64,000 nucleotides of DNA from Streptomyces sp. RKAG293 (GTDB lineage Bacteria > Actinomycetota > Actinomycetes > Streptomycetales > Streptomycetaceae), in the NCBI RefSeq assembly GCF_023701745.1, contig NZ_JAJOZB010000001.1, positions 2,734,501 to 2,798,500 of the forward strand. Direction: 5' to 3'. The notes beneath the pieces were generated by a model. The model saw only the letters and a list, made by a program, of their open reading frames with translations, did not search any database and was not told the origin of the DNA. Within the stretch, counting starts at the first letter, position 1, and each line of letters opens with the position of its first letter. Positions 1 to 64,000 of this stretch are shown one piece after another. The translations under genes were made by a program, and so were the position numbers.

Positions 1-844
1 TCGGTCCGCCGCAGAACTTTGGTCCGCCGACTCCACCTCCTCCGCCGGGTGACGGCTACGGCTATCCGCAAGGCGGCCAGGGCGGTTACGGATATCCGCA
101 GGGTGGTCAAGGGGGCCAGGGGGCCAGGGGGGTTACGGCCCGCCCGGTCCTCCCGGACCGCCGGTGCCTCCCGGCGGCTACGGCTATCCGCCCGGTGGCG
201 GCGGCTATCCCCCGCCGCCCGGCGGCGGCAACAACAACGGCCGGAACGCGGCGATAGCGATCGGTGCGGTGGTCGTCGTCGGGGCGATCATCGGCGGCAT
301 CGTCCTGGCCAGCAGCGGTGGCGGCGACAAGAAGCCGGACGCGCTCACCAGCTCCAGCTCGTCCTCGTCCACCTCGGCGTTCCCGACGCCGACGGTGACG
401 CTGCCGACCGACCTGCCGACGCTCGACATACCCACCGACCTGCCGACCACCGGCTCCACCACCAGCAGCCCGACCCCGGACCTGGTGCCGTACGTCGTGC
501 TGAACCCGGGCAAGTGCTTCGACCACCCGGGCCTGGACAGCAGCGTGTCCGTCGTCACGACCCGCTCGTGCAGTTCGCCGCACGACGGCGAGGTCGTCGC
601 GAACGAGACCCTGACCGGCAGCTTCACCACCGAGACCGAGCTCCAGACCAAGGTGCTGAAGCTGTGCGAGCCGGACGCCAAGAAGCGTCTCGCCCGTATC
701 CCGGCCGACGGCAAGACCTATTACTACTACGCGCTGTACCCGTCGCTCATGACGTACCAGATCCAGAAGAAGGACACGATCTCCTGCTCGCTGACCCTCA
801 GCAACAAGGTCGACGGGAAGAAGCTCACCAAGGCCCTGCCGTAG
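1..844 (+). CDS. Septum-formation-type membrane protein, 5' partial, apparent frameshift
   Basis: The gene is cut by the window start. Frame 3 from position 3 encodes Pro/Gly/Gln/Tyr-rich repeats (GYGYPQGGQGG type). From about position 122 the same repeat style continues only in frame 2 (GGYGPPGPPG), which stays open to the TAG at 842-844. One extra G in the G5 run at 119-123 would join the frames, so a 1-nt deletion or base-call error is likely. After the repeats come one hydrophobic segment (about 255-315) and a Ser/Thr/Pro linker. The C-terminal domain has a GKCF motif and a later CSSPHDGEV stretch, resembling Septum_form-type extracytoplasmic domains. A start at ATG 164 is possible but would cut into the repeats. 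The biochemical role is unknown. Confidence 0.7.
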
Positions 845-877
845 CCGCACGGCGAGGGGTGGACCTAACCTGACGTC

Positions 878-1510
878 ATGTCGACTCATGCGCAGCGTGA
901 ACGTCTGCTCCTCGCCGATCTGCTGGAGAACGCCGGGGCGGGTGCTCCGACGCTCTGCGAGGGCTGGACCGCCCGCGATCTGGCCGCGCACCTCGTCGTC
1001 CGCGAGCGCCGCAGCGATGCCGCGGCCGGGATCGTGATCCCGCAGCTCGCCGCCCGGATGGAGCGCGTCCGGCAGGAGTTCGCGCAGAAGCCGTTCGAGG
1101 AGCTGGTGCAGCTCATCCGCACCGGGCCGCCGCGGATGTCGCCGTTCTCCCTCAAGCAGATCGACGAGGCGGCCAACACCGTCGAGTTCTTCGTCCACGC
1201 CGAGGACGTCCGCCGTGCGCAGCCGGAGTGGACTCCCCGTGAGCTGGACGGCGTCTTCTCCGACACCCTGTGGAAGCGCCTGGAGCGCATGGCCCGGGTC
1301 GCGGGCCGCAGGTCCCCCGTCGGGCTGGTCCTGCGCCGCCCCGACGGCCAGACCGCCGTCGCGCACAAGGGCACCCCGGTCGTGACGGTCACCGGTGAGC
1401 CGGGTGAGCTGACGATCTTCGCCTTCGGCCGCCAGGAGGCGGCGCGGGTCGAGACCGAGGGCGACAAGGCCGCCGTGGCCACGGTGTACGACACCAAGCT
1501 CGGCCTCTAG
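878..1510 (+). CDS. TIGR03085-family metal-binding protein (maleylpyruvate isomerase N-domain type)
   Basis: This 210-aa cytosolic protein opens with an R-E-R-xx-L-xx-L helix and then LCEGWTARDLAAHLVVRE, the signature of the DinB/MDMPI four-helix fold. His in AAHL is a candidate metal ligand. The family is assigned by resemblance, and its substrate is not known. ATG 878 is preceded by TAACCT (866-871) only 6 nt upstream and by no Shine-Dalgarno, so a leaderless transcript is likely. Its TAG stop lies inside the first bases of the palindrome-ended repeat that follows. Confidence 0.8.
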   Translation: MSTHAQRERLLLADLLENAGAGAPTLCEGWTARDLAAHLVVRERRSDAAAGIVIPQLAARMERVRQEFAQKPFEELVQLIRTGPPRMSPFSLKQIDEAANTVEFFVHAEDVRRAQPEWTPRELDGVFSDTLWKRLERMARVAGRRSPVGLVLRRPDGQTAVAHKGTPVVTVTGEPGELTIFAFGRQEAARVETEGDKAAVATVYDTKLGL

Positions 1511-1672
1511 GGTCTGTCGTCTGGATCTCCGTGGGGGAAGGAGCGGTGTCCGGTGCGTGCAGCTGCAAGGCGGAGGAGGGAGGCGACGCGGAGCGTCGTC
1601 GACCGACGACAACGCGGCAGATGTGCGTGCTGGACACCGCGACGCCGCGGAGATCCAGACGACAGACCCTAG
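1507..1672. mobile_element. MITE-like element with 25-bp perfect terminal inverted repeats
   Basis: The left end (1507-1531, beginning CTAGGGTCTGTCGTCTGG) is the exact reverse complement of the right end (1648-1672). About 116 bp lie between, with no credible gene. The interior is partly palindromic: GCGGTGTCC recurs inverted near both ends and there is a CGACGC-GGA-GCGTCG hairpin at 1584-1598. Both outer edges read CTAG, which fits a TA or CTAG target duplication. That structure matches a non-autonomous miniature element. No transposase is present. The upstream stop codon is within the left CTAG. Confidence 0.7.
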
Positions 1673-1694
1673 GCCGGACCCCGTCGCGCGGCCG

Positions 1695-2582
1695 TCAGCG
1701 GGCCCGAGTGGCGTCCAGCAGGATGCGGCGCAGTTCGCGGGCGGCGCGGGGCGGTGAGACGTCGCCGCGGTGCGCGACGGAGATGGTGCGGTGCAGGCCG
1801 GGGGCGGCGAACGGGGTGATGCGCAGGCCCGAGCGCTCCGCGACCATGCTGGGGACCACGGCGAGGCCCAGGCCGGCCCGGACGAAGCCGAGGACCGCGT
1901 CCATCTCGCCGCCCTCGACGGAGAAGGACGGTTCGAAGCCGGCCGCCCGGCAGGCCGCGAGGGTGTACTCCCGCAGGTCGTAGCCGCGGCGGAACATCAC
2001 CATCGGACGGCCGCGCAGGTCCTCGATCCGCAGCCGCTCGCGGCGCACCGGAGCGGGATCGGACGGCGCCGAGACCGCCACCAGCTCCTCGCGCAGCAGT
2101 TCCTCGGTGGCCAGGGCGGGGGCCTGGACGGGGAGCGGGGTGATGATCAGGGCGAGGTCGAGCTCCCCGGCGGCCAGTACCCGCACGAGGTCCTGCGAGC
2201 CGTCCTCGTGGACCACCAGGTCGACTCCCGGGTACCGCCGGTGGAAGTCCTTCAGGACATCGGGGACCAGGCTGGCGCACAGGCTCGGCGGCGCCCCGAG
2301 CCGCACCCGGCCGCGCCGGAGCTGGGCCACCTCCTGGACCTCGCGGCGCGCGGTCTCGGCGTCGGCCAGGATCCGGCGGGCCAGCGGCAGCAGGACCTCC
2401 CCCGCGTCGGTGAGGGTGATGTGGCCCCGGGCGCGGTGGAACAGCTCGGCACCCAGCTCCCGTTCCAGCGCCCGGATCTGCTGCGACAGCGACGGCTGGG
2501 CCACATGGACGCTCTCGGCGGCACGGGTGAAGTGCCGCAGGTCCGCGACGGCGGTGAAGTACTGGAGCTGGTGCAGCTGCAT
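1695..2582 (-). CDS. LysR-family transcriptional regulator
   Basis: This 295-aa DNA-binding regulator has an N-terminal winged helix-turn-helix (residues about 1-60: LQYFTAVADLRHFTRAAE, then QPSLSQQIRALERELG). A periplasmic-binding-like effector domain follows from about residue 90. The reading frame stays open upstream, but the ATG at 2580-2582 opens with MQLHQLQYF, the normal LysR start. It is divergent from sdhCAB, with 93 bp between start codons that contain a LysR-type palindrome. It is therefore inferred to regulate sdhCAB and itself. The co-inducer is unknown. Confidence 0.9.
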   Translation of the reverse strand: MQLHQLQYFTAVADLRHFTRAAESVHVAQPSLSQQIRALERELGAELFHRARGHITLTDAGEVLLPLARRILADAETARREVQEVAQLRRGRVRLGAPPSLCASLVPDVLKDFHRRYPGVDLVVHEDGSQDLVRVLAAGELDLALIITPLPVQAPALATEELLREELVAVSAPSDPAPVRRERLRIEDLRGRPMVMFRRGYDLREYTLAACRAAGFEPSFSVEGGEMDAVLGFVRAGLGLAVVPSMVAERSGLRITPFAAPGLHRTISVAHRGDVSPPRAARELRRILLDATRAR

Positions 2583-2601
2583 GGTGCCAGCGTAGATCGC
2601 G

Positions 2602-2618
2602 CATAGGCATTGCCTATG
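2602..2618. promoter_or_regulatory. Candidate LysR binding site (T-N11-A palindrome)
   Basis: CATAGGCATTGCCTATG is a perfect 17-bp palindrome containing T-N11-A (T2604 to A2616), the LysR-family box geometry. It lies 20 bp outside the LysR start codon and about 20 bp upstream of the sdhC -35 element. That position suits both autoregulation and sdh control. Confidence 0.65.
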
Positions 2619-2638
2619 GAAAGCAGCCGCATCATGTC

Positions 2639-2668
2639 TTGGACGGATGACGGCGCCCGGCCTAGCGT
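2639..2668 (+). promoter_or_regulatory. sdhC promoter, probably leaderless
   Basis: TTGGAC (2639-2644), an 18-bp spacer and TAGCGT (2663-2668) form a good sigma-70/HrdB-type promoter. Transcription would start at or next to the sdhC ATG at 2676, and no Shine-Dalgarno precedes that ATG. A leaderless mRNA is therefore predicted. Confidence 0.6.
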
Positions 2669-2675
2669 CCTGTCC

Positions 2676-3380
2676 ATGGCACTGGCGACACGTACCGGAC
2701 GGCGACCCTCCCCCGCGGCGACCCTGTGGCGCTCGACCGTCGGCAAGAAGGCGGTCATGGCCGTCACCGGGGTGGCGATGCTGCTGTTCCTCGTCGGCCA
2801 CATGCTCGGCAATCTGAAGATCTTCTTCGGCGCCCCGGAGTTCAACGCCTACGCCGCCTGGCTGCGCACCATCGGTGAGCCGGTGCTGCACCACGGCTGG
2901 TTCCTGTGGCTGATGCGGCTGGGCCTGGTGGCGGCCGTCGTGCTGCACGGCGTCGCCGCGTACCAGCTCAGCCGGCGGGACCGGGCCGCCCGGCCCGCGC
3001 GGTACGCCCACCGGCGGCAGCGCGCCAGTTACGCCACCCGCACCATGCGCTGGGGCGGGGTGATCCTCGCGCTGTTCATCGTCTGGCACCTCCTGGACCT
3101 GACGACGCTGACGGTGAATCCGCGCGGCCAGGCGCACCACCCCTACGAGAACATCGTCGCGGACTTCCGCAACTGGTACGCCGATGTCTTCTACATCGTG
3201 GCGATGCTCGCCCTCGGCCTGCACATCCGGCACGGCTTCTGGAGCGCCGCCCAGACCCTCGGCGCCAACAACGCCCGGCGGGACCGCGCCCTGAAAGCCC
3301 TGGCCAACGCCCTGGCACTCGTCCTGACCTGCGGATTCATCGCCGTACCCGTTGCCGTCATGACTGGAGTCGTGAGCTGA
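2676..3380 (+). CDS. sdhC: Succinate dehydrogenase cytochrome b subunit
   Basis: This 234-aa membrane anchor of complex II carries heme and passes electrons from the SdhB clusters to the quinone pool. It has about five hydrophobic helices and matches the single-subunit b558-type family (close to 230 aa) rather than the two-subunit SdhC/SdhD arrangement. Histidines in GHMLGN, LHGVAAY, WHLLD and LHIRHG are candidate heme ligands. ATG 2676 (MALATRT) is preferred to the upstream in-frame ATG at 2610 because the predicted promoter lies between them. sdhA begins 1 nt after its stop. Confidence 0.9.
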
Positions 3381-3381
3381 C

Positions 3382-5324
<1,943 letters not shown>

Positions 5325-5328
<4 letters not shown>

Positions 5329-6068
5329 AACTGACCCTGCGCATCTGGCGGCAGACCGGCCCCGACGAGCCGGGCCGGATGACCACCTACGACGTCACCG
5401 GCATCTCCCCCGACATGTCGTTCCTGGAGATGCTGGACCATCTGAACGAGGAGCTGATCCTCGCCGGCGACGAGCCCGTCGCCTTCGACCACGACTGCCG
5501 TGAGGGCATCTGCGGCGCCTGCGGCATGGTCATCAACGGCCGGGCGCACGGCCCCGAGCGGACCACCACTTGTCAGCTGCACATGCGGCACTTCACCGAC
5601 GGCGACACCATCGACGTCGAGCCGTGGCGCGCCGCCGCCTTCCCGGTGGTGAAGGACCTCGTCGTCGACCGGTCGGCGTTCGACCGGATCATCGGCGCCG
5701 GCGGCTACATCACCGCGCCCACCGGCGCCGCCCCGGAGGCGCACGCCACCGCGGTGCCCAAGGCGGTGGCCGACACCGCCTTCGAGCACGCCGAGTGCAT
5801 CGGCTGCGGCGCCTGTGTGGCGGCCTGCCCGAACGGCTCGGCGATGCTCTTCACGTCGGCGAAGGTCGTCCACCTCAACGTGCTGCCGCAGGGGGCGCCG
5901 GAGCGCGAGTCCCGGGTGCTGGACATGGTCGGGGCCATGGACGCCGAGGGGTTCGGCGGCTGCACCAACACCGGTGAATGCGCCACGGCCTGCCCGAAGG
6001 GCATCCCGCTGCCGTCCATCGCGGCGATGAACCGCGAGTACCTGAGGGCTCTCAGCAAAGGCCGGTGA
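5325..6068 (+). CDS. sdhB: Succinate dehydrogenase iron-sulfur subunit
   Basis: This 247-aa protein relays electrons from FAD to the cytochrome b anchor. It has a plant-type 2Fe-2S set ([10 protein letters not shown] and a later Cys in TTTCQLHM) and two C-terminal clusters, [12 protein letters not shown] and [14 protein letters not shown]. The start is the GTG at 5325, which overlaps the sdhA stop as GTGA. The stop lies only 13 bp from the convergent hisF stop. Confidence 0.95.
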
Positions 6069-6081
6069 ACCGACGGACTCC

Positions 6082-6837
6082 TCAGCGCACCGGGTGACCG
6101 GCCTCGCGCAGCGCGTTCTTGACGTCCCCGATGCGCAGGTCCCCGAAGTGGAAGACCGACGCCGCCAGCACCGCGTCGGCGCCGACCGCCACCGCGGGGG
6201 CGAAGTCGGAGAGCTTGCCGGCGCCGCCGGAGGCGATGACGGGGACCGTGACGTGCTTGCGGACGGCCTCGATCATGGCGAGGTCGTAGCCGTCCTTGGT
6301 GCCGTCGGCGTCCATCGAGTTGAGCAGGATCTCCCCGGCACCCAGTTCCGCGGCGCGGTGCGCCCACTCGACGGCGTCGATGCCGGTGCCCTGCCGGCCG
6401 CCGTGCGTGGTGACCTCGAAGCCGCCGGCCGCGTTCCGCCGGGCGTCCACGGACAGCACGAGCACCTGCCGGCCGAAGCGCTCGGCGATCTCCCGGATCA
6501 GGTCCGGGCGGGCGATGGCGGCGGTGTTGACGCCGACCTTGTCCGCGCCGGCGCGCAGCAGCTTGTCGACGTCGTCCGTGGTGCGGACGCCACCGCCGAC
6601 GGTGAGCGGGATGAAGACCTGTTCGGCGGTGCGGCGCACCACGTCGTAGGTGGTCTCGCGGTCGCCCGAGGAGGCGGTGATGTCGAGGAACGTCAGCTCG
6701 TCCGCGCCCTCGGCGTCATAGAGTTTCGCCATCTCGACGGGGTCGCCCGCGTCCCGCAGGTTCTGGAAGTTGACGCCCTTGACGACCCGGCCGTTGTCCA
6801 CGTCCAGGCAGGGGATGACTCGGACCGCGAGGGTCAT
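6082..6837 (-). CDS. hisF: Imidazole glycerol phosphate synthase cyclase subunit
   Basis: This 251-aa (beta/alpha)8 barrel pairs with HisH to turn PRFAR plus ammonia into imidazole glycerol phosphate and [21 protein letters not shown] holds the N-terminal catalytic Asp, and the second half has the matching phosphate-binding loop [11 protein letters not shown]. Its length is typical. It is the last gene of the his operon here, and its ATG overlaps the ridA stop (ATGA). Confidence 0.96.
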
Positions 6838-7241
6838 TCAGGGGCTCCTCGATACGCTTCGACCTCGACCTCGACCAGCACCCGGGAGTCGACGAAGCCG
6901 TTGACGACGACCATCGTCGCGGCCGGCCGTACGTCGCCGAACAGCTCCTTGTGGGCGCGGCCGACATCCTCCGCGTCCCGGGCGTGGCTGAGGTACATCC
7001 GGGTGCGGATGACGCTGTCGGCCGCGAGGCCGAACGGCTCCAGCGCGGCGATCGCGTTGCCGAAGGCGAGCAGCGTCTGCTCGTACGGACTTCCCTCGCC
7101 CCGCACCACACCGCCGACCAGCGGCATGGTGCCCGCGACGATGACCCGGTCCCCGGCCGCGACGGCGCGGGCGAAGCCCATGGTCTCCTCCCAGGGGCTG
7201 TGGTCGGACTGCACGCGGCGAACTGCGGGGGATTCGGTCAT
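6834..7241 (-). CDS. ridA: RidA/YjgF-family enamine/imine deaminase
   Basis: This 135-aa protein belongs to the trimeric RidA family, which hydrolyses reactive enamine/imine intermediates such as 2-aminoacrylate. It shows the conserved core ([23 protein letters not shown]) and a C-terminal [10 protein letters not shown]. The start is the ATG at 7241, which overlaps the priA stop by 4 nt; the longer in-frame reading upstream is the shadow of priA. It overlaps genes on both sides inside the his operon, so it is co-translated with histidine enzymes. Whether it acts on a histidine-pathway imine is unproven. Confidence 0.85.
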
Positions 7242-7969
7242 CGTGAAACGGCCTCCAACGCCTCTTCCAAGGTGAACGCCTTGGCGTAAAGGGCCTTGCC
7301 CACGATGGCGCCTTCGACACCTTCGGGTACCAACGTGGCGATCGCGCGCAGATCGTCGAGCGACGAGACGCCACCGGACGCGACGACGGGCTTGTCGGTG
7401 GCGGCGCACACGTTCTTCAGCAGTTCCAGGTTGGGTCCCTGGAGGGTGCCGTCCTTGGCGATGTCGGTGACGACGTACCGGGCGCACCCTTCGGAGTCCA
7501 GCCGGGCGAGCGTCTCGAACAGGTCGCCGCCGTCGCGGGTCCAGCCGCGGCCGCGCAGGGTGGTGCCGCGGACGTCCAGGCCGACCGCGATCCGGTCGCC
7601 GTACTCGGCGATGACCTTGGCGACCCACTCGGGCGTCTCCAGGGCGGCGGTGCCGAGGTTGACGCGGGTGCAGCCGGTGGCCAGGGCCGCCGCGAGCGAC
7701 GCGTCGTCGCGGATGCCGCCGGACAGCTCGACCTTGATGTCCATGGAGCCGGCGACCTCGGCGATCCGCGCCCGGTTGTCACCGGTGCCGAAGGCCGCGT
7801 CCAGGTCCACCAGGTGCAGCCACTCGGCGCCCGCCTGCTGCCAGGCGAGGGCGGCGGCCAGCGGGTCGCCGTAGGACGTCTCGGAGCCGGACTCGCCGTG
7901 GACGAGGCGGACGGCCTGGCCGTCGCGGACGTCGACGGCGGGAAGGAGTTCGAGGCGGTTCGTAGCCAT
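7238..7969 (-). CDS. priA: Phosphoribosyl isomerase A (HisA/TrpF bifunctional type)
   Basis: This 243-aa (beta/alpha)8 barrel has [20 protein letters not shown] at the N-terminus and [14 protein letters not shown] at the C-terminus. In actinomycetes this enzyme (PriA) isomerises both ProFAR in histidine synthesis and PRA in tryptophan synthesis, because a separate trpF is usually lacking. The dual role is family knowledge, not readable directly here. ATG 7969 is 22 nt after the hisH stop. Confidence 0.92.
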
Positions 7970-7991
7970 GGGAAGTGACGTCCTAGAGGTT

Positions 7992-8627
7992 CTAGAGGTG
8001 GTCGAGCCAGTTGGTCAGCAGCTGGGCACCGGCGTCGCCGGACTTCTCGGGGTGGAACTGGGTGGCCCACAGCGGGCCGTTCTCCACGGCGGCGACGAAG
8101 GGTTCGCCGTGCGTGGCCCAGGTGACCTTCGGAGAGCGGATATGGGGGTTGGTGACCTCCAGCTCCCACTCCCGCACCGCGTACGAGTGCACGAAGTAGA
8201 AGCGGGCGTCGGCGTCGAGCCCGGCGAACTGCCGGGTGTCCTCGGGCGCCTTGACCGTGTTCCAGCCCATGTGCGGGACGATCGGGGCCCGCAGCGGCTC
8301 GACGGTGCCGGGCCACTCGTCGCAGCCCTCGGTCTCGGTGCCGTGCTCCACGCCGCGCGCGAACAGGATCTGCATCCCGACGCAGATCCCCATCACGGGC
8401 CGGCCGCCGGACAGCCGCCGGCCGATGATCCACTCACCGCGGACCGACTTCAGTCCGGCCATGCAGGCGGCGAACGCCCCGACGCCGGGCACCAGCAGCC
8501 CGTCAGCGTTCATGGCCCGGTCGAAGTCACTGGTGATCTCGACGTCGGCGCCGACGTGCGCCAGCGCGCGCTCGGCCGAGCGGACGTTGCCGAATCCGTA
8601 GTCGAGGACAACCACGCTCTTGCTCAT
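7992..8627 (-). CDS. hisH: Imidazole glycerol phosphate synthase glutaminase subunit
   Basis: This 211-aa class I glutamine amidotransferase supplies ammonia to HisF. It starts [13 protein letters not shown], has the nucleophile motif [13 protein letters not shown] and ends with [14 protein letters not shown], which supplies the His and Glu of the triad. Length is normal. It begins 9 nt after the 50-aa membrane protein gene and precedes priA. Confidence 0.96.
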
Positions 8628-8636
8628 GGCGGCCCC

Positions 8637-8785
8637 CTACAGCGACATCAGGCCGGCACCGAACGCCATGAGCGCGCCGATGCCGAGCAGGACGATGACG
8701 CCCGTCGGAAGCTTCTGCCTCCAGAAGGAGTAGACGCCGCCGGCGAGGAAGAGCCCGAGGACGATGTAGACGGTCGATGCGGTGT

Positions 8786-8789
<4 letters not shown>
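8637..8789 (-). CDS. Small two-helix membrane protein in the his operon
   Basis: A 50-aa ORF runs from GTG 8789 to TAG 8637. Its start overlaps the hisB stop as GTGA, the same coupling used by its neighbours. It begins VNTASTVYIVLGLFLAGGVY, then has a basic turn (FWRQKLPTG) and a second hydrophobic stretch ending GLMSL. That predicts a helical hairpin with a positively charged loop. No enzymatic motif is visible. Position in the operon suggests a conserved accessory gene of unknown role. Confidence 0.75.
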
Positions 8790-11796
<3,007 letters not shown>

Positions 11797-11799
11797 TCA

Positions 11800-11820
11800 A
11801 GTGTAGAGAACGCTGTTCTC
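11800..11820 (-). promoter_or_regulatory. his operon promoter -10 with overlapping palindrome
   Basis: On the minus strand TACACT (11805 down to 11800) ends 7 nt before the hisD GTG. Directly upstream is the perfect palindrome GAGAACGCTGTTCTC (11806-11820), with a further GAGAAC half-site at 11825-11830 in direct orientation on the minus strand. There is no good -35 hexamer. The arrangement suggests an operator covering the -10/-35 spacer. The regulator is unknown. Confidence 0.5.
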
Positions 11821-11877
11821 AGCCGTTCTCCGGTTCCACTCCCTGATACGTCCCCGGCCGGTGATCACGCCGGGCTA

Positions 11878-11912
11878 CGGTTCCGTGTGTCGCACGGTGC
11901 GACACGGAACCG
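11878..11912. promoter_or_regulatory. Long imperfect inverted repeat upstream of the beta-helix protein gene
   Basis: CGGTTCCGTGTGTCGCA and TGCGACACGGAACCG pair over 15 bp, with a 2-nt bulge and a 3-nt loop (CGG). It ends immediately before the GGGAGGGGA ribosome-binding site of the gene at 11925. It could be an operator or a 5'-leader hairpin. Confidence 0.5.
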
Positions 11913-11924
11913 GGAGGGGACGCG

Positions 11925-13493
11925 GTGACCGAGCCGTCGGGGATCAGGGCGCCGGGTGACTGGACCGAGCCGGAGAAGGATCTGTGGAGCGCCTTCCGCC
12001 GGGGCGTGGTGCACGACCTGCGCACCGGCATCCCCGAGCGGGACGACCCGGCCACCGACCGGGCCTGGGGCCCGGAGCGGACGGTGCGCGCCGAGGTGAT
12101 CGCCACGCTCCTGCTGGACGGGCCGCCCGCCGAGCCCGGCCGGGTCGCGTGCGTCAAGCTCTCCGGGGCCCGGATCAGCGGCCAGCTGAATCTGTCGGGC
12201 GGCCAGGTCACCCCGTACGTGGAGTTGCACGACTGCCACTTCGACCAGCAGATCCTGCTGCCGGAGTGCCAGTTCACGACGCTGCGCATGGTGCACTGCT
12301 CGATCCCCCGCCTGGAGGCGGCCCGCCTCACCACCACCGGCGATCTGCATCTGCCGCAGTGCGCCATCGAGGGCGGCATACGGCTCACCGACGCGCACAT
12401 CGGCACCGATCTGCTGCTCAACCAGCTCACGGTGGGCCGCGACCGGCACGGCCGGGCGATCGCCGCCGACGGGCTCAGCGTCGCCCAGGACGTCGAGGCC
12501 GAGCTGATGGACGTGACCGGTGAGATCAGCCTGCGCAGCGCCCGGATCGGCGGGCGGCTGAGCCTGCGCGGCAGCCTGCTGCACAACCCCTACGGCCGCT
12601 ACGCGCTGAACGCCGCGCGGGTCACCGTCGAGCACACCCTCTATCTGAGCGCCGGCTGGATGGCCACCGGCGGGGACAGCGGCGGCACCCCGCCCGCCGG
12701 GGTGCGGACCCGCAACTTCAGCTGTGAGGGCGCGGTCCGGCTGGACGACGGCCGGTTCGGCAACGCGGTGATCATCACCCGGGCGCGGTTCCGGCTCACC
12801 GGCTCCCAGCAGCTGTCGCTGCGGCGGATCCAGACGCCGGAACTGCGCTTCACGCTCGGCCAGCCGCCGACCGGCACCGTCTCGCTGGCCGGCGCCCGGG
12901 TGGGCAACCTCACCGACACCCGGCAGAGCTGGCCGGAGTCCGGCGGCCTGGACCTGGCGGGCTTCAGCTACACCACGCTCAGCCCGGCGGGGGCGTTCCC
13001 GCTGCGCGACCGCATCGCCTGGCTGGCCGCCGCCACCCCCGAGTACAGCCCGGAACCGTACGAGCACCTCGCCGCGGCGCTGCGGGCCGGCGGTGAGGAC
13101 TCCGACGCGCGCGAGGTGCTGCTCGCCAAGCAGCGCCGCCGCCGTGAGGCGCTGCCGCTGGCCGGCACGCTGTGGGGGTATCTCCAGGACATCACCGTCG
13201 GCTACGGGTACCGGCCGGGCCGCGCCGCCGTGTGGATGGCGGTGCTGTGGGCGATCGGCGCCACCTTCTTCAGCCTCCACGCGCCGCCCGCCCTCAAACC
13301 CGACGAGGCTCCGCACTGGAGCGCTCCGCTGTACGCCCTGGACCTGCTGCTGCCGGTCATCGACCTGGGCCAGGACAGCGCCTGGAAACCGTCCGGCGGC
13401 GCGCAGTGGGCGGCCACCGTGCTCGTCCTGCTGGGCTGGATCCTGGCCACCACCGTCGCGGCGGGCGCCTCCCGGCTGCTGCGCAGGGGCTGA
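11925..13493 (+). CDS. Membrane-anchored protein with pentapeptide/beta-helix-like repeats
   Basis: This 522-aa protein starts at GTG 11925 after a strong RBS (GGGAGGGGA). Residues about 55-330 are irregular short repeats of the type (A/S)xIxGxLxLxGxxL (for example LSGARISGQLNLSG, SARIGGRLSLRG), which suggests a right-handed beta-helix. A hydrophilic linker follows. The C-terminus carries two hydrophobic helices (VWMAVLWAIGATFF and WAATVLVLLGWILATTVAAG), placing it in the membrane. No catalytic motif was recognised, and similar proteins are often vaguely named oxidoreductases without support. Confidence 0.75.
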   Translation: MTEPSGIRAPGDWTEPEKDLWSAFRRGVVHDLRTGIPERDDPATDRAWGPERTVRAEVIATLLLDGPPAEPGRVACVKLSGARISGQLNLSGGQVTPYVELHDCHFDQQILLPECQFTTLRMVHCSIPRLEAARLTTTGDLHLPQCAIEGGIRLTDAHIGTDLLLNQLTVGRDRHGRAIAADGLSVAQDVEAELMDVTGEISLRSARIGGRLSLRGSLLHNPYGRYALNAARVTVEHTLYLSAGWMATGGDSGGTPPAGVRTRNFSCEGAVRLDDGRFGNAVIITRARFRLTGSQQLSLRRIQTPELRFTLGQPPTGTVSLAGARVGNLTDTRQSWPESGGLDLAGFSYTTLSPAGAFPLRDRIAWLAAATPEYSPEPYEHLAAALRAGGEDSDAREVLLAKQRRRREALPLAGTLWGYLQDITVGYGYRPGRAAVWMAVLWAIGATFFSLHAPPALKPDEAPHWSAPLYALDLLLPVIDLGQDSAWKPSGGAQWAATVLVLLGWILATTVAAGASRLLRRG

Positions 13494-13602
13494 CCGGGGG
13501 CCCGGGCGTGTCGTCACGGGGACGGTACGGAGCGACCCGGTGAAGCTTGCGCGGCGAAAGCACCCCGTCCGGCGACCGGAGCAGCACGTACGCTGTCCGA
13601 TT

Positions 13603-14322
13603 GTGACCGCTCGCCTTCCGCTCTTCCCGCTGAACTCGGCCCTTTTCCCGGGCCTCGTTCTGCCCCTGCACATCTTCGAGGAGCGGTACCGCGCGCTCGT
13701 GGGCGATCTGCTCGCGCTGCCCGAGGACGCCCCGCGCCGCTTCGCCGTGGTCGCCATCAAGGACGGGAACGAGGTGGCACCGACCGGCCCGGACGGGGTG
13801 GACACCACCGCGGGGGCCGGGCTCGGCCCCGATCCGGCCAAGTCGCTGTTCCAGGTCGGGTGCATCGCGGAGGCCGCCACCATCGGTGAGCGCGAGGACG
13901 GCGGTTTCGAGGTGGTCGCCACCGGCACCACCCGCTTCCGGCTGCTGTCGGTCGACGCGTCGGGTCCGTATCTGACCGCCGAGGTGGAGGAGCTGCCGGA
14001 GGAGCCGGGCGAGGGGGCGGGCACGCTGGCCGCCGGTGTCGCCAGGGCCTTCCGCACCTATCAGAAGCGCCTCGCCGGAGCCCAGGACCGCACCCTCGTC
14101 GCGGTGCAGGAACTGCCCGACGACCCGTCCGTGCTGTCCTATCTGGTGGCCGCCGCGACGATCTTCGAGACCCCGGCCAAGCAGCTGCTGCTGGAGGCGC
14201 CGGACACCGCGGCCCGGCTGGCGGCCGAGCTGCCGCTGCTGCGCCGCGAGGCCGCCGTCATCGGCAAGCTCCCCTCGCTGCCCGCCGTCGACCTGACCCG
14301 TCAGCCGGCCAGCCTCAACTGA
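13603..14322 (+). CDS. Lon N-terminal (LAN) domain protein
   Basis: This 239-aa protein consists mostly of a Lon protease N-terminal substrate-recognition domain without ATPase or protease parts. LPLFPLNSALFPGLVLPLHIFEERYR is the standard opening, seen here split over about residues 5-30. The family may bind or triage proteins, but no partner is known. The start is GTG 13603. TACGCT (13589-13594) sits 8 nt upstream and no Shine-Dalgarno is seen, so a leaderless transcript is likely. Confidence 0.85.
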   Translation: MTARLPLFPLNSALFPGLVLPLHIFEERYRALVGDLLALPEDAPRRFAVVAIKDGNEVAPTGPDGVDTTAGAGLGPDPAKSLFQVGCIAEAATIGEREDGGFEVVATGTTRFRLLSVDASGPYLTAEVEELPEEPGEGAGTLAAGVARAFRTYQKRLAGAQDRTLVAVQELPDDPSVLSYLVAAATIFETPAKQLLLEAPDTAARLAAELPLLRREAAVIGKLPSLPAVDLTRQPASLN

Positions 14323-14387
14323 CCGCCGGAGCGTACGGAGCAACCGGCGGGACCACCGACAGGACCACCGATCGGAGACGGCACGTC

Positions 14388-14894
14388 ATGGCCAGGAAGT
14401 CCAAGGCGACCACCGGCGGCACCCCCGCCACCGTCGCGCTGGAGCAGGACGGCGCCGCCTTCACCGTCCACGCCTATGCCCACGACCCGGCGGCCGCCTC
14501 GTACGGCGGCGAGGCCGCCGAGGCGCTGGGCACGGCTCCCGAGCGGGTGTTCAAGACGCTGGTCGCCGATGTCGACGGGGCGCTGACCGTCGCCGTGGTC
14601 CCGGTCGCCGGTTCGCTCGACCTCAAGGCGCTCGCGTCCGCGGTCGGCGGCAAGCGCGCCGCGATGGCCGATCCCGCGGCGGCCGAACGCACCACGGGTT
14701 ACGTGCTGGGCGGCATCTCCCCGCTGGGCCAGCGCAAGCGGCTGCGCACGGTCGTGGACGTCTCCGCCCTGACCCACACCACGGTGTTCGTCTCGGCCGG
14801 CAAGCGCGGCCTGGAGGTCGAACTCGCCCCGCAGGACCTGGTCCGGCTCACCGGCGCGAGCACCGCGCCGGTCGCCCGGATCCAGCAGATTTAG
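14388..14894 (+). CDS. ybaK: Cys-tRNA(Pro)/aminoacyl-tRNA deacylase, YbaK/EbsC type
   Basis: This 168-aa single-domain editing enzyme clears misacylated tRNA, typically Cys-tRNA(Pro). Characteristic features are VFKTLVADVDGALTVAVVPV with its conserved Lys, then GYVLGGISPLGQRKRL and the C-terminal GLEVELAPQDLVRLTGA. ATG 14388 follows GGAG at a suitable distance. It begins 65 nt after the Lon-N gene. Confidence 0.88.
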   Translation: MARKSKATTGGTPATVALEQDGAAFTVHAYAHDPAAASYGGEAAEALGTAPERVFKTLVADVDGALTVAVVPVAGSLDLKALASAVGGKRAAMADPAAAERTTGYVLGGISPLGQRKRLRTVVDVSALTHTTVFVSAGKRGLEVELAPQDLVRLTGASTAPVARIQQI

Positions 14895-14981
14895 CGGAAC
14901 CCCGCAGTCCTTCTGGACGATTGCGCCCGATGCGCGCACGGTGTCCCGGACGGAGCACCCGCGACGAGGGGAGCCGACACC

Positions 14982-15056
14982 ATGTCCCGACGCACCCGCA
15001 TGCGGAAATGGCGGATCAGGAAGCGCCGCGCCAACCACGGCCGGCGCCCGGCGTAG
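14982..15056 (+). CDS. Candidate 50S ribosomal protein bL37 (24 aa)
   Basis: The ORF is 24 codons, MSRRTRMRKWRIRKRRANHG and then RRPA, from ATG 14982 to TAG 15056, preceded by GAGGGGAG at a good distance. It is extremely basic and ends in ANHGRRP. The actinobacterial protein bL37, seen in mycobacterial ribosome structures, is also 24 aa, basic, and as I recall ends in ANHGKRP. The match of length, charge and motif supports the call. It is convergent with the DUF2567 gene. Confidence 0.65.
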   Translation: MSRRTRMRKWRIRKRRANHGRRPA

Positions 15057-15089
15057 ACCGCAGGGCCCCCGCGTTCAGGGCTCCCGTGC

Positions 15090-15839
15090 TCAGGATCCCC
15101 GTTGCCAGGGATCCTGCTCGCCGGGTCCCTGGGCGGGCGGGTTCTGATCGGCCGGGTTCCGGTCGGCCGGCGGCGCCGTGAACTGTCCCTGGCCCGGAGC
15201 GGGCTGGGGCGCCGGGTGCGGTGCGGGATACGACGTGTCCCACGACTGCGGCTGCTGCGGTTCACGCGGCCCGAAGGCCGACGTCAGGCAGAGGTGTACG
15301 AGCATGGCCGCGGCCGGCCAGGCGACGAGGGCGCCCTTGGCGCGCAGCCGCAGCGGGCCGTCGAAGACGACCTTCGGGCCGGCCTCCTTGGCATGCGCGA
15401 TCAGATCGCTCGTCGGGCCGAGCCAGACCCCGAGGCGCCAGGCGAGCACCGAGCCGAGCAGCCCGCCGACCGCCAAGCCTAGCACGACCCCGATGCCGCC
15501 GCGCCGCCGGCGCCAGAAGACCAGGGCCGCCGTCACCGCGCCCATCGCGAGTCCCAGCAGCACGAAGGTGCCGTCGGCGCCGACCGCTTCCTCGCCCTCG
15601 CTGTCCCTGAGGTAGATGGCCTTGCCGTCGGAGACCATCGGGATGAGGGGCGCGAGCCACAGCCACAGCAGCCCGAGCACGACCCCGGTCACCGCCACCG
15701 CGACGGCGACCAGCGCGCCCTCCCGCAGTTCGGCGGTGAACGCCGCACGTCCGTCCTTCGATGCGTCGCCGGAGAACTCCGCGCCCGGGTACGGCGGCAG
15801 GGGCGGCGGCTGGTCGTGCGGCGTCAGGGGTGCGGTCAC
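15090..15839 (-). CDS. DUF2567-type integral membrane protein
   Basis: This 249-aa protein has a proline-rich N-terminus (about 25 residues), four hydrophobic helices (ALVAVAVAVTGVVLGLLWLW, FVLLGLAMGAVTAALVFW, GVVLGLAVGGLLGSVLAW and WPAAAMLVHLCL), and a Pro/Gln/Ala-rich C-terminal tail. A charged extracytoplasmic loop lies between helices 1 and 2. The start is GTG 15839. Function is unknown, and the family name is by resemblance. Confidence 0.7.
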   Translation of the reverse strand: MTAPLTPHDQPPPLPPYPGAEFSGDASKDGRAAFTAELREGALVAVAVAVTGVVLGLLWLWLAPLIPMVSDGKAIYLRDSEGEEAVGADGTFVLLGLAMGAVTAALVFWRRRRGGIGVVLGLAVGGLLGSVLAWRLGVWLGPTSDLIAHAKEAGPKVVFDGPLRLRAKGALVAWPAAAMLVHLCLTSAFGPREPQQPQSWDTSYPAPHPAPQPAPGQGQFTAPPADRNPADQNPPAQGPGEQDPWQRGS

Positions 15840-15873
15840 CCGCCCATCGTGCCAGGTCCCGGGGTCGCCCGCT

Positions 15874-16716
15874 TCACCGGCAGGCGGCTCGGCGGTACGC
15901 CCAGGTGGCGGCGGCCAGCGACACCACGCCGACGGCCGCGCACACCGACAGATCCGCACCCACCATGACCCAGTCCGGATGCGGGTCGAAGGTGCGGGCG
16001 AAGGCCTCCACGCCGTACGTGGACGGCAGCAGATCCCGGACGAGACCGATCGGTGCGGGCATGTTCCCGGCCGGCAGCACGCCCAGCAGCAGTGCCGCCG
16101 ACATGCCCAGCTGACCGAAGAGCGTGGCCAGTTCCTGCTTCGGGGCCAGCAGCCCCAGCGCCGCGCCGAGCCCGGCCAGCGCGGCTCCGGCGAGCGGGAT
16201 GACCGCCGCCAGCACCCACAGGTTCACCAGCGGCAGCTGGAAGAGCACGCATCCGGTGACCGCCGTGGCGATCGTGCCGGGCACCGTGAACGAGGCGTAC
16301 GCGCCCGCCGCACCCAGCACCACCGCGGCGGGCGGCACCGGCAGCGTCGCGTAGTGGTCGAGGCCGCCGGAGGCGCGCAGCTGGCCGAAGTACTGGGCGA
16401 GCAGGTTGAGCGCGACGAAGGCCACCACCAGCACGCTGGACCCGGCGACCACCGCGCGCGCCGCCTCGGCGTCGCCGCCGTCGACGACCCCGCGCAGCAT
16501 CACCATGATGCCGACCGACTGGAACGTGGCCACGAACAGCAGCGGGATCCGCGCCACCCGGGCGCGCGACAGCTGCGCCCGGTACACGGCGCCCAGTGCG
16601 GGCAGCAGCCGGGCGCGCGGCGCGAGCGGTGCGGCGGCCGAGTCCTCGCGGACGGCAGGGACGGTGCCGGGCGTGGCGCCGGTCGTGCCCGGGACCACGG
16701 GCGCGGCCGCGCTCAC
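15874..16716 (-). CDS. ABC-2 type transporter permease
   Basis: This 280-aa protein has about six hydrophobic segments after a 45-residue polar N-terminus. It lies 50 nt downstream of an ABC ATPase gene on the same strand, so the two are inferred to form one exporter. GTG 16716 is the likely start. The layout (LLFVATFQSVGIMVMLRG, then FVALNLLAQYFGQLRASGGL) is typical of ABC-2 exporters of drugs or lipids. The substrate cannot be deduced. Confidence 0.8.
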   Translation of the reverse strand: MSAAAPVVPGTTGATPGTVPAVREDSAAAPLAPRARLLPALGAVYRAQLSRARVARIPLLFVATFQSVGIMVMLRGVVDGGDAEAARAVVAGSSVLVVAFVALNLLAQYFGQLRASGGLDHYATLPVPPAAVVLGAAGAYASFTVPGTIATAVTGCVLFQLPLVNLWVLAAVIPLAGAALAGLGAALGLLAPKQELATLFGQLGMSAALLLGVLPAGNMPAPIGLVRDLLPSTYGVEAFARTFDPHPDWVMVGADLSVCAAVGVVSLAAATWAYRRAACR

Positions 16717-16765
16717 CGTGCGCTCCGGGGCGTACGGCGGTGCGGAAGCCCGCCGCAGACAGACG

Positions 16766-17791
16766 TCATGCCTTGACCAGTCCCTTCTGACGGCCGCCGA
16801 GGGCCAGGTACACGTCTTCGAGGCTCGGGGTGGCGAGGGTGAAGTCGTCGAGTGCGGCGAAGGCCTGGCCGCCGGTGATCTCGGCGATCACGGCGCGGGC
16901 CCGCGCCTGCGGGAGCCGGAGCGTCCAGCGGCGGCCGGAGACCTGGGCGGCGGGGCGCAGCGCGGCCACCTCGGGCAGGTGCAGCGGCGGCTCGTCGCGC
17001 CAGACGAGGTCGAGCCTGACCTCGTCCGCGACGAGCACCTTGAGCCCGGCCGGGGTGTCACAGGCGATGACCCGCCCGTTGTCGATCACCGCGACCCGGT
17101 CGAGCACGGTCTCGGCCTCGATGACGTTGTGCGTGACCAGTACGACGGTGGCCCCGTGCTCGGCGCGGCGGCGGTCGACCGCCGCCCACACCGCCCGCCG
17201 GGCGACCGGGTCCATGCCGGTGGTCGGCTCGTCCAGGACCAGCACCGGCCGCTCCCCCACCAGCGTCGCGGCGAAGCACGCCAGCCGCCGCTGGCCGCCG
17301 GAGAGCCGCTTGATGGCCCGTCCGGCCAGCTCGGTGAGGCCCAGTTCCGCCAGCACGGCGTCGCGCTCGGCCCGCGCGGTGCGGGCGTCCAGGCCGCGCA
17401 GCCGGCCGGTGGTCTCGGCGGCCAGTGACACGGTCAGCTCGTCCAGGGCGGTGGATTCCTGCCCGAGGTAGCCGATCAGCCGGGAGGCGCGTTCGGGGTG
17501 GCGTACGAGGTCGTGGCCGAGCATGCCGATGGCGCCGGAGTCCGGCCGCAGCAGCCCGGTGAGCTGGCGGACGAGGGTGGACTTCCCGGCGCCGTTGGGT
17601 CCGAGCAGTCCGAAGATCTCGCCGCGCCGGATGTCGAGGTCGATGCCGTCGCTCGCGCGGACAGCAGGGGTCGCGGCGCCTCGCCGGCCACGCCCGGCCG
17701 GGTAGGTCTTGACCAGCCCGCGTACGGCGATCACCGCATCGCGGGCGGTGGCGGCTGTGCTGGGCGCCGCCTGCTCCGTGCCCGTACTCAC
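16766..17791 (-). CDS. ABC transporter ATP-binding protein (daunorubicin/ABC-2 exporter type)
   Basis: This 341-aa cytosolic ATPase has Walker A GPNGAGKST, signature LSGGQRR, Walker B VLVLDEPTTG and switch VLVTHN. A C-terminal extension of about 90 residues is typical of DrrA-like exporter ATPases. GTG 17791 is the start. Its partner permease follows after 50 nt. Confidence 0.9.
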   Translation of the reverse strand: MSTGTEQAAPSTAATARDAVIAVRGLVKTYPAGRGRRGAATPAVRASDGIDLDIRRGEIFGLLGPNGAGKSTLVRQLTGLLRPDSGAIGMLGHDLVRHPERASRLIGYLGQESTALDELTVSLAAETTGRLRGLDARTARAERDAVLAELGLTELAGRAIKRLSGGQRRLACFAATLVGERPVLVLDEPTTGMDPVARRAVWAAVDRRRAEHGATVVLVTHNVIEAETVLDRVAVIDNGRVIACDTPAGLKVLVADEVRLDLVWRDEPPLHLPEVAALRPAAQVSGRRWTLRLPQARARAVIAEITGGQAFAALDDFTLATPSLEDVYLALGGRQKGLVKA

Positions 17792-17894
17792 GAGGATCGA
17801 GAGTACGCGTCGCGGCGCCCGGTCCGCGCCTCGGGTCCGGTTCTGCCCTCAAATGCCGGACCGGCGCGCACCGGTCCCGGCCCCTGCCCGGCGG

Positions 17895-19205
17895 TCAGTC
17901 GCCCGCGGGGGCGTGTTCGGCGACCGTGCGGGCGTCGACCTCGCGCCAGAAGCCCGCCCGGATGGCGTACCGGTCGTGCTCGTCGATCTGGTCGTCCTTG
18001 TGCGCGAGCAGTCCGAAGCGCGCGGCGTAGCGCAGCAGCTCGCCGTCGATGCGGTGCGGCACGCGCGGGTAGTGCGTGGACAGGGCCTGCAGGTGGGCGG
18101 CGTCGGTGAGGCGGGCGATCCAGCGGCGGGCGAAGACCTGGCCGACCTCGAAGGGGTCGCCGCTGACGGCGGTGATGTCGGCCTCGCGGTCCGCCCAGCG
18201 CTGTTCCGCGCTGGTGAGCTGGGCGAGCGTCGGCAGGCCGCTGGTGTCCGGCACGTCGGGGCCGTTGCCGGGGCCGCGTTCCGACCAGGTCTTGTCGGAC
18301 GACCAGCGGAGCGTGGCGTTGGGGACGGGGTGCGGGACCGGGGCCTGCTGGACGCGGCCGAGCCCCGCGAGGTCCTTGGGGGTGGGCACCCCCTTGGCGG
18401 CGGCGGCAGCGGCGGCGGCCGCGTCGGGGTGCTCGGTGCCGGCGGGTGCCGGGGCCGTGCCGTTCTTCGCCGGGTGGGCGTCGGGGTGGGAGCCCGGGTG
18501 TCCGGTGCCGGGGTGGGAGCCCGGGTGTCCGGTGCCGGGGTGGGAGCCCGGGTGTCCGGTGCCGCCGCCCGAGGAGCCCGAGGGCTCGGGCAGCGGCGCG
18601 GACAGGATCGCCTGGATCTCGGGGCGCGGGGTGGGCGGCGCGCAGACGCCGGCGACCTCGCGGGCCCGGATCGCCCGGGTGATCCACTCGCGGTCCAGCA
18701 CCCGGCGCTCGTCGGCCTCGGCGACCAGGTCCTCGGACTGGTTGTAGTCCCCGTCGGCGGCCTGCACCGCCCACAGGTGCACGGCGACGCCGTGCTCCTT
18801 CGCGGACATCATGCCGGGCAGCAGATCGCCGTCGCCGGTCACCAGCACCACGTCGGAGCAGGCCCGGTTGCGGGCGAGCTCGGAGAGCTCGGCGTGCATG
18901 GCGGCGTCGACGCCCTTCTGCGCCCAGCGGCCGTCGGTCCGGGTCAGCGCGCCCAGCCGGACGGTGACCCGCGGCATGACGCGCAGCCGCCGGTGCTCCG
19001 GCTGCGGGACGCGGTCGGGGGCGCCGTCGAACCAGTAGATCCGCAGCAGCGGCTGCCCGGTCTCCAGCTCCGCGCGTTCGCGGAGACCCGCGACCACGGC
19101 GGCGTGGTCGACGGTGATACGCGACCGGGAAGGTTCACCGGCCAGAAGGCTCGCCGCGGCGCCCAGGAGATATCCGGCGTCCACCAGGACAACGCAGCGG
19201 TCCAT
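17895..19205 (-). CDS. NYN-domain (PIN-like) protein, putative RNase
   Basis: This 436-aa protein has an N-terminal NYN domain: CVVLVDAGYLLGAA holds the first acidic residue, KGVDAAMHAEL the second, and DVVLVTGDGDLLPGM the third. Together these form the acidic metal site of PIN-like nucleases. The middle (about residues 205-290) is low-complexity and carries three GTGHPGSHP repeats and a run of nine alanines. The C-terminal 130 residues are a second conserved, helical domain. ATG 19205 follows GGAAGAGG. A nuclease role is inferred from the fold, and its target is unknown. Confidence 0.8.
   Translation of the reverse strand: MDRCVVLVDAGYLLGAAASLLAGEPSRSRITVDHAAVVAGLRERAELETGQPLLRIYWFDGAPDRVPQPEHRRLRVMPRVTVRLGALTRTDGRWAQKGVDAAMHAELSELARNRACSDVVLVTGDGDLLPGMMSAKEHGVAVHLWAVQAADGDYNQSEDLVAEADERRVLDREWITRAIRAREVAGVCAPPTPRPEIQAILSAPLPEPSGSSGGGTGHPGSHPGTGHPGSHPGTGHPGSHPDAHPAKNGTAPAPAGTEHPDAAAAAAAAAKGVPTPKDLAGLGRVQQAPVPHPVPNATLRWSSDKTWSERGPGNGPDVPDTSGLPTLAQLTSAEQRWADREADITAVSGDPFEVGQVFARRWIARLTDAAHLQALSTHYPRVPHRIDGELLRYAARFGLLAHKDDQIDEHDRYAIRAGFWREVDARTVAEHAPAGD
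18483..18563. repeat. Three exact 27-bp tandem repeats inside the NYN gene
   Basis: Units at 18483-18509, 18510-18536 and 18537-18563 are identical and encode GTGHPGSHP repeats. Being in multiples of three, they can vary in number without breaking the frame. Confidence 0.9.
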
Positions 19206-19415
19206 GTTGCACCTCTTCCGGTCGTCCCCCGGCACGGATTTTCCCCGAGTCTGCCCCAATATCGGGACGTTATAAGCCGGAACTCGATCATCGGCGTGGC
19301 GGTTTCCGAAATTAAGGGGCTCCTCCTCCACCACCTGCCCGAAATGCGCGCTTCGTACTCGCGTGCAAGCCTGATAGCGGTTCAACGTCCGAGATCCCCT
19401 TTAGGAGGGACGATC

Positions 19416-19577
19416 GTGGGTAAGAACAAGAATCGCGAGCGCAAGGCCCAGGAGCAGGAACGCAGCCAGGCTGCGGAGGCCCAGGAGCAGGCGAAGAGCA
19501 GCGCCGCCCAGGAGCAGGTACTTCCGACCTCTGAGCAGGTCTCCCGCCGGCACCAGAAGAGGTTCGGCCACAACTGA
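19416..19577 (+). CDS. Small highly charged hydrophilic protein (53 aa)
   Basis: GTG 19416 follows a strong RBS (TAGGAGGGA). The protein is rich in Glu, Gln, Lys and Ala (KNKNRERKAQEQERSQAAEA), likely one helix or disordered, and ends SRRHQKRFGHN. No family was recognised. A longer in-frame reading upstream crosses the NYN gene on the other strand and is not credible. Two strong hairpins follow the stop. Confidence 0.7.
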   Translation: MGKNKNRERKAQEQERSQAAEAQEQAKSSAAQEQVLPTSEQVSRRHQKRFGHN

Positions 19578-19582
19578 CCTCA

Positions 19583-19645
19583 GGCCGGTCGCACGCGACC
19601 GGCCCGGAGCGGTGGCACCCCTGGACCCTGGGGTGCCACCGCTCC
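19583..19645. terminator. Two tandem hairpins after the 53-aa gene
   Basis: GGCCGGTCGCACGCGACCGGCC (19583-19604) has 9-bp arms. It is followed by a perfect 16-bp stem at 19606-19621/19630-19645 (GGAGCGGTGGCACCCC with its complement) and an 8-nt loop. There is no clear U-tract, as is common for streptomycete terminators. Confidence 0.75.
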
Positions 19646-19914
19646 TCCCGTCCCGCGGCCGGCTCCGCGAACGGCTCCGAGGCCCGCCCTTCAGGGAACG
19701 CACGATCGAATTCCCGGCCCCCGGCATATTCGATGCCGGTATGTGCCACGTATCACGATATCCGGTCCCGGGTATTTGCGGACGGGTAATTCCGCTCCAC
19801 CGCCGCCACCACCACCGCCATGGGGTTGTCGTCCCGCCCCGGCCGGCCGTAGGCCCGCCGCGTAGGCTCGCCCGTTGGAAGATCTACGGCACGAGCCCTG
19901 GAGGGGCGGCAGCG

Positions 19915-21231
19915 ATGCCCATCGCACACATCACCGACGAGCAGCGCGGTGCGAAGATCCTCGACGTCTTCGGTACCGCGTTCGGCGAGCTGCTGGCCGC
20001 GGATCCGGCCGCGTTCCGCGTCAAGTTCCGCAAGATGGCCGCGTCCGCGTTCGCCTTCTACCGGGGCACGGCCTGCCTGTTCTACTCCGACCTGGAGGAC
20101 GGCAAGGACAGCGGGCCGTATGTGGACGAGCGCACCGGCCGGGTGTGGATCCACGGCGACCTGCACGCCGAGAACTTCGGCACCTACATGGACGCCAACG
20201 GCCGGCTGGTCTTCAACGTCAACGACTTCGACGAGGCCTACGTCGGCCCGTTCACCTGGGACCTGAAGCGCTTCGCCGCCTCCGTCGCCCTCATCGGCTA
20301 CACCAAGGCGCTCGGCGACGACACGATCACCGGCCTGGTGCGCAGCTACGCCGCCGCCTACCGCGACCGCATCCGCGAGCTGTCCAAGGATGAGGGCCTG
20401 CCGCCGCTCACCCTGGACAGCGCTCAGGGCCCGCTGCTCGGCGCGCTGCGGCACGCCCGCTCGCAGACCCGTTTCGGACTGCTCGACTCCATGACCGAGG
20501 TCCGCGACTGGGACCGCCGCTTCCTGCCCGGCGGCGGCGCCATTGAGCTGGACGAGGCGACCCGCGAGAAGGTGCTCGCCGCCTTCGGCGCGTATCTGGA
20601 GACCCTCCCCGAGGCGAGCCTGATCCGCCCGGACAGCCACCGCGTCAAGGACGTCGTCGGCCGCCGCGGCATCGGCATCGGCAGCGCCGGGCTGCCCTCG
20701 TACAACCTGCTGCTGGAGGGCACCACCGACGCGCTGGAGAACGACGTCGTGATCTACATGAAGCAGGGGCAGACCCCGGCGGTCTCCCGGCACATCACCG
20801 ATCCGGCGGTGCGCGGCTACTTCCGGCACGAGGGCCACCGCACGGTGATCTCCCAGCGCGCCCTGCAGGCGCACGCCGACCCGTGGCTGGGCTGGACCGA
20901 GCTGGACGGTGTCGGGCAGCTGGTCGCCGAGGTCTCCCCGTACGCGGTGGACCTCGACTGGTCGGACCTCGACGACCCGGCGCAGCTCGAGGCCGTCGTC
21001 GCGGACCTCGGCCGGGCGACCGCCGCGATGCACGCCGCCGCGGACGACGAGAGCGGCCACTCGCTGGTGCCGTTCTCCACCGAGGACGCCATCGACGAGG
21101 CCATCGGGCAGGACGAGGAGGGCTTCGCCGCGATGCTGGTGGACTTCGCCCACGCCTACGGCGCCCGGGCCCGCGCCGACCACCAGATCTTCGTCGACCT
21201 GTTCCGCAACGGCCGGATCCCGGGCCTTTAG
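19915..21231 (+). CDS. DUF2252 protein with kinase/APH-like signature
   Basis: This 438-aa cytosolic protein starts at ATG 19915 behind GGAGGGG. WIHGDLHAENFG (about residues 78-90) and NVNDFDEA (about 103-110) correspond to the catalytic HGDxHxxN and metal-binding Asp motifs of aminoglycoside-phosphotransferase-like kinases. FAFYRGTACLFY upstream is typical of DUF2252. A small-molecule or protein kinase activity is inferred; the substrate is unknown. It stands alone, about 270 bp after the preceding terminator. Confidence 0.8.
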   Translation: MPIAHITDEQRGAKILDVFGTAFGELLAADPAAFRVKFRKMAASAFAFYRGTACLFYSDLEDGKDSGPYVDERTGRVWIHGDLHAENFGTYMDANGRLVFNVNDFDEAYVGPFTWDLKRFAASVALIGYTKALGDDTITGLVRSYAAAYRDRIRELSKDEGLPPLTLDSAQGPLLGALRHARSQTRFGLLDSMTEVRDWDRRFLPGGGAIELDEATREKVLAAFGAYLETLPEASLIRPDSHRVKDVVGRRGIGIGSAGLPSYNLLLEGTTDALENDVVIYMKQGQTPAVSRHITDPAVRGYFRHEGHRTVISQRALQAHADPWLGWTELDGVGQLVAEVSPYAVDLDWSDLDDPAQLEAVVADLGRATAAMHAAADDESGHSLVPFSTEDAIDEAIGQDEEGFAAMLVDFAHAYGARARADHQIFVDLFRNGRIPGL

Positions 21232-21290
21232 TCACACAGGTCGGGGGCCCTTAGGCCCCACCTACGGATCGGCATGGCACACTCTCCGCC

Positions 21291-21953
21291 ATGAAGGACA
21301 TACGACCACCGCTGAGGGCGCTGCGTGCCGCGCTCTTCGCGGCGTTGTGCGTCACTCTCTCCTCCACCTCGCACGTACTGATGTCGCACACGCCCCTGCC
21401 GCTGGTGACGGTGGCGGGGGCCTACGGCGCCGTCTTCGCGCTGGCCTACGCGCTCGGCGGCCGGGAGCGCGGCTTCTGGCCGATCGCCGGGCTGCTGGTG
21501 CCGCTGGAGCTGGCGGTGGACACGCTGTTCACCGCCGGTCAGCACGCCTGCTACGGCCCCGGCGGCGGACCGGTCACCGGCTCCTGGCGCTCCCTGAACG
21601 AGGCGCTGCTGTGTCACGGCGGCCAGGTCGGCGGTCCGCTGGCGGCCGTCCCCGGGGCGCCCGCCGCCACCGACCCGACGACCGGCCCGTGGCTGCTGCT
21701 CGCGACGCACATCACGGTGGGCCTGCTCGCCTCCTGGTGGCTGCGGCGCGGTGAGGCCGGTCTGCAGCGCGTCGTGCGCGCGATGGCCGCCGCCGCGTTC
21801 CGGCCGCTGCTCGTCGCGGTCGCCGCGCTGCGCGCCCCGGCCGCCCGGCCGCGGCCGCCCCGCTCAGGGGCCGGCCCGGCCGGCCCCTCGCGGTTCCGGC
21901 CGCTGCTGCACTCCCTCGTACGGCGTGGTCCGCCGTCGCTGGTCGCTCTCTGA
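21291..21953 (+). CDS. Integral membrane protein of unknown function
   Basis: This 220-aa protein has four or five hydrophobic segments, including a first helix LRAALFAALCVTLSSTSHVLM and LVTVAGAYGAVFALAYALG. The tail is Arg/Pro-rich and positively charged. ATG 21291 has no clear RBS; CACACT (21278-21283) 7 nt upstream is a weak -10, so it may be leaderless. It lies 49 nt before the DsbA-like gene on the same strand. Confidence 0.65.
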   Translation: MKDIRPPLRALRAALFAALCVTLSSTSHVLMSHTPLPLVTVAGAYGAVFALAYALGGRERGFWPIAGLLVPLELAVDTLFTAGQHACYGPGGGPVTGSWRSLNEALLCHGGQVGGPLAAVPGAPAATDPTTGPWLLLATHITVGLLASWWLRRGEAGLQRVVRAMAAAAFRPLLVAVAALRAPAARPRPPRSGAGPAGPSRFRPLLHSLVRRGPPSLVAL

Positions 21954-22002
21954 CCACCGGCTCGCCCACCACCCAACGTATGGACACGGAGACCTCATCA
22001 CC

Positions 22003-22803
22003 ATGAGCAGCAGAAACAGCCAGGCCAACAAGCAGGCAGCCCGTGAGCGGCTGCGCGCCGAGCGCGAGAAGCACGCGAAGAAGGCCAAGCTCAAGCGCCA
22101 GCTGCTGGTCGGCGGCGCCGTCATCGCGGCGATCGCGATAGCCGGCGGCGTGGCCGTGGCAGTCAACGAGATGAACAAGCCCGGCGAGTGGGCGGCCGCG
22201 GCGAAGAAGACCCTGGTCAAGCCCGCCAACACCTCGGGCACCGACGGCACGACGGTCGTCATCGGCGACCCCGCCAGCAAGTACAACCTGGACGCCTACG
22301 AGGACATGCGCTGCCCGGTCTGCGCCTCCTTCGAGCAGGAGTCCGGCGCGGCCGTGCTGAAGGGCGCCACGGACAAGAAGTACAAGATCACGTACACCAT
22401 GGGCACGTTCCTCGACGGCAACGGCGGCACCGGTTCCAAGAACGCGCTCAGCGCGCTGGGCGCGGCGCTGAACGTCTCCACCGACGCGTTCACGCAGTAC
22501 CACACGCTGCTGTACTCCAAGGACGTCCACCCCGAGGAGACCAAGGACGAGTTCGGCAGCGACGACAAGCTGATCGAGCTGGCCCAGAAGGTCCCCGCCC
22601 TCAAGGGCAACAAGGCCTTCGAGACCGCCGTGAAGAACGGCACCTACGACAAGTGGGCGCTGACCATGAGCGACAAGTTCAACAAGGCCGAGGGCGTCAC
22701 CGGCACCCCGACCGTCAAGCTCAACGGCAAGGCCATCGAGGTCATCGGCCAGCCCTCCGCCACCGTCATGGCCGCCATCGACAAGGCGATCAGCGGGAAG
22801 TGA
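22003..22803 (+). CDS. Membrane-anchored DsbA/thioredoxin-like oxidoreductase
   Basis: This 266-aa protein has a basic cytoplasmic N-terminus, one transmembrane helix (LLVGGAVIAAIAIAGGVAVAV) and an extracytoplasmic DsbA-like domain with a CPVC redox motif in YEDMRCPVCASFEQ. VTGTPTVKLNG supplies the cis-Pro loop. It probably forms or isomerises disulfides in exported proteins. ATG 22003 is used although the frame is open upstream, because the basic N-terminus and helix begin there. A terminator follows at 22815. Confidence 0.85.
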   Translation: MSSRNSQANKQAARERLRAEREKHAKKAKLKRQLLVGGAVIAAIAIAGGVAVAVNEMNKPGEWAAAAKKTLVKPANTSGTDGTTVVIGDPASKYNLDAYEDMRCPVCASFEQESGAAVLKGATDKKYKITYTMGTFLDGNGGTGSKNALSALGAALNVSTDAFTQYHTLLYSKDVHPEETKDEFGSDDKLIELAQKVPALKGNKAFETAVKNGTYDKWALTMSDKFNKAEGVTGTPTVKLNGKAIEVIGQPSATVMAAIDKAISGK

Positions 22804-22814
22804 CCCACCCACAG

Positions 22815-22842
22815 GGACCGGCCGGCAGGACGCGGCCGGTCC
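22815..22842 (+). terminator. Hairpin terminator after the DsbA-like gene
   Basis: GGACCGGCCG and CGGCCGGTCC form a perfect 10-bp stem with an 8-nt loop, followed by TTG. It begins 11 nt after the stop codon. Confidence 0.7.
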
Positions 22843-23010
22843 TTGTCATGTCCGGCGAGCGGACAGCCCGGCCCGCTCAGCAGTGACCGTTTTCGGCCAA
22901 CTGCCCGACGCCCGGGCTGATTCCCGCCCTGATGCGTACCCGGAGATCCTCTATAGCCTCCGCTGCAGCGGTTACCAGCCGCACCAGCCGTCGTGAAGTT
23001 GAGGAGAACT

Positions 23011-24015
23011 ATGCGCCCCTCCGTCCGACTCGCCACCCGTCTCACCGGTCGTGCCCCACGCCGCCTGCTCGGCGCCGCGGCCATCGCGGGAGCCCTCGCG
23101 TTCACCCCGGTGGCCGCCTCGGCGGGCACCGTCAGCGCCCACAAGGCCACCGCGAGGACGACGTCCGCCCAGCAGTGTGCGGAGGGCACTGCTGGGAACG
23201 CCGCAGCCCGCGAGATGCCCGGCGCGACCGCCCACGAGCCCAACGCCCTCACCCCGGCGCAGGCCAAGGCGATGGACCACGATCTGAAGACCCGCACCGC
23301 GTCGCTGCGCCGGTCCGGCGTCAACTCCGTCAAGGCGAAGGCGATCTCGATCCCGGTCTACTTCCACGTCATCACCGACGGCGCCACCGGCAAGCTCACG
23401 GCAAGCCAGATAGCCGGCCAGATCGATGTCCTGAACAAGGCGTACGCCGGCCAGGGCGACGGCAACACCGCCACCCCGTTCACATTCAAGCTGCTCACGA
23501 CCGACTACACGGACAACGCGGCCTGGTACAACGTCGCCCCCGACACGGCCGAGGAGAAGGCCATGAAGACCAAGCTCCGCAAGGGCGGGGTGAGCAGCCT
23601 CAACCTCTACAGCGCCAACCTCGGCGGCGGACTGCTCGGTTGGGCGACCTTCCCCGAGTGGTACCCGGGCGACCCGAAGGGTGACGGCGTCGTCATCCTC
23701 GACCAGTCCATCCCCGGCGGCACCGTCACCAACTACAACGAGGGCGACACCGCCACCCACGAGGTCGGCCACTGGCTCGGCCTCTACCACACGTTCCAGG
23801 ACGGCTGCACGGAGCCGGGCGACTACGTCGCGGACACCCCGCAGGAGGGCGAGCCGGCCTTCGAGTGCCCGGTCGGCAGCGACACCTGCACCGCCGAGGG
23901 CCTGGACCCGATCAAGAACTTCATGGACTACACGTACGACTCCTGCATGACCCAGTTCACCCCGGGTCAGGTCCAGCGCATGAAGGACTCCTGGCTGGCC
24001 TACCGCGCCAGCTGA
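23011..24015 (+). CDS. Secreted zinc metalloprotease, M43 (pappalysin-like)
   Basis: This 334-aa protein begins with a Sec-type signal peptide (basic start with twin Arg, hydrophobic [16 protein letters not shown]). A propeptide follows. The catalytic motif [11 protein letters not shown] (about residue 250) is a full HExxHxxGxxH, and [11 protein letters not shown] supplies the Met-turn. Paired cysteines ([17 protein letters not shown]) fit M43 disulfides. ATG 23011 follows GAGGAG. Secreted proteolysis is the likely role. The DsbA-like protein upstream could assist folding, but a terminator separates them. Confidence 0.88.
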
Positions 24016-24019
24016 CGCC

Positions 24020-24601
24020 TCAGGCTCCGGCGTCGAGGTCCGCGAGGAAGCTCAGGGCGACAGCCCACGTCTGCTCCGCGGCCTCGGCGTCGTAGTCGTC
24101 CAGTTCGGGGTCCGTGTAGAGGTGACCCGCTCCCCGGTACCGGTACACCTCGACGTCCGCGCCCGTCTTCGCCATCCGCAGGTACCACGCGTTGAGCCAG
24201 TCCTCCGACTCGAACGGATCCGGCTCCGCCACATGCAGCTGCACCGGCAGCTGATCCGTCACCGCGTCCTCCGCGATGTCCGACGTGCCGTGCAGGAGCA
24301 GCAGCCCGCGGGCCTTCTCGTCGCCCAGCGCGAGGGTCTGGGCGATGGAGCCGCCGAGCGAGAAGCCGGCGTAGACCAGTCCCTGGTCGGAGTGCGGAGC
24401 CGCGGCGGCGACCGCCCGCTGGAGGAGTTCCTCGCGGCCGATCGCGTCCTTGATCTTCATGCCCTCCTCGACGGTGTCGGTCGTCCGGCCGTCGTAGAGG
24501 TCGGGGACGTACACCTCGTGCCCGGCGGCACGCAGTCGCTCGGCGGCCGCTCGCACGGCGGGCCGGAGCCCATGGGCCGAGTGGAACATCACGATTTTCA
24601 C
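24020..24601 (-). CDS. Dienelactone hydrolase-family protein
   Basis: This 193-aa alpha/beta hydrolase has the serine nucleophile elbow GFSLGG (Ser near residue 85), a candidate acid in VAEPDPFE and His in GAGHLYTDP. The start is GTG 24601 (VKIVMFHSAHGL), with GAAGG about 9 nt upstream. A longer start at ATG 24637 is possible. The substrate is unknown. It is convergent with the M43 gene, with a 4-nt gap. Confidence 0.82.
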   Translation of the reverse strand: MKIVMFHSAHGLRPAVRAAAERLRAAGHEVYVPDLYDGRTTDTVEEGMKIKDAIGREELLQRAVAAAAPHSDQGLVYAGFSLGGSIAQTLALGDEKARGLLLLHGTSDIAEDAVTDQLPVQLHVAEPDPFESEDWLNAWYLRMAKTGADVEVYRYRGAGHLYTDPELDDYDAEAAEQTWAVALSFLADLDAGA

Positions 24602-24682
24602 GGGGCTGCCTTCACTCGCTGTCGGGTACGCGTCCATGGTGCCAGTTACCGTCAGGGGACAAAGCACTCGGAGGGAGCGCCT

Positions 24683-25795
24683 GTGGACATGGAGAACGTG
24701 CTGCGGCCGGTGATCGTCATCGGAGCGTCGGTGGTGGTGACCCTGGTCGTCGGCTGGGCCATGGACAAGACGCTCGTCAAGGTCGACGCGCGGCACCCCG
24801 AGACCCCGCTGTGGGGCCTGCTGCGCCGCTGCCGGATCCCGTTCCAGCTGGTGCTGTGCACGGCGCTGCTGCGCGCCTCGTACCGGGCGGCGCATCTCGC
24901 CAAGGCGCATACGGCGGCTGTCGGCCAGATCCTGAGCCTGGTGCTGATCGGCGCCTGCGCCTGGCTGACGGTACGGGTCGCGTCGGCGGTGGTGGACGCC
25001 TCGTACGACCGCTACGCCTCGACCTCGCACAATGTGGCCCGGGTCCGGCGGGTCCGCACCCAGGTGACGCTGATCCAGCGGGTGGTGACCGCCGTCGTGA
25101 TCGTGGTGGCGATCGCCGCGATGCTGTTCACCTTCCCCGAGATGCGCACGATCGGCGCCTCGATGCTCGCCTCGGCCGGGATCATCGGCATCGTGGCCGG
25201 TGTCGCGGCCCAGTCCACGCTGGGCAACATCTTCGCGGGGCTGCAGATCGCCTTCGGCGACATGGTGCGGATCGGCGACACCGTGGTGGTCGACGGGGAG
25301 TGGGGCACGGTCGAGGAGATCACCCTCACCTATCTGACGGTGCGGACCTGGGACGAGCGCCGCATCACGATGCCTGTGTCGTATTTCACCAGCAAGCCGT
25401 TCGAGAACTGGTCGCGCGGCGACCCGATGATGACCGGCACCGTCTTCTTCCACCTGGACCACTCGGCCCCGATCGACCTGATGCGCGAGCAGCTGCACCT
25501 GGTGCTCAAGGAGTGCGAGCAGTGGGACCAGCGGGCCTGGGGGCTGGTCGTCATCGACACCACGCCGACCACCATCCAGGTGCGGGCGCTGGTCACCGCC
25601 AAGGACGCGGACGACATCTTCACCGTCCGCTGCGTCGTCCGCGAGCAGCTGCTGGAGTGGGTGCGCCGCGAGCACCCGTACGCGCTGCCGCGGCTGAACA
25701 CCGCGCCCGCGCCGGGGCTGGACGCGGAGCCGCCGCGTCCGCCGGCCGCCCCGCCCACCTCCGACGACATCGGCCCGGGGCCGGGCGCGCGGTAA
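24683..25795 (+). CDS. MscS-family mechanosensitive channel
   Basis: This 370-aa membrane protein has four predicted helices before a conserved MscS core. TIGASMLASAGIIGIVAGVAA is the pore-lining helix, followed by QSTLGNIFAGLQIAFGDMVRIGDTV, the start of the beta domain. It likely opens under hypo-osmotic tension. GTG 24683 has GGAGGGA at ideal spacing and is preferred to ATG 24689. The C-terminal 45 residues are Pro-rich. Confidence 0.88.
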   Translation: MDMENVLRPVIVIGASVVVTLVVGWAMDKTLVKVDARHPETPLWGLLRRCRIPFQLVLCTALLRASYRAAHLAKAHTAAVGQILSLVLIGACAWLTVRVASAVVDASYDRYASTSHNVARVRRVRTQVTLIQRVVTAVVIVVAIAAMLFTFPEMRTIGASMLASAGIIGIVAGVAAQSTLGNIFAGLQIAFGDMVRIGDTVVVDGEWGTVEEITLTYLTVRTWDERRITMPVSYFTSKPFENWSRGDPMMTGTVFFHLDHSAPIDLMREQLHLVLKECEQWDQRAWGLVVIDTTPTTIQVRALVTAKDADDIFTVRCVVREQLLEWVRREHPYALPRLNTAPAPGLDAEPPRPPAAPPTSDDIGPGPGAR

Positions 25796-25825
25796 CGGCG
25801 GAGCACGGAGCTCGGCGTACGGAGT

Positions 25826-27406
25826 TCAGCGCACCGAGCGCAGGTCCAGCAGGCGCAGCACCCGGTCCACGATCTCCGGGTCGGAGCCGGGCTCGCTGCG
25901 GGCGGCCAGCACCTCGTGCCGGGCGGCCGACATCATCTCGGCCTGGACCCGCTGTATGACCCGCAGCCGCTCGGTGCGCTTGGCGTGCGACTCACGGCGG
26001 TCGTCGTCGACGATGTCGGGCGAGATCCGGGCCCCGAGGTCGAAGGCGCGCCGCTGGAGCATCTCCGACACCTCCTCGTGCAGCGGCTCGACCAGCTCGA
26101 TCTCCCGCAGCCGCTGCTTGGCCGCCTTGGTGGCACGCAGCGCGAGCCTCCGCTCCAGGTCGTGCTCGGCGTCGATGTTGCCGCGCACCCCGAGCCTCCT
26201 GACCAGCCAGGGCAGCGTCAGACCCTGCAGGACCAGGGTGGCCAGGACGACCGCGAAGGCGATGAACAGCAGCTCGTCACGGGCCGGGAAGGGGCCGTCG
26301 TCCGAGGTCAGCGGGATGGCGAGGGCCAGGGCGACGGACGCCACGCCGCGCATCCCCGCCCACCACATGACGACGGTCTCCCGCCAGGTCATCGGGATGT
26401 CCTCGTCGTGCCGCTGGTCCCGCCACCTGCGGGCCAGCCAGGCGGCCGGCAGCAGCCACACCAGCCGGACGCCGACGACCACGGCGATCACCAGTCCGGC
26501 GTGCGAGAGCATCGAGCCCCAGCGGCCGGCGCCGACGGCGAACACGTTGTGCAGCTCCAGCCCGATGAGGCCGAACGCGACGCCGGTGACGAGGGTGTCG
26601 ACGATCTCCCAGAAGGTGGTGCCGGCCAGCCGCGCCGTCACATCGTCCGCCCCGACGGCGTGCTCGGCCAGGAAGAGCGCGGTGGTGAGCACCGCGAGGA
26701 CCCCGGAGCCGCCGAGCTCCTCGGCGAGGCCGTACGAGGCGAACGGGACCAGCAGCGTCAGCCCGATCTGCAGGGTCGGGTCCCCGACGATGCCCATCAG
26801 CTTGTTGGCGGCCCAGCCGAGCGCCATGCCGACCGCGACCGCGACCACGGCGGACAGCACCAGTTCGCCGGCCGCGTGCTCGGCGGAGAACTTCCCGGTC
26901 ACGGCCGCGGCGATCGCCACGTGGTAGAGCACGATCGCGGTGACGTCGTTGAACAGCCCCTCGCCCTCCAGGATCGAGACCATCCGCCGCGGCAGCCCCA
27001 GGCTGCCGGCCACCGCGGTCGCGGCCACCGGGTCGGGCGGCGCCACCAGCGCGCCGAGCGCGACCGCGGCGGCGACCGTCACCCCGGGCACGATCGCGTT
27101 GGCGACGACCGCGACGGCCGCCGTCGTGACGAAGACCAGGGCGACCGCCAGCAGGAAGATCGCCCGCTTGTTGGCCGCGAACTGCCGCCACGAGGTGCGC
27201 TGCACGGACGCGTAGAGCAGCGGCGGCAAGACGACCGGCAGAATCAGATCGGGGTCGATCTGCACGTTCGGGATCTGTGGCACCAGGGCCAGCACGATGC
27301 CGAACAGGGTCATCAGGACCGGCGACGGGAGCCCCATCCGGTCGCCCAGCGGCACCATGACGATGGCCGCGAGCATGAGCGAGAAGAACAGGACGAGCTG
27401 GTCCAC
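25826..27406 (-). CDS. CPA1-type Na+/H+ antiporter
   Basis: This 526-aa transporter has about 12 hydrophobic helices through residue 400, then a charged cytoplasmic tail rich in Arg/Glu. ALVAPPDPVAATAV and EGEGLFNDVTAIVLY contain the conserved Pro-Asp and Asn-Asp of the CPA1 ion site. It exchanges Na+ or K+ for protons in pH and salt homeostasis. GTG 27406 is the start. Its end is 30 bp from the convergent MscS gene. Confidence 0.9.
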   Translation of the reverse strand: MDQLVLFFSLMLAAIVMVPLGDRMGLPSPVLMTLFGIVLALVPQIPNVQIDPDLILPVVLPPLLYASVQRTSWRQFAANKRAIFLLAVALVFVTTAAVAVVANAIVPGVTVAAAVALGALVAPPDPVAATAVAGSLGLPRRMVSILEGEGLFNDVTAIVLYHVAIAAAVTGKFSAEHAAGELVLSAVVAVAVGMALGWAANKLMGIVGDPTLQIGLTLLVPFASYGLAEELGGSGVLAVLTTALFLAEHAVGADDVTARLAGTTFWEIVDTLVTGVAFGLIGLELHNVFAVGAGRWGSMLSHAGLVIAVVVGVRLVWLLPAAWLARRWRDQRHDEDIPMTWRETVVMWWAGMRGVASVALALAIPLTSDDGPFPARDELLFIAFAVVLATLVLQGLTLPWLVRRLGVRGNIDAEHDLERRLALRATKAAKQRLREIELVEPLHEEVSEMLQRRAFDLGARISPDIVDDDRRESHAKRTERLRVIQRVQAEMMSAARHEVLAARSEPGSDPEIVDRVLRLLDLRSVR

Positions 27407-27464
27407 GGCGGGCGGCTCCTGGGACTCCTGGGAAGGGACGCCTCAGGGTGCCACAGGCGGGGCG

Positions 27465-27914
27465 TCAGCCCAGGGAGCGCCGCATGGCGCGGTGTGCGAT
27501 GCCCGCGTCGGGGAACTCCGGCCCGAACGGGGTGTAGCCCAGCCGCTCGTAGAAGGCGATCGCGTGCACCTGCGACTCCAGGTAGACACCCGCGAGTCCG
27601 AGCCTGCGGGCCTCGTCCTCCAGCGCGGCGACCAGCCGGGCGCCGACGCCGCTGCCGCGCGCGGGCTTGAGCACCGCGAGCCGGCCGAGCACCGCGGTGT
27701 CCGGGTCGCCGCCGTTCTTGGCGGCGGCGTCGGCGCCCAGCAGCAGCCGTCCGGTACCGGCGGCCGGGGCCAGCGCGTGCACGGCCCGGTCGTCCTTGCC
27801 GTCCCACTCCAGCTCGGCCGGGACGTTCTGCTCGACGACGAAGACCTCGTGACGGATGGCGTGCACGGCCGCCATGCCGTCGGCGTCCTGCGCGTCGACG
27901 ACCCGGACGTCCAT
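27465..27914 (-). CDS. GNAT-family N-acetyltransferase
   Basis: This 149-aa acetyl-CoA-dependent enzyme has LGRLAVLKPARGSGVGARLVAAL (motif A, with the R/Q-x-x-G-x-G/A pyrophosphate loop) and LESQVHAIAFYERLGYTPFG (motif B), as in ElaA-like members. ATG 27914 shares a base with the rluD stop (TGATG), so the two are coupled. The substrate is unknown. Confidence 0.88.
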   Translation of the reverse strand: MDVRVVDAQDADGMAAVHAIRHEVFVVEQNVPAELEWDGKDDRAVHALAPAAGTGRLLLGADAAAKNGGDPDTAVLGRLAVLKPARGSGVGARLVAALEDEARRLGLAGVYLESQVHAIAFYERLGYTPFGPEFPDAGIAHRAMRRSLG

Positions 27915-28855
27915 CAGACGCTGTCCTCCCGGACGACGTCCAGGGCGCGCTGGAGATCGTCGGCGTACGCGCTCTCGAACTCCACCCAGCGGCCGTCCGA
28001 CGGGTGCTCGAAGCCGAGCTTCACCGCGTGCAGCCACTGGCGGCTCAGGCCGAGCCGCTTGGACAGCGTCGGGTCGGCGCCGTACGTGAGGTCGCCGACG
28101 CAGGGGTGGCGGTGGGCGGACATGTGCACCCGGATCTGGTGGGTGCGGCCGGTCTCCAGCTTGATGTCGAGCAGGCTCGCGTGCCGGAACGCCTCGATGA
28201 GGTCGTAGTGCGTGACGCTGGGCTTGCCCTCGGCGATCACGGCCCACTTGTAGTCGTGGTTCGGGTGCCGGCCGATCGGGGCGTCGATGGTGCCGCTCAT
28301 CGGGTCCGGGTGGCCCTGCACCAGCGCGTGGTAGCGCTTGTCGACGACGCGCTCGCGGAACTGCTGCTTGAGCAGTGTGTACGCGCGCTCGGACTTGGCG
28401 ACGACCATCAGCCCCGAGGTGCCCACGTCGAGCCGGTGCACGATGCCCTGGCGCTCGGCGGCACCGGAGGTGGAGATCCGGTAGCCGGCGGCGGCGAGGC
28501 CGCCGATGACGGTCGTGCCGGTCCAGCCGGGGCTGGGGTGCGCGGCCACGCCGACCGGCTTGGAGATCACCACGAGATCGTCGTCGTCATGGACGATCAC
28601 CATGCCCTCGACGGCCTCGGCCACGATCTGCACGGGCTGGGGCGGCGCCGGCATCTCGACCTCCAGCCAGGCTCCGCCGTGCACCCGGTCGGACTTCATC
28701 GCGGGGCTGCCGTCGATGGAGACCTTCCCGGAAGCAGCCAGCTCCGCCGCCTTGGTGCGCGAAAAGCCGAACATACGCGCGATGGCGGCGTCGACGCGCT
28801 CGCCTTCTAGGCCGTCGGGTACGGGCAGGGTCCGGGTCTCGGGAAGGGTACTCAC
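27914..28855 (-). CDS. rluD: Ribosomal large subunit pseudouridine synthase, RluD type
   Basis: This 313-aa enzyme converts specific 23S rRNA uridines to pseudouridine. The N-terminal S4 RNA-binding domain is at about residues 15-75 ([20 protein letters not shown]). The catalytic Asp lies in [26 protein letters not shown] is another family signature. GTG 28855 is the start. Upstream by about 80 nt is lspA, an order usual in many bacteria. Confidence 0.93.
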
Positions 28856-28936
28856 CTGGTCGAGTATGACGGACGGCGGTGGCAGCTCCGTCCCGGCGGC
28901 CCGGACCCGGCGGCCGGCCGGCGGCCCGGCCGCGGC

Positions 28937-29518
28937 TCAGTCGCGGTGCAGGGTGCCGTCCGGGTCGAGGCCGCGGAAGGACAGCAGCACGATCAGGATG
29001 CCGCCGCAGACGATCGCGGAGTCGGCGAGGTTGAAGACCGCGAAGTGGGCGGGCGCGATGAAGTCCACCACATGCCCCTCCAGGAACCCCGGCGACCGGA
29101 AGACCCGGTCGGTGAGGTTGCCGAAGGCCCCGCCGAGCAGCAGCCCGAGCGCGATCGCCCAGGGCAGGCTGTAGAGCTTGCGGGCCAGCCGGGCGATCAC
29201 CACGATCACCCCGGCCGCGATGATCGTGAAGACGATCGTCATGCCCTGGCCGAAGCCGAAGGCCGCTCCCCCGTTGCGGATCGCCTCGAGCCGCAGCCAG
29301 CTGCCGAGCAGGTCGATCGGGGTGTCGCGGTGTTCGAGGCTGGTGACCACCCAGAGCTTGGACAGCAGGTCCAGGGCGTACGCCAGCGCCGCCACCGTGA
29401 GCAGGAGGGCGATGCGCCGCTTGCCCCTGGGTGCGGTGAGCGGCGCCTCCTCAGGGGCTCCGGCCGCTGCCGTGGCCTCTTCGTCCCGTTCCTCGATGCC
29501 GTGCTCCGCTTCCGTCAC
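28937..29518 (-). CDS. lspA: Lipoprotein signal peptidase (signal peptidase II)
   Basis: This 193-aa aspartyl membrane protease cleaves lipoprotein signal peptides. Four helices are visible. The catalytic regions are [12 protein letters not shown] and [13 protein letters not shown], holding the two Asp residues. NGGAAFGFG is a variant of the conserved NxGxAF motif. A charged N-terminal extension of about 30 residues (rich in Glu and Ala) is longer than in E. coli. GTG 29518 is the start. Confidence 0.93.
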
Positions 29519-29627
29519 GTGAGTCCCTCAGCCCTTGTGCAGCTTGTGCCGGCCAGGCCGGATCCTGGCTGTTGACGAGGGTACGTCACACCCGCGCGCG
29601 GGGTTCCCCCCGGCCGGGGGCAGGGGT

Positions 29628-30221
29628 TCAGCGACGCTCCTGCCGCTGCTTGCAGTCGATGCACAGGGTCGCCCGCGGGAAGGCCTGCATCCGCGCCTTG
29701 CCGATCGGGTTGCCGCAGGACTCGCAGCGGCCGTACGTGCCCTCGTCGAGCCGCTCCAGGGCGTGCTCGGACTGGGCGAGCATCTCGCGGGCGGTCGCTG
29801 CCAGCGACATCTCGTGCTCCCTGGTGATGTTCTTGGTGCCGGTGTCGGCGTCGTCGTCACCCGCGCCGCCCCCGGAATCGCGCAGCAGCCCCGCCACCGA
29901 CGCCTCCGAGGACGCGATCTCGGCCCGCAGCCGCTCGGCCTCCGCGAGCAGCTCGGCACGGGCCTCCAGGACCTCGGAGGCGGACCAGGGGTCCTCCCCC
30001 GGCCGGACCGGGAGCACGCCGGGCTCCCCGGCCGCCCGGGAGGCGGGAACCGCGGACGCGACCGTACCGGCCGCCGTCTTCTTCGCAACCACCTTTTTGG
30101 CTCCCGTCTTCTTCACTGCCGCGGTCTTCTTCGCCACGACCTTCTTCACGGCCTTCTTGGCGGCGGTGGCCGCCTTCTTCGCCGGTGTCGTCTTCTTGGC
30201 GGCGGTCTTCTTCACGACCAT
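29628..30221 (-). CDS. DksA/TraR zinc-finger protein with histone H1-like tail
   Basis: This 197-aa protein opens with about 55 residues of Lys/Ala/Thr repeats (KKTAAKKTTPAKKAATAAKK) like the C-terminal tail of histone H1. A helical region follows, then a C-terminal TraR/DksA finger CESCG...CIDC with C-x2-C-x17-C-x2-C spacing. GRCESCGNPIGKARM and FPRATLCIDCK are typical. It may bind RNA polymerase through its secondary channel and DNA through its tail. ATG 30221 follows GAAGGGG. Genes of this type sit next to lspA and ileS in Streptomyces. Confidence 0.85.
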   Translation of the reverse strand: MVVKKTAAKKTTPAKKAATAAKKAVKKVVAKKTAAVKKTGAKKVVAKKTAAGTVASAVPASRAAGEPGVLPVRPGEDPWSASEVLEARAELLAEAERLRAEIASSEASVAGLLRDSGGGAGDDDADTGTKNITREHEMSLAATAREMLAQSEHALERLDEGTYGRCESCGNPIGKARMQAFPRATLCIDCKQRQERR

Positions 30222-30483
30222 GGCCGCGACCCCTTCACATTTTGTGATCTTGCTCGCGAATCGTGCCGGAACGGTAAAACGGCTCCGGACCCGCGGCAAC
30301 GGGGCACGCCGCTTGATCCCCCCGTCACGCCCGGTGGGCCGACAGGTCTGCATCCTGTGTGCCCAGGTGTTCCACCAGGTATTCCGGTATTCACCGGTAG
30401 TGACGCCGGACGGCCGGACTTCGGTTGTCTTCATCAGGCCATTCGGGTCAGTGGGACCCGCCCCGCCGACCCGCGGAACCGGG

Positions 30484-30513
30484 CCGACAGGGCGGCCCCC
30501 GGCCCCGTACACT
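30484..30513 (+). promoter_or_regulatory. ileS promoter
   Basis: CCGACA (30484-30489), an 18-bp spacer and TACACT (30508-30513) form a plausible sigma-70 type promoter. The start point, at about 30520, would give a leader of about 270 nt containing the complete T-box. Confidence 0.5.
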
Positions 30514-30519
30514 GGCCGC

Positions 30520-30790
30520 AGCGAAAGGCGTGGAAAGGGACGAGTAGCGCCGCACGCAGCCAAGAGCGACCCGGGGACGGTGGAAGCCCGGGGGTGTGCG
30601 CGACGCGAAGATCACCCCGGAGCCGCCGGAGGAAAGCCGCAGGGCGAGTAGAACCGGCATCGCGGCCCCAATCAAGGGGGTCCAGGGGGCGCCGCCTCCC
30701 GGGCCAAGAAGGGTGGTACCGCGGGAGCCCAGGCTCTCGTCCCTTCGTCGGAACACGGAAACACGTGACAGTCCGCCGGAGGCACCACCG
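30520..30790 (+). ncRNA. T-box riboswitch of ileS (translational class)
   Basis: The invariant T-box AGGGTGGTACCGCG is at 30710-30723; its TGGT can pair with the ACCA end of uncharged tRNA. GAAGATCACCCC places a candidate specifier ATC (Ile) at 30611-30613. AGTA motifs lie upstream at 30541-30544 and downstream at about 30640. No terminator with a U-run precedes the gene. GCCTCC (30694-30699) can pair with GGAGGC (30778-30783), the Shine-Dalgarno. That fits the actinobacterial type, which controls translation initiation: uncharged tRNA-Ile frees the RBS. Confidence 0.9.
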
Positions 30791-33700
30791 ATGACGCCGC
30801 AGTACCGCCAGGTACCCGCCCAGGTCGACCTGCCCGCTCTCGAGCACGAGGTGCTCGGCTTCTGGAGCGAGAACAAGATCTTCGCCCGCTCCCTCGACCA
30901 GTCCGAGGGGCTGCCCGAGTGGGTGTTCTACGAGGGCCCGCCGACCGCCAACGGCATGCCGGGCGCGCACCACATCGAGGCCCGCGTCTTCAAGGACGTC
31001 TTCCCCCGCTTCAAGACCATGCGGGGCCACCACGTGACCCGCAAGGCCGGCTGGGACTGCCACGGCCTGCCCGTCGAGCTGGCCGTCGAGAAGGAACTCG
31101 GGTTCACCAGCAAGCAGGACATCGAGGACTACGGCATCGCCGAGTTCAACGCGAAGTGCCGCGAGTCGGTGACCCGCCACACCGACGCCTTCACCGAGCT
31201 GACGACCCGCATGGGTTACTGGGTCGACCTGGACGACGCCTACCGCACGATGGACCCGCAGTACGTGGAGTCCGTGTGGTGGTCGCTGAAGCAGATCTTC
31301 GACAAGGGCCTGCTGGTCCAGGACTACCGCGTCGCCCCCTGGTGCCCGAAGGACCAGACGGGCCTGTCGGACCACGAACTGGCGCAGGGCTACGAGACGA
31401 TCGTCGACCCCTCCGTCTTCGTCCGCTTCCCGCTGACCTCGGGCCCGCTCGCGGGCGAGGCCGCCCTCCTGGTCTGGACGACCACCCCCTGGACCCTGGT
31501 CTCCAACACCGCCGTCGCCACCCACCCCGCGGTCACCTACGTGGTGGCGACCGACGGCGACGAGAAGCTGGTCGTCGCCGAACCGCTGCTGGAGAAGGCC
31601 CTCGGCGAGGGCTGGACCGCCACCGGCGTCAGCTTCACCGGCGCCGAGATGGAGCGCTGGACGTACGAGCGCCCCTTCGACTTCATCGAGATCCCGGACG
31701 CGCACTACATCGTCAACGCCGAGTACGTCACCACCGAGGACGGCACCGGTCTGGTCCACCAGTCCCCCGCCTTCGGTGAGGACGACCTCAAGGTCTGCCG
31801 CGCCTACGGCCTCCCCGTGGTGAACCCGGTCCGCCCCGACGGCACCTTCGAGCCGGAGGTCCCGCTCGTCGGCGGCGAGTTCTTCAAGAAGGCGGACGAA
31901 AAGCTGGTCGCGGAGCTCCAGCGCACCGGCCGCCTCTTCCGCCACGTCCCGTACGAGCACAGCTACCCGCACTGCTGGCGCTGCCACACCGCGCTGCTCT
32001 ACTACGCGCAGCCGTCCTGGTACATCCGCACCACCGCCGTCAAGGACGCGATGCTGCGCGAGAACGAGAAGACCAACTGGTACCCGGATTCGGTCAAGCA
32101 GGGCCGCTTCGGCGACTGGCTGAACAACAACGTCGACTGGGCCCTCTCCCGCAACCGCTACTGGGGCACCCCGCTGCCGGTCTGGCGCTGCGAGGAGAAC
32201 CACCTCACGTGCGTGGGCTCCCTCACCGAGCTGTCGGAGCTCACGGGCACCGACCAGAGCGGTCTGGACCCGCACCGCCCGTACATCGACGAGATCACGT
32301 TCTCCTGCACCGGCGAAGGCTGCGAACTCACCGCCGTCCGGGTCCCCGAGGTCATCGACGCCTGGTACGACTCGGGATCGATGCCGTTCGCGCAGTGGGG
32401 CTACCCGCACCGCAACAAGGAGATCTTCGAGAAGAGCTACCCCGCGCAGTTCATCTCCGAGGCGATCGACCAGACCCGCGGCTGGTTCTACACGCTGATG
32501 GCCGTCGGCACCCTGGTCTTCGACCGGTCCGCCTACGAGAACGTGGTCTGCCTGGGCCACATCCTCGCCGAGGACGGCCGCAAGATGTCCAAGCACCTGG
32601 GCAACACCCTGGAGCCCATCGCGCTCATGGACCAGCACGGCGCCGACGCCGTCCGCTGGTTCATGGCGGCCGGCGGCTCGCCCTGGTCCGCCCGCCGGGT
32701 CGGCCACGGCACGATCCAGGAAGTGGTCCGCAAGACCCTCCTCACCTACTGGAACACCGTCGCCTTCCAGGCCCTGTACGCCCGCACCGCCGGCTGGACC
32801 CCCAGCGCGAGCGACCCGGCCCCGGCCGACCGCCCGCTGCTGGACCGCTGGCTGCTGGGCGAGCTGCACGCCCTCACCCGTGACGTCACCGAATCCCTGG
32901 AGTCGTACGACACCCAGCGCGCGGGCAAGCTGCTCTCGTCCTTCGTCGACGACCTGTCCAACTGGTACGTCCGCCGTTCGCGCCGCCGCTTCTGGCAGGG
33001 CGACGCCGCCGCGCTGCGCACCCTGCACGACGTGGTCGAGACGATCACCCGCCTGATGGCCCCGCTCACGCCGTTCATCGCCGAGCGGGTCTGGCAGGAC
33101 CTCGTCGTCCCGGTCACCCCGGACGCCCCGGACTCCGTCCACCTCTCCTCGTGGCCGGCCGCCGACGAGTCCGCGATCGACCCGACCCTCTCCGAGCAGA
33201 TGCTGCTCGTCCGCCGCCTGGTGGAACTGGGCCGCGCGACCCGCGCCGAGTCCGGCGTCAAGACCCGCCAGCCGCTCTCCCGCGCCCTGGTGGCCGTCGC
33301 CGGCTTCGAATCCCTCGACCCGGCGCTGCACACGCAGATCACCGAGGAACTCAACGTGCTCTCCCTCGCCTCGCTCTCCGAGGTCGGCGGATCCCTGGTC
33401 GACACGACGGCCAAGGCGAACTTCCGGGCGCTCGGCAAGCGCTTCGGCAAGGGCGTCCAGGACGTCGCGAAGGCCGTCGCGGCCGCCGATGCGGCGGCGC
33501 TCTCCGCGGCGCTGCGCGACGGCACCGCCACCGTCGAGTTCAACGGCGAGCGGATCCCGCTCTCCGCGGATGAAGTGATCATCACCGAGACCCCGCGCGA
33601 GGGCTGGTCGGTGGCGTCCGACTCCGGCGCGACCGTCGCCCTGGACCTGGAGATCACCCCCGAACTCCGCCTGGCGGGCCTGGCCCGCGACGCGATCCGG

Positions 33701-33928
33701 CTGATCCAGGAGGCCCGCAAGAACTCGGGCCTGGACGTGGCGGACCGCATCGCCGTCCGCTGGCAGTCCGCGAGCGACGACCTGACCACCGCCCTGACCG
33801 AACACGCCACCCTGATCGCCGACGAGGTCCTGGCAACAGACTTCGCCGCCGGCGACCCGGACCACACCTACGGCCAGCCCTTCACGGACGACCAACTCGG
33901 CCTGACCTTCCACCTGCGCAAGCAGTAA
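30791..33928 (+). CDS. ileS: Isoleucyl-tRNA synthetase
   Basis: This 1045-aa class Ia synthetase charges tRNA-Ile. PPTANGMPGAHHIEAR holds the HIGH-like site (HHIE) and GRKMSKHLGN the KMSKS loop. WDCHGLPVE and the editing domain (about residues 190-400) are present, with the anticodon-binding domain C-terminal. The length and motifs fit the eukaryote-like long IleS subfamily usual in actinomycetes. ATG 30791 follows GGAGG by 8 nt; the upstream open frame is the T-box leader. Confidence 0.96.
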   Translation: MTPQYRQVPAQVDLPALEHEVLGFWSENKIFARSLDQSEGLPEWVFYEGPPTANGMPGAHHIEARVFKDVFPRFKTMRGHHVTRKAGWDCHGLPVELAVEKELGFTSKQDIEDYGIAEFNAKCRESVTRHTDAFTELTTRMGYWVDLDDAYRTMDPQYVESVWWSLKQIFDKGLLVQDYRVAPWCPKDQTGLSDHELAQGYETIVDPSVFVRFPLTSGPLAGEAALLVWTTTPWTLVSNTAVATHPAVTYVVATDGDEKLVVAEPLLEKALGEGWTATGVSFTGAEMERWTYERPFDFIEIPDAHYIVNAEYVTTEDGTGLVHQSPAFGEDDLKVCRAYGLPVVNPVRPDGTFEPEVPLVGGEFFKKADEKLVAELQRTGRLFRHVPYEHSYPHCWRCHTALLYYAQPSWYIRTTAVKDAMLRENEKTNWYPDSVKQGRFGDWLNNNVDWALSRNRYWGTPLPVWRCEENHLTCVGSLTELSELTGTDQSGLDPHRPYIDEITFSCTGEGCELTAVRVPEVIDAWYDSGSMPFAQWGYPHRNKEIFEKSYPAQFISEAIDQTRGWFYTLMAVGTLVFDRSAYENVVCLGHILAEDGRKMSKHLGNTLEPIALMDQHGADAVRWFMAAGGSPWSARRVGHGTIQEVVRKTLLTYWNTVAFQALYARTAGWTPSASDPAPADRPLLDRWLLGELHALTRDVTESLESYDTQRAGKLLSSFVDDLSNWYVRRSRRRFWQGDAAALRTLHDVVETITRLMAPLTPFIAERVWQDLVVPVTPDAPDSVHLSSWPAADESAIDPTLSEQMLLVRRLVELGRATRAESGVKTRQPLSRALVAVAGFESLDPALHTQITEELNVLSLASLSEVGGSLVDTTAKANFRALGKRFGKGVQDVAKAVAAADAAALSAALRDGTATVEFNGERIPLSADEVIITETPREGWSVASDSGATVALDLEITPELRLAGLARDAIRLIQEARKNSGLDVADRIAVRWQSASDDLTTALTEHATLIADEVLATDFAAGDPDHTYGQPFTDDQLGLTFHLRKQ

Positions 33929-33935
33929 GAACGAC

Positions 33936-33980
33936 CGAAGGCCGCCGCCCAACCCTTCCAGGGTTGGGCGGCGGCCTTCG
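33936..33980 (+). terminator. ileS terminator hairpin
   Basis: A perfect 21-bp stem (left arm from CGAAGGCCGCCGCCC, right arm 33960-33980) with a TCC loop begins 7 nt after the ileS stop. There is no T-run, as is common in high-GC actinomycetes. Confidence 0.9.
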
Positions 33981-34049
33981 CCATGTGCCGGAGCGGGCTC
34001 GAACGCGAGGGGCCGGCCCCGACCTCGCACCGGCCCGAAGCGCGCAAAA

Positions 34050-34093
34050 CGGGCCGGGCCCCAAGGGAGCAAACTCCCCAGGGGCCCGGCCCG
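34050..34093 (-). terminator. divIVA-side terminator hairpin
   Basis: CGGGCCGGGCCCC (34050-34062) pairs exactly with 34081-34093. An inner GGGAG/CTCCC stem lies within the loop. It sits 30 nt beyond the divIVA stop and, with the preceding hairpin, insulates the convergent ileS and divIVA units. Confidence 0.8.
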
Positions 34094-34123
34094 ATGCTTA
34101 CCGCTCAGCTCAGCGGCAAGCGA

Positions 34124-35314
34124 CTAGTTGTCGTCCTCGTCGATCAGGAAGCCACGCATCGGCGTAGGCGCCTGCTGCAGCGGCTGCGGGCTCTGCGGCC
34201 GCACCGGAGCCATCGGCTGCGTCATGGCCGGAGACATCTGCTGCTGACCGCCGTACGTCGGGTTCGGGCCGCTGTGGCCCATGCCCTGGTTCCCGTACGC
34301 CGGGTTCTGGCCGGTGTTGTGGCCCATCGCACCGGCACCGGCCGGAGCCATGCCACCGCCCATGGATCCACCCATCGTGCCGCCGCCCATGGAGGACGGA
34401 GCGGGCAGCGACGCGGCGGCCGGGGCGCGCGGCGGAGCCAGCGAGTCGTCCGCCTGGGTCTCCAGCTGGCGCAGCTGGCTCTCCAGGTAGGACTTCAGAC
34501 GGGTCCGGTACTCGCGCTCGAAGCCGCGCAGGTCCTCGACCTTGCGCTCCAGCGTGGCGCGGGCGGACTCCAGCGAGCCCATCGCGACGCGGTGCTTCTC
34601 CTGCGCGTCCCGCTCCAGGGCGTCAGCCTTGGCACGGGCGTCCCGCTCCAGACCCTCGGCGCGGCTGCGTGCCTCGCCGACGATCTTGTTGGCCTCGGAA
34701 CGGGCCTCCGCGATCGCCTGGTCGGCGGTCTGCTGCGCCAGCGAAAGAACCCGGGCCGCGCTGTCGCCGCCGGGCGACTGCTGCTGCATGGGGTGACCCT
34801 GCTGCTGCATCGGATGCTGCTGCTGCATCGGATGCTGCTGCTGCATCGGGTGCTGCTGCTGGCCCATCGAGTTCTGGCCCATCGGACCCTGACCCATCGG
34901 GTTCTGGCCCATCGGGCCCTGACCCATGGGGCCCTGGCCCATCGGACCGGGACCGTGCTGCTGCTGGGCGCTCGGCCCGGCAGGCAGCTGCAGTGCGCCG
35001 GACTGCTGCTGGGGCTGCCCCATCTGCTGGGGCGGACCCATCTGCTGCGGCGGCACGGGCTGCGGTCCGGATATGGCCGCGGGGACCGGACGGTCCTGCG
35101 ACTCCGGCTTGCGCATGCCCTGCTGCTGGTTCTGGGCGGCGGCTCGGGTGGCCGCGGCCAGTTTGGCCCGCAGGTCCTCGTTTTCTCGTAGGAGCCTGGT
35201 CAGCTCTCCCTCGACCTCATCGAGGAAGGCGTCGACCTCGTCCTCGTCATAACCTTCTCGGAGGCGGACGGTCGTGAACTGCTTGTTCCGCACGTCCTCG
35301 GGGGTCAGCGGCAT
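34124..35314 (-). CDS. divIVA: DivIVA polar growth protein
   Basis: This 396-aa coiled-coil protein marks hyphal tips and recruits the cell-wall growth machinery. The N-terminal DivIVA domain is [20 protein letters not shown], then [15 protein letters not shown]. The middle (residues about 75-185) is Gln/Met/Pro/Gly-rich with [10 protein letters not shown] and HPMQQQ repeats. A long second coiled coil follows at about residues 190-290, then a Gly/Met-rich tail. This split coiled-coil layout and length are characteristic of Streptomyces DivIVA. ATG 35314 follows GAGGTGAAGAG. Confidence 0.95.
34785..34950. repeat. In-frame short tandem repeats in divIVA
   Basis: 18-bp units encoding HPMQQQ occur in tandem (34786-34857) and 12- to 15-bp [10 protein letters not shown] units follow (to about 34950). 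They form the low-complexity spacer between the two coiled coils and are candidates for length variation between strains. Confidence 0.7.
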
Positions 35315-35363
35315 CTCTTCACCTCAACGTGATCGTCGACATATCGGGAGTCCGCATCGTTCA

Positions 35364-35648
35364 TCACAGACTCCCGACAACGCGGAGCAGGATGAGCACG
35401 ATGATCATCAATACGAAGAAGGACAGGTCGAGCGCCACGCCCCCGAGACGCAGCGGCGGAATGAACCGCCGCAGAAGCTTGAGTGGCGGATCGGTGACGG
35501 TGTAGGTGGCCTCAAGGACCACCACCATCGGCTTCCCAGGTTGCCACGAGCGCGCGAACTGGAAGACGTAATCCATCACCAACCGGAAGATCAGCACGAT
35601 CAGGAAGCACATCAGCACGATGTAGAGCACCTGTAGTGCGTAGCTCAT
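35364..35648 (-). CDS. YggT-family membrane protein
   Basis: This 94-aa protein has two hydrophobic helices (LQVLYIVLMCFLIVLIFRLV and LSFFVLMIIVLILLRVV) flanking the conserved GKPMVVVLEATYTVTDPPLKLLRRFIPPL loop, seen here in pieces. It is found beside sepF and divIVA in many Gram-positive bacteria. It is inferred to assist division or envelope assembly; the mechanism is unknown. ATG 35648. Confidence 0.88.
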   Translation of the reverse strand: MSYALQVLYIVLMCFLIVLIFRLVMDYVFQFARSWQPGKPMVVVLEATYTVTDPPLKLLRRFIPPLRLGGVALDLSFFVLMIIVLILLRVVGSL

Positions 35649-35710
35649 CGCGCGTCCCTCTCCCCTGCTCGCCTTCGGCCTGGTGGCCGGATTTCCTCGG
35701 TGTGTGGTGC

Positions 35711-36307
35711 TCAGCTCTGGTTGAAGAACCCGCCCTCGGCGATGCGGGCCTTGTCCTCCGCCGTGACATCGACGTTAGCAGGCGACAGCAGGAACACCTT
35801 CTGCGTCACCCGCTCGATGCTGCCGTGCAGGCCGAAGACCAGGCCGGCGGCGAAGTCGACAAGACGCTTTGCGTCCGTGTCGTCCATCTCCGTCAGATTC
35901 ATGATCACCGGTGTGCCCTCGCGGAAGTGTTCCCCGATGGTACGGGCTTCGTTGTACGTGCGGGGGTGAAGTGTGGTGATCCGGTAGGGCTCACGCTCGG
36001 ACACGACCTTGGGCATGATCACCGGTGCGTTCTTCTCCATGCTGTGACGTTCGGGTGTGATGGACGCCACTGGGGCGATCCGCGGTTCGCGGGGCGCCGG
36101 CGCATGGACGAGTCGTGCCGGTTCGTCCCGTTGTGGCTGGTGCTGGGCGAGCTCATTGTGCTGATTGTGCTGACTGCGTGGCCTGTGGTTGCGCTCAGGC
36201 TCCGGCTCGGGTTCGAACTCGTCGTCGGGATCGAATCCCGGGCCGTCGTACCCGTCGTCCTCCACGAGGCCGAGGTAGACCGCCATCTTGCGCATCGCGC
36301 CGGCCAT
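35711..36307 (-). CDS. sepF: Cell division protein SepF
   Basis: This 198-aa protein tethers the Z-ring to the membrane. It starts with an amphipathic membrane-targeting helix ([17 protein letters not shown]). A polar linker with a Gln/His/Arg-rich segment follows. The C-terminal SepF fold is at about residues 95-190 ([44 protein letters not shown]), given here in part. ATG 36307 follows GAGAGGA. FtsZ is encoded two genes upstream. Confidence 0.94.
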
Positions 36308-36371
36308 GCTCTGCGTCCTCTCAGCGGGGAAAGACCATATTTATTGCTGTGGTCCGACTTGTTTGGTGACG

Positions 36372-37103
36372 TTACCGGAGCCCGGGACGGACTCCGAGTA
36401 CCGCAGTACCGACGCGTACATGTGTCGCTCCCGCCGCCACCGCCTGCTCCAGGTCGGCGCTCATCCCTGCCGAGACCATGGTGGCAGCCGGATGGGCCGC
36501 GCGCAGGCCGGATGAGATTTCCGCCAGCCGATCGAAGGCGGCGCGTGGTTGGCCCCGGTACGGGCCGTCGAGCGGAGCGACCGTCATCAGCCCGTCGAGC
36601 CGGAGGCCCGGCGCCGCCGCGATCGCGTCGGCGAGGCCGCCGACGACGTCGGGCGCGACTCCGCCCCTGCTGCCCTGGGTCCCTGACTCGGCGTCAAGGG
36701 CCACCTGGACCAGACAGCCCACCTCGCGGCCGCGGGCGACCGCCGCGGTGGACAGCGCGCCGACCAGCCGGAGCCGGTCGACGGAGTGCACGACATCGGC
36801 GTAACCGACCACGGAACGGACTTTATTGGTCTGCAACTGGCCCACGAAGTGCCAGGTCAGCGGCAGATCCGCGCACTCGGCCGCCTTCGGGGCGGCGTCC
36901 TGGTCGCGGTTCTCCGCGACCTGCTGAACGCCGAGTTCCGAGAGAAAACGCACATCGCTCGCGGGGTAGGTCTTGGTGACCACCACGAGCGTCACGTCCT
37001 TGCGGTCGCGGCCCGCCGCGTCGCACGCGGCGGTGATGCGCTCCTCGACCCGGGCCAGATTCGCGGCCAGTTGGGCCTTGCGATCCGTCACTGCCTCGCT
37101 CAC
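36372..37103 (-). CDS. YggS/PLPBP-family pyridoxal phosphate homeostasis protein
   Basis: This 243-aa single-domain TIM-barrel protein binds PLP without known catalysis. LVVVTKTYPASDVRFL contains the PLP Lys. HFVGQLQTNKVRSV and GLMTVAPLDG are family motifs, and the C-terminus SAGMSADLEQAVAAGATHVRVG is typical. GTG 37103 is used. It lies between ftsZ and sepF, as usual, but pgeF is not found upstream. Confidence 0.92.
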   Translation of the reverse strand: MSEAVTDRKAQLAANLARVEERITAACDAAGRDRKDVTLVVVTKTYPASDVRFLSELGVQQVAENRDQDAAPKAAECADLPLTWHFVGQLQTNKVRSVVGYADVVHSVDRLRLVGALSTAAVARGREVGCLVQVALDAESGTQGSRGGVAPDVVGGLADAIAAAPGLRLDGLMTVAPLDGPYRGQPRAAFDRLAEISSGLRAAHPAATMVSAGMSADLEQAVAAGATHVRVGTAVLGVRPGLR

Positions 37104-37315
37104 GTTCCTTCAGTCGATCCGATGGTACGAACATGGGATATCTCACCCGTAGCCGTCTCGAATCGGGCGAGTTGGGCGGATACACAGCGAACGGCGCTCA
37201 TCGCGCCCCTTCCTGAGGAGGGACGAAATGCGCGCCGTTCACCGAGGGGCCGAACCCGGCCACTTCACGAACAAGAGGACAAGAAGGTCACTTCACCCGA
37301 GGAACTGAGGGAAGC

Positions 37316-38545
37316 TCACTTCAGGAAATCGGGTACGTCCAGCTCTTCCGCCGCGGAGTCCTGGTACGGACGGGCCGGCGGCACGTGCGGCGGGGCAACG
37401 GGAGTCGCCGGTACTTCATTGGAGGGGCCGACGGGCTCCGGCTCCTCGGCGCGGACCGGCACACTGCCGAGGCCGCTGTAGGAGGTCGGGCGCGGGGCCT
37501 CGGCCTGGTTGCCGACCCGGGCGGGGCCGGTCGCGGGGGCCTCCTCGCGGGCGCCGTACGCGCCGAGCACCTTGTCGCGGCTGCCCTTGGGCGGCGGCTG
37601 GCCGCCGTCGAAGCCGGCCGCGATGACGGTGACCCGGACCTCGTCGCCGAGCGCGTCGTCGATGACCGCGCCGAAGATGATGTTGGCCTCGGGGTGCGCG
37701 GCCTCGCTCACCAGCTGAGCCGACTCGTTGATCTCGAACAGGCCGAGGTCGGAGCCGCCGGAGATGGAGAGCAGCACGCCGCGGGCACCGTCGATGGACG
37801 CTTCGAGCAGCGGCGAGGAGATGGCCATCTCCGCGGCCGCGACCGCGCGGTCGTCGCCACGGGCCGAACCGATGCCCATCAGGGCGGAACCCGCTTCAGA
37901 CATCACGGACTTCACATCGGCGAAGTCCAGGTTGATGAGACCCGGGGTGGTGATCAGATCGGTGATCCCCTGCACGCCGGACAGCAGCACCTGGTCCGCG
38001 GACCGGAACGCGTCGAGCACGCTGACCTGGCGGTCCGAGATGGACAGCAGCCGGTCGTTGGGGATGACGATGAGAGTGTCGACATTGTCGCGGAGACCGG
38101 CGATGCCGTCCTCCGCCTGGTTGGCGCGGCGGCGTCCCTCGAAGGTGAAGGGCCGGGTGACCACACCGATCGTCAGGGCGCCCAGCGAACGGGCGATGTT
38201 GGCGACCACGGGTGCGCCACCGGTGCCGGTGCCGCCGCCCTCGCCCGCGGTGACGAAGACCATGTCGGCGCCCTTGAGCACTTCTTCGATCTCTTCGCGG
38301 TGGTCCTCGGCGGCCTTGCGGCCGACATCGGGGTTCGCGCCGGCGCCGAGGCCGCGGGTGAGTTCGCGGCCGACGTCGAGCTTGACGTCGGCGTCGCTCA
38401 TCAGGAGGGCCTGCGCATCGGTGTTGATCGCGATGAACTCGACGCCCTTGAGACCGACCTCGATCATCCGGTTGATGGCATTGACGCCACCGCCGCCGAT
38501 TCCGACGACCTTGATGACTGCGAGGTAGTTCTGCGGTGCTGCCAC
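37316..38545 (-). CDS. ftsZ: Cell division GTPase FtsZ
   Basis: This 409-aa tubulin homologue polymerises into the Z-ring for vegetative cross-walls and sporulation ladders. It begins [20 protein letters not shown], has the GTP signature GGGTGTG, and T7-loop residues [11 protein letters not shown]. The C-terminal linker is variable, ending in the conserved DVPDFLK peptide that binds SepF and FtsW-type partners. The GTG start at 38545 is the family-typical start. The promoter at 38649-38705 serves it separately from the upstream dcw genes. Confidence 0.97.
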
Positions 38546-38648
38546 GTCGAAGGCCTCTCGCCTCGAGTTACGTATGCCTGTGGGACGGTCGGTACGTTCG
38601 CCGGTGCTGCCCCGAACCCTAACGCTGAGGTTTAGGGTTACCAGTATG

Positions 38649-38705
38649 CCTGTCCCATGCGTTCCTTGGGACAGGACACTAAGTCGACAAGCGGTGTGCG
38701 TTCAA
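38649..38705 (-). promoter_or_regulatory. ftsZ promoter with palindrome at the transcription start
   Basis: On the minus strand TTGAAC (38705-38700), 18 bp, and TAGTGT (38681-38676) form a strong sigma-70/HrdB-type promoter. CCTGTCCCA (minus) and TGGGACAGG then form a 9-bp inverted repeat with a 9-nt spacer at 38675-38649, covering the predicted start. A second palindrome, AACCCTAA/TTAGGGTT (38615-38639), lies in the leader. The about 125-nt leader before the GTG leaves room for regulation. Confidence 0.6.
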
Positions 38706-38794
38706 CGAACACGCCGAACCTCCCGTTTTTCTTTTGACCCTATGTGATCACGGCCCGGTCGGGCGAACCAGGGGGCGAACCGGGATACCCGTCG

Positions 38795-39577
38795 TCAACT
38801 TCCCGATGCCGCAGGGGCGCTGGGAGCGCTTACATCGAATCTGTTCGCGTTTTTCGCGGCCTTCATCAGAGCGATCAGCACCGACGCCTTCTGCGCACCC
38901 TCTTCGGAGCTCCCCCACACCACGGTCCGGCCGCCGGACAGTTCGACGATGACGCTGTCATAGGACCGCATCCTGATGACACGGGCATCCTTGCGGACGG
39001 AATCGGGGAGACTCGCGGAGACTTCGACGGCCGCCCGCAGCAGGCTCTTTGTTCCGAAGTGGAGAAGGCTCGGAGACTGATCCGGAGTCAATTCCACGAG
39101 AGGCGCACCGGCCGGCGCGGTGACGACGGTGGCGAAACGTACGCCTTCCGCGTCCACTTCGATGAACTTTTCGCCGCTCTTCAGTACCGCGGAAGGCGTT
39201 CTCTCGGTCACTTTCAGACCGATGCCGTGCGGCCAGTCCCGTTCGACGGTCACCTCGGCGATCCGCGGCAGGGCGGCGAGCAGCCGACGTTCGACGGCGC
39301 CGGTGTCGATCGAGGCGAGCGGGCCCCCGAGCGGTACGGCCGCGGCGGCGCGCACCTCGTCGGCGGTGAGCACCTTGGTGCCGCTGACCGTGACGTGCCG
39401 CGCGCGCAGCCAGGACGAGCCGTAGACCAGCCATGTCCCGGCGGCGGTCAGCACGGTGACGAGGACGAGCAGGATCAGCACGGCGCGGCGCGCGCGCCTG
39501 CGGCGGGCGGGCGTGCGACGCGCGGGGGCGGTCGGCTCCGCCTTCTCGCCGCGTTCGGCGGTGGTCGGTCCGGCCAT
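38795..39577 (-). CDS. ftsQ: Cell division protein FtsQ/DivIB
   Basis: This 260-aa bitopic protein has an Arg-rich cytoplasmic N-terminus, one helix (AVLILLVLVTVLTAAGTWLV) and an extracytoplasmic POTRA domain (SWLRARHVTVSGTKVLTADEV) followed by the beta domain. It links the FtsL complex to septal synthesis. ATG 39577, after AAGGGGCG, is preferred to the upstream ATG at 39652. The ftsZ promoter lies downstream in the 249-nt ftsQ-ftsZ gap. Confidence 0.93.
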   Translation of the reverse strand: MAGPTTAERGEKAEPTAPARRTPARRRRARRAVLILLVLVTVLTAAGTWLVYGSSWLRARHVTVSGTKVLTADEVRAAAAVPLGGPLASIDTGAVERRLLAALPRIAEVTVERDWPHGIGLKVTERTPSAVLKSGEKFIEVDAEGVRFATVVTAPAGAPLVELTPDQSPSLLHFGTKSLLRAAVEVSASLPDSVRKDARVIRMRSYDSVIVELSGGRTVVWGSSEEGAQKASVLIALMKAAKNANRFDVSAPSAPAASGS

Positions 39578-39668
39578 GCGTTCGCCCCTTCCTGCGCCCT
39601 GGCCGCCCCCGGAAGCTGACCGGGGACGCCCCTGGGCGGGCTTGCTGTCCAAGCCCGCCGGGGGGCTC

Positions 39669-40763
39669 CTATCCTGCCCGGCGGGCGGCGATCGCCTCGT
39701 ACACCATGCCGACCAGCAGGTCGTCGGCGTCGGGGCGGCCGAACTCGGCGGCGTGCCGGGACATCTCGTACAGCCGGTGCGGATCGGTGAGCACCGGGAG
39801 GACGTTGCCGATGACCCAGTCCGGGGTCACCTCCGCGTCGTCCACCAGCAGCCCGCCGCCCGCCTTGACCAGCGGCTGGGCGTTGAGGCGCTGTTCGCCG
39901 TTGCCGATCGGCAGCGGGACGTAGGCGGCCGGCAGGCCGACCGCGGACAGCTCGGCGACGGTCATCGCGCCGGCCCGGCAGAGCATCATGTCGGCGGCCG
40001 CGTAGGCGAGATCCATCCGGTCGATGTACGGAACCGGGCGGTAGGGCGGCATTCCGGGCATGTTGTCGGCGACCGGAAGTTCGTTCTTCGGGCCGACGGC
40101 GTGCAGGATCTGGACGCCCGACTGCTGCAGTCGCGGGGCGACCGTGGCGATCACCTCGTTCAGCCGGCGGGCCCCCTGGGAGCCTCCGGAGACCAGCAGC
40201 GTCGGAAGGTTCTGGTCGAGGCCGAAATAGGCCCGCGCCTCGGCGCGCACGGCGGCCCGGTCGAGGGTGGCGATCGTCCGGCGCAGCGGGATGCCGATGT
40301 AACGGGCGTTGCGCAGCTTGCTGTCCGGGCTGCTGACGGCCACGCCGTGGGCGTAGCGCGAGCCGATCTTGTTGGCGAGGCCGGGGCGGGCGTTGGCCTC
40401 GTGGACGACGATCGGCACACCGAGCCGCTTGGCGGCGAGATAGCCGGGCAGCGCGACGTAGCCGCCGAACCCGACGACCACATCGGCCTTGGTGCGTTCC
40501 AGGATCTGCTCCGCGGCCTTGATGGTGCCGCGCAGCCGTCCGGGGACGGTGATCAGTTCGGGCGTGGGGCGGCGTGGCAGCGGAACGGCCGGGATCAGCG
40601 CCAGTTCATAACCGCGCTCCGGGACGAGCCTGGTCTCCAGGCCCTTCTCCGTGCCGAGCGCTGTGATTCCTACGGTCGGGTCCTGCCTGCGCAGGGCATC
40701 GGCGAGCGCGAGCGCAGGCTCGATGTGGCCGGCGGTCCCCCCACCGGCGAGTACGACATGCAC
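39669..40763 (-). CDS. murG: UDP-GlcNAc:lipid I GlcNAc transferase
   Basis: This 364-aa peripheral membrane GT-B enzyme makes lipid II from lipid [20 protein letters not shown] is the glycine-rich N-terminal loop, [16 protein letters not shown] a second acceptor loop, and [15 protein letters not shown] the UDP-GlcNAc site. The GTG 40763 start is 6 nt from the ftsW stop. Confidence 0.96.
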
Positions 40764-40769
40764 CGAAAT

Positions 40770-42161
40770 TCACCGCTTCCCGGACGGCCGTCCTTTGACG
40801 AACCGTCTCATCGTCCGTGACATCACCCCGGGTCCGCGCACGGCCAGTGCCGCTCGCGCCCCGGGCTCACTCCTTGCGAAGGAGATGAGCAACCCGATCG
40901 CGAACATCGTCGGCAGGAGGGCCGAACCTCCGTAGGAGAACAGCGGAAGCGGGACTCCGGCGATCGGCAGCAGGCCGAGCACCGCACCAATGTTGATCAC
41001 GGCCTGAGCCGTGATCCAGGTTGTCACGCCACCCGCTGCGAACCTGACGAAGGGGTCCTCCGTACGACCGGCCACGCGGATACCCGCATAGCCTAGGGCC
41101 GCGAAGAGGGCGAGAACCGACAGCGTCCCCGCGAGACCCAGTTCCTCCCCGGTGACGGCGAAGATGAAGTCGGTGTGCGGCTCGGGCAGTTCGCCCCATT
41201 TTTCCATACTCGCGCCCAGTCCGGAACCGAACCAGCCACCGGATGCGAGGGCGTAGATCCCGTGCACGGCCTGCCAGCACTGGTCGTTGGTGCCCGGATC
41301 GCTCGCCGCGATGCAGCCGAGCCGTGACATCCGGTTGGGGCTGGTCTTGATGGCCAGGAACGCGAGGAAGGCCGCGCCGGAAAGCACTCCCACGAACAAC
41401 CGGGTGGGCGCACCGGCCAGCCAGAGCAGGCCGAAGAGAATCGCGGTGAGGATGATCGTGGTGCCCATGTCGCCGCCGAGCATGATCAGGCCGAGCACCA
41501 TGAATGTCACGGGCACCAGGGGCACCAGCAGGTGCTTCCACTGGATGAGCAGGTTCTTGTCGCTCTTGCGGGCCAGCAGGTCGGCGCCCCACAGGACGAG
41601 TGCGAGCTTGCCGAATTCGCTGGGCTGCAGCTGGAAAGGCCCGCCGAGAGAGATCCAGTTGGTATTGCCGTTGACCGTTTCCCCTATTCCCGGCACCTGG
41701 ACCAGGCACATCAGGAAAACGGCGCCGAGCAGCAGCGGATACGCCAGCGCGCGGTGCAGCTTGACGGGCATCCGCGCCGCGGAGATCAGCAGCACGGTGC
41801 CGATGGCGGCGGCCAGCAACTGCTTGCGGAAGTAGTACGTGGAGGGGTAGCCGTAGCGCAGCGCCTGGATCATCGACGCGGAGTAGACCATCACCAGCCC
41901 GAGAACGGTGATGAGCAGGCTTCCGCCGAGGATCAGGTAATACGCGGTGAGCGGCCGGTCCCAGGCCGCCTGGAGGCGGTCGTGGAGCCTGCGTGGGCCC
42001 CCCAGGGGGCCGGACCGCCGGGTCCTGGTCTCCTTGCGTGCCGGAGCGGGTGCGGCGGGCCTGGCGGGGCCCGCAGCGACGCGCTTGGCGGGCAGCACGC
42101 GGGCTGCCCCTTCCCGGGAACGGCGCTCCACGCCGCGGGCGGCGGAACGGTCGGCCGTCAT
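40770..42161 (-). CDS. ftsW: SEDS peptidoglycan polymerase FtsW
   Basis: This 463-aa membrane glycosyltransferase polymerises lipid II at the septum with its partner PBP. About ten helices are visible. GSLLITVLGLVMVYSAS is the first, and LALVLWGADLLARK, FIFAVTGEELGLAG and a C-terminal VPLPLFSYGGSALL are SEDS landmarks. A basic N-terminal cytoplasmic extension of about 75 residues is typical of actinomycetes. Confidence 0.95.
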   Translation of the reverse strand: MTADRSAARGVERRSREGAARVLPAKRVAAGPARPAAPAPARKETRTRRSGPLGGPRRLHDRLQAAWDRPLTAYYLILGGSLLITVLGLVMVYSASMIQALRYGYPSTYYFRKQLLAAAIGTVLLISAARMPVKLHRALAYPLLLGAVFLMCLVQVPGIGETVNGNTNWISLGGPFQLQPSEFGKLALVLWGADLLARKSDKNLLIQWKHLLVPLVPVTFMVLGLIMLGGDMGTTIILTAILFGLLWLAGAPTRLFVGVLSGAAFLAFLAIKTSPNRMSRLGCIAASDPGTNDQCWQAVHGIYALASGGWFGSGLGASMEKWGELPEPHTDFIFAVTGEELGLAGTLSVLALFAALGYAGIRVAGRTEDPFVRFAAGGVTTWITAQAVINIGAVLGLLPIAGVPLPLFSYGGSALLPTMFAIGLLISFARSEPGARAALAVRGPGVMSRTMRRFVKGRPSGKR

Positions 42162-42231
42162 GCGTCCCCTCCAGTGGTGCGGCGCCGGGGGTTCACGACC
42201 TGGGGGTCGTCAGCGGCGCGGGGACGCCCGG

Positions 42232-43686
42232 CTACTTGTCGTGTCCCGCGCTCTCGGGTACCAGGGCCCGCACGGCCTCGGCGAATGCCTCGCCACGCTT
42301 GCCGTAGTTGGTGAACATGTCCATGGAGGCGCAGGCCGGTGCCAGCAGAACCGTGTCACCCGGCCGGGAGAGCTCCCTCGCCGCCTCCACCGCCGCGGCC
42401 ATCGCCCCAGTGTCGGTCCGTTCCAGGTCGGTGACCGGGACCTCGGGGGCGTGTCGCGCGAGCGCTTCGCGGATCAGCGCGCGGTCGGCGCCCATCAGCA
42501 CCGCGCCGCGCAGCCGCGGGGCGGACCTGCGGACCAACTCGTCGAACGTGGCGCCCTTGGCGAGGCCGCCGGCGATCCACACGATGGACTCGTAGGCGGC
42601 CAGCGAGGCCTCGGCGGCGTGCGTGTTGGTGGCCTTGGAGTCGTCCACGTAGGCGACGTCGTCGACGGTCTCCACGAGGGCGATGCGGTGGGCGTCGGGC
42701 CGGAAGGCGCGCAGCCCGTCGCGTACGGCGGCCGGTTCGACGCCGAAGGCGCGAGCCAGCGCCGCGGCGGCCAGCGCGTTGGCGATGTTGTGCGGGGCGG
42801 GCGGCTGGACGTCGGAGACTTCCGCGAGCTCCTGGGCGTTCTTGTGCCGTCCCTCGACGAAGGCGCGGTCGAGCAGGATGCCGTCCACGACGCCGAACTG
42901 GGACGGGCCCGGGCTGCCGAGGGTGAAGCCGATCGCGCGGGCGCCCTCCTCGACGTCGGCCTCGCGGACCAGTGCCTCGGTCGCCGGGTCCGCGGTGTTG
43001 TACACGCAGGCGACCTGGTTGCCCTCGTAGATCCGGCCCTTGTCGGCGGCGTACGCCGCCATGGAGCCGTGCCAGTCCAGGTGGTCGGGCGCCAGGTTCA
43101 GCACCACCGCGGAGTGCGGCCTGACGCTGGGCGCCCAGTGCAGCTGGTAGCTGGACAGCTCGACGGCCAGGACGTCGTACTTCTCCTCGCCGAGCACGGC
43201 GTCCAGGACCGAGACGCCGATGTTGCCGACGGCGGCGGTCCGCAGGCCGGCGGCCTTGAGGATGGCGGCGAGCATCTGGACGGTGGTGGTCTTGCCGTTG
43301 GTGCCGGTGACCGCCAGCCACGGCGCTGGATTCTTGTCGGCCCCGCCACGCAGCCGCCAGGCCAGCTCCACATCGCCCCACACCTCGACACCGGCCGCCT
43401 CGGCGGCCGCGAAGAGCGGGCTCGTGGGCTTCCAGCCCGGTGCGGTGACGACGAGCCCGGTGCCTTCGGGGAGGGTGTCGCCGTCGCCGAGGCGCACGGT
43501 GACGCCCAGCTCCCGCAGCCCCTCGGCCTCGGCCCGCTCCCGCTCGCCGTCGCCGCTGTTCACGACGGTGACGACGGCGCCCAGGGCGTGCAGCGCCCGT
43601 GCGGCCGGGACGCCGGAGACGCCCAGGCCCGCGACGGTGACGCGGACGCCCGCCAGTTCTGTTGCCACCGGGTGCGGCGCTGTCAC
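42232..43686 (-). CDS. murD: UDP-MurNAc-L-alanine:D-glutamate ligase
   Basis: This 484-aa ATP-dependent ligase adds D-Glu. The N-terminal Rossmann domain has [17 protein letters not shown], the central ATP domain has [14 protein letters not shown], and DHLDWHG and [15 protein letters not shown] mark the substrate domains. GTG 43686 overlaps the mraY stop by 4 nt (GTGA). Open frame upstream is antiparallel mraY noise. Confidence 0.95.
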
Positions 43687-44747
43687 GAGGCGGCCACCCA
43701 GCCGGCGTAGAACAGGCCGAGGCCGATGGCCATGCACATGCCCTGGATGATCCAGAAGCGGACCACGACCAGGACTTCGCTCCAGCCCTTGAGTTCGAAG
43801 TGGTGCTGGAGTGGCGCCATCCGGAAGACCCGCTTGCCGGTGAGCCGGAAGGAGCCGACCTGGATGACGACGGAGAGCGTGATGAGGACGAACAGGCCGC
43901 CGAGGATCGCGAGCAGCATCTCGGTGCGCGAGCAGATCGCCAGGCCGGCGAGCGCGCCGCCGAGGGCCAGCGAGCCGGTGTCGCCCATGAAGATCTTGGC
44001 CGGTGAGGTGTTCCACCACAGGAAGCCGAAGCACGCGCCCATCAGGGCCGCGGCGACGACCGCGAGGTCGAGTGGGTCCCTGACCTCGTAACAGGCGCCG
44101 TTGGCGCTGAGCGGGGCGCCGCACCACTGGCCGTACTGCCAGACGCCGATGACGGTGTAGGCGGCGAAGACCATCACGGACGCGCCGGTGGCCAGACCGT
44201 CGAGGCCGTCGGTGAGGTTCACACCGTTGGACATCGCCAGGATCATGAACAGCGCCCAGATGACGAAGATCACTGGACCTATCGTCCAGCCGAAGTCCTG
44301 GGTGAAGGACAGCTTGGTGGAGGCCGGGGTCTGGCCGCGCGAGTCGGAGAAGTTCAGCGCCAGGACCGCGAACGCGATGCCGACGATGAGCTGGCCGCCC
44401 AGCTTCGCCTTGGCCCGCAGGCCCAGGCTCCGCTGCTTGACGATCTTGATGTAGTCGTCCAGGAAGCCGACCAGACCGAGTCCCGCGGTCAGGAACAGCA
44501 CCAGCAGACCGGACATGGTCGGCCGCTCGCTGGTGATGACCTTGGTCGCGGCATAGGCGACCAGGGTCGCCAGGATGAACGAGATGCCGCCCATCGTCGG
44601 AGTGCCGCGCTTGCTGTGGTGCGCCTTCGGACCGTCGTCACGGATCATCTGCCCGTAACCCTTGCGGGCCAGCAGCCGGATCAGCAGCGGAGTGCCGATC
44701 AGCGACAGGAAGAGACCGAGCACACCGGATACGAGAATCTGCTTCAT
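43683..44747 (-). CDS. mraY: Phospho-MurNAc-pentapeptide translocase
   Basis: This 354-aa, ten-helix enzyme makes lipid I on undecaprenyl phosphate. [23 protein letters not shown] (catalytic Asp pair) and [13 protein letters not shown] are diagnostic, as are [10 protein letters not shown] and [16 protein letters not shown] 44747 overlaps the murF stop (ATGA). Confidence 0.97.
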
Positions 44748-46156
44748 CGCGCGGCGACCTCACCTTCGGTGCCGTCGAGCAGCGCCAGCGCCACGCGCTC
44801 CAGTCCGACCGACCTAGATGCCTTCACCAGCACGACGTCCCCCGGGCGCAATGCGCTGCGCAGCAGGTCGATCGCCGTCTCCGCGTCGGACACGTGCACC
44901 GACTCCTCACCCCACGAACCCTCGTTCTTGGCGCCCATATCCAACCAGGCGGCTTCCAAGCCGCCCACGGCCACGAGCTTGCTGACGTTGAGCCGGACGA
45001 CCAGTCGCCCGACCGCGTCGTGCTCGGTGAGGGACTCCCCACCGAGTTCGGCCATCTCGCCGAGCACCGCCCACGTACGGCGCCCGCGCCCCATGGCGGC
45101 GAGCGCGCGCAGAGCGGCTCTCATGGAGTCGGGGTTCGCGTTGTAGGCGTCGTTGACGACCGTCACGCCGTCGGGCCGCTCGGTGACCTCCATACGCCAG
45201 TGCGAAAGGGTTCCCGCGGCGGAGAGCGCGGTGGCGATCTCCTCGACGGGCATGCCCAGTTCACCGGCGACGGCGGCCGCGGCGAGCGCGTTCGACACGT
45301 GGTGCTCACCGTACAGGCGCAAGGTCACTTCGGCGCACCCGGTGGGTGTGCGGAGTGTGAAGAGCGCCTGACCTCGGTCGTTGAGCCGGACATTCTCCCC
45401 GCGGACCTCGGCTTCGGCCCCTTCGCCGAAGAGCACGACGCGGGCCGAGGTGCGCGAGGACATCGCGCGCACCAGCGGATCGTCGGCGTTGAGGACCGCC
45501 ACTCCGCCCTGTTCCGCGGCGGGCAGCGACTCGACGAGTTCGCCCTTCGCGATGGCCGTTTGATCGCGGCCGCCGAACTCACCGATGTGCGCGGCCCCGA
45601 CGTTCAGGACGACGCCGATCCGCGGCGGGGTCAGCTCCGTCAGATACCGGATGTGGCCGATGCCGCGGGCGCCCATCTCCAGCACCAGGTGCTGGGTGGA
45701 CTCGTCGGCGCGCAGCGCGGTGAGCGGCAGCCCGATCTCGTTGTTCAGCGAGCCGGGTGTCCACACCGTGGGAGCGTGCCGTTCCAGCAGTTGGGCCATC
45801 AGGTCCTTGGTGCTGGTCTTGCCGGCCGAACCGGTGAGGGCGACGGTGGTCGCGCCGAGCCGGGCGATGACGGTCCGGGCGAGGGCGCCGAGCGCGGCCA
45901 CGACGTCGTCGACGACGATCGCGGGCACGCCGACGGGGCGGGAGGCGAGTACCGCCACCGCTCCGTCCTTCACGGCGCCCACCGCGTAGTCGTGGCCGTC
46001 CACACGCTCGCCGGCGAAGGCGGCGAACAGCGCGCCGGGCACCACCTCACGGGAGTCGATGACCACGGGGCCCGTCACGCGCGTCCCTGGTTCCGGTATG
46101 TCGTGCATGCTCCCGCCGACCGCGTCGGCGACCTCGGCGAGGGTGAGTGGGATCAC
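44744..46156 (-). CDS. murF: UDP-MurNAc-tripeptide:D-Ala-D-Ala ligase
   Basis: This 470-aa ligase completes the pentapeptide. The ATP loop is [14 protein letters not shown], with [11 protein letters not shown] and [17 protein letters not shown] in the substrate domains. The GTG start at 46156 overlaps the murE stop as GTGA. All five mur/mra genes here are tightly coupled. Confidence 0.96.
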
Positions 46157-47799
46157 AGCTGTTCCTGGTCCTTCTCGATGGCGGCGCGCAGTACTTCCCG
46201 GTCGTCGAAGGGGCGTACCACTCCGGCGATGTCCTGGCCCTGTTCATGGCCCTTGCCCGCGACCAGCACGATGTCGCCGGGCTCGGCCCGGGCCACCGCG
46301 ATGGCGATGGCGGCGGCCCGGTCGGGCTCGACGATGACGTGCCCGCGTTCGTGGGCGGGTACTTCGGCTGCTCCGTTCAGCATCGCGGCGAGGATCGCGA
46401 GCGGGTCCTCGGAGCGCGGGTTGTCGGACGTCAGTACGGCGGTGTCCGCGAGCCGCGCGCAGGCGGCGCCCATCGGGCCGCGCTTGTGCTGGTCGCGGTC
46501 GCCGCCGCAGCCGAGCACGGCGTGGATGCGGCCCTCGGTGGTCTTGCGCAGGGCGCGCAGCACGGACTCGACGGCGTCGGTCTTGTGGGCGTAGTCCACG
46601 ACCGCGAGATACGGCTGGCCCGCGTCGACGCCCTCCAGCCGGCCGGGCACCCCGGGGACGGCGGCGACGCCGTCCGCGGCGGTCTGCGGGTCCATTCCGG
46701 CGATGACCAGCGCGGTGATCGCGGCGAGGGTGTTGGCGACGTTGAACGGGCCGGGCAGCGGGGCGGCGGCCCGTGCCGTCTCGCCCTTGGGCCCGGTGAC
46801 GGTGAAGGTGCTGCCCAGCGGGCCGGTCTCGACGTCCGTGGCGCGCCAGTCGGCGTCCAGGTCCCCCTCGGCGGAGAACGTGGTGATGGGGACCCCGGCC
46901 TCGGCGACGAGCCGGCGGCCGTACGCGTCGTCCAGATTGACGACGCCGACCCGGCTGCGCTGCGGTGTGAACAGCCGCGCCTTCGCCTGGAAGTAGTCCT
47001 CCATGTCCGTGTGGAATTCCATGTGCTCGGGACTGAGGTTGTTGAAGACCGCCACGTCGAAGACGGCGCCGTCCACCCGGCCGAGCACCAGCGCGTGGCT
47101 GGAGACCTCCATGACGACCGACCGGACGCCCCGCTCGTGCATGACGGCGAACAGCGCCTGGAGGTCGGTGGCCTCGGGAGTGGTGCGCTCGCTCTTGATC
47201 CGCTCGTCGCCGATCCGCGACTCGACGGTGCCGATGAGGCCGGTGCTCCTGCCGTGCACGGCCCGCAGGCCGCCCTCGACGAGATAGGCGGTGGTGGTCT
47301 TGCCCGACGTTCCGGTGATGCCGATCTGCAGCAGGTCCTCGCCCGGTTCGTCGTAGATCCAGGCGGCCAGCGCGCCCATCCGGGCGCGTGGGTCGTCGAC
47401 GGTCAGGACCGGCAGACCGGTGGCCGCCGCGCGCTCGGTGCCCGCCGGGTCGGTGAGGATCGCGACGGCGCCCAGGTCCGCCGCCTGGGCGGCGAAGTCG
47501 GCGCCGTGGAAGCGGGCGCCGGGCAGCGCCGCGTAGACGTCGCCGGGGCGGACCGCCCGGGAGTCGTGGGTGATGCCGGTGGCGGGGGCGCCGTCCGCGG
47601 GCGGCTCCGCACCGAGCCGCGCGGCCAGCTCCGCCAGCGCTTTGGGTCGGACTGCGGACGGGCGGGGCGCGCCCGGCTGCTTGAGGGGGGACTGATCAGC
47701 TTTTGGCACGGCGGTGAGGTTACCGGGCTGGCCCCGGTCGGGGCCAAAAGACCCCCGGTCCCGGCCGGGTCGGTCGCCGTCGGATGTGATCGTTGTCAC
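46153..47799 (-). CDS. murE: UDP-MurNAc-dipeptide:diaminopimelate ligase
   Basis: This ligase adds diaminopimelate (LL-form in Streptomyces). The ATP loop is GITGTSGKTTTAYLV, and TSDNPRSEDPLAI contains the DNPR motif that selects DAP over lysine. The GTG at 47799 overlaps the ftsI stop (GTGA), giving 548 aa. The first 40 or so residues are poorly conserved in style, so an alternative GTG at 47709 is possible but has no RBS. Confidence 0.9.
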   Translation of the reverse strand: MTTITSDGDRPGRDRGSFGPDRGQPGNLTAVPKADQSPLKQPGAPRPSAVRPKALAELAARLGAEPPADGAPATGITHDSRAVRPGDVYAALPGARFHGADFAAQAADLGAVAILTDPAGTERAAATGLPVLTVDDPRARMGALAAWIYDEPGEDLLQIGITGTSGKTTTAYLVEGGLRAVHGRSTGLIGTVESRIGDERIKSERTTPEATDLQALFAVMHERGVRSVVMEVSSHALVLGRVDGAVFDVAVFNNLSPEHMEFHTDMEDYFQAKARLFTPQRSRVGVVNLDDAYGRRLVAEAGVPITTFSAEGDLDADWRATDVETGPLGSTFTVTGPKGETARAAAPLPGPFNVANTLAAITALVIAGMDPQTAADGVAAVPGVPGRLEGVDAGQPYLAVVDYAHKTDAVESVLRALRKTTEGRIHAVLGCGGDRDQHKRGPMGAACARLADTAVLTSDNPRSEDPLAILAAMLNGAAEVPAHERGHVIVEPDRAAAIAIAVARAEPGDIVLVAGKGHEQGQDIAGVVRPFDDREVLRAAIEKDQEQL

Positions 47800-49811
47800 C
47801 TCTTCGATGGGTCGAACTCGACGGGCAGGTGCGGTGCCTCCGTGCCGGAGGGCGCGGCCTGCAGGGATTTGAGGGCGAATTCCATGACCTGCTTGAAGAC
47901 CGGGCCGCAGATCTGGCCGCCGAAGTAGCTGCCGCTGGTCGGGTTCTGGATGACGCAGGAGACGGTGACCCGGGGGTTGTCGGCGGGTGCGAAACCCAGG
48001 AACGAGGCCGTGTACCCCTTGTACCGGCCGGTGACCGGGTCCACCCGGTTGGCCGTGCCGGTCTTGCCCGCGACCCGGTATCCGGCGATCTGCGCCTTGT
48101 TCCCGGTGCCCTGTTCGTCGCCGACCACGGACTCCAGCATGGTCGCCAGCGTCTTGGCGGTCTTCTCGCTGACCACCCGGGACGTCTTGGGCGCCTCGGA
48201 CGGTACGAAGCGGCCGTCGGGACCGGTGATGCCGCGGATCAGGGTGGGCTCCACGCGGACGCCGCCGTTGGCGACCGTCGAGTAGACCGAGGTGGCCTGC
48301 AGGGCGTTGAGCGACAGTCCCTGGCCGAACGGGATCGTGTACTGCTGGGAGGCGTTCCAGTTCTGCGGCTTGGCCAGGATCCCGCGGGTCTCGCCGGGGA
48401 AGCCGAGCCCGGTGGGATCGCCGATCCCGAACTTCTTCAGATACGAGTAGAGCACCGCGTTCGCCTGCGCCTGGGTCTTGCCGAGCTGGCCGGTCGCCAG
48501 GATCGTGCCGATGTTGCTGGACTTGGCGAGCACCCCGTTGAGGGTCAGCGACCAGGTGCCGTGGTCCACGTCGTCGTGGAAGATCCGGTCGGCGCGCGGC
48601 AGGGTGCCGGGGACCGTGACGTGGGTCTCCGGGGTCGCGACGCCCTGGTCCAGGACCGCGGCCATCGACATCAGCTTGCTGACGCTGCCGGGCTCGTAGG
48701 CGTCCTGGACGGCCGCGTTGCCGAGCGCGTTGGCGCTGGCGTGCGTGAGGTCGTTCGGGTCGTAGCCGGGGGCGTTGGCCATCGCGAGGATCTCGCCGGT
48801 GCGGGTGTCCTGGACGATGACGTAGCCGCGGTCCGCCCGGGATTTCTGCACCTGTGCGGTGATGGCGCTCTGCGCCGCCCACTGGATGTCGCGGTCGATG
48901 GTCAGCTGCACGTCGGAGCCGGGCACGGCGGGGTGCTCCTGGACTCCGGCGGTCGGCACCTGGCGGCCGCTGGACTGGGCGTAGCGGATCCTGCCGGCCT
49001 CGCCCGCGAGCTCCTGGTTGAGCATCGCCTCGAGACCGCCGCCGCCGGCGCCCTCGCCGTTGACGAAGCCGATCACTCCGGCCGCGAGGTCGCCGCCGGG
49101 ATAGACCCGCTTGGTGTGCGGATCGCTGAAGACCCCGGCCAGTACGTTGACGCCGCCCTTGGTCTTGGCGGCCTTGTCGTTCAGCGCCCGCTTGAGGTCC
49201 TTGATCTGGTTCCAGACCTGCGGGGACTGCTGTCTGGCGATGACCTGGTAGCGGGAGTTCGGGGTGGCGAGCTTCCTGGCGATGGTCCTGGCGTCGCCGC
49301 CGACGATCGGCGCGAGGAGCTCGGCCGCCTGCGCGGGCGCGTCCGTGGTCTTCGTCTGGGCGGAGGTGAACAGGAACGGGTCCGCGGTGATGTCGTACGC
49401 GTCGACGGTCGTCGCCAGGTCGGTGCCCGACCGGTCGGTGATGGTCCCCCGGTCGGCGGCGACGGTGTGCGAGACCCAGCGGTTGACGGCGGCCTTGGCC
49501 GCGTACGCGGGCGCGTCGACGGCCTGCACCTGCAGCAGCCGGACGACGAACGCGAGCATCACCAGCGTCAGCGCGACGCTGACGAGCCGCAGCCGGGGCT
49601 TGGGGCGGCCCAGCCGCAGCGGGGCCGGCGGGCGGGGCGGGCGCGGGCGGCGGGCGGCGGGCCGGCGGGCGGCGCCCGGGGCGGGACGGCCCGGCCTCCT
49701 GGCGTCCTGCGACCGCTGTGAGCCCTGTCCGGCCGCGCCCGGCGCCCCGGCCTTCCGGGGCCCGCCGGGGCCCGGCAGCCGCCCGCGCTGCGGGCGCCTC
49801 GGCTCACTCAT
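47796..49811 (-). CDS. ftsI: Septal penicillin-binding protein FtsI (PBP3-type transpeptidase)
   Basis: This 671-aa class B PBP cross-links septal peptidoglycan with FtsW. It has a Pro/Arg/Gly-rich cytoplasmic tail of about 70 residues, one helix (LRLVSVALTLVMLAFVVRLL), a pedestal domain, and a transpeptidase domain. The latter carries the SxxK active site in YEPGSVSKLMSM, SxN in KSSNIGTI and KTG in VAGKTGTANR. No PASTA domains are present. ATG 49811, with GGGGGA 8 nt upstream, is preferred to the adjacent GTG 49817. Confidence 0.95.
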   Translation of the reverse strand: MSEPRRPQRGRLPGPGGPRKAGAPGAAGQGSQRSQDARRPGRPAPGAARRPAARRPRPPRPPAPLRLGRPKPRLRLVSVALTLVMLAFVVRLLQVQAVDAPAYAAKAAVNRWVSHTVAADRGTITDRSGTDLATTVDAYDITADPFLFTSAQTKTTDAPAQAAELLAPIVGGDARTIARKLATPNSRYQVIARQQSPQVWNQIKDLKRALNDKAAKTKGGVNVLAGVFSDPHTKRVYPGGDLAAGVIGFVNGEGAGGGGLEAMLNQELAGEAGRIRYAQSSGRQVPTAGVQEHPAVPGSDVQLTIDRDIQWAAQSAITAQVQKSRADRGYVIVQDTRTGEILAMANAPGYDPNDLTHASANALGNAAVQDAYEPGSVSKLMSMAAVLDQGVATPETHVTVPGTLPRADRIFHDDVDHGTWSLTLNGVLAKSSNIGTILATGQLGKTQAQANAVLYSYLKKFGIGDPTGLGFPGETRGILAKPQNWNASQQYTIPFGQGLSLNALQATSVYSTVANGGVRVEPTLIRGITGPDGRFVPSEAPKTSRVVSEKTAKTLATMLESVVGDEQGTGNKAQIAGYRVAGKTGTANRVDPVTGRYKGYTASFLGFAPADNPRVTVSCVIQNPTSGSYFGGQICGPVFKQVMEFALKSLQAAPSGTEAPHLPVEFDPSKR

Positions 49812-49861
49812 GCGCACCGTCCCCCGGAGCGGTGCGCAGGATGCGGGGACTGGTCACGAGG

Positions 49862-50353
49862 TCACCTGCCCGTGGTCTGGGAAGTCTGGGAGCCGTGGGG
49901 GGTCCGCGGGGACCCGCCGCCGGACGGCTTCGTGGTGGAGGTGCCGTTCGTGGTGGGGGCGTTCGTGGTGGGGGCGTTCGTCGTGGGGGCCGTGGTCGGC
50001 GGCGCCTGGGTGCGGACGGGTGCCGCGGTCGGCGCGGCCTCGGCCTCGGTGGGGTCGCCGCGCACCGTGCCGTCCGGGTTCAGGAAGGCGGGGTTGCCGC
50101 CGGGCACCATGCCCAGCTCACGGGCGCGGCGGTCGAGCGCGTCGGGCGCCTTGTACCGGTCCACGTCCTGCTGGAGCGCCTGCTCCTCGTCGGTGTACGT
50201 GGTGGTGTCCCTCTGCAGCCGGTTCAGCTCGAAGGAGTCCTGGTTCACGGCCCCGTTCAGCAGGAGCAGCGAGATGAGGCCGCCGGCCAGCAGCGCCACC
50301 ACCAGCAGCACGAACGGCGCGCGGGCCGCCGTGGCCGACCGGGCCGCCCTCAC
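49862..50353 (-). CDS. ftsL: FtsL-like septum protein
   Basis: This 163-aa bitopic protein has a short basic N-terminus, one helix ([19 protein letters not shown]) and an extracytoplasmic coiled coil with [32 protein letters not shown] resembles the FtsB/FtsL C-terminal motif. A Thr/Pro/Asn-rich tail with TTNAP repeats follows. It lies between ftsI and rsmH, the usual ftsL place. GTG 50353 overlaps the rsmH stop. Confidence 0.85.
49946..49990. repeat. 15-bp tandem repeats in the ftsL tail
   Basis: Three 15-bp units (GTTCGTGGTGGGGGC, the last with one change) encode the repeated TTNAP motif of the extracytoplasmic tail. In-frame copy changes are possible. Confidence 0.85.
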
Positions 50354-51405
50354 AGGGCCTCCTCGCGGATCCGTTCCGCGCCGCGCAGCCGGGCCGGGGC
50401 GGCGCGCTTGTTCTCCGCGATCTCCTCCTCGGTCGGCAGTTCCGCGCCGCGGGTGAGCAGCTTCAGCCGGGGCTGGTACTGCTCGGGCACCACGGGCAGG
50501 CCGGGCGGCGCGGTGTTGGCCGCGCCCGCCGCGAACGCCTGCTTGACGATGCGGTCCTCCAGCGACTGGTACGACAGCACGGCGATCCGGCCGCCGACCG
50601 CGAGGGCGCCGATCGCCGCGGGGATCGCGCCCTCGACCGCCGCGAGCTCGGCGTTGACCTCGATGCGCAGCGCCTGGAAGGTGCGCTTGGCGGGGTTGCC
50701 GCCGGTGCGCTTGGCCGCCTGCGGGAGCACCTCGCGGATGAGGTCGACCAGCCGCGCGCTGTTGGTGAACGGTTCCTTCACCCGCTGCTTGACGACCGCG
50801 TCGACGATCTTGCGGGCGTACTTCTCCTCGCCGTAGGTGCGCAGGATCCGCACCAGGTCGCCCGGCGGATAGGTGTTGAGCACCTCGGCGGCACCGATGC
50901 CGGTCGTCTGGTCCATCCGCATGTCGAGCGGGGCGTCCTGCGCGTAGGCGAAGCCGCGGTCCGCCTCGTCCAGCTGCATGGACGAGACGCCGAGGTCGAA
51001 CAGCACGCCCTGGACCCTGGGGATGCCGAGCCGGGCCAGGACGTCCGCCAGCTCGTCGTAGACCGCGTGCACCAGCGTGGCCCGGTCGCCGAACGGCGCC
51101 AGGCGCTCGGCGGAGAGCTTGAGCGCGGCGGGGTCGCGGTCGATGGCGACCAGCCGGGCCGACGGGAACGTGGTCAGCAGCGCCTCGCTGTGGCCGCCGA
51201 GTCCCAGCGTCGCGTCCACGACCACGGCGCCCGGTTCGGCCAGCGCGGGAGCCAGCAGGTCCAGGCAGCGGCGCAGCATCACCGGCACGTGCTTCGCGGG
51301 GGCGGCCCCGGTGGGCTCAGCACCCTCCGTGGTGGCGGCGGGCTCGGTGGTGGGGTCCGCGGGGGCGCCATGCGGCTCGGACTGCGGGGCGGGGACGGCG
51401 CTCAT
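50350..51405 (-). CDS. rsmH: 16S rRNA (cytosine1402-N4)-methyltransferase
   Basis: This 351-aa SAM enzyme methylates the decoding site. [30 protein letters not shown] and [20 protein letters not shown] are signature stretches. An N-terminal Ala/Pro/Glu-rich extension of about 38 residues is present. ATG 51405 follows GAAGGG. It lies 190 nt after mraZ. Confidence 0.95.
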
Positions 51406-51595
51406 GGGACCCTTCTCGGTTCTTCGACTTCTTCGACTGCGACTTCTTCGACTGCTTCGACATATGGCCTGGTCCCCGCCCGCTCGGGAGGGAAGTGGCC
51501 CTCTGGCGCCGGGGAAGTAGTGCCAGTGGAGCCGGAGAGCGGGAGGAGGCCGGGCCATACGTACACCGTGGTGACGCCGCGAGGAGGGGCCGGGG

Positions 51596-52027
51596 TCACA
51601 GTAATCCGGTCGGAACCTCCTCGGACAGGGCCGAAAAGGTGTCTTCCTGCGCCGCCAGGTAGCGGTCCCAGGCCTGGGCGGACCACACCTCGACCCGGGT
51701 GTTGGCGCCGATGACCGCACAGTCGCGGTCCAGCCCGGCGTACTCCCGCAGCGGCTGCGGGACGGTGATCCGGCCCTGCTTGTCGGGCACCTCGTCGGTG
51801 GCTCCGGCGAACAGCACCCGCATGTAGTCCCTCGCGGGCTTGGACGTCAGGGGCGCCCGGCGCAGTTCCTCGGTGACGGCCTGGAATCCGCGCAGCGGCC
51901 ATACGTACAGGCAGCGCTCCTGGCCCTTGGTGATCACCAGGCCCTGGGCGAGCTGCTCCCGGAACTTCGCGGGCAGGACGAGGCGGCTCTTGTCGTCGAG
52001 TCGCGGCGCGTACGTTCCGAGGAACAC
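51596..52027 (-). CDS. mraZ: Transcriptional regulator MraZ
   Basis: This 143-aa protein has two AbrB-like swapped-hairpin domains that form rings and bind its own promoter. [21 protein letters not shown] begins the first domain (split here), and [19 protein letters not shown] lies in the second. The start is the GTG at 52027 (VFLGTY), with GGGAGG upstream; the longer open frame is leader. It heads the dcw operon and probably represses it through the box at 52141-52176. Confidence 0.93.
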
Positions 52028-52043
52028 CACACCTCCCGCAGCC

Positions 52044-52090
52044 GGGCCCCGCCGGGGCCCTGTCGGTATCCGGACGGGATCCCCGTCCGG
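52044..52090 (-). promoter_or_regulatory. Two hairpins in the mraZ leader
   Basis: GGGCCCC-GCC-GGGGCCC (52044-52060) and CCGGACGGG-ATC-CCCGTCCGG (52070-52090) are perfect 7- and 9-bp hairpins with 3-nt loops. They lie in the predicted leader between the mraZ promoter and its RBS. A role in attenuation or mRNA stability is possible. Confidence 0.5.
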
Positions 52091-52140
52091 CAACCGGGAC
52101 CCCTGTCAAGAACGGGACCTGCCCCTACCTGCGGCGGGAC

Positions 52141-52181
52141 CCCATTTCGCGCCACTTTACTCCACTAAGCCCCACGGTCAA
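52141..52181 (-). promoter_or_regulatory. mraZ promoter overlapped by MraZ-box repeats
   Basis: On the minus strand TTGACC (52181-52176), 16 bp and TAAAGT (52159-52154) form a promoter. Overlaid on it, TGG occurs at exactly 10-bp steps (complement CCA at 52142, 52152, 52162 and 52172) in the contexts CGTGGGG, AGTGGAG, AGTGGCG and AATGGGG. Known MraZ sites are TGGGN-type direct repeats with 10-bp period. This fits autorepression of the dcw operon. Confidence 0.75.
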
Positions 52182-52322
52182 CGCACGCCACGGCCCGCGC
52201 GCCTCACCCCCAGGGGTGAGGGCCCCGGCGCCTGTGGGTTACCTCACACAGCGGGCAATTGACCGACTTTTTCCCGCCCCTACAGCAGGTGGGACCGGTC
52301 CGCGCCCTCTAACGTCATTCAC

Positions 52323-52874
52323 ATGTCGATATCCGCAGCGCAGCCATCCGGACCCGGCTCCGAGCCCATCGCCGAGCCCGCCTCCGTCATCGACCGGCTC
52401 GTGGGTGCCAACGAGCGCTACGCCGTCGCCTTCCACGACCCCGGCATGGACGCCCGGCCGGTCCTGGGCGTCGCCGTCGTCGCGTGCATGGACGCCCGCC
52501 TCGACCTGCACGCCGCACTCGGCCTCGACCTCGGCGACTGCCACACCATCCGCAACGCGGGCGGTGTGGTCACCGATGACACCATCCGCTCGCTGACCAT
52601 CAGCCAGCGGGCTCTCGGCACCCGCTCGGTGGTCCTGATCCACCACACCGGCTGCGGCCTGCAGAGCATCACCGAGGACTTCAGGACCGAACTGGAGCAC
52701 GAGGTCGGCCAGCGTCCGACCTGGTCGGTCGAGGCGTTCACCGACATCGACCAGGACGTACGCCAGTCGATGGCGCGGGTGCGAACGTCCCCGTTCCTGG
52801 CGTACACGGACGATGTACGCGGTTTTGTGTTCGACGTCCACACCGGTCTGATGCGGGAAATCACGGCCAAGTAA
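52323..52874 (+). CDS. Beta-type carbonic anhydrase
   Basis: This 183-aa zinc enzyme interconverts CO2 and bicarbonate. ACMDAR supplies the first Cys and the catalytic Asp-Arg pair, and HHTGCG supplies the His and second Cys ligand. [14 protein letters not shown] is also typical. ATG 52323 has TAACGT (52310-52315) 7 nt upstream and no RBS, so it is predicted to be leaderless. Confidence 0.88.
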
Positions 52875-53022
52875 CGGCAGGCGAGTGACGCGGGGCGCTG
52901 TTCAAGGGAACAATGCATCGTGCGGCACCCCCTCGCCCGTCAGGGGCGCGTGGTGCACCGCATTCGGGGAGGGGCCGGTCCGTGGATGGCCGCGCCCCAA
53001 TGAACAGGCCGAGGAGAACCGG

Positions 53023-54069
53023 GTGACGACCTATGACGCGCGAGCCAGCCTCAGCGATCTGACCACGACGGCGGAGCGGGTGCGCCGGTCGGTGGAGAAC
53101 GTGATCGAGGGCAAGCCCGAGGTCGTACGGCTTTCGCTGACCGTGATGCTGGCCGAGGGGCACCTCCTGATCGAGGATGTGCCGGGGGTCGGGAAGACGA
53201 TGCTGGCCAAGGCGCTCGCGCGGTCCATCGACTGCTCGGTGCGGCGGATCCAGTTCACGCCCGACCTGCTGCCCTCCGACATCACCGGAGTGAGCGTCTT
53301 CGACCAGCAGCGGCGGGACTTCGAGTTCAAGCCGGGGGCGATCTTCGCGCAGATCGTGGTGGGGGACGAGATCAACCGGGCCTCGCCGAAGACCCAGTCG
53401 GCGCTGCTGGAGTCGATGGAGGAGCGGCAGGTCACCGTCGACGGCACCACGTACGAGCTGCCCAACCCGTTCATGGTCATCGCCACCCAGAACCCGGTGG
53501 AGATGGAGGGCACCTATCCGCTGCCCGAGGCGCAGCGCGACCGCTTCATGGCCCGGGTGTCGATCGGCTACCCGAGCCCGGAGGCCGAACTGCAGATGCT
53601 CGACGTGCACGGCGGTACGCCGCCGCTGGACGATCTGCAGCCGGTGGCGCACGCCCAGGAGATCGTGAAGCTGATCGAAGCGGTGCGGACGGTGCATGTG
53701 TCGGACCCCGTGCGGCGCTACGCCGTCGCCCTGGTCGGTGCCACCCGCCACCACCCCGACCTGCGGCTCGGCGCCTCGCCGCGCGCGACCCTGCACCTGG
53801 TGCGGGCGGCCCGCGCCTCGGCGGCGCTGGACGGCCGGGACTTCGTCCTGCCGGACGACGTGCAGACGCTCGCCCCCGCGGTCCTGGCGCACCGGCTGCT
53901 GCCGACCGCGCAGGCCCAGCTGAACCGGCGGACGCCCGAGCAGGTCGTCGCGGAGATCCTGCAGCGCACACCCGTCCCGGACCCGTCCGCCTCCCCGGCC
54001 ACGGCGGCGTCCGCACAGCAATGGCGTCAGGCGCAGAGCGCCCAGCCGCCCGGCGTCCGGGGCTTGTGA
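53023..54069 (+). CDS. MoxR-family AAA+ ATPase
   Basis: This 348-aa chaperone-like ATPase has Walker [16 protein letters not shown], Walker [11 protein letters not shown] and sensor 1 MVIATQNP. MoxR proteins help mature partner complexes with metal or VWA domains. GTG 53023 follows GAGGAG. It is first of three overlapping genes with a DUF58 and a transglutaminase gene, the common MoxR/DUF58/TgpA grouping. Confidence 0.9.
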
Positions 54070-55457
54070 TGTCCGCCGACCCGCAGGCCGCGGGAGGTTT
54101 CCGTACGGCGCTGTCGGGGCTGACCACGCGCGGACGGTCCTTCTTCGCGGCCGGGGTCGCGGCGGCCGTCTGCGCGTATGTGCTGGGGCAGCCGGACCTG
54201 CTGCGGGTCGGGCTGCTGCTGGCGGTGCTGCCGCTGGTCTGCGTCGCGGTCCTGTACCGCACCCGCTACCGGGTGGCGGGCAGCCGGCGGCTCGCGCCGT
54301 CGCGGGTGCCCGCGATGTCCGAGGCGCGGGTGCACCTGCGGGTCGACAACGTCTCCCGCATCCCCACCGGGCTGCTGATGCTGCAGGACCGGGTGCCGTA
54401 CGTGCTCGGGCCGCGGCCGCGCTTCGTGCTGGACCGGGTGGAGCCGGGCGGTCACCGCGAGGTCTCCTACCGGGTCCGCTCCGACCTGCGCGGGCGCTAT
54501 CCGCTGGGGCCGCTGCAGCTGCGGCTGACGGACCCCTTCGGCATGTGCGAGCTGACCCGGTCGTTCAGCGCGTTCGACACCCTGACCGTGGTGCCCCGGG
54601 TGGAGCCGCTGCCCGCGGTCCGGCTCGCGGGCGAGGCGTCCGGCTACGGCGACAGCCGCACCCGCTCGCTGTCGCTGGCCGGCGAGGACGACGCGATCCC
54701 GCGCGGCTACCGGCACGGCGACGATCTGCGGCGGGTGCACTGGCGCTCCACCGCGAAGTACGGCGAGCTGATGGTGCGCCGCGAGGAGCAGCCGCACAAG
54801 GCGCGCTGCACCGTGCTGGTGGACACCCGGCGGCTCGCCTTCTACGGCGCGGGACCCGACTCCGCCTTCGAATGGGCGGTGTCCGGAGCGGCCTCGGTCT
54901 CGACGCACATGCTGGAGCGCGGCTACTCGGTGCGGCTGCTGACCGACACCGGCAGCAGCGTCCCGGGTCCCGAGGGCGGCTTCGGCGGCGACTCCTCCGA
55001 CACCGCCGGAGTGCTGCTCGACACCCTCGCGGTGGTCGAGCACTCGGACGGCGGCGGCTTCTCCCGGGCCCACGACGTGCTGCGGGCCGGCAGCGAGGGA
55101 CTGCTGGTGGCCTTCCTCGGGGACCTCGACGAGGAGCAGGCGACGATCGTGGGACGGATGCGCCAGCGGGCCGGCGGCGCGGTGGCGTTCGTCCTGGACA
55201 GTTCGGCATGGGCGTCCCGCGACGCCGTGGACCCGTACCCCGACACACCGCCGCCCGGAGCCGGCCCCACCGCCTCCGCCGCCGACGGCGAGGACGGTCC
55301 GGGCACGGCTGTGGACGCCGGTGCCCGGCGGGCCGTACGGATGCTGCGCGAGGCCGGCTGGACGGTCCTGCCGGTGCCGCCGGGCGAGGGACTGCCCTCG
55401 CTGTGGCAGCTGGCGGACCGGTACCGCTCGCGTGAAGAGGCGGGAGCGAGCTCATGA
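54069..55457 (+). CDS. DUF58 membrane protein
   Basis: This 462-aa protein has two N-terminal helices (SFFAAGVAAAVCAYVLG and VGLLLAVLPLVCVAVLY). A beta-rich segment follows, then the DUF58 motif with GDDLRRVHWRSTAKYGELMVR. A VWA-like region (TVLVDTRRLAFYG) follows. It overlaps MoxR (TGATG) and TgpA (ATGA). It is inferred to work with both at the membrane, possibly on the envelope. Confidence 0.87.
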   Translation: MSADPQAAGGFRTALSGLTTRGRSFFAAGVAAAVCAYVLGQPDLLRVGLLLAVLPLVCVAVLYRTRYRVAGSRRLAPSRVPAMSEARVHLRVDNVSRIPTGLLMLQDRVPYVLGPRPRFVLDRVEPGGHREVSYRVRSDLRGRYPLGPLQLRLTDPFGMCELTRSFSAFDTLTVVPRVEPLPAVRLAGEASGYGDSRTRSLSLAGEDDAIPRGYRHGDDLRRVHWRSTAKYGELMVRREEQPHKARCTVLVDTRRLAFYGAGPDSAFEWAVSGAASVSTHMLERGYSVRLLTDTGSSVPGPEGGFGGDSSDTAGVLLDTLAVVEHSDGGGFSRAHDVLRAGSEGLLVAFLGDLDEEQATIVGRMRQRAGGAVAFVLDSSAWASRDAVDPYPDTPPPGAGPTASAADGEDGPGTAVDAGARRAVRMLREAGWTVLPVPPGEGLPSLWQLADRYRSREEAGASS

Positions 55458-57859
55458 GCGGACGCGCACGGCTGACGGTCTGCGCCGCGGCGGCGTCGAT
55501 CATGGCGGCCTGCTCCCTGCTGCCGCTGGCCACCCCGACCGGCTGGATCCTCCAGGCGGCCTTCCTCGTCACGCTCCAGTCCTGCGTCGGCGCGCTGGCC
55601 CGGCGGGTACCGCTGGCCAGGCCGCTGACCGTCCTGGCGCAGGCCCTGGTCAGCCTGCTGATACTGACCATGATGTTCGTCTCGAAGCAGGCCGTGGGCG
55701 GCATCCTGCCCGGCCCCAAGGCGTTCGTGGGGCTCGGCGACCGGCTCAGCGACGGCCTGCGGGACGTCAGCCAGTTCGCCATCCCCGCGCCCGTGACCCC
55801 CGGCATCCGGCTGCTGCTGGTCGCCGGTGTGCTGGTGATCGCGCTGGCCGTGGACGCGCTGGCGGTGACGTACGGCAGCGCCGCCCCCGCCGGGCTGCCG
55901 CTGCTCGCGCTGTACTCCGTCGCCTCCGGTCTCGCGGGCAGCGGCAGCCGCTGGCTGTGGTTCCTGATCGCGGCGGCCGGCTATCTGCTGCTGCTCCTCG
56001 CCGAGGGCCGGGACCGGCTGTCGCGCTGGGGCCGGGTCTTCGGCGGCGGCCCGCCGTCCACCGGCTGGGCGGGTGCTTCGGGGACCCGGTCCGAGGGCTC
56101 GGTCGTGGCACCGGTCCGCACCGGCCGCCGGATCGGGGCGATGGCCCTGGGCATCGCGCTGATCGCCCCCGCCGTGCTGCCCTCGCTGGGCAGCGGGCTG
56201 CTCGACCCGTCGGGCACCGGCACGGGCCCCGGCTTCGGCGGTGCCAACTCCTCGTCGGTCAACCCGGTGGTGGCGCTGCAGGACAGCCTCAACCAGCCGA
56301 CCAACCGCGAGGTCCTGACGTATCGCACGAACGCGCCCAGCACGACGGACATGTATCTGCGCATCGTCGCGCTCGACAAGTTCGACGGCACGCAGTGGCG
56401 TTCCTCGGAACGCCCGGTGACCGCGATCCCCGAGGTGTTCCCGGCGCCGGCCGGGCTGGGCCCCGAGGTGAAGACCACCGAGGTCGTCACCTCGGTCGCC
56501 GCCGACGGTGACTACGCGCAGAGCTGGCTGCCGCTCCCCTATCCCGTCGAGAAGCTGACGGTCGACGGTCGCTGGCGGTTCGACAAGGAGGGGCGCACGG
56601 TCGTCGGTGACCGCAAGCAGACGACCAAGGGCGTGAAGTACAAGGTCAAAAGCCTGCTGGTGCAGCCGACGGCGGCGCAGCTGGCCACGGCACCCGATCC
56701 GGCGGCCGCGTTCAAGCAGGAGTACACCCAGATCCCGGACACCCTGCCGGAGGTGGTGAGCAGGACCGCGCTGGAGGTGACGCGCGGTGCGGCGAACCCG
56801 TACGAGCAGGCCGTGGCCCTGCAGAAGTACTTCCACTCCGGGGACTTCCGGTACAGCACGCAGGTCCGGTCGGGCACCGGGGTCGACGCGATCGCCAACT
56901 TCCTCCGGGACAAGCAGGGGTTCTGCGTCCACTTCGCCTTCACCATGGCGGCGATGGCCCGCACCCTGCACATCCCGGCCCGGGTCGCGGTCGGCTTCGC
57001 GCCGGGCAACGGGCCGCGGTCCGACGGCAGCGTGTCGGTCGGACTGCAGGACGCGCACGCCTGGCCCGAGCTGTACTTCGAGGGTGTCGGCTGGACCCGT
57101 TTCGAGCCCACGCCGTCCCGCGGCACCGCCCCCAGCTACACGGTGGACCAGCCGACGAGCCCCGGCGGCGGTCCGGTCGTCCCGGAGCCCGGCAAATCGG
57201 CGGCACCGAGCGTCGGCGCCTCGGCCTCGGCGAGCTGCTCGGTCAAGGACAAGGCGCTGGGCGACTGCACCCCGGTCGGCCAGGACACGGGCAGCGGACC
57301 GACCGACACCGGGATCAGCGCCGGCCGGCTGGCGGGCCTCGCCCTGCTGGCGCTGGTGGTGCTCGGTGTGCCCCTGCTGCCGCTGCTGTGGCGCCGCCGT
57401 GAGCGGTCCCGGCGGCTCGGCGGCGGTCACGGCCTGGCGGAGGGCGCCAGGACGCTCGCGGCCTGGCGGGAGCTCGTCGACACCGCGTGGGACTACGGGA
57501 TCCTGCCCGACGACTCCGAGACACCGCGCCGGGCCACCGCCCGGCTGGTGCGGGAGGGTGAGCTCGACGAGGCGGCGGCGCGGGCCGCCGGACAGGTCGC
57601 GGCGGCCGTGGAGCAGGTGCTGTACTCGCCCAGGCCACGGCCGGTGGCCGGGCTCGCGGCGGATGTGCACCAGGTACGGGCCGGGCTGCACCGGACGGCC
57701 GGGCGGCGTGGACGGCTGCGCGCGGTTCTCCTGCCGCGTTCGGCCGCACGGGTGATCTGGCGGCTGTCGGAGCAGTGGTCGGTGCTGACGCGGCGCTGGT
57801 CCGCGGCCGTCCGGCGGGCCGCCGACGCGGTCCGGCGCCCTTCACGGCAGGCGTCCTAG
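55454..57859 (+). CDS. Membrane-bound transglutaminase-like protein (TgpA family)
   Basis: This 801-aa protein has about six N-terminal helices (DUF3488-type region), then an extracytoplasmic transglutaminase-like domain. Its catalytic Cys is in KQGFCVHFAFTMAAMART (about residue 491) and the His is in QDAHAWPELYFEGVGW (about 535). A Pro/Ser linker, another helix and a C-terminal cytoplasmic domain follow. A role in envelope protein cross-linking or proteolysis is inferred. ATG 55454 overlaps the DUF58 stop. A hairpin terminator follows. Confidence 0.88.
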   Translation: MSGRARLTVCAAAASIMAACSLLPLATPTGWILQAAFLVTLQSCVGALARRVPLARPLTVLAQALVSLLILTMMFVSKQAVGGILPGPKAFVGLGDRLSDGLRDVSQFAIPAPVTPGIRLLLVAGVLVIALAVDALAVTYGSAAPAGLPLLALYSVASGLAGSGSRWLWFLIAAAGYLLLLLAEGRDRLSRWGRVFGGGPPSTGWAGASGTRSEGSVVAPVRTGRRIGAMALGIALIAPAVLPSLGSGLLDPSGTGTGPGFGGANSSSVNPVVALQDSLNQPTNREVLTYRTNAPSTTDMYLRIVALDKFDGTQWRSSERPVTAIPEVFPAPAGLGPEVKTTEVVTSVAADGDYAQSWLPLPYPVEKLTVDGRWRFDKEGRTVVGDRKQTTKGVKYKVKSLLVQPTAAQLATAPDPAAAFKQEYTQIPDTLPEVVSRTALEVTRGAANPYEQAVALQKYFHSGDFRYSTQVRSGTGVDAIANFLRDKQGFCVHFAFTMAAMARTLHIPARVAVGFAPGNGPRSDGSVSVGLQDAHAWPELYFEGVGWTRFEPTPSRGTAPSYTVDQPTSPGGGPVVPEPGKSAAPSVGASASASCSVKDKALGDCTPVGQDTGSGPTDTGISAGRLAGLALLALVVLGVPLLPLLWRRRERSRRLGGGHGLAEGARTLAAWRELVDTAWDYGILPDDSETPRRATARLVREGELDEAAARAAGQVAAAVEQVLYSPRPRPVAGLAADVHQVRAGLHRTAGRRGRLRAVLLPRSAARVIWRLSEQWSVLTRRWSAAVRRAADAVRRPSRQAS

Positions 57860-57869
57860 ACGGGGCATG

Positions 57870-57910
57870 ACGAGGGGCGCGGATCCGGTTTCCGGTTCCG
57901 CGCCCCTCGT
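57870..57910. terminator. Bidirectional hairpin between TgpA and DUF3040 genes
   Basis: ACGAGGGGCGCGGA (57870-57883) pairs exactly with 57897-57910. The loop is 13 nt. The two flanking genes converge here, so it can stop both. Confidence 0.75.
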
Positions 57911-57964
57911 CGTACGTCGGGAAACTGTTGAGAACCCTCTGCCTGGGCGGCGGCCGGGCAGGCC

Positions 57965-58354
57965 CTAGCTGTCCTGCCCGTCCCTGCGGCGCTGCCAGCG
58001 TTCTTCGATCCGGTCCATGACCTTGCCCCTGCGACGGGGGTGGCCTCGGCCGGTGGTTGCGGCGGGCTGCTGCTCACCGGGTTTGCCGGCCTTCCGCCAG
58101 CCCGTGACCGCGAGCACGGCACAAGCCAGCATGACGAGGAAACCGACCACACTGATCCAGGGCTGCTGCTTGATCATTCCAGCCATCAGCAGCGCGATAC
58201 CCACCAGGAAGCCCGCTACCGCTTGGTAGACGCGCCGCCGGGTATAGGTGCGCAGCCCGCTTCCCTCAAGCGCCGACGCGAACTTGGGATCTTCGGCGTA
58301 CAGCGCTCGCTCCATCTGCTCGAGCATGCGCTGCTCGTGCTCCGAGAGCGGCAC
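57965..58354 (-). CDS. DUF3040 membrane protein
   Basis: This 129-aa protein has MPLSEHEQRMLEQMERALYAED at its N-terminus (split), the DUF3040 signature, then two helices (AVAGFLVGIALLMAGMI and ISVVGFLVMLACAVLAV) and an Arg-rich tail. A homologue lies near the dcw cluster in Streptomyces. The start is GTG 58354 after GGAGGA. The function is not established here. Confidence 0.85.
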   Translation of the reverse strand: MPLSEHEQRMLEQMERALYAEDPKFASALEGSGLRTYTRRRVYQAVAGFLVGIALLMAGMIKQQPWISVVGFLVMLACAVLAVTGWRKAGKPGEQQPAATTGRGHPRRRGKVMDRIEERWQRRRDGQDS

Positions 58355-58566
58355 GGAGTCCTCCTACTCGTCGGTCGCGGGGGCGACCGGTCCGACCCTT
58401 ATTCAAGGATAGGCAGGGATTCGCCCCCGTGAAACCCGCCCCACTACGCCAATCCGACGGGGGCTTCATTCCCCGTCCGCCGTTACGTCATGCCAGCATA
58501 CGGTCCTGAACGGCTGACCGGGCGGCCTGTGACCGACTACTCCTGGTGCTGTGGCCGGTGGCCGGG

Positions 58567-59346
58567 TCAGCCGCGGTCGGCGAGCACGTGCAGTTGAGTG
58601 GCGATCGAGTGGAACGCGGGCTGCTCCGCGGCGGCCAGTTCCAGCTTGAGCAGCGCTTCCAGGGCGCCCGGCTCGGTGTCCACCAGCACTCCCGGGACCA
58701 GGTCGGCGAAGACCCGGACGCCGTGCACCGCGCCGACCCGCAGGCCCGCGTCGGAGACCAGGTGGGTGAGCTGCTCGGCGGTGAAGCGGCGCGGGAGCGA
58801 GTCCCCGTCGCCCCAGCGGCCGTCCGGGTCCCCTATGGCGTGCTGGGCTTCGGTGAAGTGGCCGGCGATGGCACGGGCCAGCACGGCGCCACCGCGGCCG
58901 GCCGCCAGCAGGCTCAGGGCCCCGGCCGGGCGGAGCGCGCCGACGGCGTTGCGCACGCCCTCGCCCGGGTCGTCGACGTACTCCAGGACGCCGTGGCACA
59001 GCACGACGTCATAGCTGCCGGGCTCGACGACGTCGAGCAGGCCGTGGGTGTCGCCCTGGACGCCGCGGACCCGGTCGGTCACCCCGGCCTCGGCGGCCCG
59101 GCGCTCCAGCGCGAAGAGCGCGTCCGGGCTCGGGTCCACGACGGTGACCCGGTGGCCGAGGCGCGCCACGGGCACCGCGAAGTTTCCGGTGCCGCCCCCG
59201 GTGTCGAGCACGTCCAGCGGCTCTTCGGCGTCGCGGCCGCCTGCCTTGGCCTGCCGCTCCAGTGCGTCGCGCAGGACCTCCCAGACCACAGCGGTACGAA
59301 GGGACGCTCGGGGGCGGATCGGATCCACCACTCCTTCACGGGACAT
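58567..59346 (-). CDS. Class I SAM-dependent methyltransferase
   Basis: This 259-aa Rossmann-fold methyltransferase has motif I LDVLDTGGGTGNFAVPVA, motif II VTVVDPSPDALFAL and a post-motif DVVLCHGVLEYVDDP. It is similar in layout to small-molecule or tRNA-cmo5U-like methyltransferases, but the substrate cannot be told. ATG 59346. Confidence 0.85.
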   Translation of the reverse strand: MSREGVVDPIRPRASLRTAVVWEVLRDALERQAKAGGRDAEEPLDVLDTGGGTGNFAVPVARLGHRVTVVDPSPDALFALERRAAEAGVTDRVRGVQGDTHGLLDVVEPGSYDVVLCHGVLEYVDDPGEGVRNAVGALRPAGALSLLAAGRGGAVLARAIAGHFTEAQHAIGDPDGRWGDGDSLPRRFTAEQLTHLVSDAGLRVGAVHGVRVFADLVPGVLVDTEPGALEALLKLELAAAEQPAFHSIATQLHVLADRG

Positions 59347-59419
59347 GGCGGGCGGCTCCTCGCGGACGACAGGCTTGAACGAGCGCCCCCACTCTATCCG
59401 TGCGGTACCCGGCGGCCGG

Positions 59420-59932
59420 TCAATTGGCCTTCTGCTGCGGCAGGGCCGGGGGCAGGTTCGGGGGCCGGGTCGGGGGCAGGCCGTCGCGCAGTTCCGCGGG
59501 CAGGGTGGGCTGGAGCACCAGCATCCGTTCCACCAGGCGCAGGAACATCCCGGCGGCGCGCAGCAGATCGTCCGCGTCCCGCCAGGTGGCGGCGCCTTCT
59601 ATGCCGGCTTCTGCGCGGGCCCGGCGGCGGGCGCCGTACTCGAACATGGCGCTCCACTCGCTGAGCTCCGGCGCGACTTCGGGCAGCACCTCCCAGGCGC
59701 TGCGTATCCGCTGTCGCCGTCTGGGGCCCGGCTCGGGACGGCCCCGCACGGCCAGCACCGCCGCCGCGGTCCGCAGGGCGGCGAGGTGGGCGGTGGCGTA
59801 GCGCTCGTTGGGGGTTTCCAGGACGGCCGCCTCGTCGAGTCCGAGGTGGGCCTGGGTGAGCAGGTCGAGCGCGGCGGGCGGAGCCGCCGCACGGCGCAGC
59901 ACGGGATGGATGTCGCTTACGTGAGCAGCCAT
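59420..59932 (-). CDS. SAV_6107-type HEPN-domain protein
   Basis: This 170-aa helical protein (HEPN-like) contains NERYATAHLAALRTAAAVLAV, then YGARRRARAEAG and a C-terminal Pro-rich tail. HEPN proteins are often RNA-directed nucleases or toxin parts, but the R-x4-6-H catalytic motif is not obvious here, and no antitoxin gene adjoins. ATG 59932 with GGAGG upstream is preferred to the in-frame ATG at 59971. Confidence 0.75.
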   Translation of the reverse strand: MAAHVSDIHPVLRRAAAPPAALDLLTQAHLGLDEAAVLETPNERYATAHLAALRTAAAVLAVRGRPEPGPRRRQRIRSAWEVLPEVAPELSEWSAMFEYGARRRARAEAGIEGAATWRDADDLLRAAGMFLRLVERMLVLQPTLPAELRDGLPPTRPPNLPPALPQQKAN

Positions 59933-60074
59933 GACGAGCCTCCTGTCTTCGTACGACACATAGTGGGGCACACCACTGACAATCGGCCTTGACCTGCGGA
60001 TATGCCCCTAGCACAGGTGTTCGCCACCCCCCACGGCGGGTCCCTCCCCGCGATGCTGCATACTTATCTTTTGT

Positions 60075-60088
60075 ACTGACCAGTCAGT
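60075..60088. promoter_or_regulatory. Candidate TetR operator
   Basis: ACTGAC-CA-GTCAGT is an inverted repeat with 6-bp arms. It starts 5 nt after TATCTT (60065-60070), a possible -10, and 20 nt before the GTG of the ABC gene. It would therefore cover the transcription start. The operon ends in a tetR-type gene, so autorepression is likely. Confidence 0.6.
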
Positions 60089-60108
60089 TCAAAAGAGGAG
60101 AGTGACTC

Positions 60109-60864
60109 GTGATCACCGCGGAGGGGTACGGGCTGCGCGGCCCGCGTGGGCGGGTGTTCGGGGATGTGTCGTTCAGCGCGCCCGCCGGCACGCTGATCGC
60201 CGTCGAGGGCCCGTCGGGCACCGGCCGCACCTGCCTGATGCTGGCGCTCACCGGACGCATGAAGGCCACCGAAGGGCACGCGGAGGTCCACGGACACCCG
60301 CTCCCCCAGCGCATGCCCGCCGTGCGCCGGATCAGTGCTCTCGGTCCCGTCGACGGCATCTCCGCCCTCGAACCGGCCCTCACCGTCGCCGAGCACCTGC
60401 GCGAGAGGGTGCTGCTGCAGCGCAGGTTCGCCTCCCGCGCCGCACGCGACCGCGCCGATGTGGCGGCGGCTCTGAAGGCCGCGGGACTCGAGCTGGACTC
60501 GCTGGTCAAGGGCGAGCGGACGGCCGTACGCGATCTGGAACGGCTGGAGGCACTGCGGCTGGGCGTCGCCCTCGCACTGCTGCCGCGGCCGCGGGTGCTG
60601 GGGATCGACGACGTCGACCACAAGCTCGGCGACACCGACCGCGAGCTGGCCTGGTCGATGCTGCGCTCGGTGGCCGACGCGGGCACCACCGTCCTCGGCG
60701 TCTGCACCAGGGCGCCGGAGGACGCGCTCGTGGTCCCCACCCGGGCCGCCAGCACCGCCGCGCAGGGCACCACCGCCGACGCGACCGCCGACCTGACCGC
60801 CGATGCGACCGAAGAGACCGAAGAGGGGGCCGTCGATGCGTACACCGAAGCTCGCCGCGCTTGA
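60109..60864 (+). CDS. Degenerate ABC-type ATPase domain protein
   Basis: This 251-aa protein has an ABC fold but weakened motifs. Walker A reads GPSGTGRT with Arg 40 in place of the invariant Lys, the signature region (LERLEALRLGVAL) lacks LSGGQ, and Walker B is VLGIDDVD with Asp where the catalytic Glu belongs. The C-terminus is an Ala/Thr/Glu-rich tail (about 40 residues). It could bind nucleotide without hydrolysing it. GTG 60109 follows AGAGGAG. It overlaps the YhgE gene by 29 nt. Confidence 0.75.
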   Translation: MITAEGYGLRGPRGRVFGDVSFSAPAGTLIAVEGPSGTGRTCLMLALTGRMKATEGHAEVHGHPLPQRMPAVRRISALGPVDGISALEPALTVAEHLRERVLLQRRFASRAARDRADVAAALKAAGLELDSLVKGERTAVRDLERLEALRLGVALALLPRPRVLGIDDVDHKLGDTDRELAWSMLRSVADAGTTVLGVCTRAPEDALVVPTRAASTAAQGTTADATADLTADATEETEEGAVDAYTEARRA

Positions 60865-62953
60865 GCTGAAGAAGTTCGGCCGGGGCCGGCTGCCGAGGGC
60901 GGCCATGGCCGCCCTCCTGCTGCTGCCGCTGCTCTACGGCGCCCTGTACCTATGGTCCTTCTGGGACCCGTACGGGCGGCTCGACAAGATCCCCGTCGCC
61001 CTGGTGAACGCCGACCGCGGCGCGACCGCCGGCGGCAAGAAGATCGCGGCGGGCGACGAACTCGCCGCCAAGCTGCACGACACGGCCACCTTCGACTGGC
61101 AGGAGACGGACTCCGCCGACGCCACGAAGGGCCTGGAGAACGGCTCGTACTACCTGACGCTCACCATCCCCGCCGACTTCAGCGAGCGGATCGCGTCCAG
61201 CTCGGGCAGCCACCCGGAGACCGGCGCCCTGCAGGTGCGCACCAACGACTCCAACAACTACATCGTCGGACAGATCTCCCGCAGTGTGTTCTCGCAGGTC
61301 AGGGCCGCCACCTCGGCCGGTGCGTCACGCGGCTTCTACGACCGGATCTTCGTGTCGTTCGCCGATCTGCACGACAAGACGCAGCAGGCCGCCCAGGGCG
61401 CGTCCGACGTGGCCGGCGGCGCCGGCAGCGCCGAGCAGGGCTCCAAGGAGCTCGGCTCCGGCATCCGCAAGGCCGAGCAGGGCGCGGGCCGGCTCGCCGC
61501 GGGTCTCAAGGACGCCAGGAAGGGCAGCGGCGAGCTGGCCACCGGTCTCACCACGCTCGACTCCGGCGCGGGCCAGGTCGCGTCCGGTACCCAGCGGCTC
61601 GTGGACGCGGTGAACGGCGCCTCCGACAAGATCGCGTTCGTGAAGGCCCACACCCGGGAGATCGGCGAGGCCTCCCGGATCGTCGCCGACGGATCGCAGG
61701 CGATCAAGGACCATCTGGACACGATCGCCGTGCTGGCGCCGGACGCCGCCAAGGCGTCCAGGACCGCCGCCGACCTCGTACGGCAGCAGTACACGAAGCA
61801 GTGCGCCGCCGCCCCGGCCACCGGAGACTGCGTCGCGCTGAAGCGCGCCGCCGACAAGGCGGCCGAGGCCGCGACACTGGCCGAGCGGCTCAACGCGCAG
61901 GTCAGCGGGCCCGCGTCGTTCGACCAGCTCGCCACCGACCTCGGCAAGCTGCACGACTACGCCCAGGAACTCGCCAGCGCCGCACCGCATCTGTCCTCGG
62001 ACATCAACGGTGCCGTGAAGGACATCGACCGGCTCAACACCGGGGCCCACCAGGTCGCCTCCGGCGCCCACACGGCGGCCGGCGGCGCCCGCACCCTCGA
62101 CAAGGGCATCGGCACCCTCTCCCAGGGCGCCGACACCCTCAGCGGCGGCATGTACCAGCTCGCCACCGGCAGCAACCGGCTCACCACCGGTCTGACGCAG
62201 CTCACCACCGGCAGCGGGCAGCTCGCCACCGGTCTGCACGAGGGCGTCGACAAGATCCCGGACTACGACGCCCAGGAGCGCGACGCGCGCACCGCGGTGA
62301 TGGCCGACCCCGTACAGCTCGCCTCGCAGTCCCTGCACCAGGCGTCCAACTACGGGGAGGGGCTCGCCCCGTACTTCATCCCGCTCTCCCTGTGGGTCGG
62401 CGCGATGGTCGGCTACATGCTCTTCCAGCCGATGAACCGCCGGGCGCTCGCCGCCGGGGCCGCGTCCTGGCGGATAGCGCTGGCCGGCTGGCTGCCGGTG
62501 GCCGCGGTCGGGGTGGCACAGGTGCTGGCGCTGATGTCGGTGCTGCACTGGGTGGTCGGGCTGCAGATGGCCCGCGCCGCCGGCACGATCGGCTTCCTGC
62601 TGCTGGCCGCGGCCTGCTTCGCCGCCATCATCCAGTTCCTGGGCGCCCGGTTCGGCCCGGCGGGACGGGTGCTCACCCTGGCGATGCTGATGCTGCAGCT
62701 GACCTCGGCGGGCGGCACCTATCCGGTGCAGACCAGCCCCGGCTTCTTCGGTGCCATCCACCCGTTCCTGCCCATGAGCTACGTCGTCGAGGGGCTCCGC
62801 CACCTGATCACCGGCGGCGGGCTCTGGCCGGTCTGGCGGGCCTGCCTGGTGCTCCTGGCCTTCACCGGCGCCGCGCTGGCGCTCACCACCCTGACGGCCC
62901 GCGCCAAGCAGGTGTGGACCGTGGACCGGCTGCACCCGGAGCTGACCCTGTGA
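60836..62953 (+). CDS. YhgE/Pip-family membrane protein
   Basis: This 705-aa protein has one N-terminal helix (AAMAALLLLPLLYGALYLW), then a long extracytoplasmic region. The latter is rich in alternating Gly/Ala/Thr/Leu heptads (LATGLTTLDSGAGQVASG, LTTGLTQLTTGSGQLATGL), typical of YhgE/Pip. Five or so C-terminal helices follow, like an ABC-2 permease. ATG 60836 follows AGAGGGGG. With the ABC-like protein it may form an exporter or secretion complex. Family members are linked to phage receptor and type VII-like functions in other bacteria. Confidence 0.88.
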   Translation: MRTPKLAALELKKFGRGRLPRAAMAALLLLPLLYGALYLWSFWDPYGRLDKIPVALVNADRGATAGGKKIAAGDELAAKLHDTATFDWQETDSADATKGLENGSYYLTLTIPADFSERIASSSGSHPETGALQVRTNDSNNYIVGQISRSVFSQVRAATSAGASRGFYDRIFVSFADLHDKTQQAAQGASDVAGGAGSAEQGSKELGSGIRKAEQGAGRLAAGLKDARKGSGELATGLTTLDSGAGQVASGTQRLVDAVNGASDKIAFVKAHTREIGEASRIVADGSQAIKDHLDTIAVLAPDAAKASRTAADLVRQQYTKQCAAAPATGDCVALKRAADKAAEAATLAERLNAQVSGPASFDQLATDLGKLHDYAQELASAAPHLSSDINGAVKDIDRLNTGAHQVASGAHTAAGGARTLDKGIGTLSQGADTLSGGMYQLATGSNRLTTGLTQLTTGSGQLATGLHEGVDKIPDYDAQERDARTAVMADPVQLASQSLHQASNYGEGLAPYFIPLSLWVGAMVGYMLFQPMNRRALAAGAASWRIALAGWLPVAAVGVAQVLALMSVLHWVVGLQMARAAGTIGFLLLAAACFAAIIQFLGARFGPAGRVLTLAMLMLQLTSAGGTYPVQTSPGFFGAIHPFLPMSYVVEGLRHLITGGGLWPVWRACLVLLAFTGAALALTTLTARAKQVWTVDRLHPELTL

Positions 62954-62987
62954 GACGGGGCCGCCCCGGGCAGGGACAATCGACGCC

Positions 62988-63602
62988 ATGACCACCGCAC
63001 GTCGTCAGGCCACGCGGCAGAAGCTCTACGAGGCCGCCGTCACACTCATCGCCGAGCAGGGCTTCTCCGCCACCACGGTGGAGGAGATCGCCGAGCGGGC
63101 CGGCGTCGCCAAGGGCACCGTCTACTACAACTTCGCCAGCAAGAACGAGTTGTTCGAGCAGCTGCTCCAGCACGGTGTCGGGCTGCTCACCGTCTCGCTG
63201 CGGGACGCGGCGGACGAGGTGGCCGCGCGCGGCGGCACCCGGGTCGACGCGCTGGACGCGCAGATCCGGGCCGGGCTGGCGTTCATCGCCCGCTACCCGT
63301 CCTTCACCCAGCTGTACGTCGCCGAGTTGTGGCGGACCAACCGCGCCTGGCAGGACACGCTGATGATGGTCCGCCGGGAGGCGGTCGCGGTGGTGGAGAA
63401 GGTGCTGCGCGAGGCGGTGGACAACGGGGAGCTCAGCGACGAGATCGACGTCCCGCTCACCGCGTCCGCGCTCTTCGGGATGGTGCTGGTCGCCGCCCTG
63501 GACTGGCAGGCGTTCCAGTCGCACCGCAGCATCGACGACGTGCACTCCGCCCTGTCCCGGCTGCTGCAGGGCCGGGTCAGCGGCGACTCCCGGCGGACAT
63601 GA
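62988..63602 (+). CDS. TetR/AcrR-family regulator
   Basis: This 204-aa repressor has an N-terminal helix-turn-helix (LYEAAVTLIAEQGFSATTVE, then EIAERAGVAKGTVYYNFASK) and a helical ligand-binding C-domain. It lies 34 nt after the YhgE gene. It probably binds the palindrome at 60075-60088 upstream of its operon. ATG 62988 has only weak RBS evidence (GGGACA). Confidence 0.9.
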   Translation: MTTARRQATRQKLYEAAVTLIAEQGFSATTVEEIAERAGVAKGTVYYNFASKNELFEQLLQHGVGLLTVSLRDAADEVAARGGTRVDALDAQIRAGLAFIARYPSFTQLYVAELWRTNRAWQDTLMMVRREAVAVVEKVLREAVDNGELSDEIDVPLTASALFGMVLVAALDWQAFQSHRSIDDVHSALSRLLQGRVSGDSRRT

Positions 63603-63603
63603 C

Positions 63604-63686
63604 GGGATCGGGATGGCTGAGCGGACCTGAGTGAGCGCTGTTCTGGCACGTCCCGATCCCCCTTCGGACCGTGCCAGAACAGCGCT
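63604..63686 (+). promoter_or_regulatory. Terminator-like hairpin with potential H-type pseudoknot
   Basis: A 17-bp stem (AGCGCTGTTCTGGCACG, 63634-63650, with 63670-63686) closes a 19-nt loop. The first 10 nt of that loop, TCCCGATCCC (63651-63660), exactly complement GGGATCGGGA (63604-63613) just after the tetR stop. The two stems abut without a gap. It is at least a terminator, and may fold as a pseudoknot. Confidence 0.6.
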
Positions 63687-63896
63687 ACCCGTACACCCCC
63701 GTTACGTCCGGGCCGCCCCTGCTCCGCCGCCCCGTGTCGGCGGTACCGGCGCCGCGCCCGTCCCTGCCCCTACCTTCCCCCGAACGGGGGCCGCCGCCCA
63801 TCCGCGCTCCTACTCAAGTCTTCGTCTAGGTACCGGTACTCATAACTGCGTGGTTTCGCCCCCGCCCCCTGTGGACGGTTCGCTACGATCCGGATC
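63687..63896. other. Intergenic stretch before the DUF4126 gene
   Basis: This 210-nt GC-rich stretch holds no credible gene. TACGAT at 63884-63889 is a possible -10, ending 7 nt before the ATG at 63897. Nothing else is recognised. Confidence 0.5.
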
Positions 63897-64000
63897 ATGT
63901 CGGTACTTCCGCTCGTGTTCACCAGCGGCTGGGCGAGCGGGATCAACGCCTACGCCGTGGTGTTCCTGCTCGGCCTGATGGGGGCGACCGGGGTCACCGA
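63897..64000 (+). CDS. DUF4126-type membrane protein, 3' partial
   Basis: Only the first 34 codons are in the window (MSVLPLVFTSGWASGINAYA, then VVFLLGLMGATGVT). They match the N-terminal helix of DUF4126 proteins, which are small integral membrane proteins of unknown role. TACGAT 7 nt upstream and no RBS suggest a leaderless message. Confidence 0.7.
   Translation, partial: MSVLPLVFTSGWASGINAYAVVFLLGLMGATGVT

Follow-up and report, generated by a model that had tools for sequence, protein, structure and literature searches.

The region considered here is part of a 64,000-nucleotide stretch of DNA from Streptomyces sp. RKAG293 (the window, by which we mean the whole of the DNA that was analyzed), and it consists of three genes on the + strand that are preceded by a palindrome. 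The features are as follows.

60069..60094, no strand assigned: 26-bp palindrome TTTTG-N-ACTGACCAGTCAGT-N-CAAAA, core at 60075-60088, putative TetR operator
60095..60102, + strand: GAGGAGAG, likely ribosome-binding site, assigned by eye
60109-60864, + strand: ABC-like gene (P0001), 251 aa
60208..60231, + strand: Walker A equivalent GPSGTGRT, residues 34-41, Arg40 codon at 60226-60228
60535..60549, + strand: LERLE, residues 143-147, at the place of the ABC signature LSGGQ
60607..60612, + strand: Walker B Asp167 and Asp168, the latter replacing the catalytic Glu
60836-62953, + strand: gene for a YhgE/Pip family membrane protein (P0002), 705 aa, with an xxxLxxG heptad stalk
62988-63602, + strand: gene for a TetR-family regulator (P0003), 204 aa

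This is the trio that a first-pass annotation had proposed, and domain searches bear it out. Pfam assigns ABC_tran to the ABC-like protein (43.5 bits against a cut-off of 25), TetR_N to the regulator (68.4 against 24) and also ABC2_membrane_3 within the module, and both NCBIfam YhgE/Pip domains score far above their cut-offs in the membrane protein (228.7 against 102.2 and 187.7 against 96.15). The first 29 bp of the YhgE gene are shared with the 3' end of the ABC-like gene, and scans of 59950-60200 for sigma-70 promoters and for terminators gave no match.

The ABC-like protein had been described as having lost the Walker A Lys, the LSGGQ signature and the catalytic Glu, and each of these losses can be read in it: Arg40 occupies the Lys position of GPSGTGRT, LERLE takes the place of the signature, and Asp168 stands where the Glu is expected, so that the Walker B reads DDVD as compared to the DEPT of canonical ABC proteins. 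The H-loop His is missing as well. Asp can sometimes do the work of a catalytic Glu, which is a point against a loss of activity. The structure model of the protein has the NBD fold (pLDDT 88) and matches NBDs such as 4yer, FtsE and LptB at Z 20-24. A complete ABC site is made of halves contributed by two subunits, and since the ABC-like protein lacks its own part of both halves, any dimer that contains it should have no complete ATP site.

The same losses recur throughout the relatives of this protein. Among 81 close sequences, Arg40 is invariant, as are Thr41, Gly34, Gly37, Gly39, Asp167, Asp168 and Cys199, and the H-loop His is missing from all of them; the Arg40 codon varies silently (CGC in 67, CGT in 9, CGG in 4 and CGA in 1). 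In six pairs, dN/dS is 0.19-0.27 in the ABC-like core and similar in YhgE (0.18-0.31). The dN/dS of the ABC-like gene is about twice that of the neighboring methyltransferase gene. Over 145 rows of the family as a whole, the Walker A Lys position is Arg in 132, Lys in 11, Gln in 1 and His in 1; the second Walker B acid is Asp in 126, Asn in 11, Glu in 2 and another residue in 6; and Asp167 is kept in 142. None of the 145 has a recognizable signature (SGG, SxGQ or SGM at the signature place) or an H-loop His. Five canonical ABC rows in the same alignment, four of which had been chosen for possessing Lys and SGG, all have the Lys, Glu and His, with a signature of LSGGM in four and FSLGM in one. 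Eight of the 11 Lys rows are MMPL-fused forms (MMPL identity confirmed by Pfam in L196 only and read by eye from the ORFs in the other seven), and the 11 form one nested clade (99/86), for which a long branch (2.45) to the canonical outgroup makes the rooting uncertain, so that the Lys may be either ancestral or regained. Conservation of Arg40, which had been put forward as a check, thus holds without exception among the close sequences but is not universal. As for homologues with intact Walker motifs, which the first-pass annotation would have taken as the sign of a merely local mutation, the Walker A Lys does occur, within that single clade, but the signature and the His are never present and the Glu appears only twice. 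Taken together, these comparisons support the view that loss of the catalytic motifs is conserved and family-wide.

Conservation of the P-loop is strict across most of the family, a point in favor of the ABC-like protein using a nucleotide in some way. In three relatives (L218, L223 and L224) the P-loop is itself degraded, as would be expected if catalysis were not its purpose; these came from a YhgE-based search, so that their adjacency to YhgE proves nothing, and L223 and L224 are weak family matches (E 6e-8 and 1e-13) that were added by hand to the 145. The counts given here omit L176 and the first of the L194 copies, whose ABC ORFs are split by frameshifts (the Arg was read by eye), as well as L219, L221 and L222, whose genomes had been counted already. 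Matches lying outside the analysis are the divergent G043, G075, G098, G099, G133, G146 and G478, the close Streptomycetaceae matches and loci L116-L154.

The coupling of the ABC-like gene to YhgE that had been claimed for this locus extends to every ABC-like gene examined, i.e., 80/80 close and 60/60 distant ones, and these 140 loci were located via the ABC-like protein with no use of YhgE as a query. The two frames overlap in 80/80 close loci, and in one relative (L168) they are fused as a single ORF in which Pfam confirms both domains. The two genes are also missing jointly. In eight of eight same-genus genomes checked that have no ABC-like gene, the TetR gene keeps its HEPN and methyltransferase neighbors, and a full YhgE is absent from the interval; one of these (L278) retains just an 89-residue YhgE tail, a deletion scar. 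True YhgE loci outside the class had no ABC gene in 14 of the 14 for which upstream sequence was available, whereas there are relatives scoring below the cut-off that do have a working-looking ABC gene (L237-L240). Elsewhere in the phylum, YhgE occurs without an adjacent ABC gene. For YhgE itself, a sequence search of the PDB gave no matches at E up to 0.01, and its structure model (40 rows) is poor, with a mean pLDDT of 57 and a pTM of 0.32. Across an alignment of 40 rows, L6, A7, A8, L9, E10 and L11 of its N-terminal helix are invariant.

The palindrome had been placed at the predicted start and proposed to complete a circuit with the TetR gene. Its core does lie at 60075-60088, but in the leader rather than at the start codon: the palindrome ends at 60094, 15 bp ahead of where the GTG start begins. 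It is the only place within two mismatches in the window (both strands of one site), and the 9.27-Mb genome has no other exact copy; a control confined to the window, in which at least two matches at two mismatches arose in 6 of 100 shuffles, makes this weak evidence by itself. That the palindrome is more than chance is indicated by its recurrence: 81/81 close loci have the core no more than about 300 bp ahead of the ABC-like gene, as against 405 shuffled upstream stretches of which the best came to within three mismatches of it. The palindrome also mostly accompanies the TetR gene: among 60 distant rows, 33 have both the core and a downstream TetR gene, 23 have neither and 4 are discordant, where a row counts as lacking TetR if no such gene follows YhgE on its strand and where three of the 23 (second copies in L179, L181 and L194) are co-located with a copy having both or the operator. 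A chance palindrome is ruled out by these two patterns. In several MMPL and Lys loci (L196, L198, L199, L202, L205 and L206), TetR does match, more weakly, at another place in the stretch. Two further places in the genome match the operator with one mismatch (L216 and L217); this is the level of chance, a backward control pattern having likewise given three per strand, and within 1.5 kb of either there is no ABC-like or YhgE gene and no TetR gene that matches. Autoregulation of the operon by TetR through the putative operator is a prediction that this comparative evidence supports well.

We consider it reasonably probable that the module is a TetR-autoregulated operon in which a YhgE-type ABC-2 protein has as its obligate partner an ABC-like protein, which retains the NBD fold and a P-loop but is not a working ATPase. 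A TetR dimer bound to the 26-bp palindrome would repress the ABC-like gene, YhgE and its own gene until released by a ligand, and the overlapping frames may couple synthesis of the ABC-like protein to that of YhgE. The ABC-like protein would dock on the cytoplasmic side of YhgE, as NBDs do on ABC-2 proteins, which the one-ORF fusion supports. With no Walker A Lys, catalytic Glu, H-loop His or signature to complete a partner, it would presumably not drive YhgE by hydrolysis; it might instead set the state of YhgE, either as a scaffold or as a clamp that senses nucleotide, and YhgE could perform an envelope or amphiphile-related task with another source of energy or none. The ABC-like protein is best read as a subunit of YhgE, controlled by TetR, that hydrolyzes no ATP and serves as a scaffold or a nucleotide sensor, and the conserved motif loss and the YhgE pairing together suggest a membrane complex whose ABC part consumes no ATP.

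Of the other explanations, the one that fares best is that of a real but unorthodox ATPase, in which Arg40 grips the phosphates, the Asp pair catalyzes and a conserved segment, R-D-L-E-R-L-E-x-L-R-L, replaces the signature. The near invariance of the P-loop and the Asp pair, the retention of Lys in 11 rows and an aromatic residue at the A-loop place (position 17; Phe in 96 and Tyr in 43 of the 145) speak for it. We nevertheless think it unlikely, given the lack of signature and H-loop His in every row, the degraded P-loops, and the review PMC7756269, which assigns a Lys-to-Arg Walker A to the degenerate site of ABCG5/G8. Less probable again is a degenerate half that partners a normal ABC ATPase encoded elsewhere, like ABCG5/G8 or the shared importer ATPases. 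Known heterodimers do combine one degenerate and one working site (PMC11466899 and PMC7756269), and this genome is rich in ABC genes, a search with P0001 giving 55 matches, itself included, at E up to 0.001. However, loss of both the catalytic half and the signature half would leave neither composite site of a heterodimer complete; the modules read contain no second ABC match except tandem copies of the same pair; and the ABC-like gene and YhgE are absent together at the locus. An ordinary TetR-controlled ABC-2 drug exporter for which the motif losses are immaterial seems slightly more doubtful still. A regulator, an ABC protein and an ABC-2 permease are a typical gene set, and the two Pfam assignments agree with it, but the catalytic losses are conserved family-wide, and the true YhgE loci read outside the class show no ABC gene, whereas some relatives below the cut-off have a working-looking one. 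A local mutation or decaying gene, which the several motif losses visible in the window alone might bring to mind, is effectively ruled out by the sharing of these losses among all close sequences, the low dN/dS and the silent changes in the Arg40 codon.

To our knowledge, YhgE/Pip proteins are widespread and have no agreed function, and we found no description of a YhgE, ABC-like and TetR module in the open-access literature. A conserved and regulated module with a presumably non-hydrolyzing partner, in a genus as amenable to laboratory work as Streptomyces, offers a direct route to the function of YhgE and to the question of whether proteins built like ABC transporters can function with no cycle of ATP hydrolysis, and the predicted operator could be used to search for an inducer. 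As a more speculative extension, which we hold only tentatively, Actinobacteria may harbor a class of ABC-shaped membrane complexes without ATP hydrolysis, in which the ABC part serves only to link up with YhgE, mechanically or by sensing nucleotide, and the MMPL-fused forms may couple a proton-driven pump to it.

Several known systems resemble the module in part. With the YhgE/Pip family (TIGR03061 and TIGR03062), which includes the phage infection protein of Lactococcus and Enterococcus, its YhgE shares both terminal domains and the intervening xxxLxxG repeats. In the part of PMC4999554 used here, Enterococcus PIP is discussed alone and its YhgE/PIP domain is given no known function, whereas the YhgE gene of the module is locked to the ABC-like gene. 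EsaA/YueB of type VIIb secretion has a related N-terminal domain, for which the module's YhgE scores 55.3 bits and so falls short of the EsaA cut-off (TIGR03929, 122 bits). The MMPL proteins that carry an ABC-like domain at the C terminus (L196-L200 and L202-L204) belong to the same ABC-like family, adjoin YhgE and have no signature; they differ in that they keep the Walker A Lys and have no operator and no TetR gene downstream of YhgE. Similar in the replaced Walker A Lys are ABCG5/G8, with Arg in the degenerate site (PMC7756269), and RbsA and NupO, whose second Walker A is without the Lys in the passages of PMC11466899 that concern them. These three retain one working site, whereas the sole ABC subunit of the module is without its part of both halves.

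The module is encoded on the forward strand, where the ABC-like and YhgE genes overlap by 29 bp and a putative TetR site precedes the first of them; a SAV_6107-like HEPN gene is its usual upstream neighbor.

57965-58354, minus strand, DUF3040 protein, upstream of the module
58567-59346, minus strand, methyltransferase, upstream of the module
59420-59971, minus strand, SAV_6107-like HEPN protein, upstream of the module
60075-60088, putative operator core, center of a palindrome (60069-60094)
60109-60864, plus strand, ABC-like protein
60836-62953, plus strand, YhgE/Pip protein
62988-63602, plus strand, TetR regulator

The first-pass annotation had described an ABC-like protein without the Walker A Lys, the LSGGQ signature and the catalytic Glu, an observation that is confirmed. 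We compared it with relatives from named genomes, taking the best 80 of 246; the search patterns left out the Walker A stretch, although one covered Walker B. The nearest named relative among the matches listed is Streptomyces fildesensis (locus L036; 93% over the ABC-like protein). Arg40, at the place of the Walker A Lys, and Thr41 are unchanged in all 81 sequences, as are Gly34, Ser36, Gly37, Gly39, Asp167, Asp168 (where the catalytic Glu is expected) and Cys199. The signature place is mostly occupied by LERLE, and the H-loop place by Ser, Thr, Ala, Gly or Arg, with His in none of the 81. The Arg40 codon varies (CGC 67, CGT 9, CGG 4, CGA 1) with the residue the same throughout, and the ABC core gives dN/dS of 0.19-0.27 in six pairwise comparisons; selection has therefore maintained the protein in its altered state. 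Values for YhgE are near these (0.18-0.31), those for TetR mostly below them (0.10-0.22) and those for the neighboring methyltransferase below them (0.03-0.12), so that, by this measure, selection on the ABC-like protein is looser than on the TetR and methyltransferase genes.

At E up to 1e-20, a profile recovers the ABC-like protein in 99 of the 200 genomes searched from its taxonomic family and in 68 of the 394 from its class. With 59 stretches fetched around divergent matches, we aligned 145 rows, of which 81 are close, 62 are divergent and two, L223 and L224, match weakly. Conservation of Arg40, complete among close sequences, does not extend to the whole family, in which the Walker A residue is Arg in 132 rows, Lys in 11, Gln in 1 and His in 1. 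The second acid of Walker B is Asp in 126 rows, Asn in 11, Glu in 2 and another residue in 6; neither an H-loop His nor SGG, SxGQ or SGM at the signature place is found in any of the 145. Five canonical ABC proteins in the same alignment, four of them first recognized by Lys and SGG, all have the Lys, Glu and His, with LSGGM in four and FSLGM in one, and the tree sets the ABC-like family apart from them (100/100). The 11 Lys rows form one clade (99/86) nested within the Arg rows; three (L205-L207) stand alone and eight are C-terminal domains of MMPL-type proteins (L196-L200, L202-L204), directly followed by YhgE. Strongly diverged ABC-like partners of YhgE occur in other families of the class (L218, L220, L223, L224); the P-loop itself is degraded in three of these loci found through YhgE (L218, L223, L224), and L220 retains GSGRT.

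The proposed coupling to YhgE holds in every case: YhgE adjoins the ABC-like gene in 80 of 80 close loci and in 60 of 60 divergent rows (58 loci). Since the ABC-like protein was the search query, this pairing is not built in. The two frames overlap in all 80 close loci, mostly by 29 bp, and at L168 a single ORF of 1002 residues joins the ABC-like domain to YhgE. They are in frame at L114 too, although that ORF contains a frameshift farther along and may be an artifact of assembly. At L179, L181 and L194 the pair is present in tandem copies with one TetR gene between them.

Eight same-genus genomes with no ABC-like match keep a TetR 80-87% identical, with the same HEPN and methyltransferase genes next to it in all eight. 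Between these genes and TetR there is no ABC-like match at any of the eight loci and, within the locus, no YhgE match at seven; the operator core is absent from the eight, where the best matches have 3-5 mismatches. At L278 an 89-residue YhgE tail (1188-1454) lies between HEPN and TetR, the ABC-like gene being absent, and is likely the scar of a deletion that took that gene and most of YhgE. Across the phylum, YhgE matches occur in 23 of 119 genomes, 15 of them above the cut-off. No ABC match accompanies any of the 15 above-cut-off loci read outside the class (14 with upstream sequence to judge); YhgE thus occurs there also without an ABC gene beside it. L237-L240, which score below the cut-off, do have an ABC gene, and it carries both Lys and SGG.

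Upstream of the ABC-like gene, the operator core matches ACTGACYRGTCAGT exactly in 80 of the 81 close loci (L095 and L115 farther upstream than the first scan's reach) and with one mismatch at L090, mostly within a longer TTTTG...CAAAA palindrome. Among the 60 divergent rows, 33 have both operator and downstream TetR, 23 neither, 3 the operator with no TetR found (L157 and L212, which run out at the stretch end, and L188, which does not) and one, L186, TetR alone. The exact core occurs once in the 9.27-Mb window genome and once each in 36 of the 61 family genomes scanned (backward-read control, 3 of 61). Among 29 such sites read in context, the ABC-like gene follows 23 and a secreted GDSL/SGNH hydrolase gene the other six; each of these six lies in a genome that keeps TetR and lacks the module.

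L248-L250 and L252-L254, 1501-1514, exact operator core 5' of the hydrolase gene, one each and the only exact core, six same-genus genomes

These hydrolases (Pfam run for one of the six) are orthologous, 74-100% identical to that of L249. Genome G030, with the TetR-less kind of ABC-like gene, also has the hydrolase with the site, and G019, with the full module, has it without. The pattern suggests a possible second TetR target with a role in lipid or envelope functions; the site could instead belong to another TetR-type regulator.

Each ATP site of an ABC protein combines Walker A, Walker B and the H-loop from one subunit with the signature from its partner. Because the ABC-like protein has lost its own contribution to both halves, no complete site should form in a homodimer, nor even in a heterodimer with a normal ATPase. 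The predicted fold is that of an ordinary NBD (pLDDT 88; against 4yer, Z 23.7 over 203 residues at 2.3 A). Given the loss of both site halves, the conservation and the obligate coupling to YhgE, the likeliest role is that of a non-hydrolysing scaffold or a nucleotide-sensing clamp, a reading we favor with some reserve. In most members the P-loop is strictly conserved, which argues that a nucleotide is used in some way; this is the chief point in favor of an unorthodox ATPase, which we consider improbable. For YhgE itself, two reports, of YhgE gene changes in ginkgolic acid-insensitive Enterococcus isolates (PMC8754111) and of a methanogen YhgE/Pip-like gene listed as lowered by lauric acid (PMC5816558), offer hints only that point to amphiphiles. 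Comparison among relatives lends good support to the idea that the ABC-like protein and YhgE form a distinct complex, and the scaffold or clamp would differ from known degenerate-site transporters, which retain one working site.
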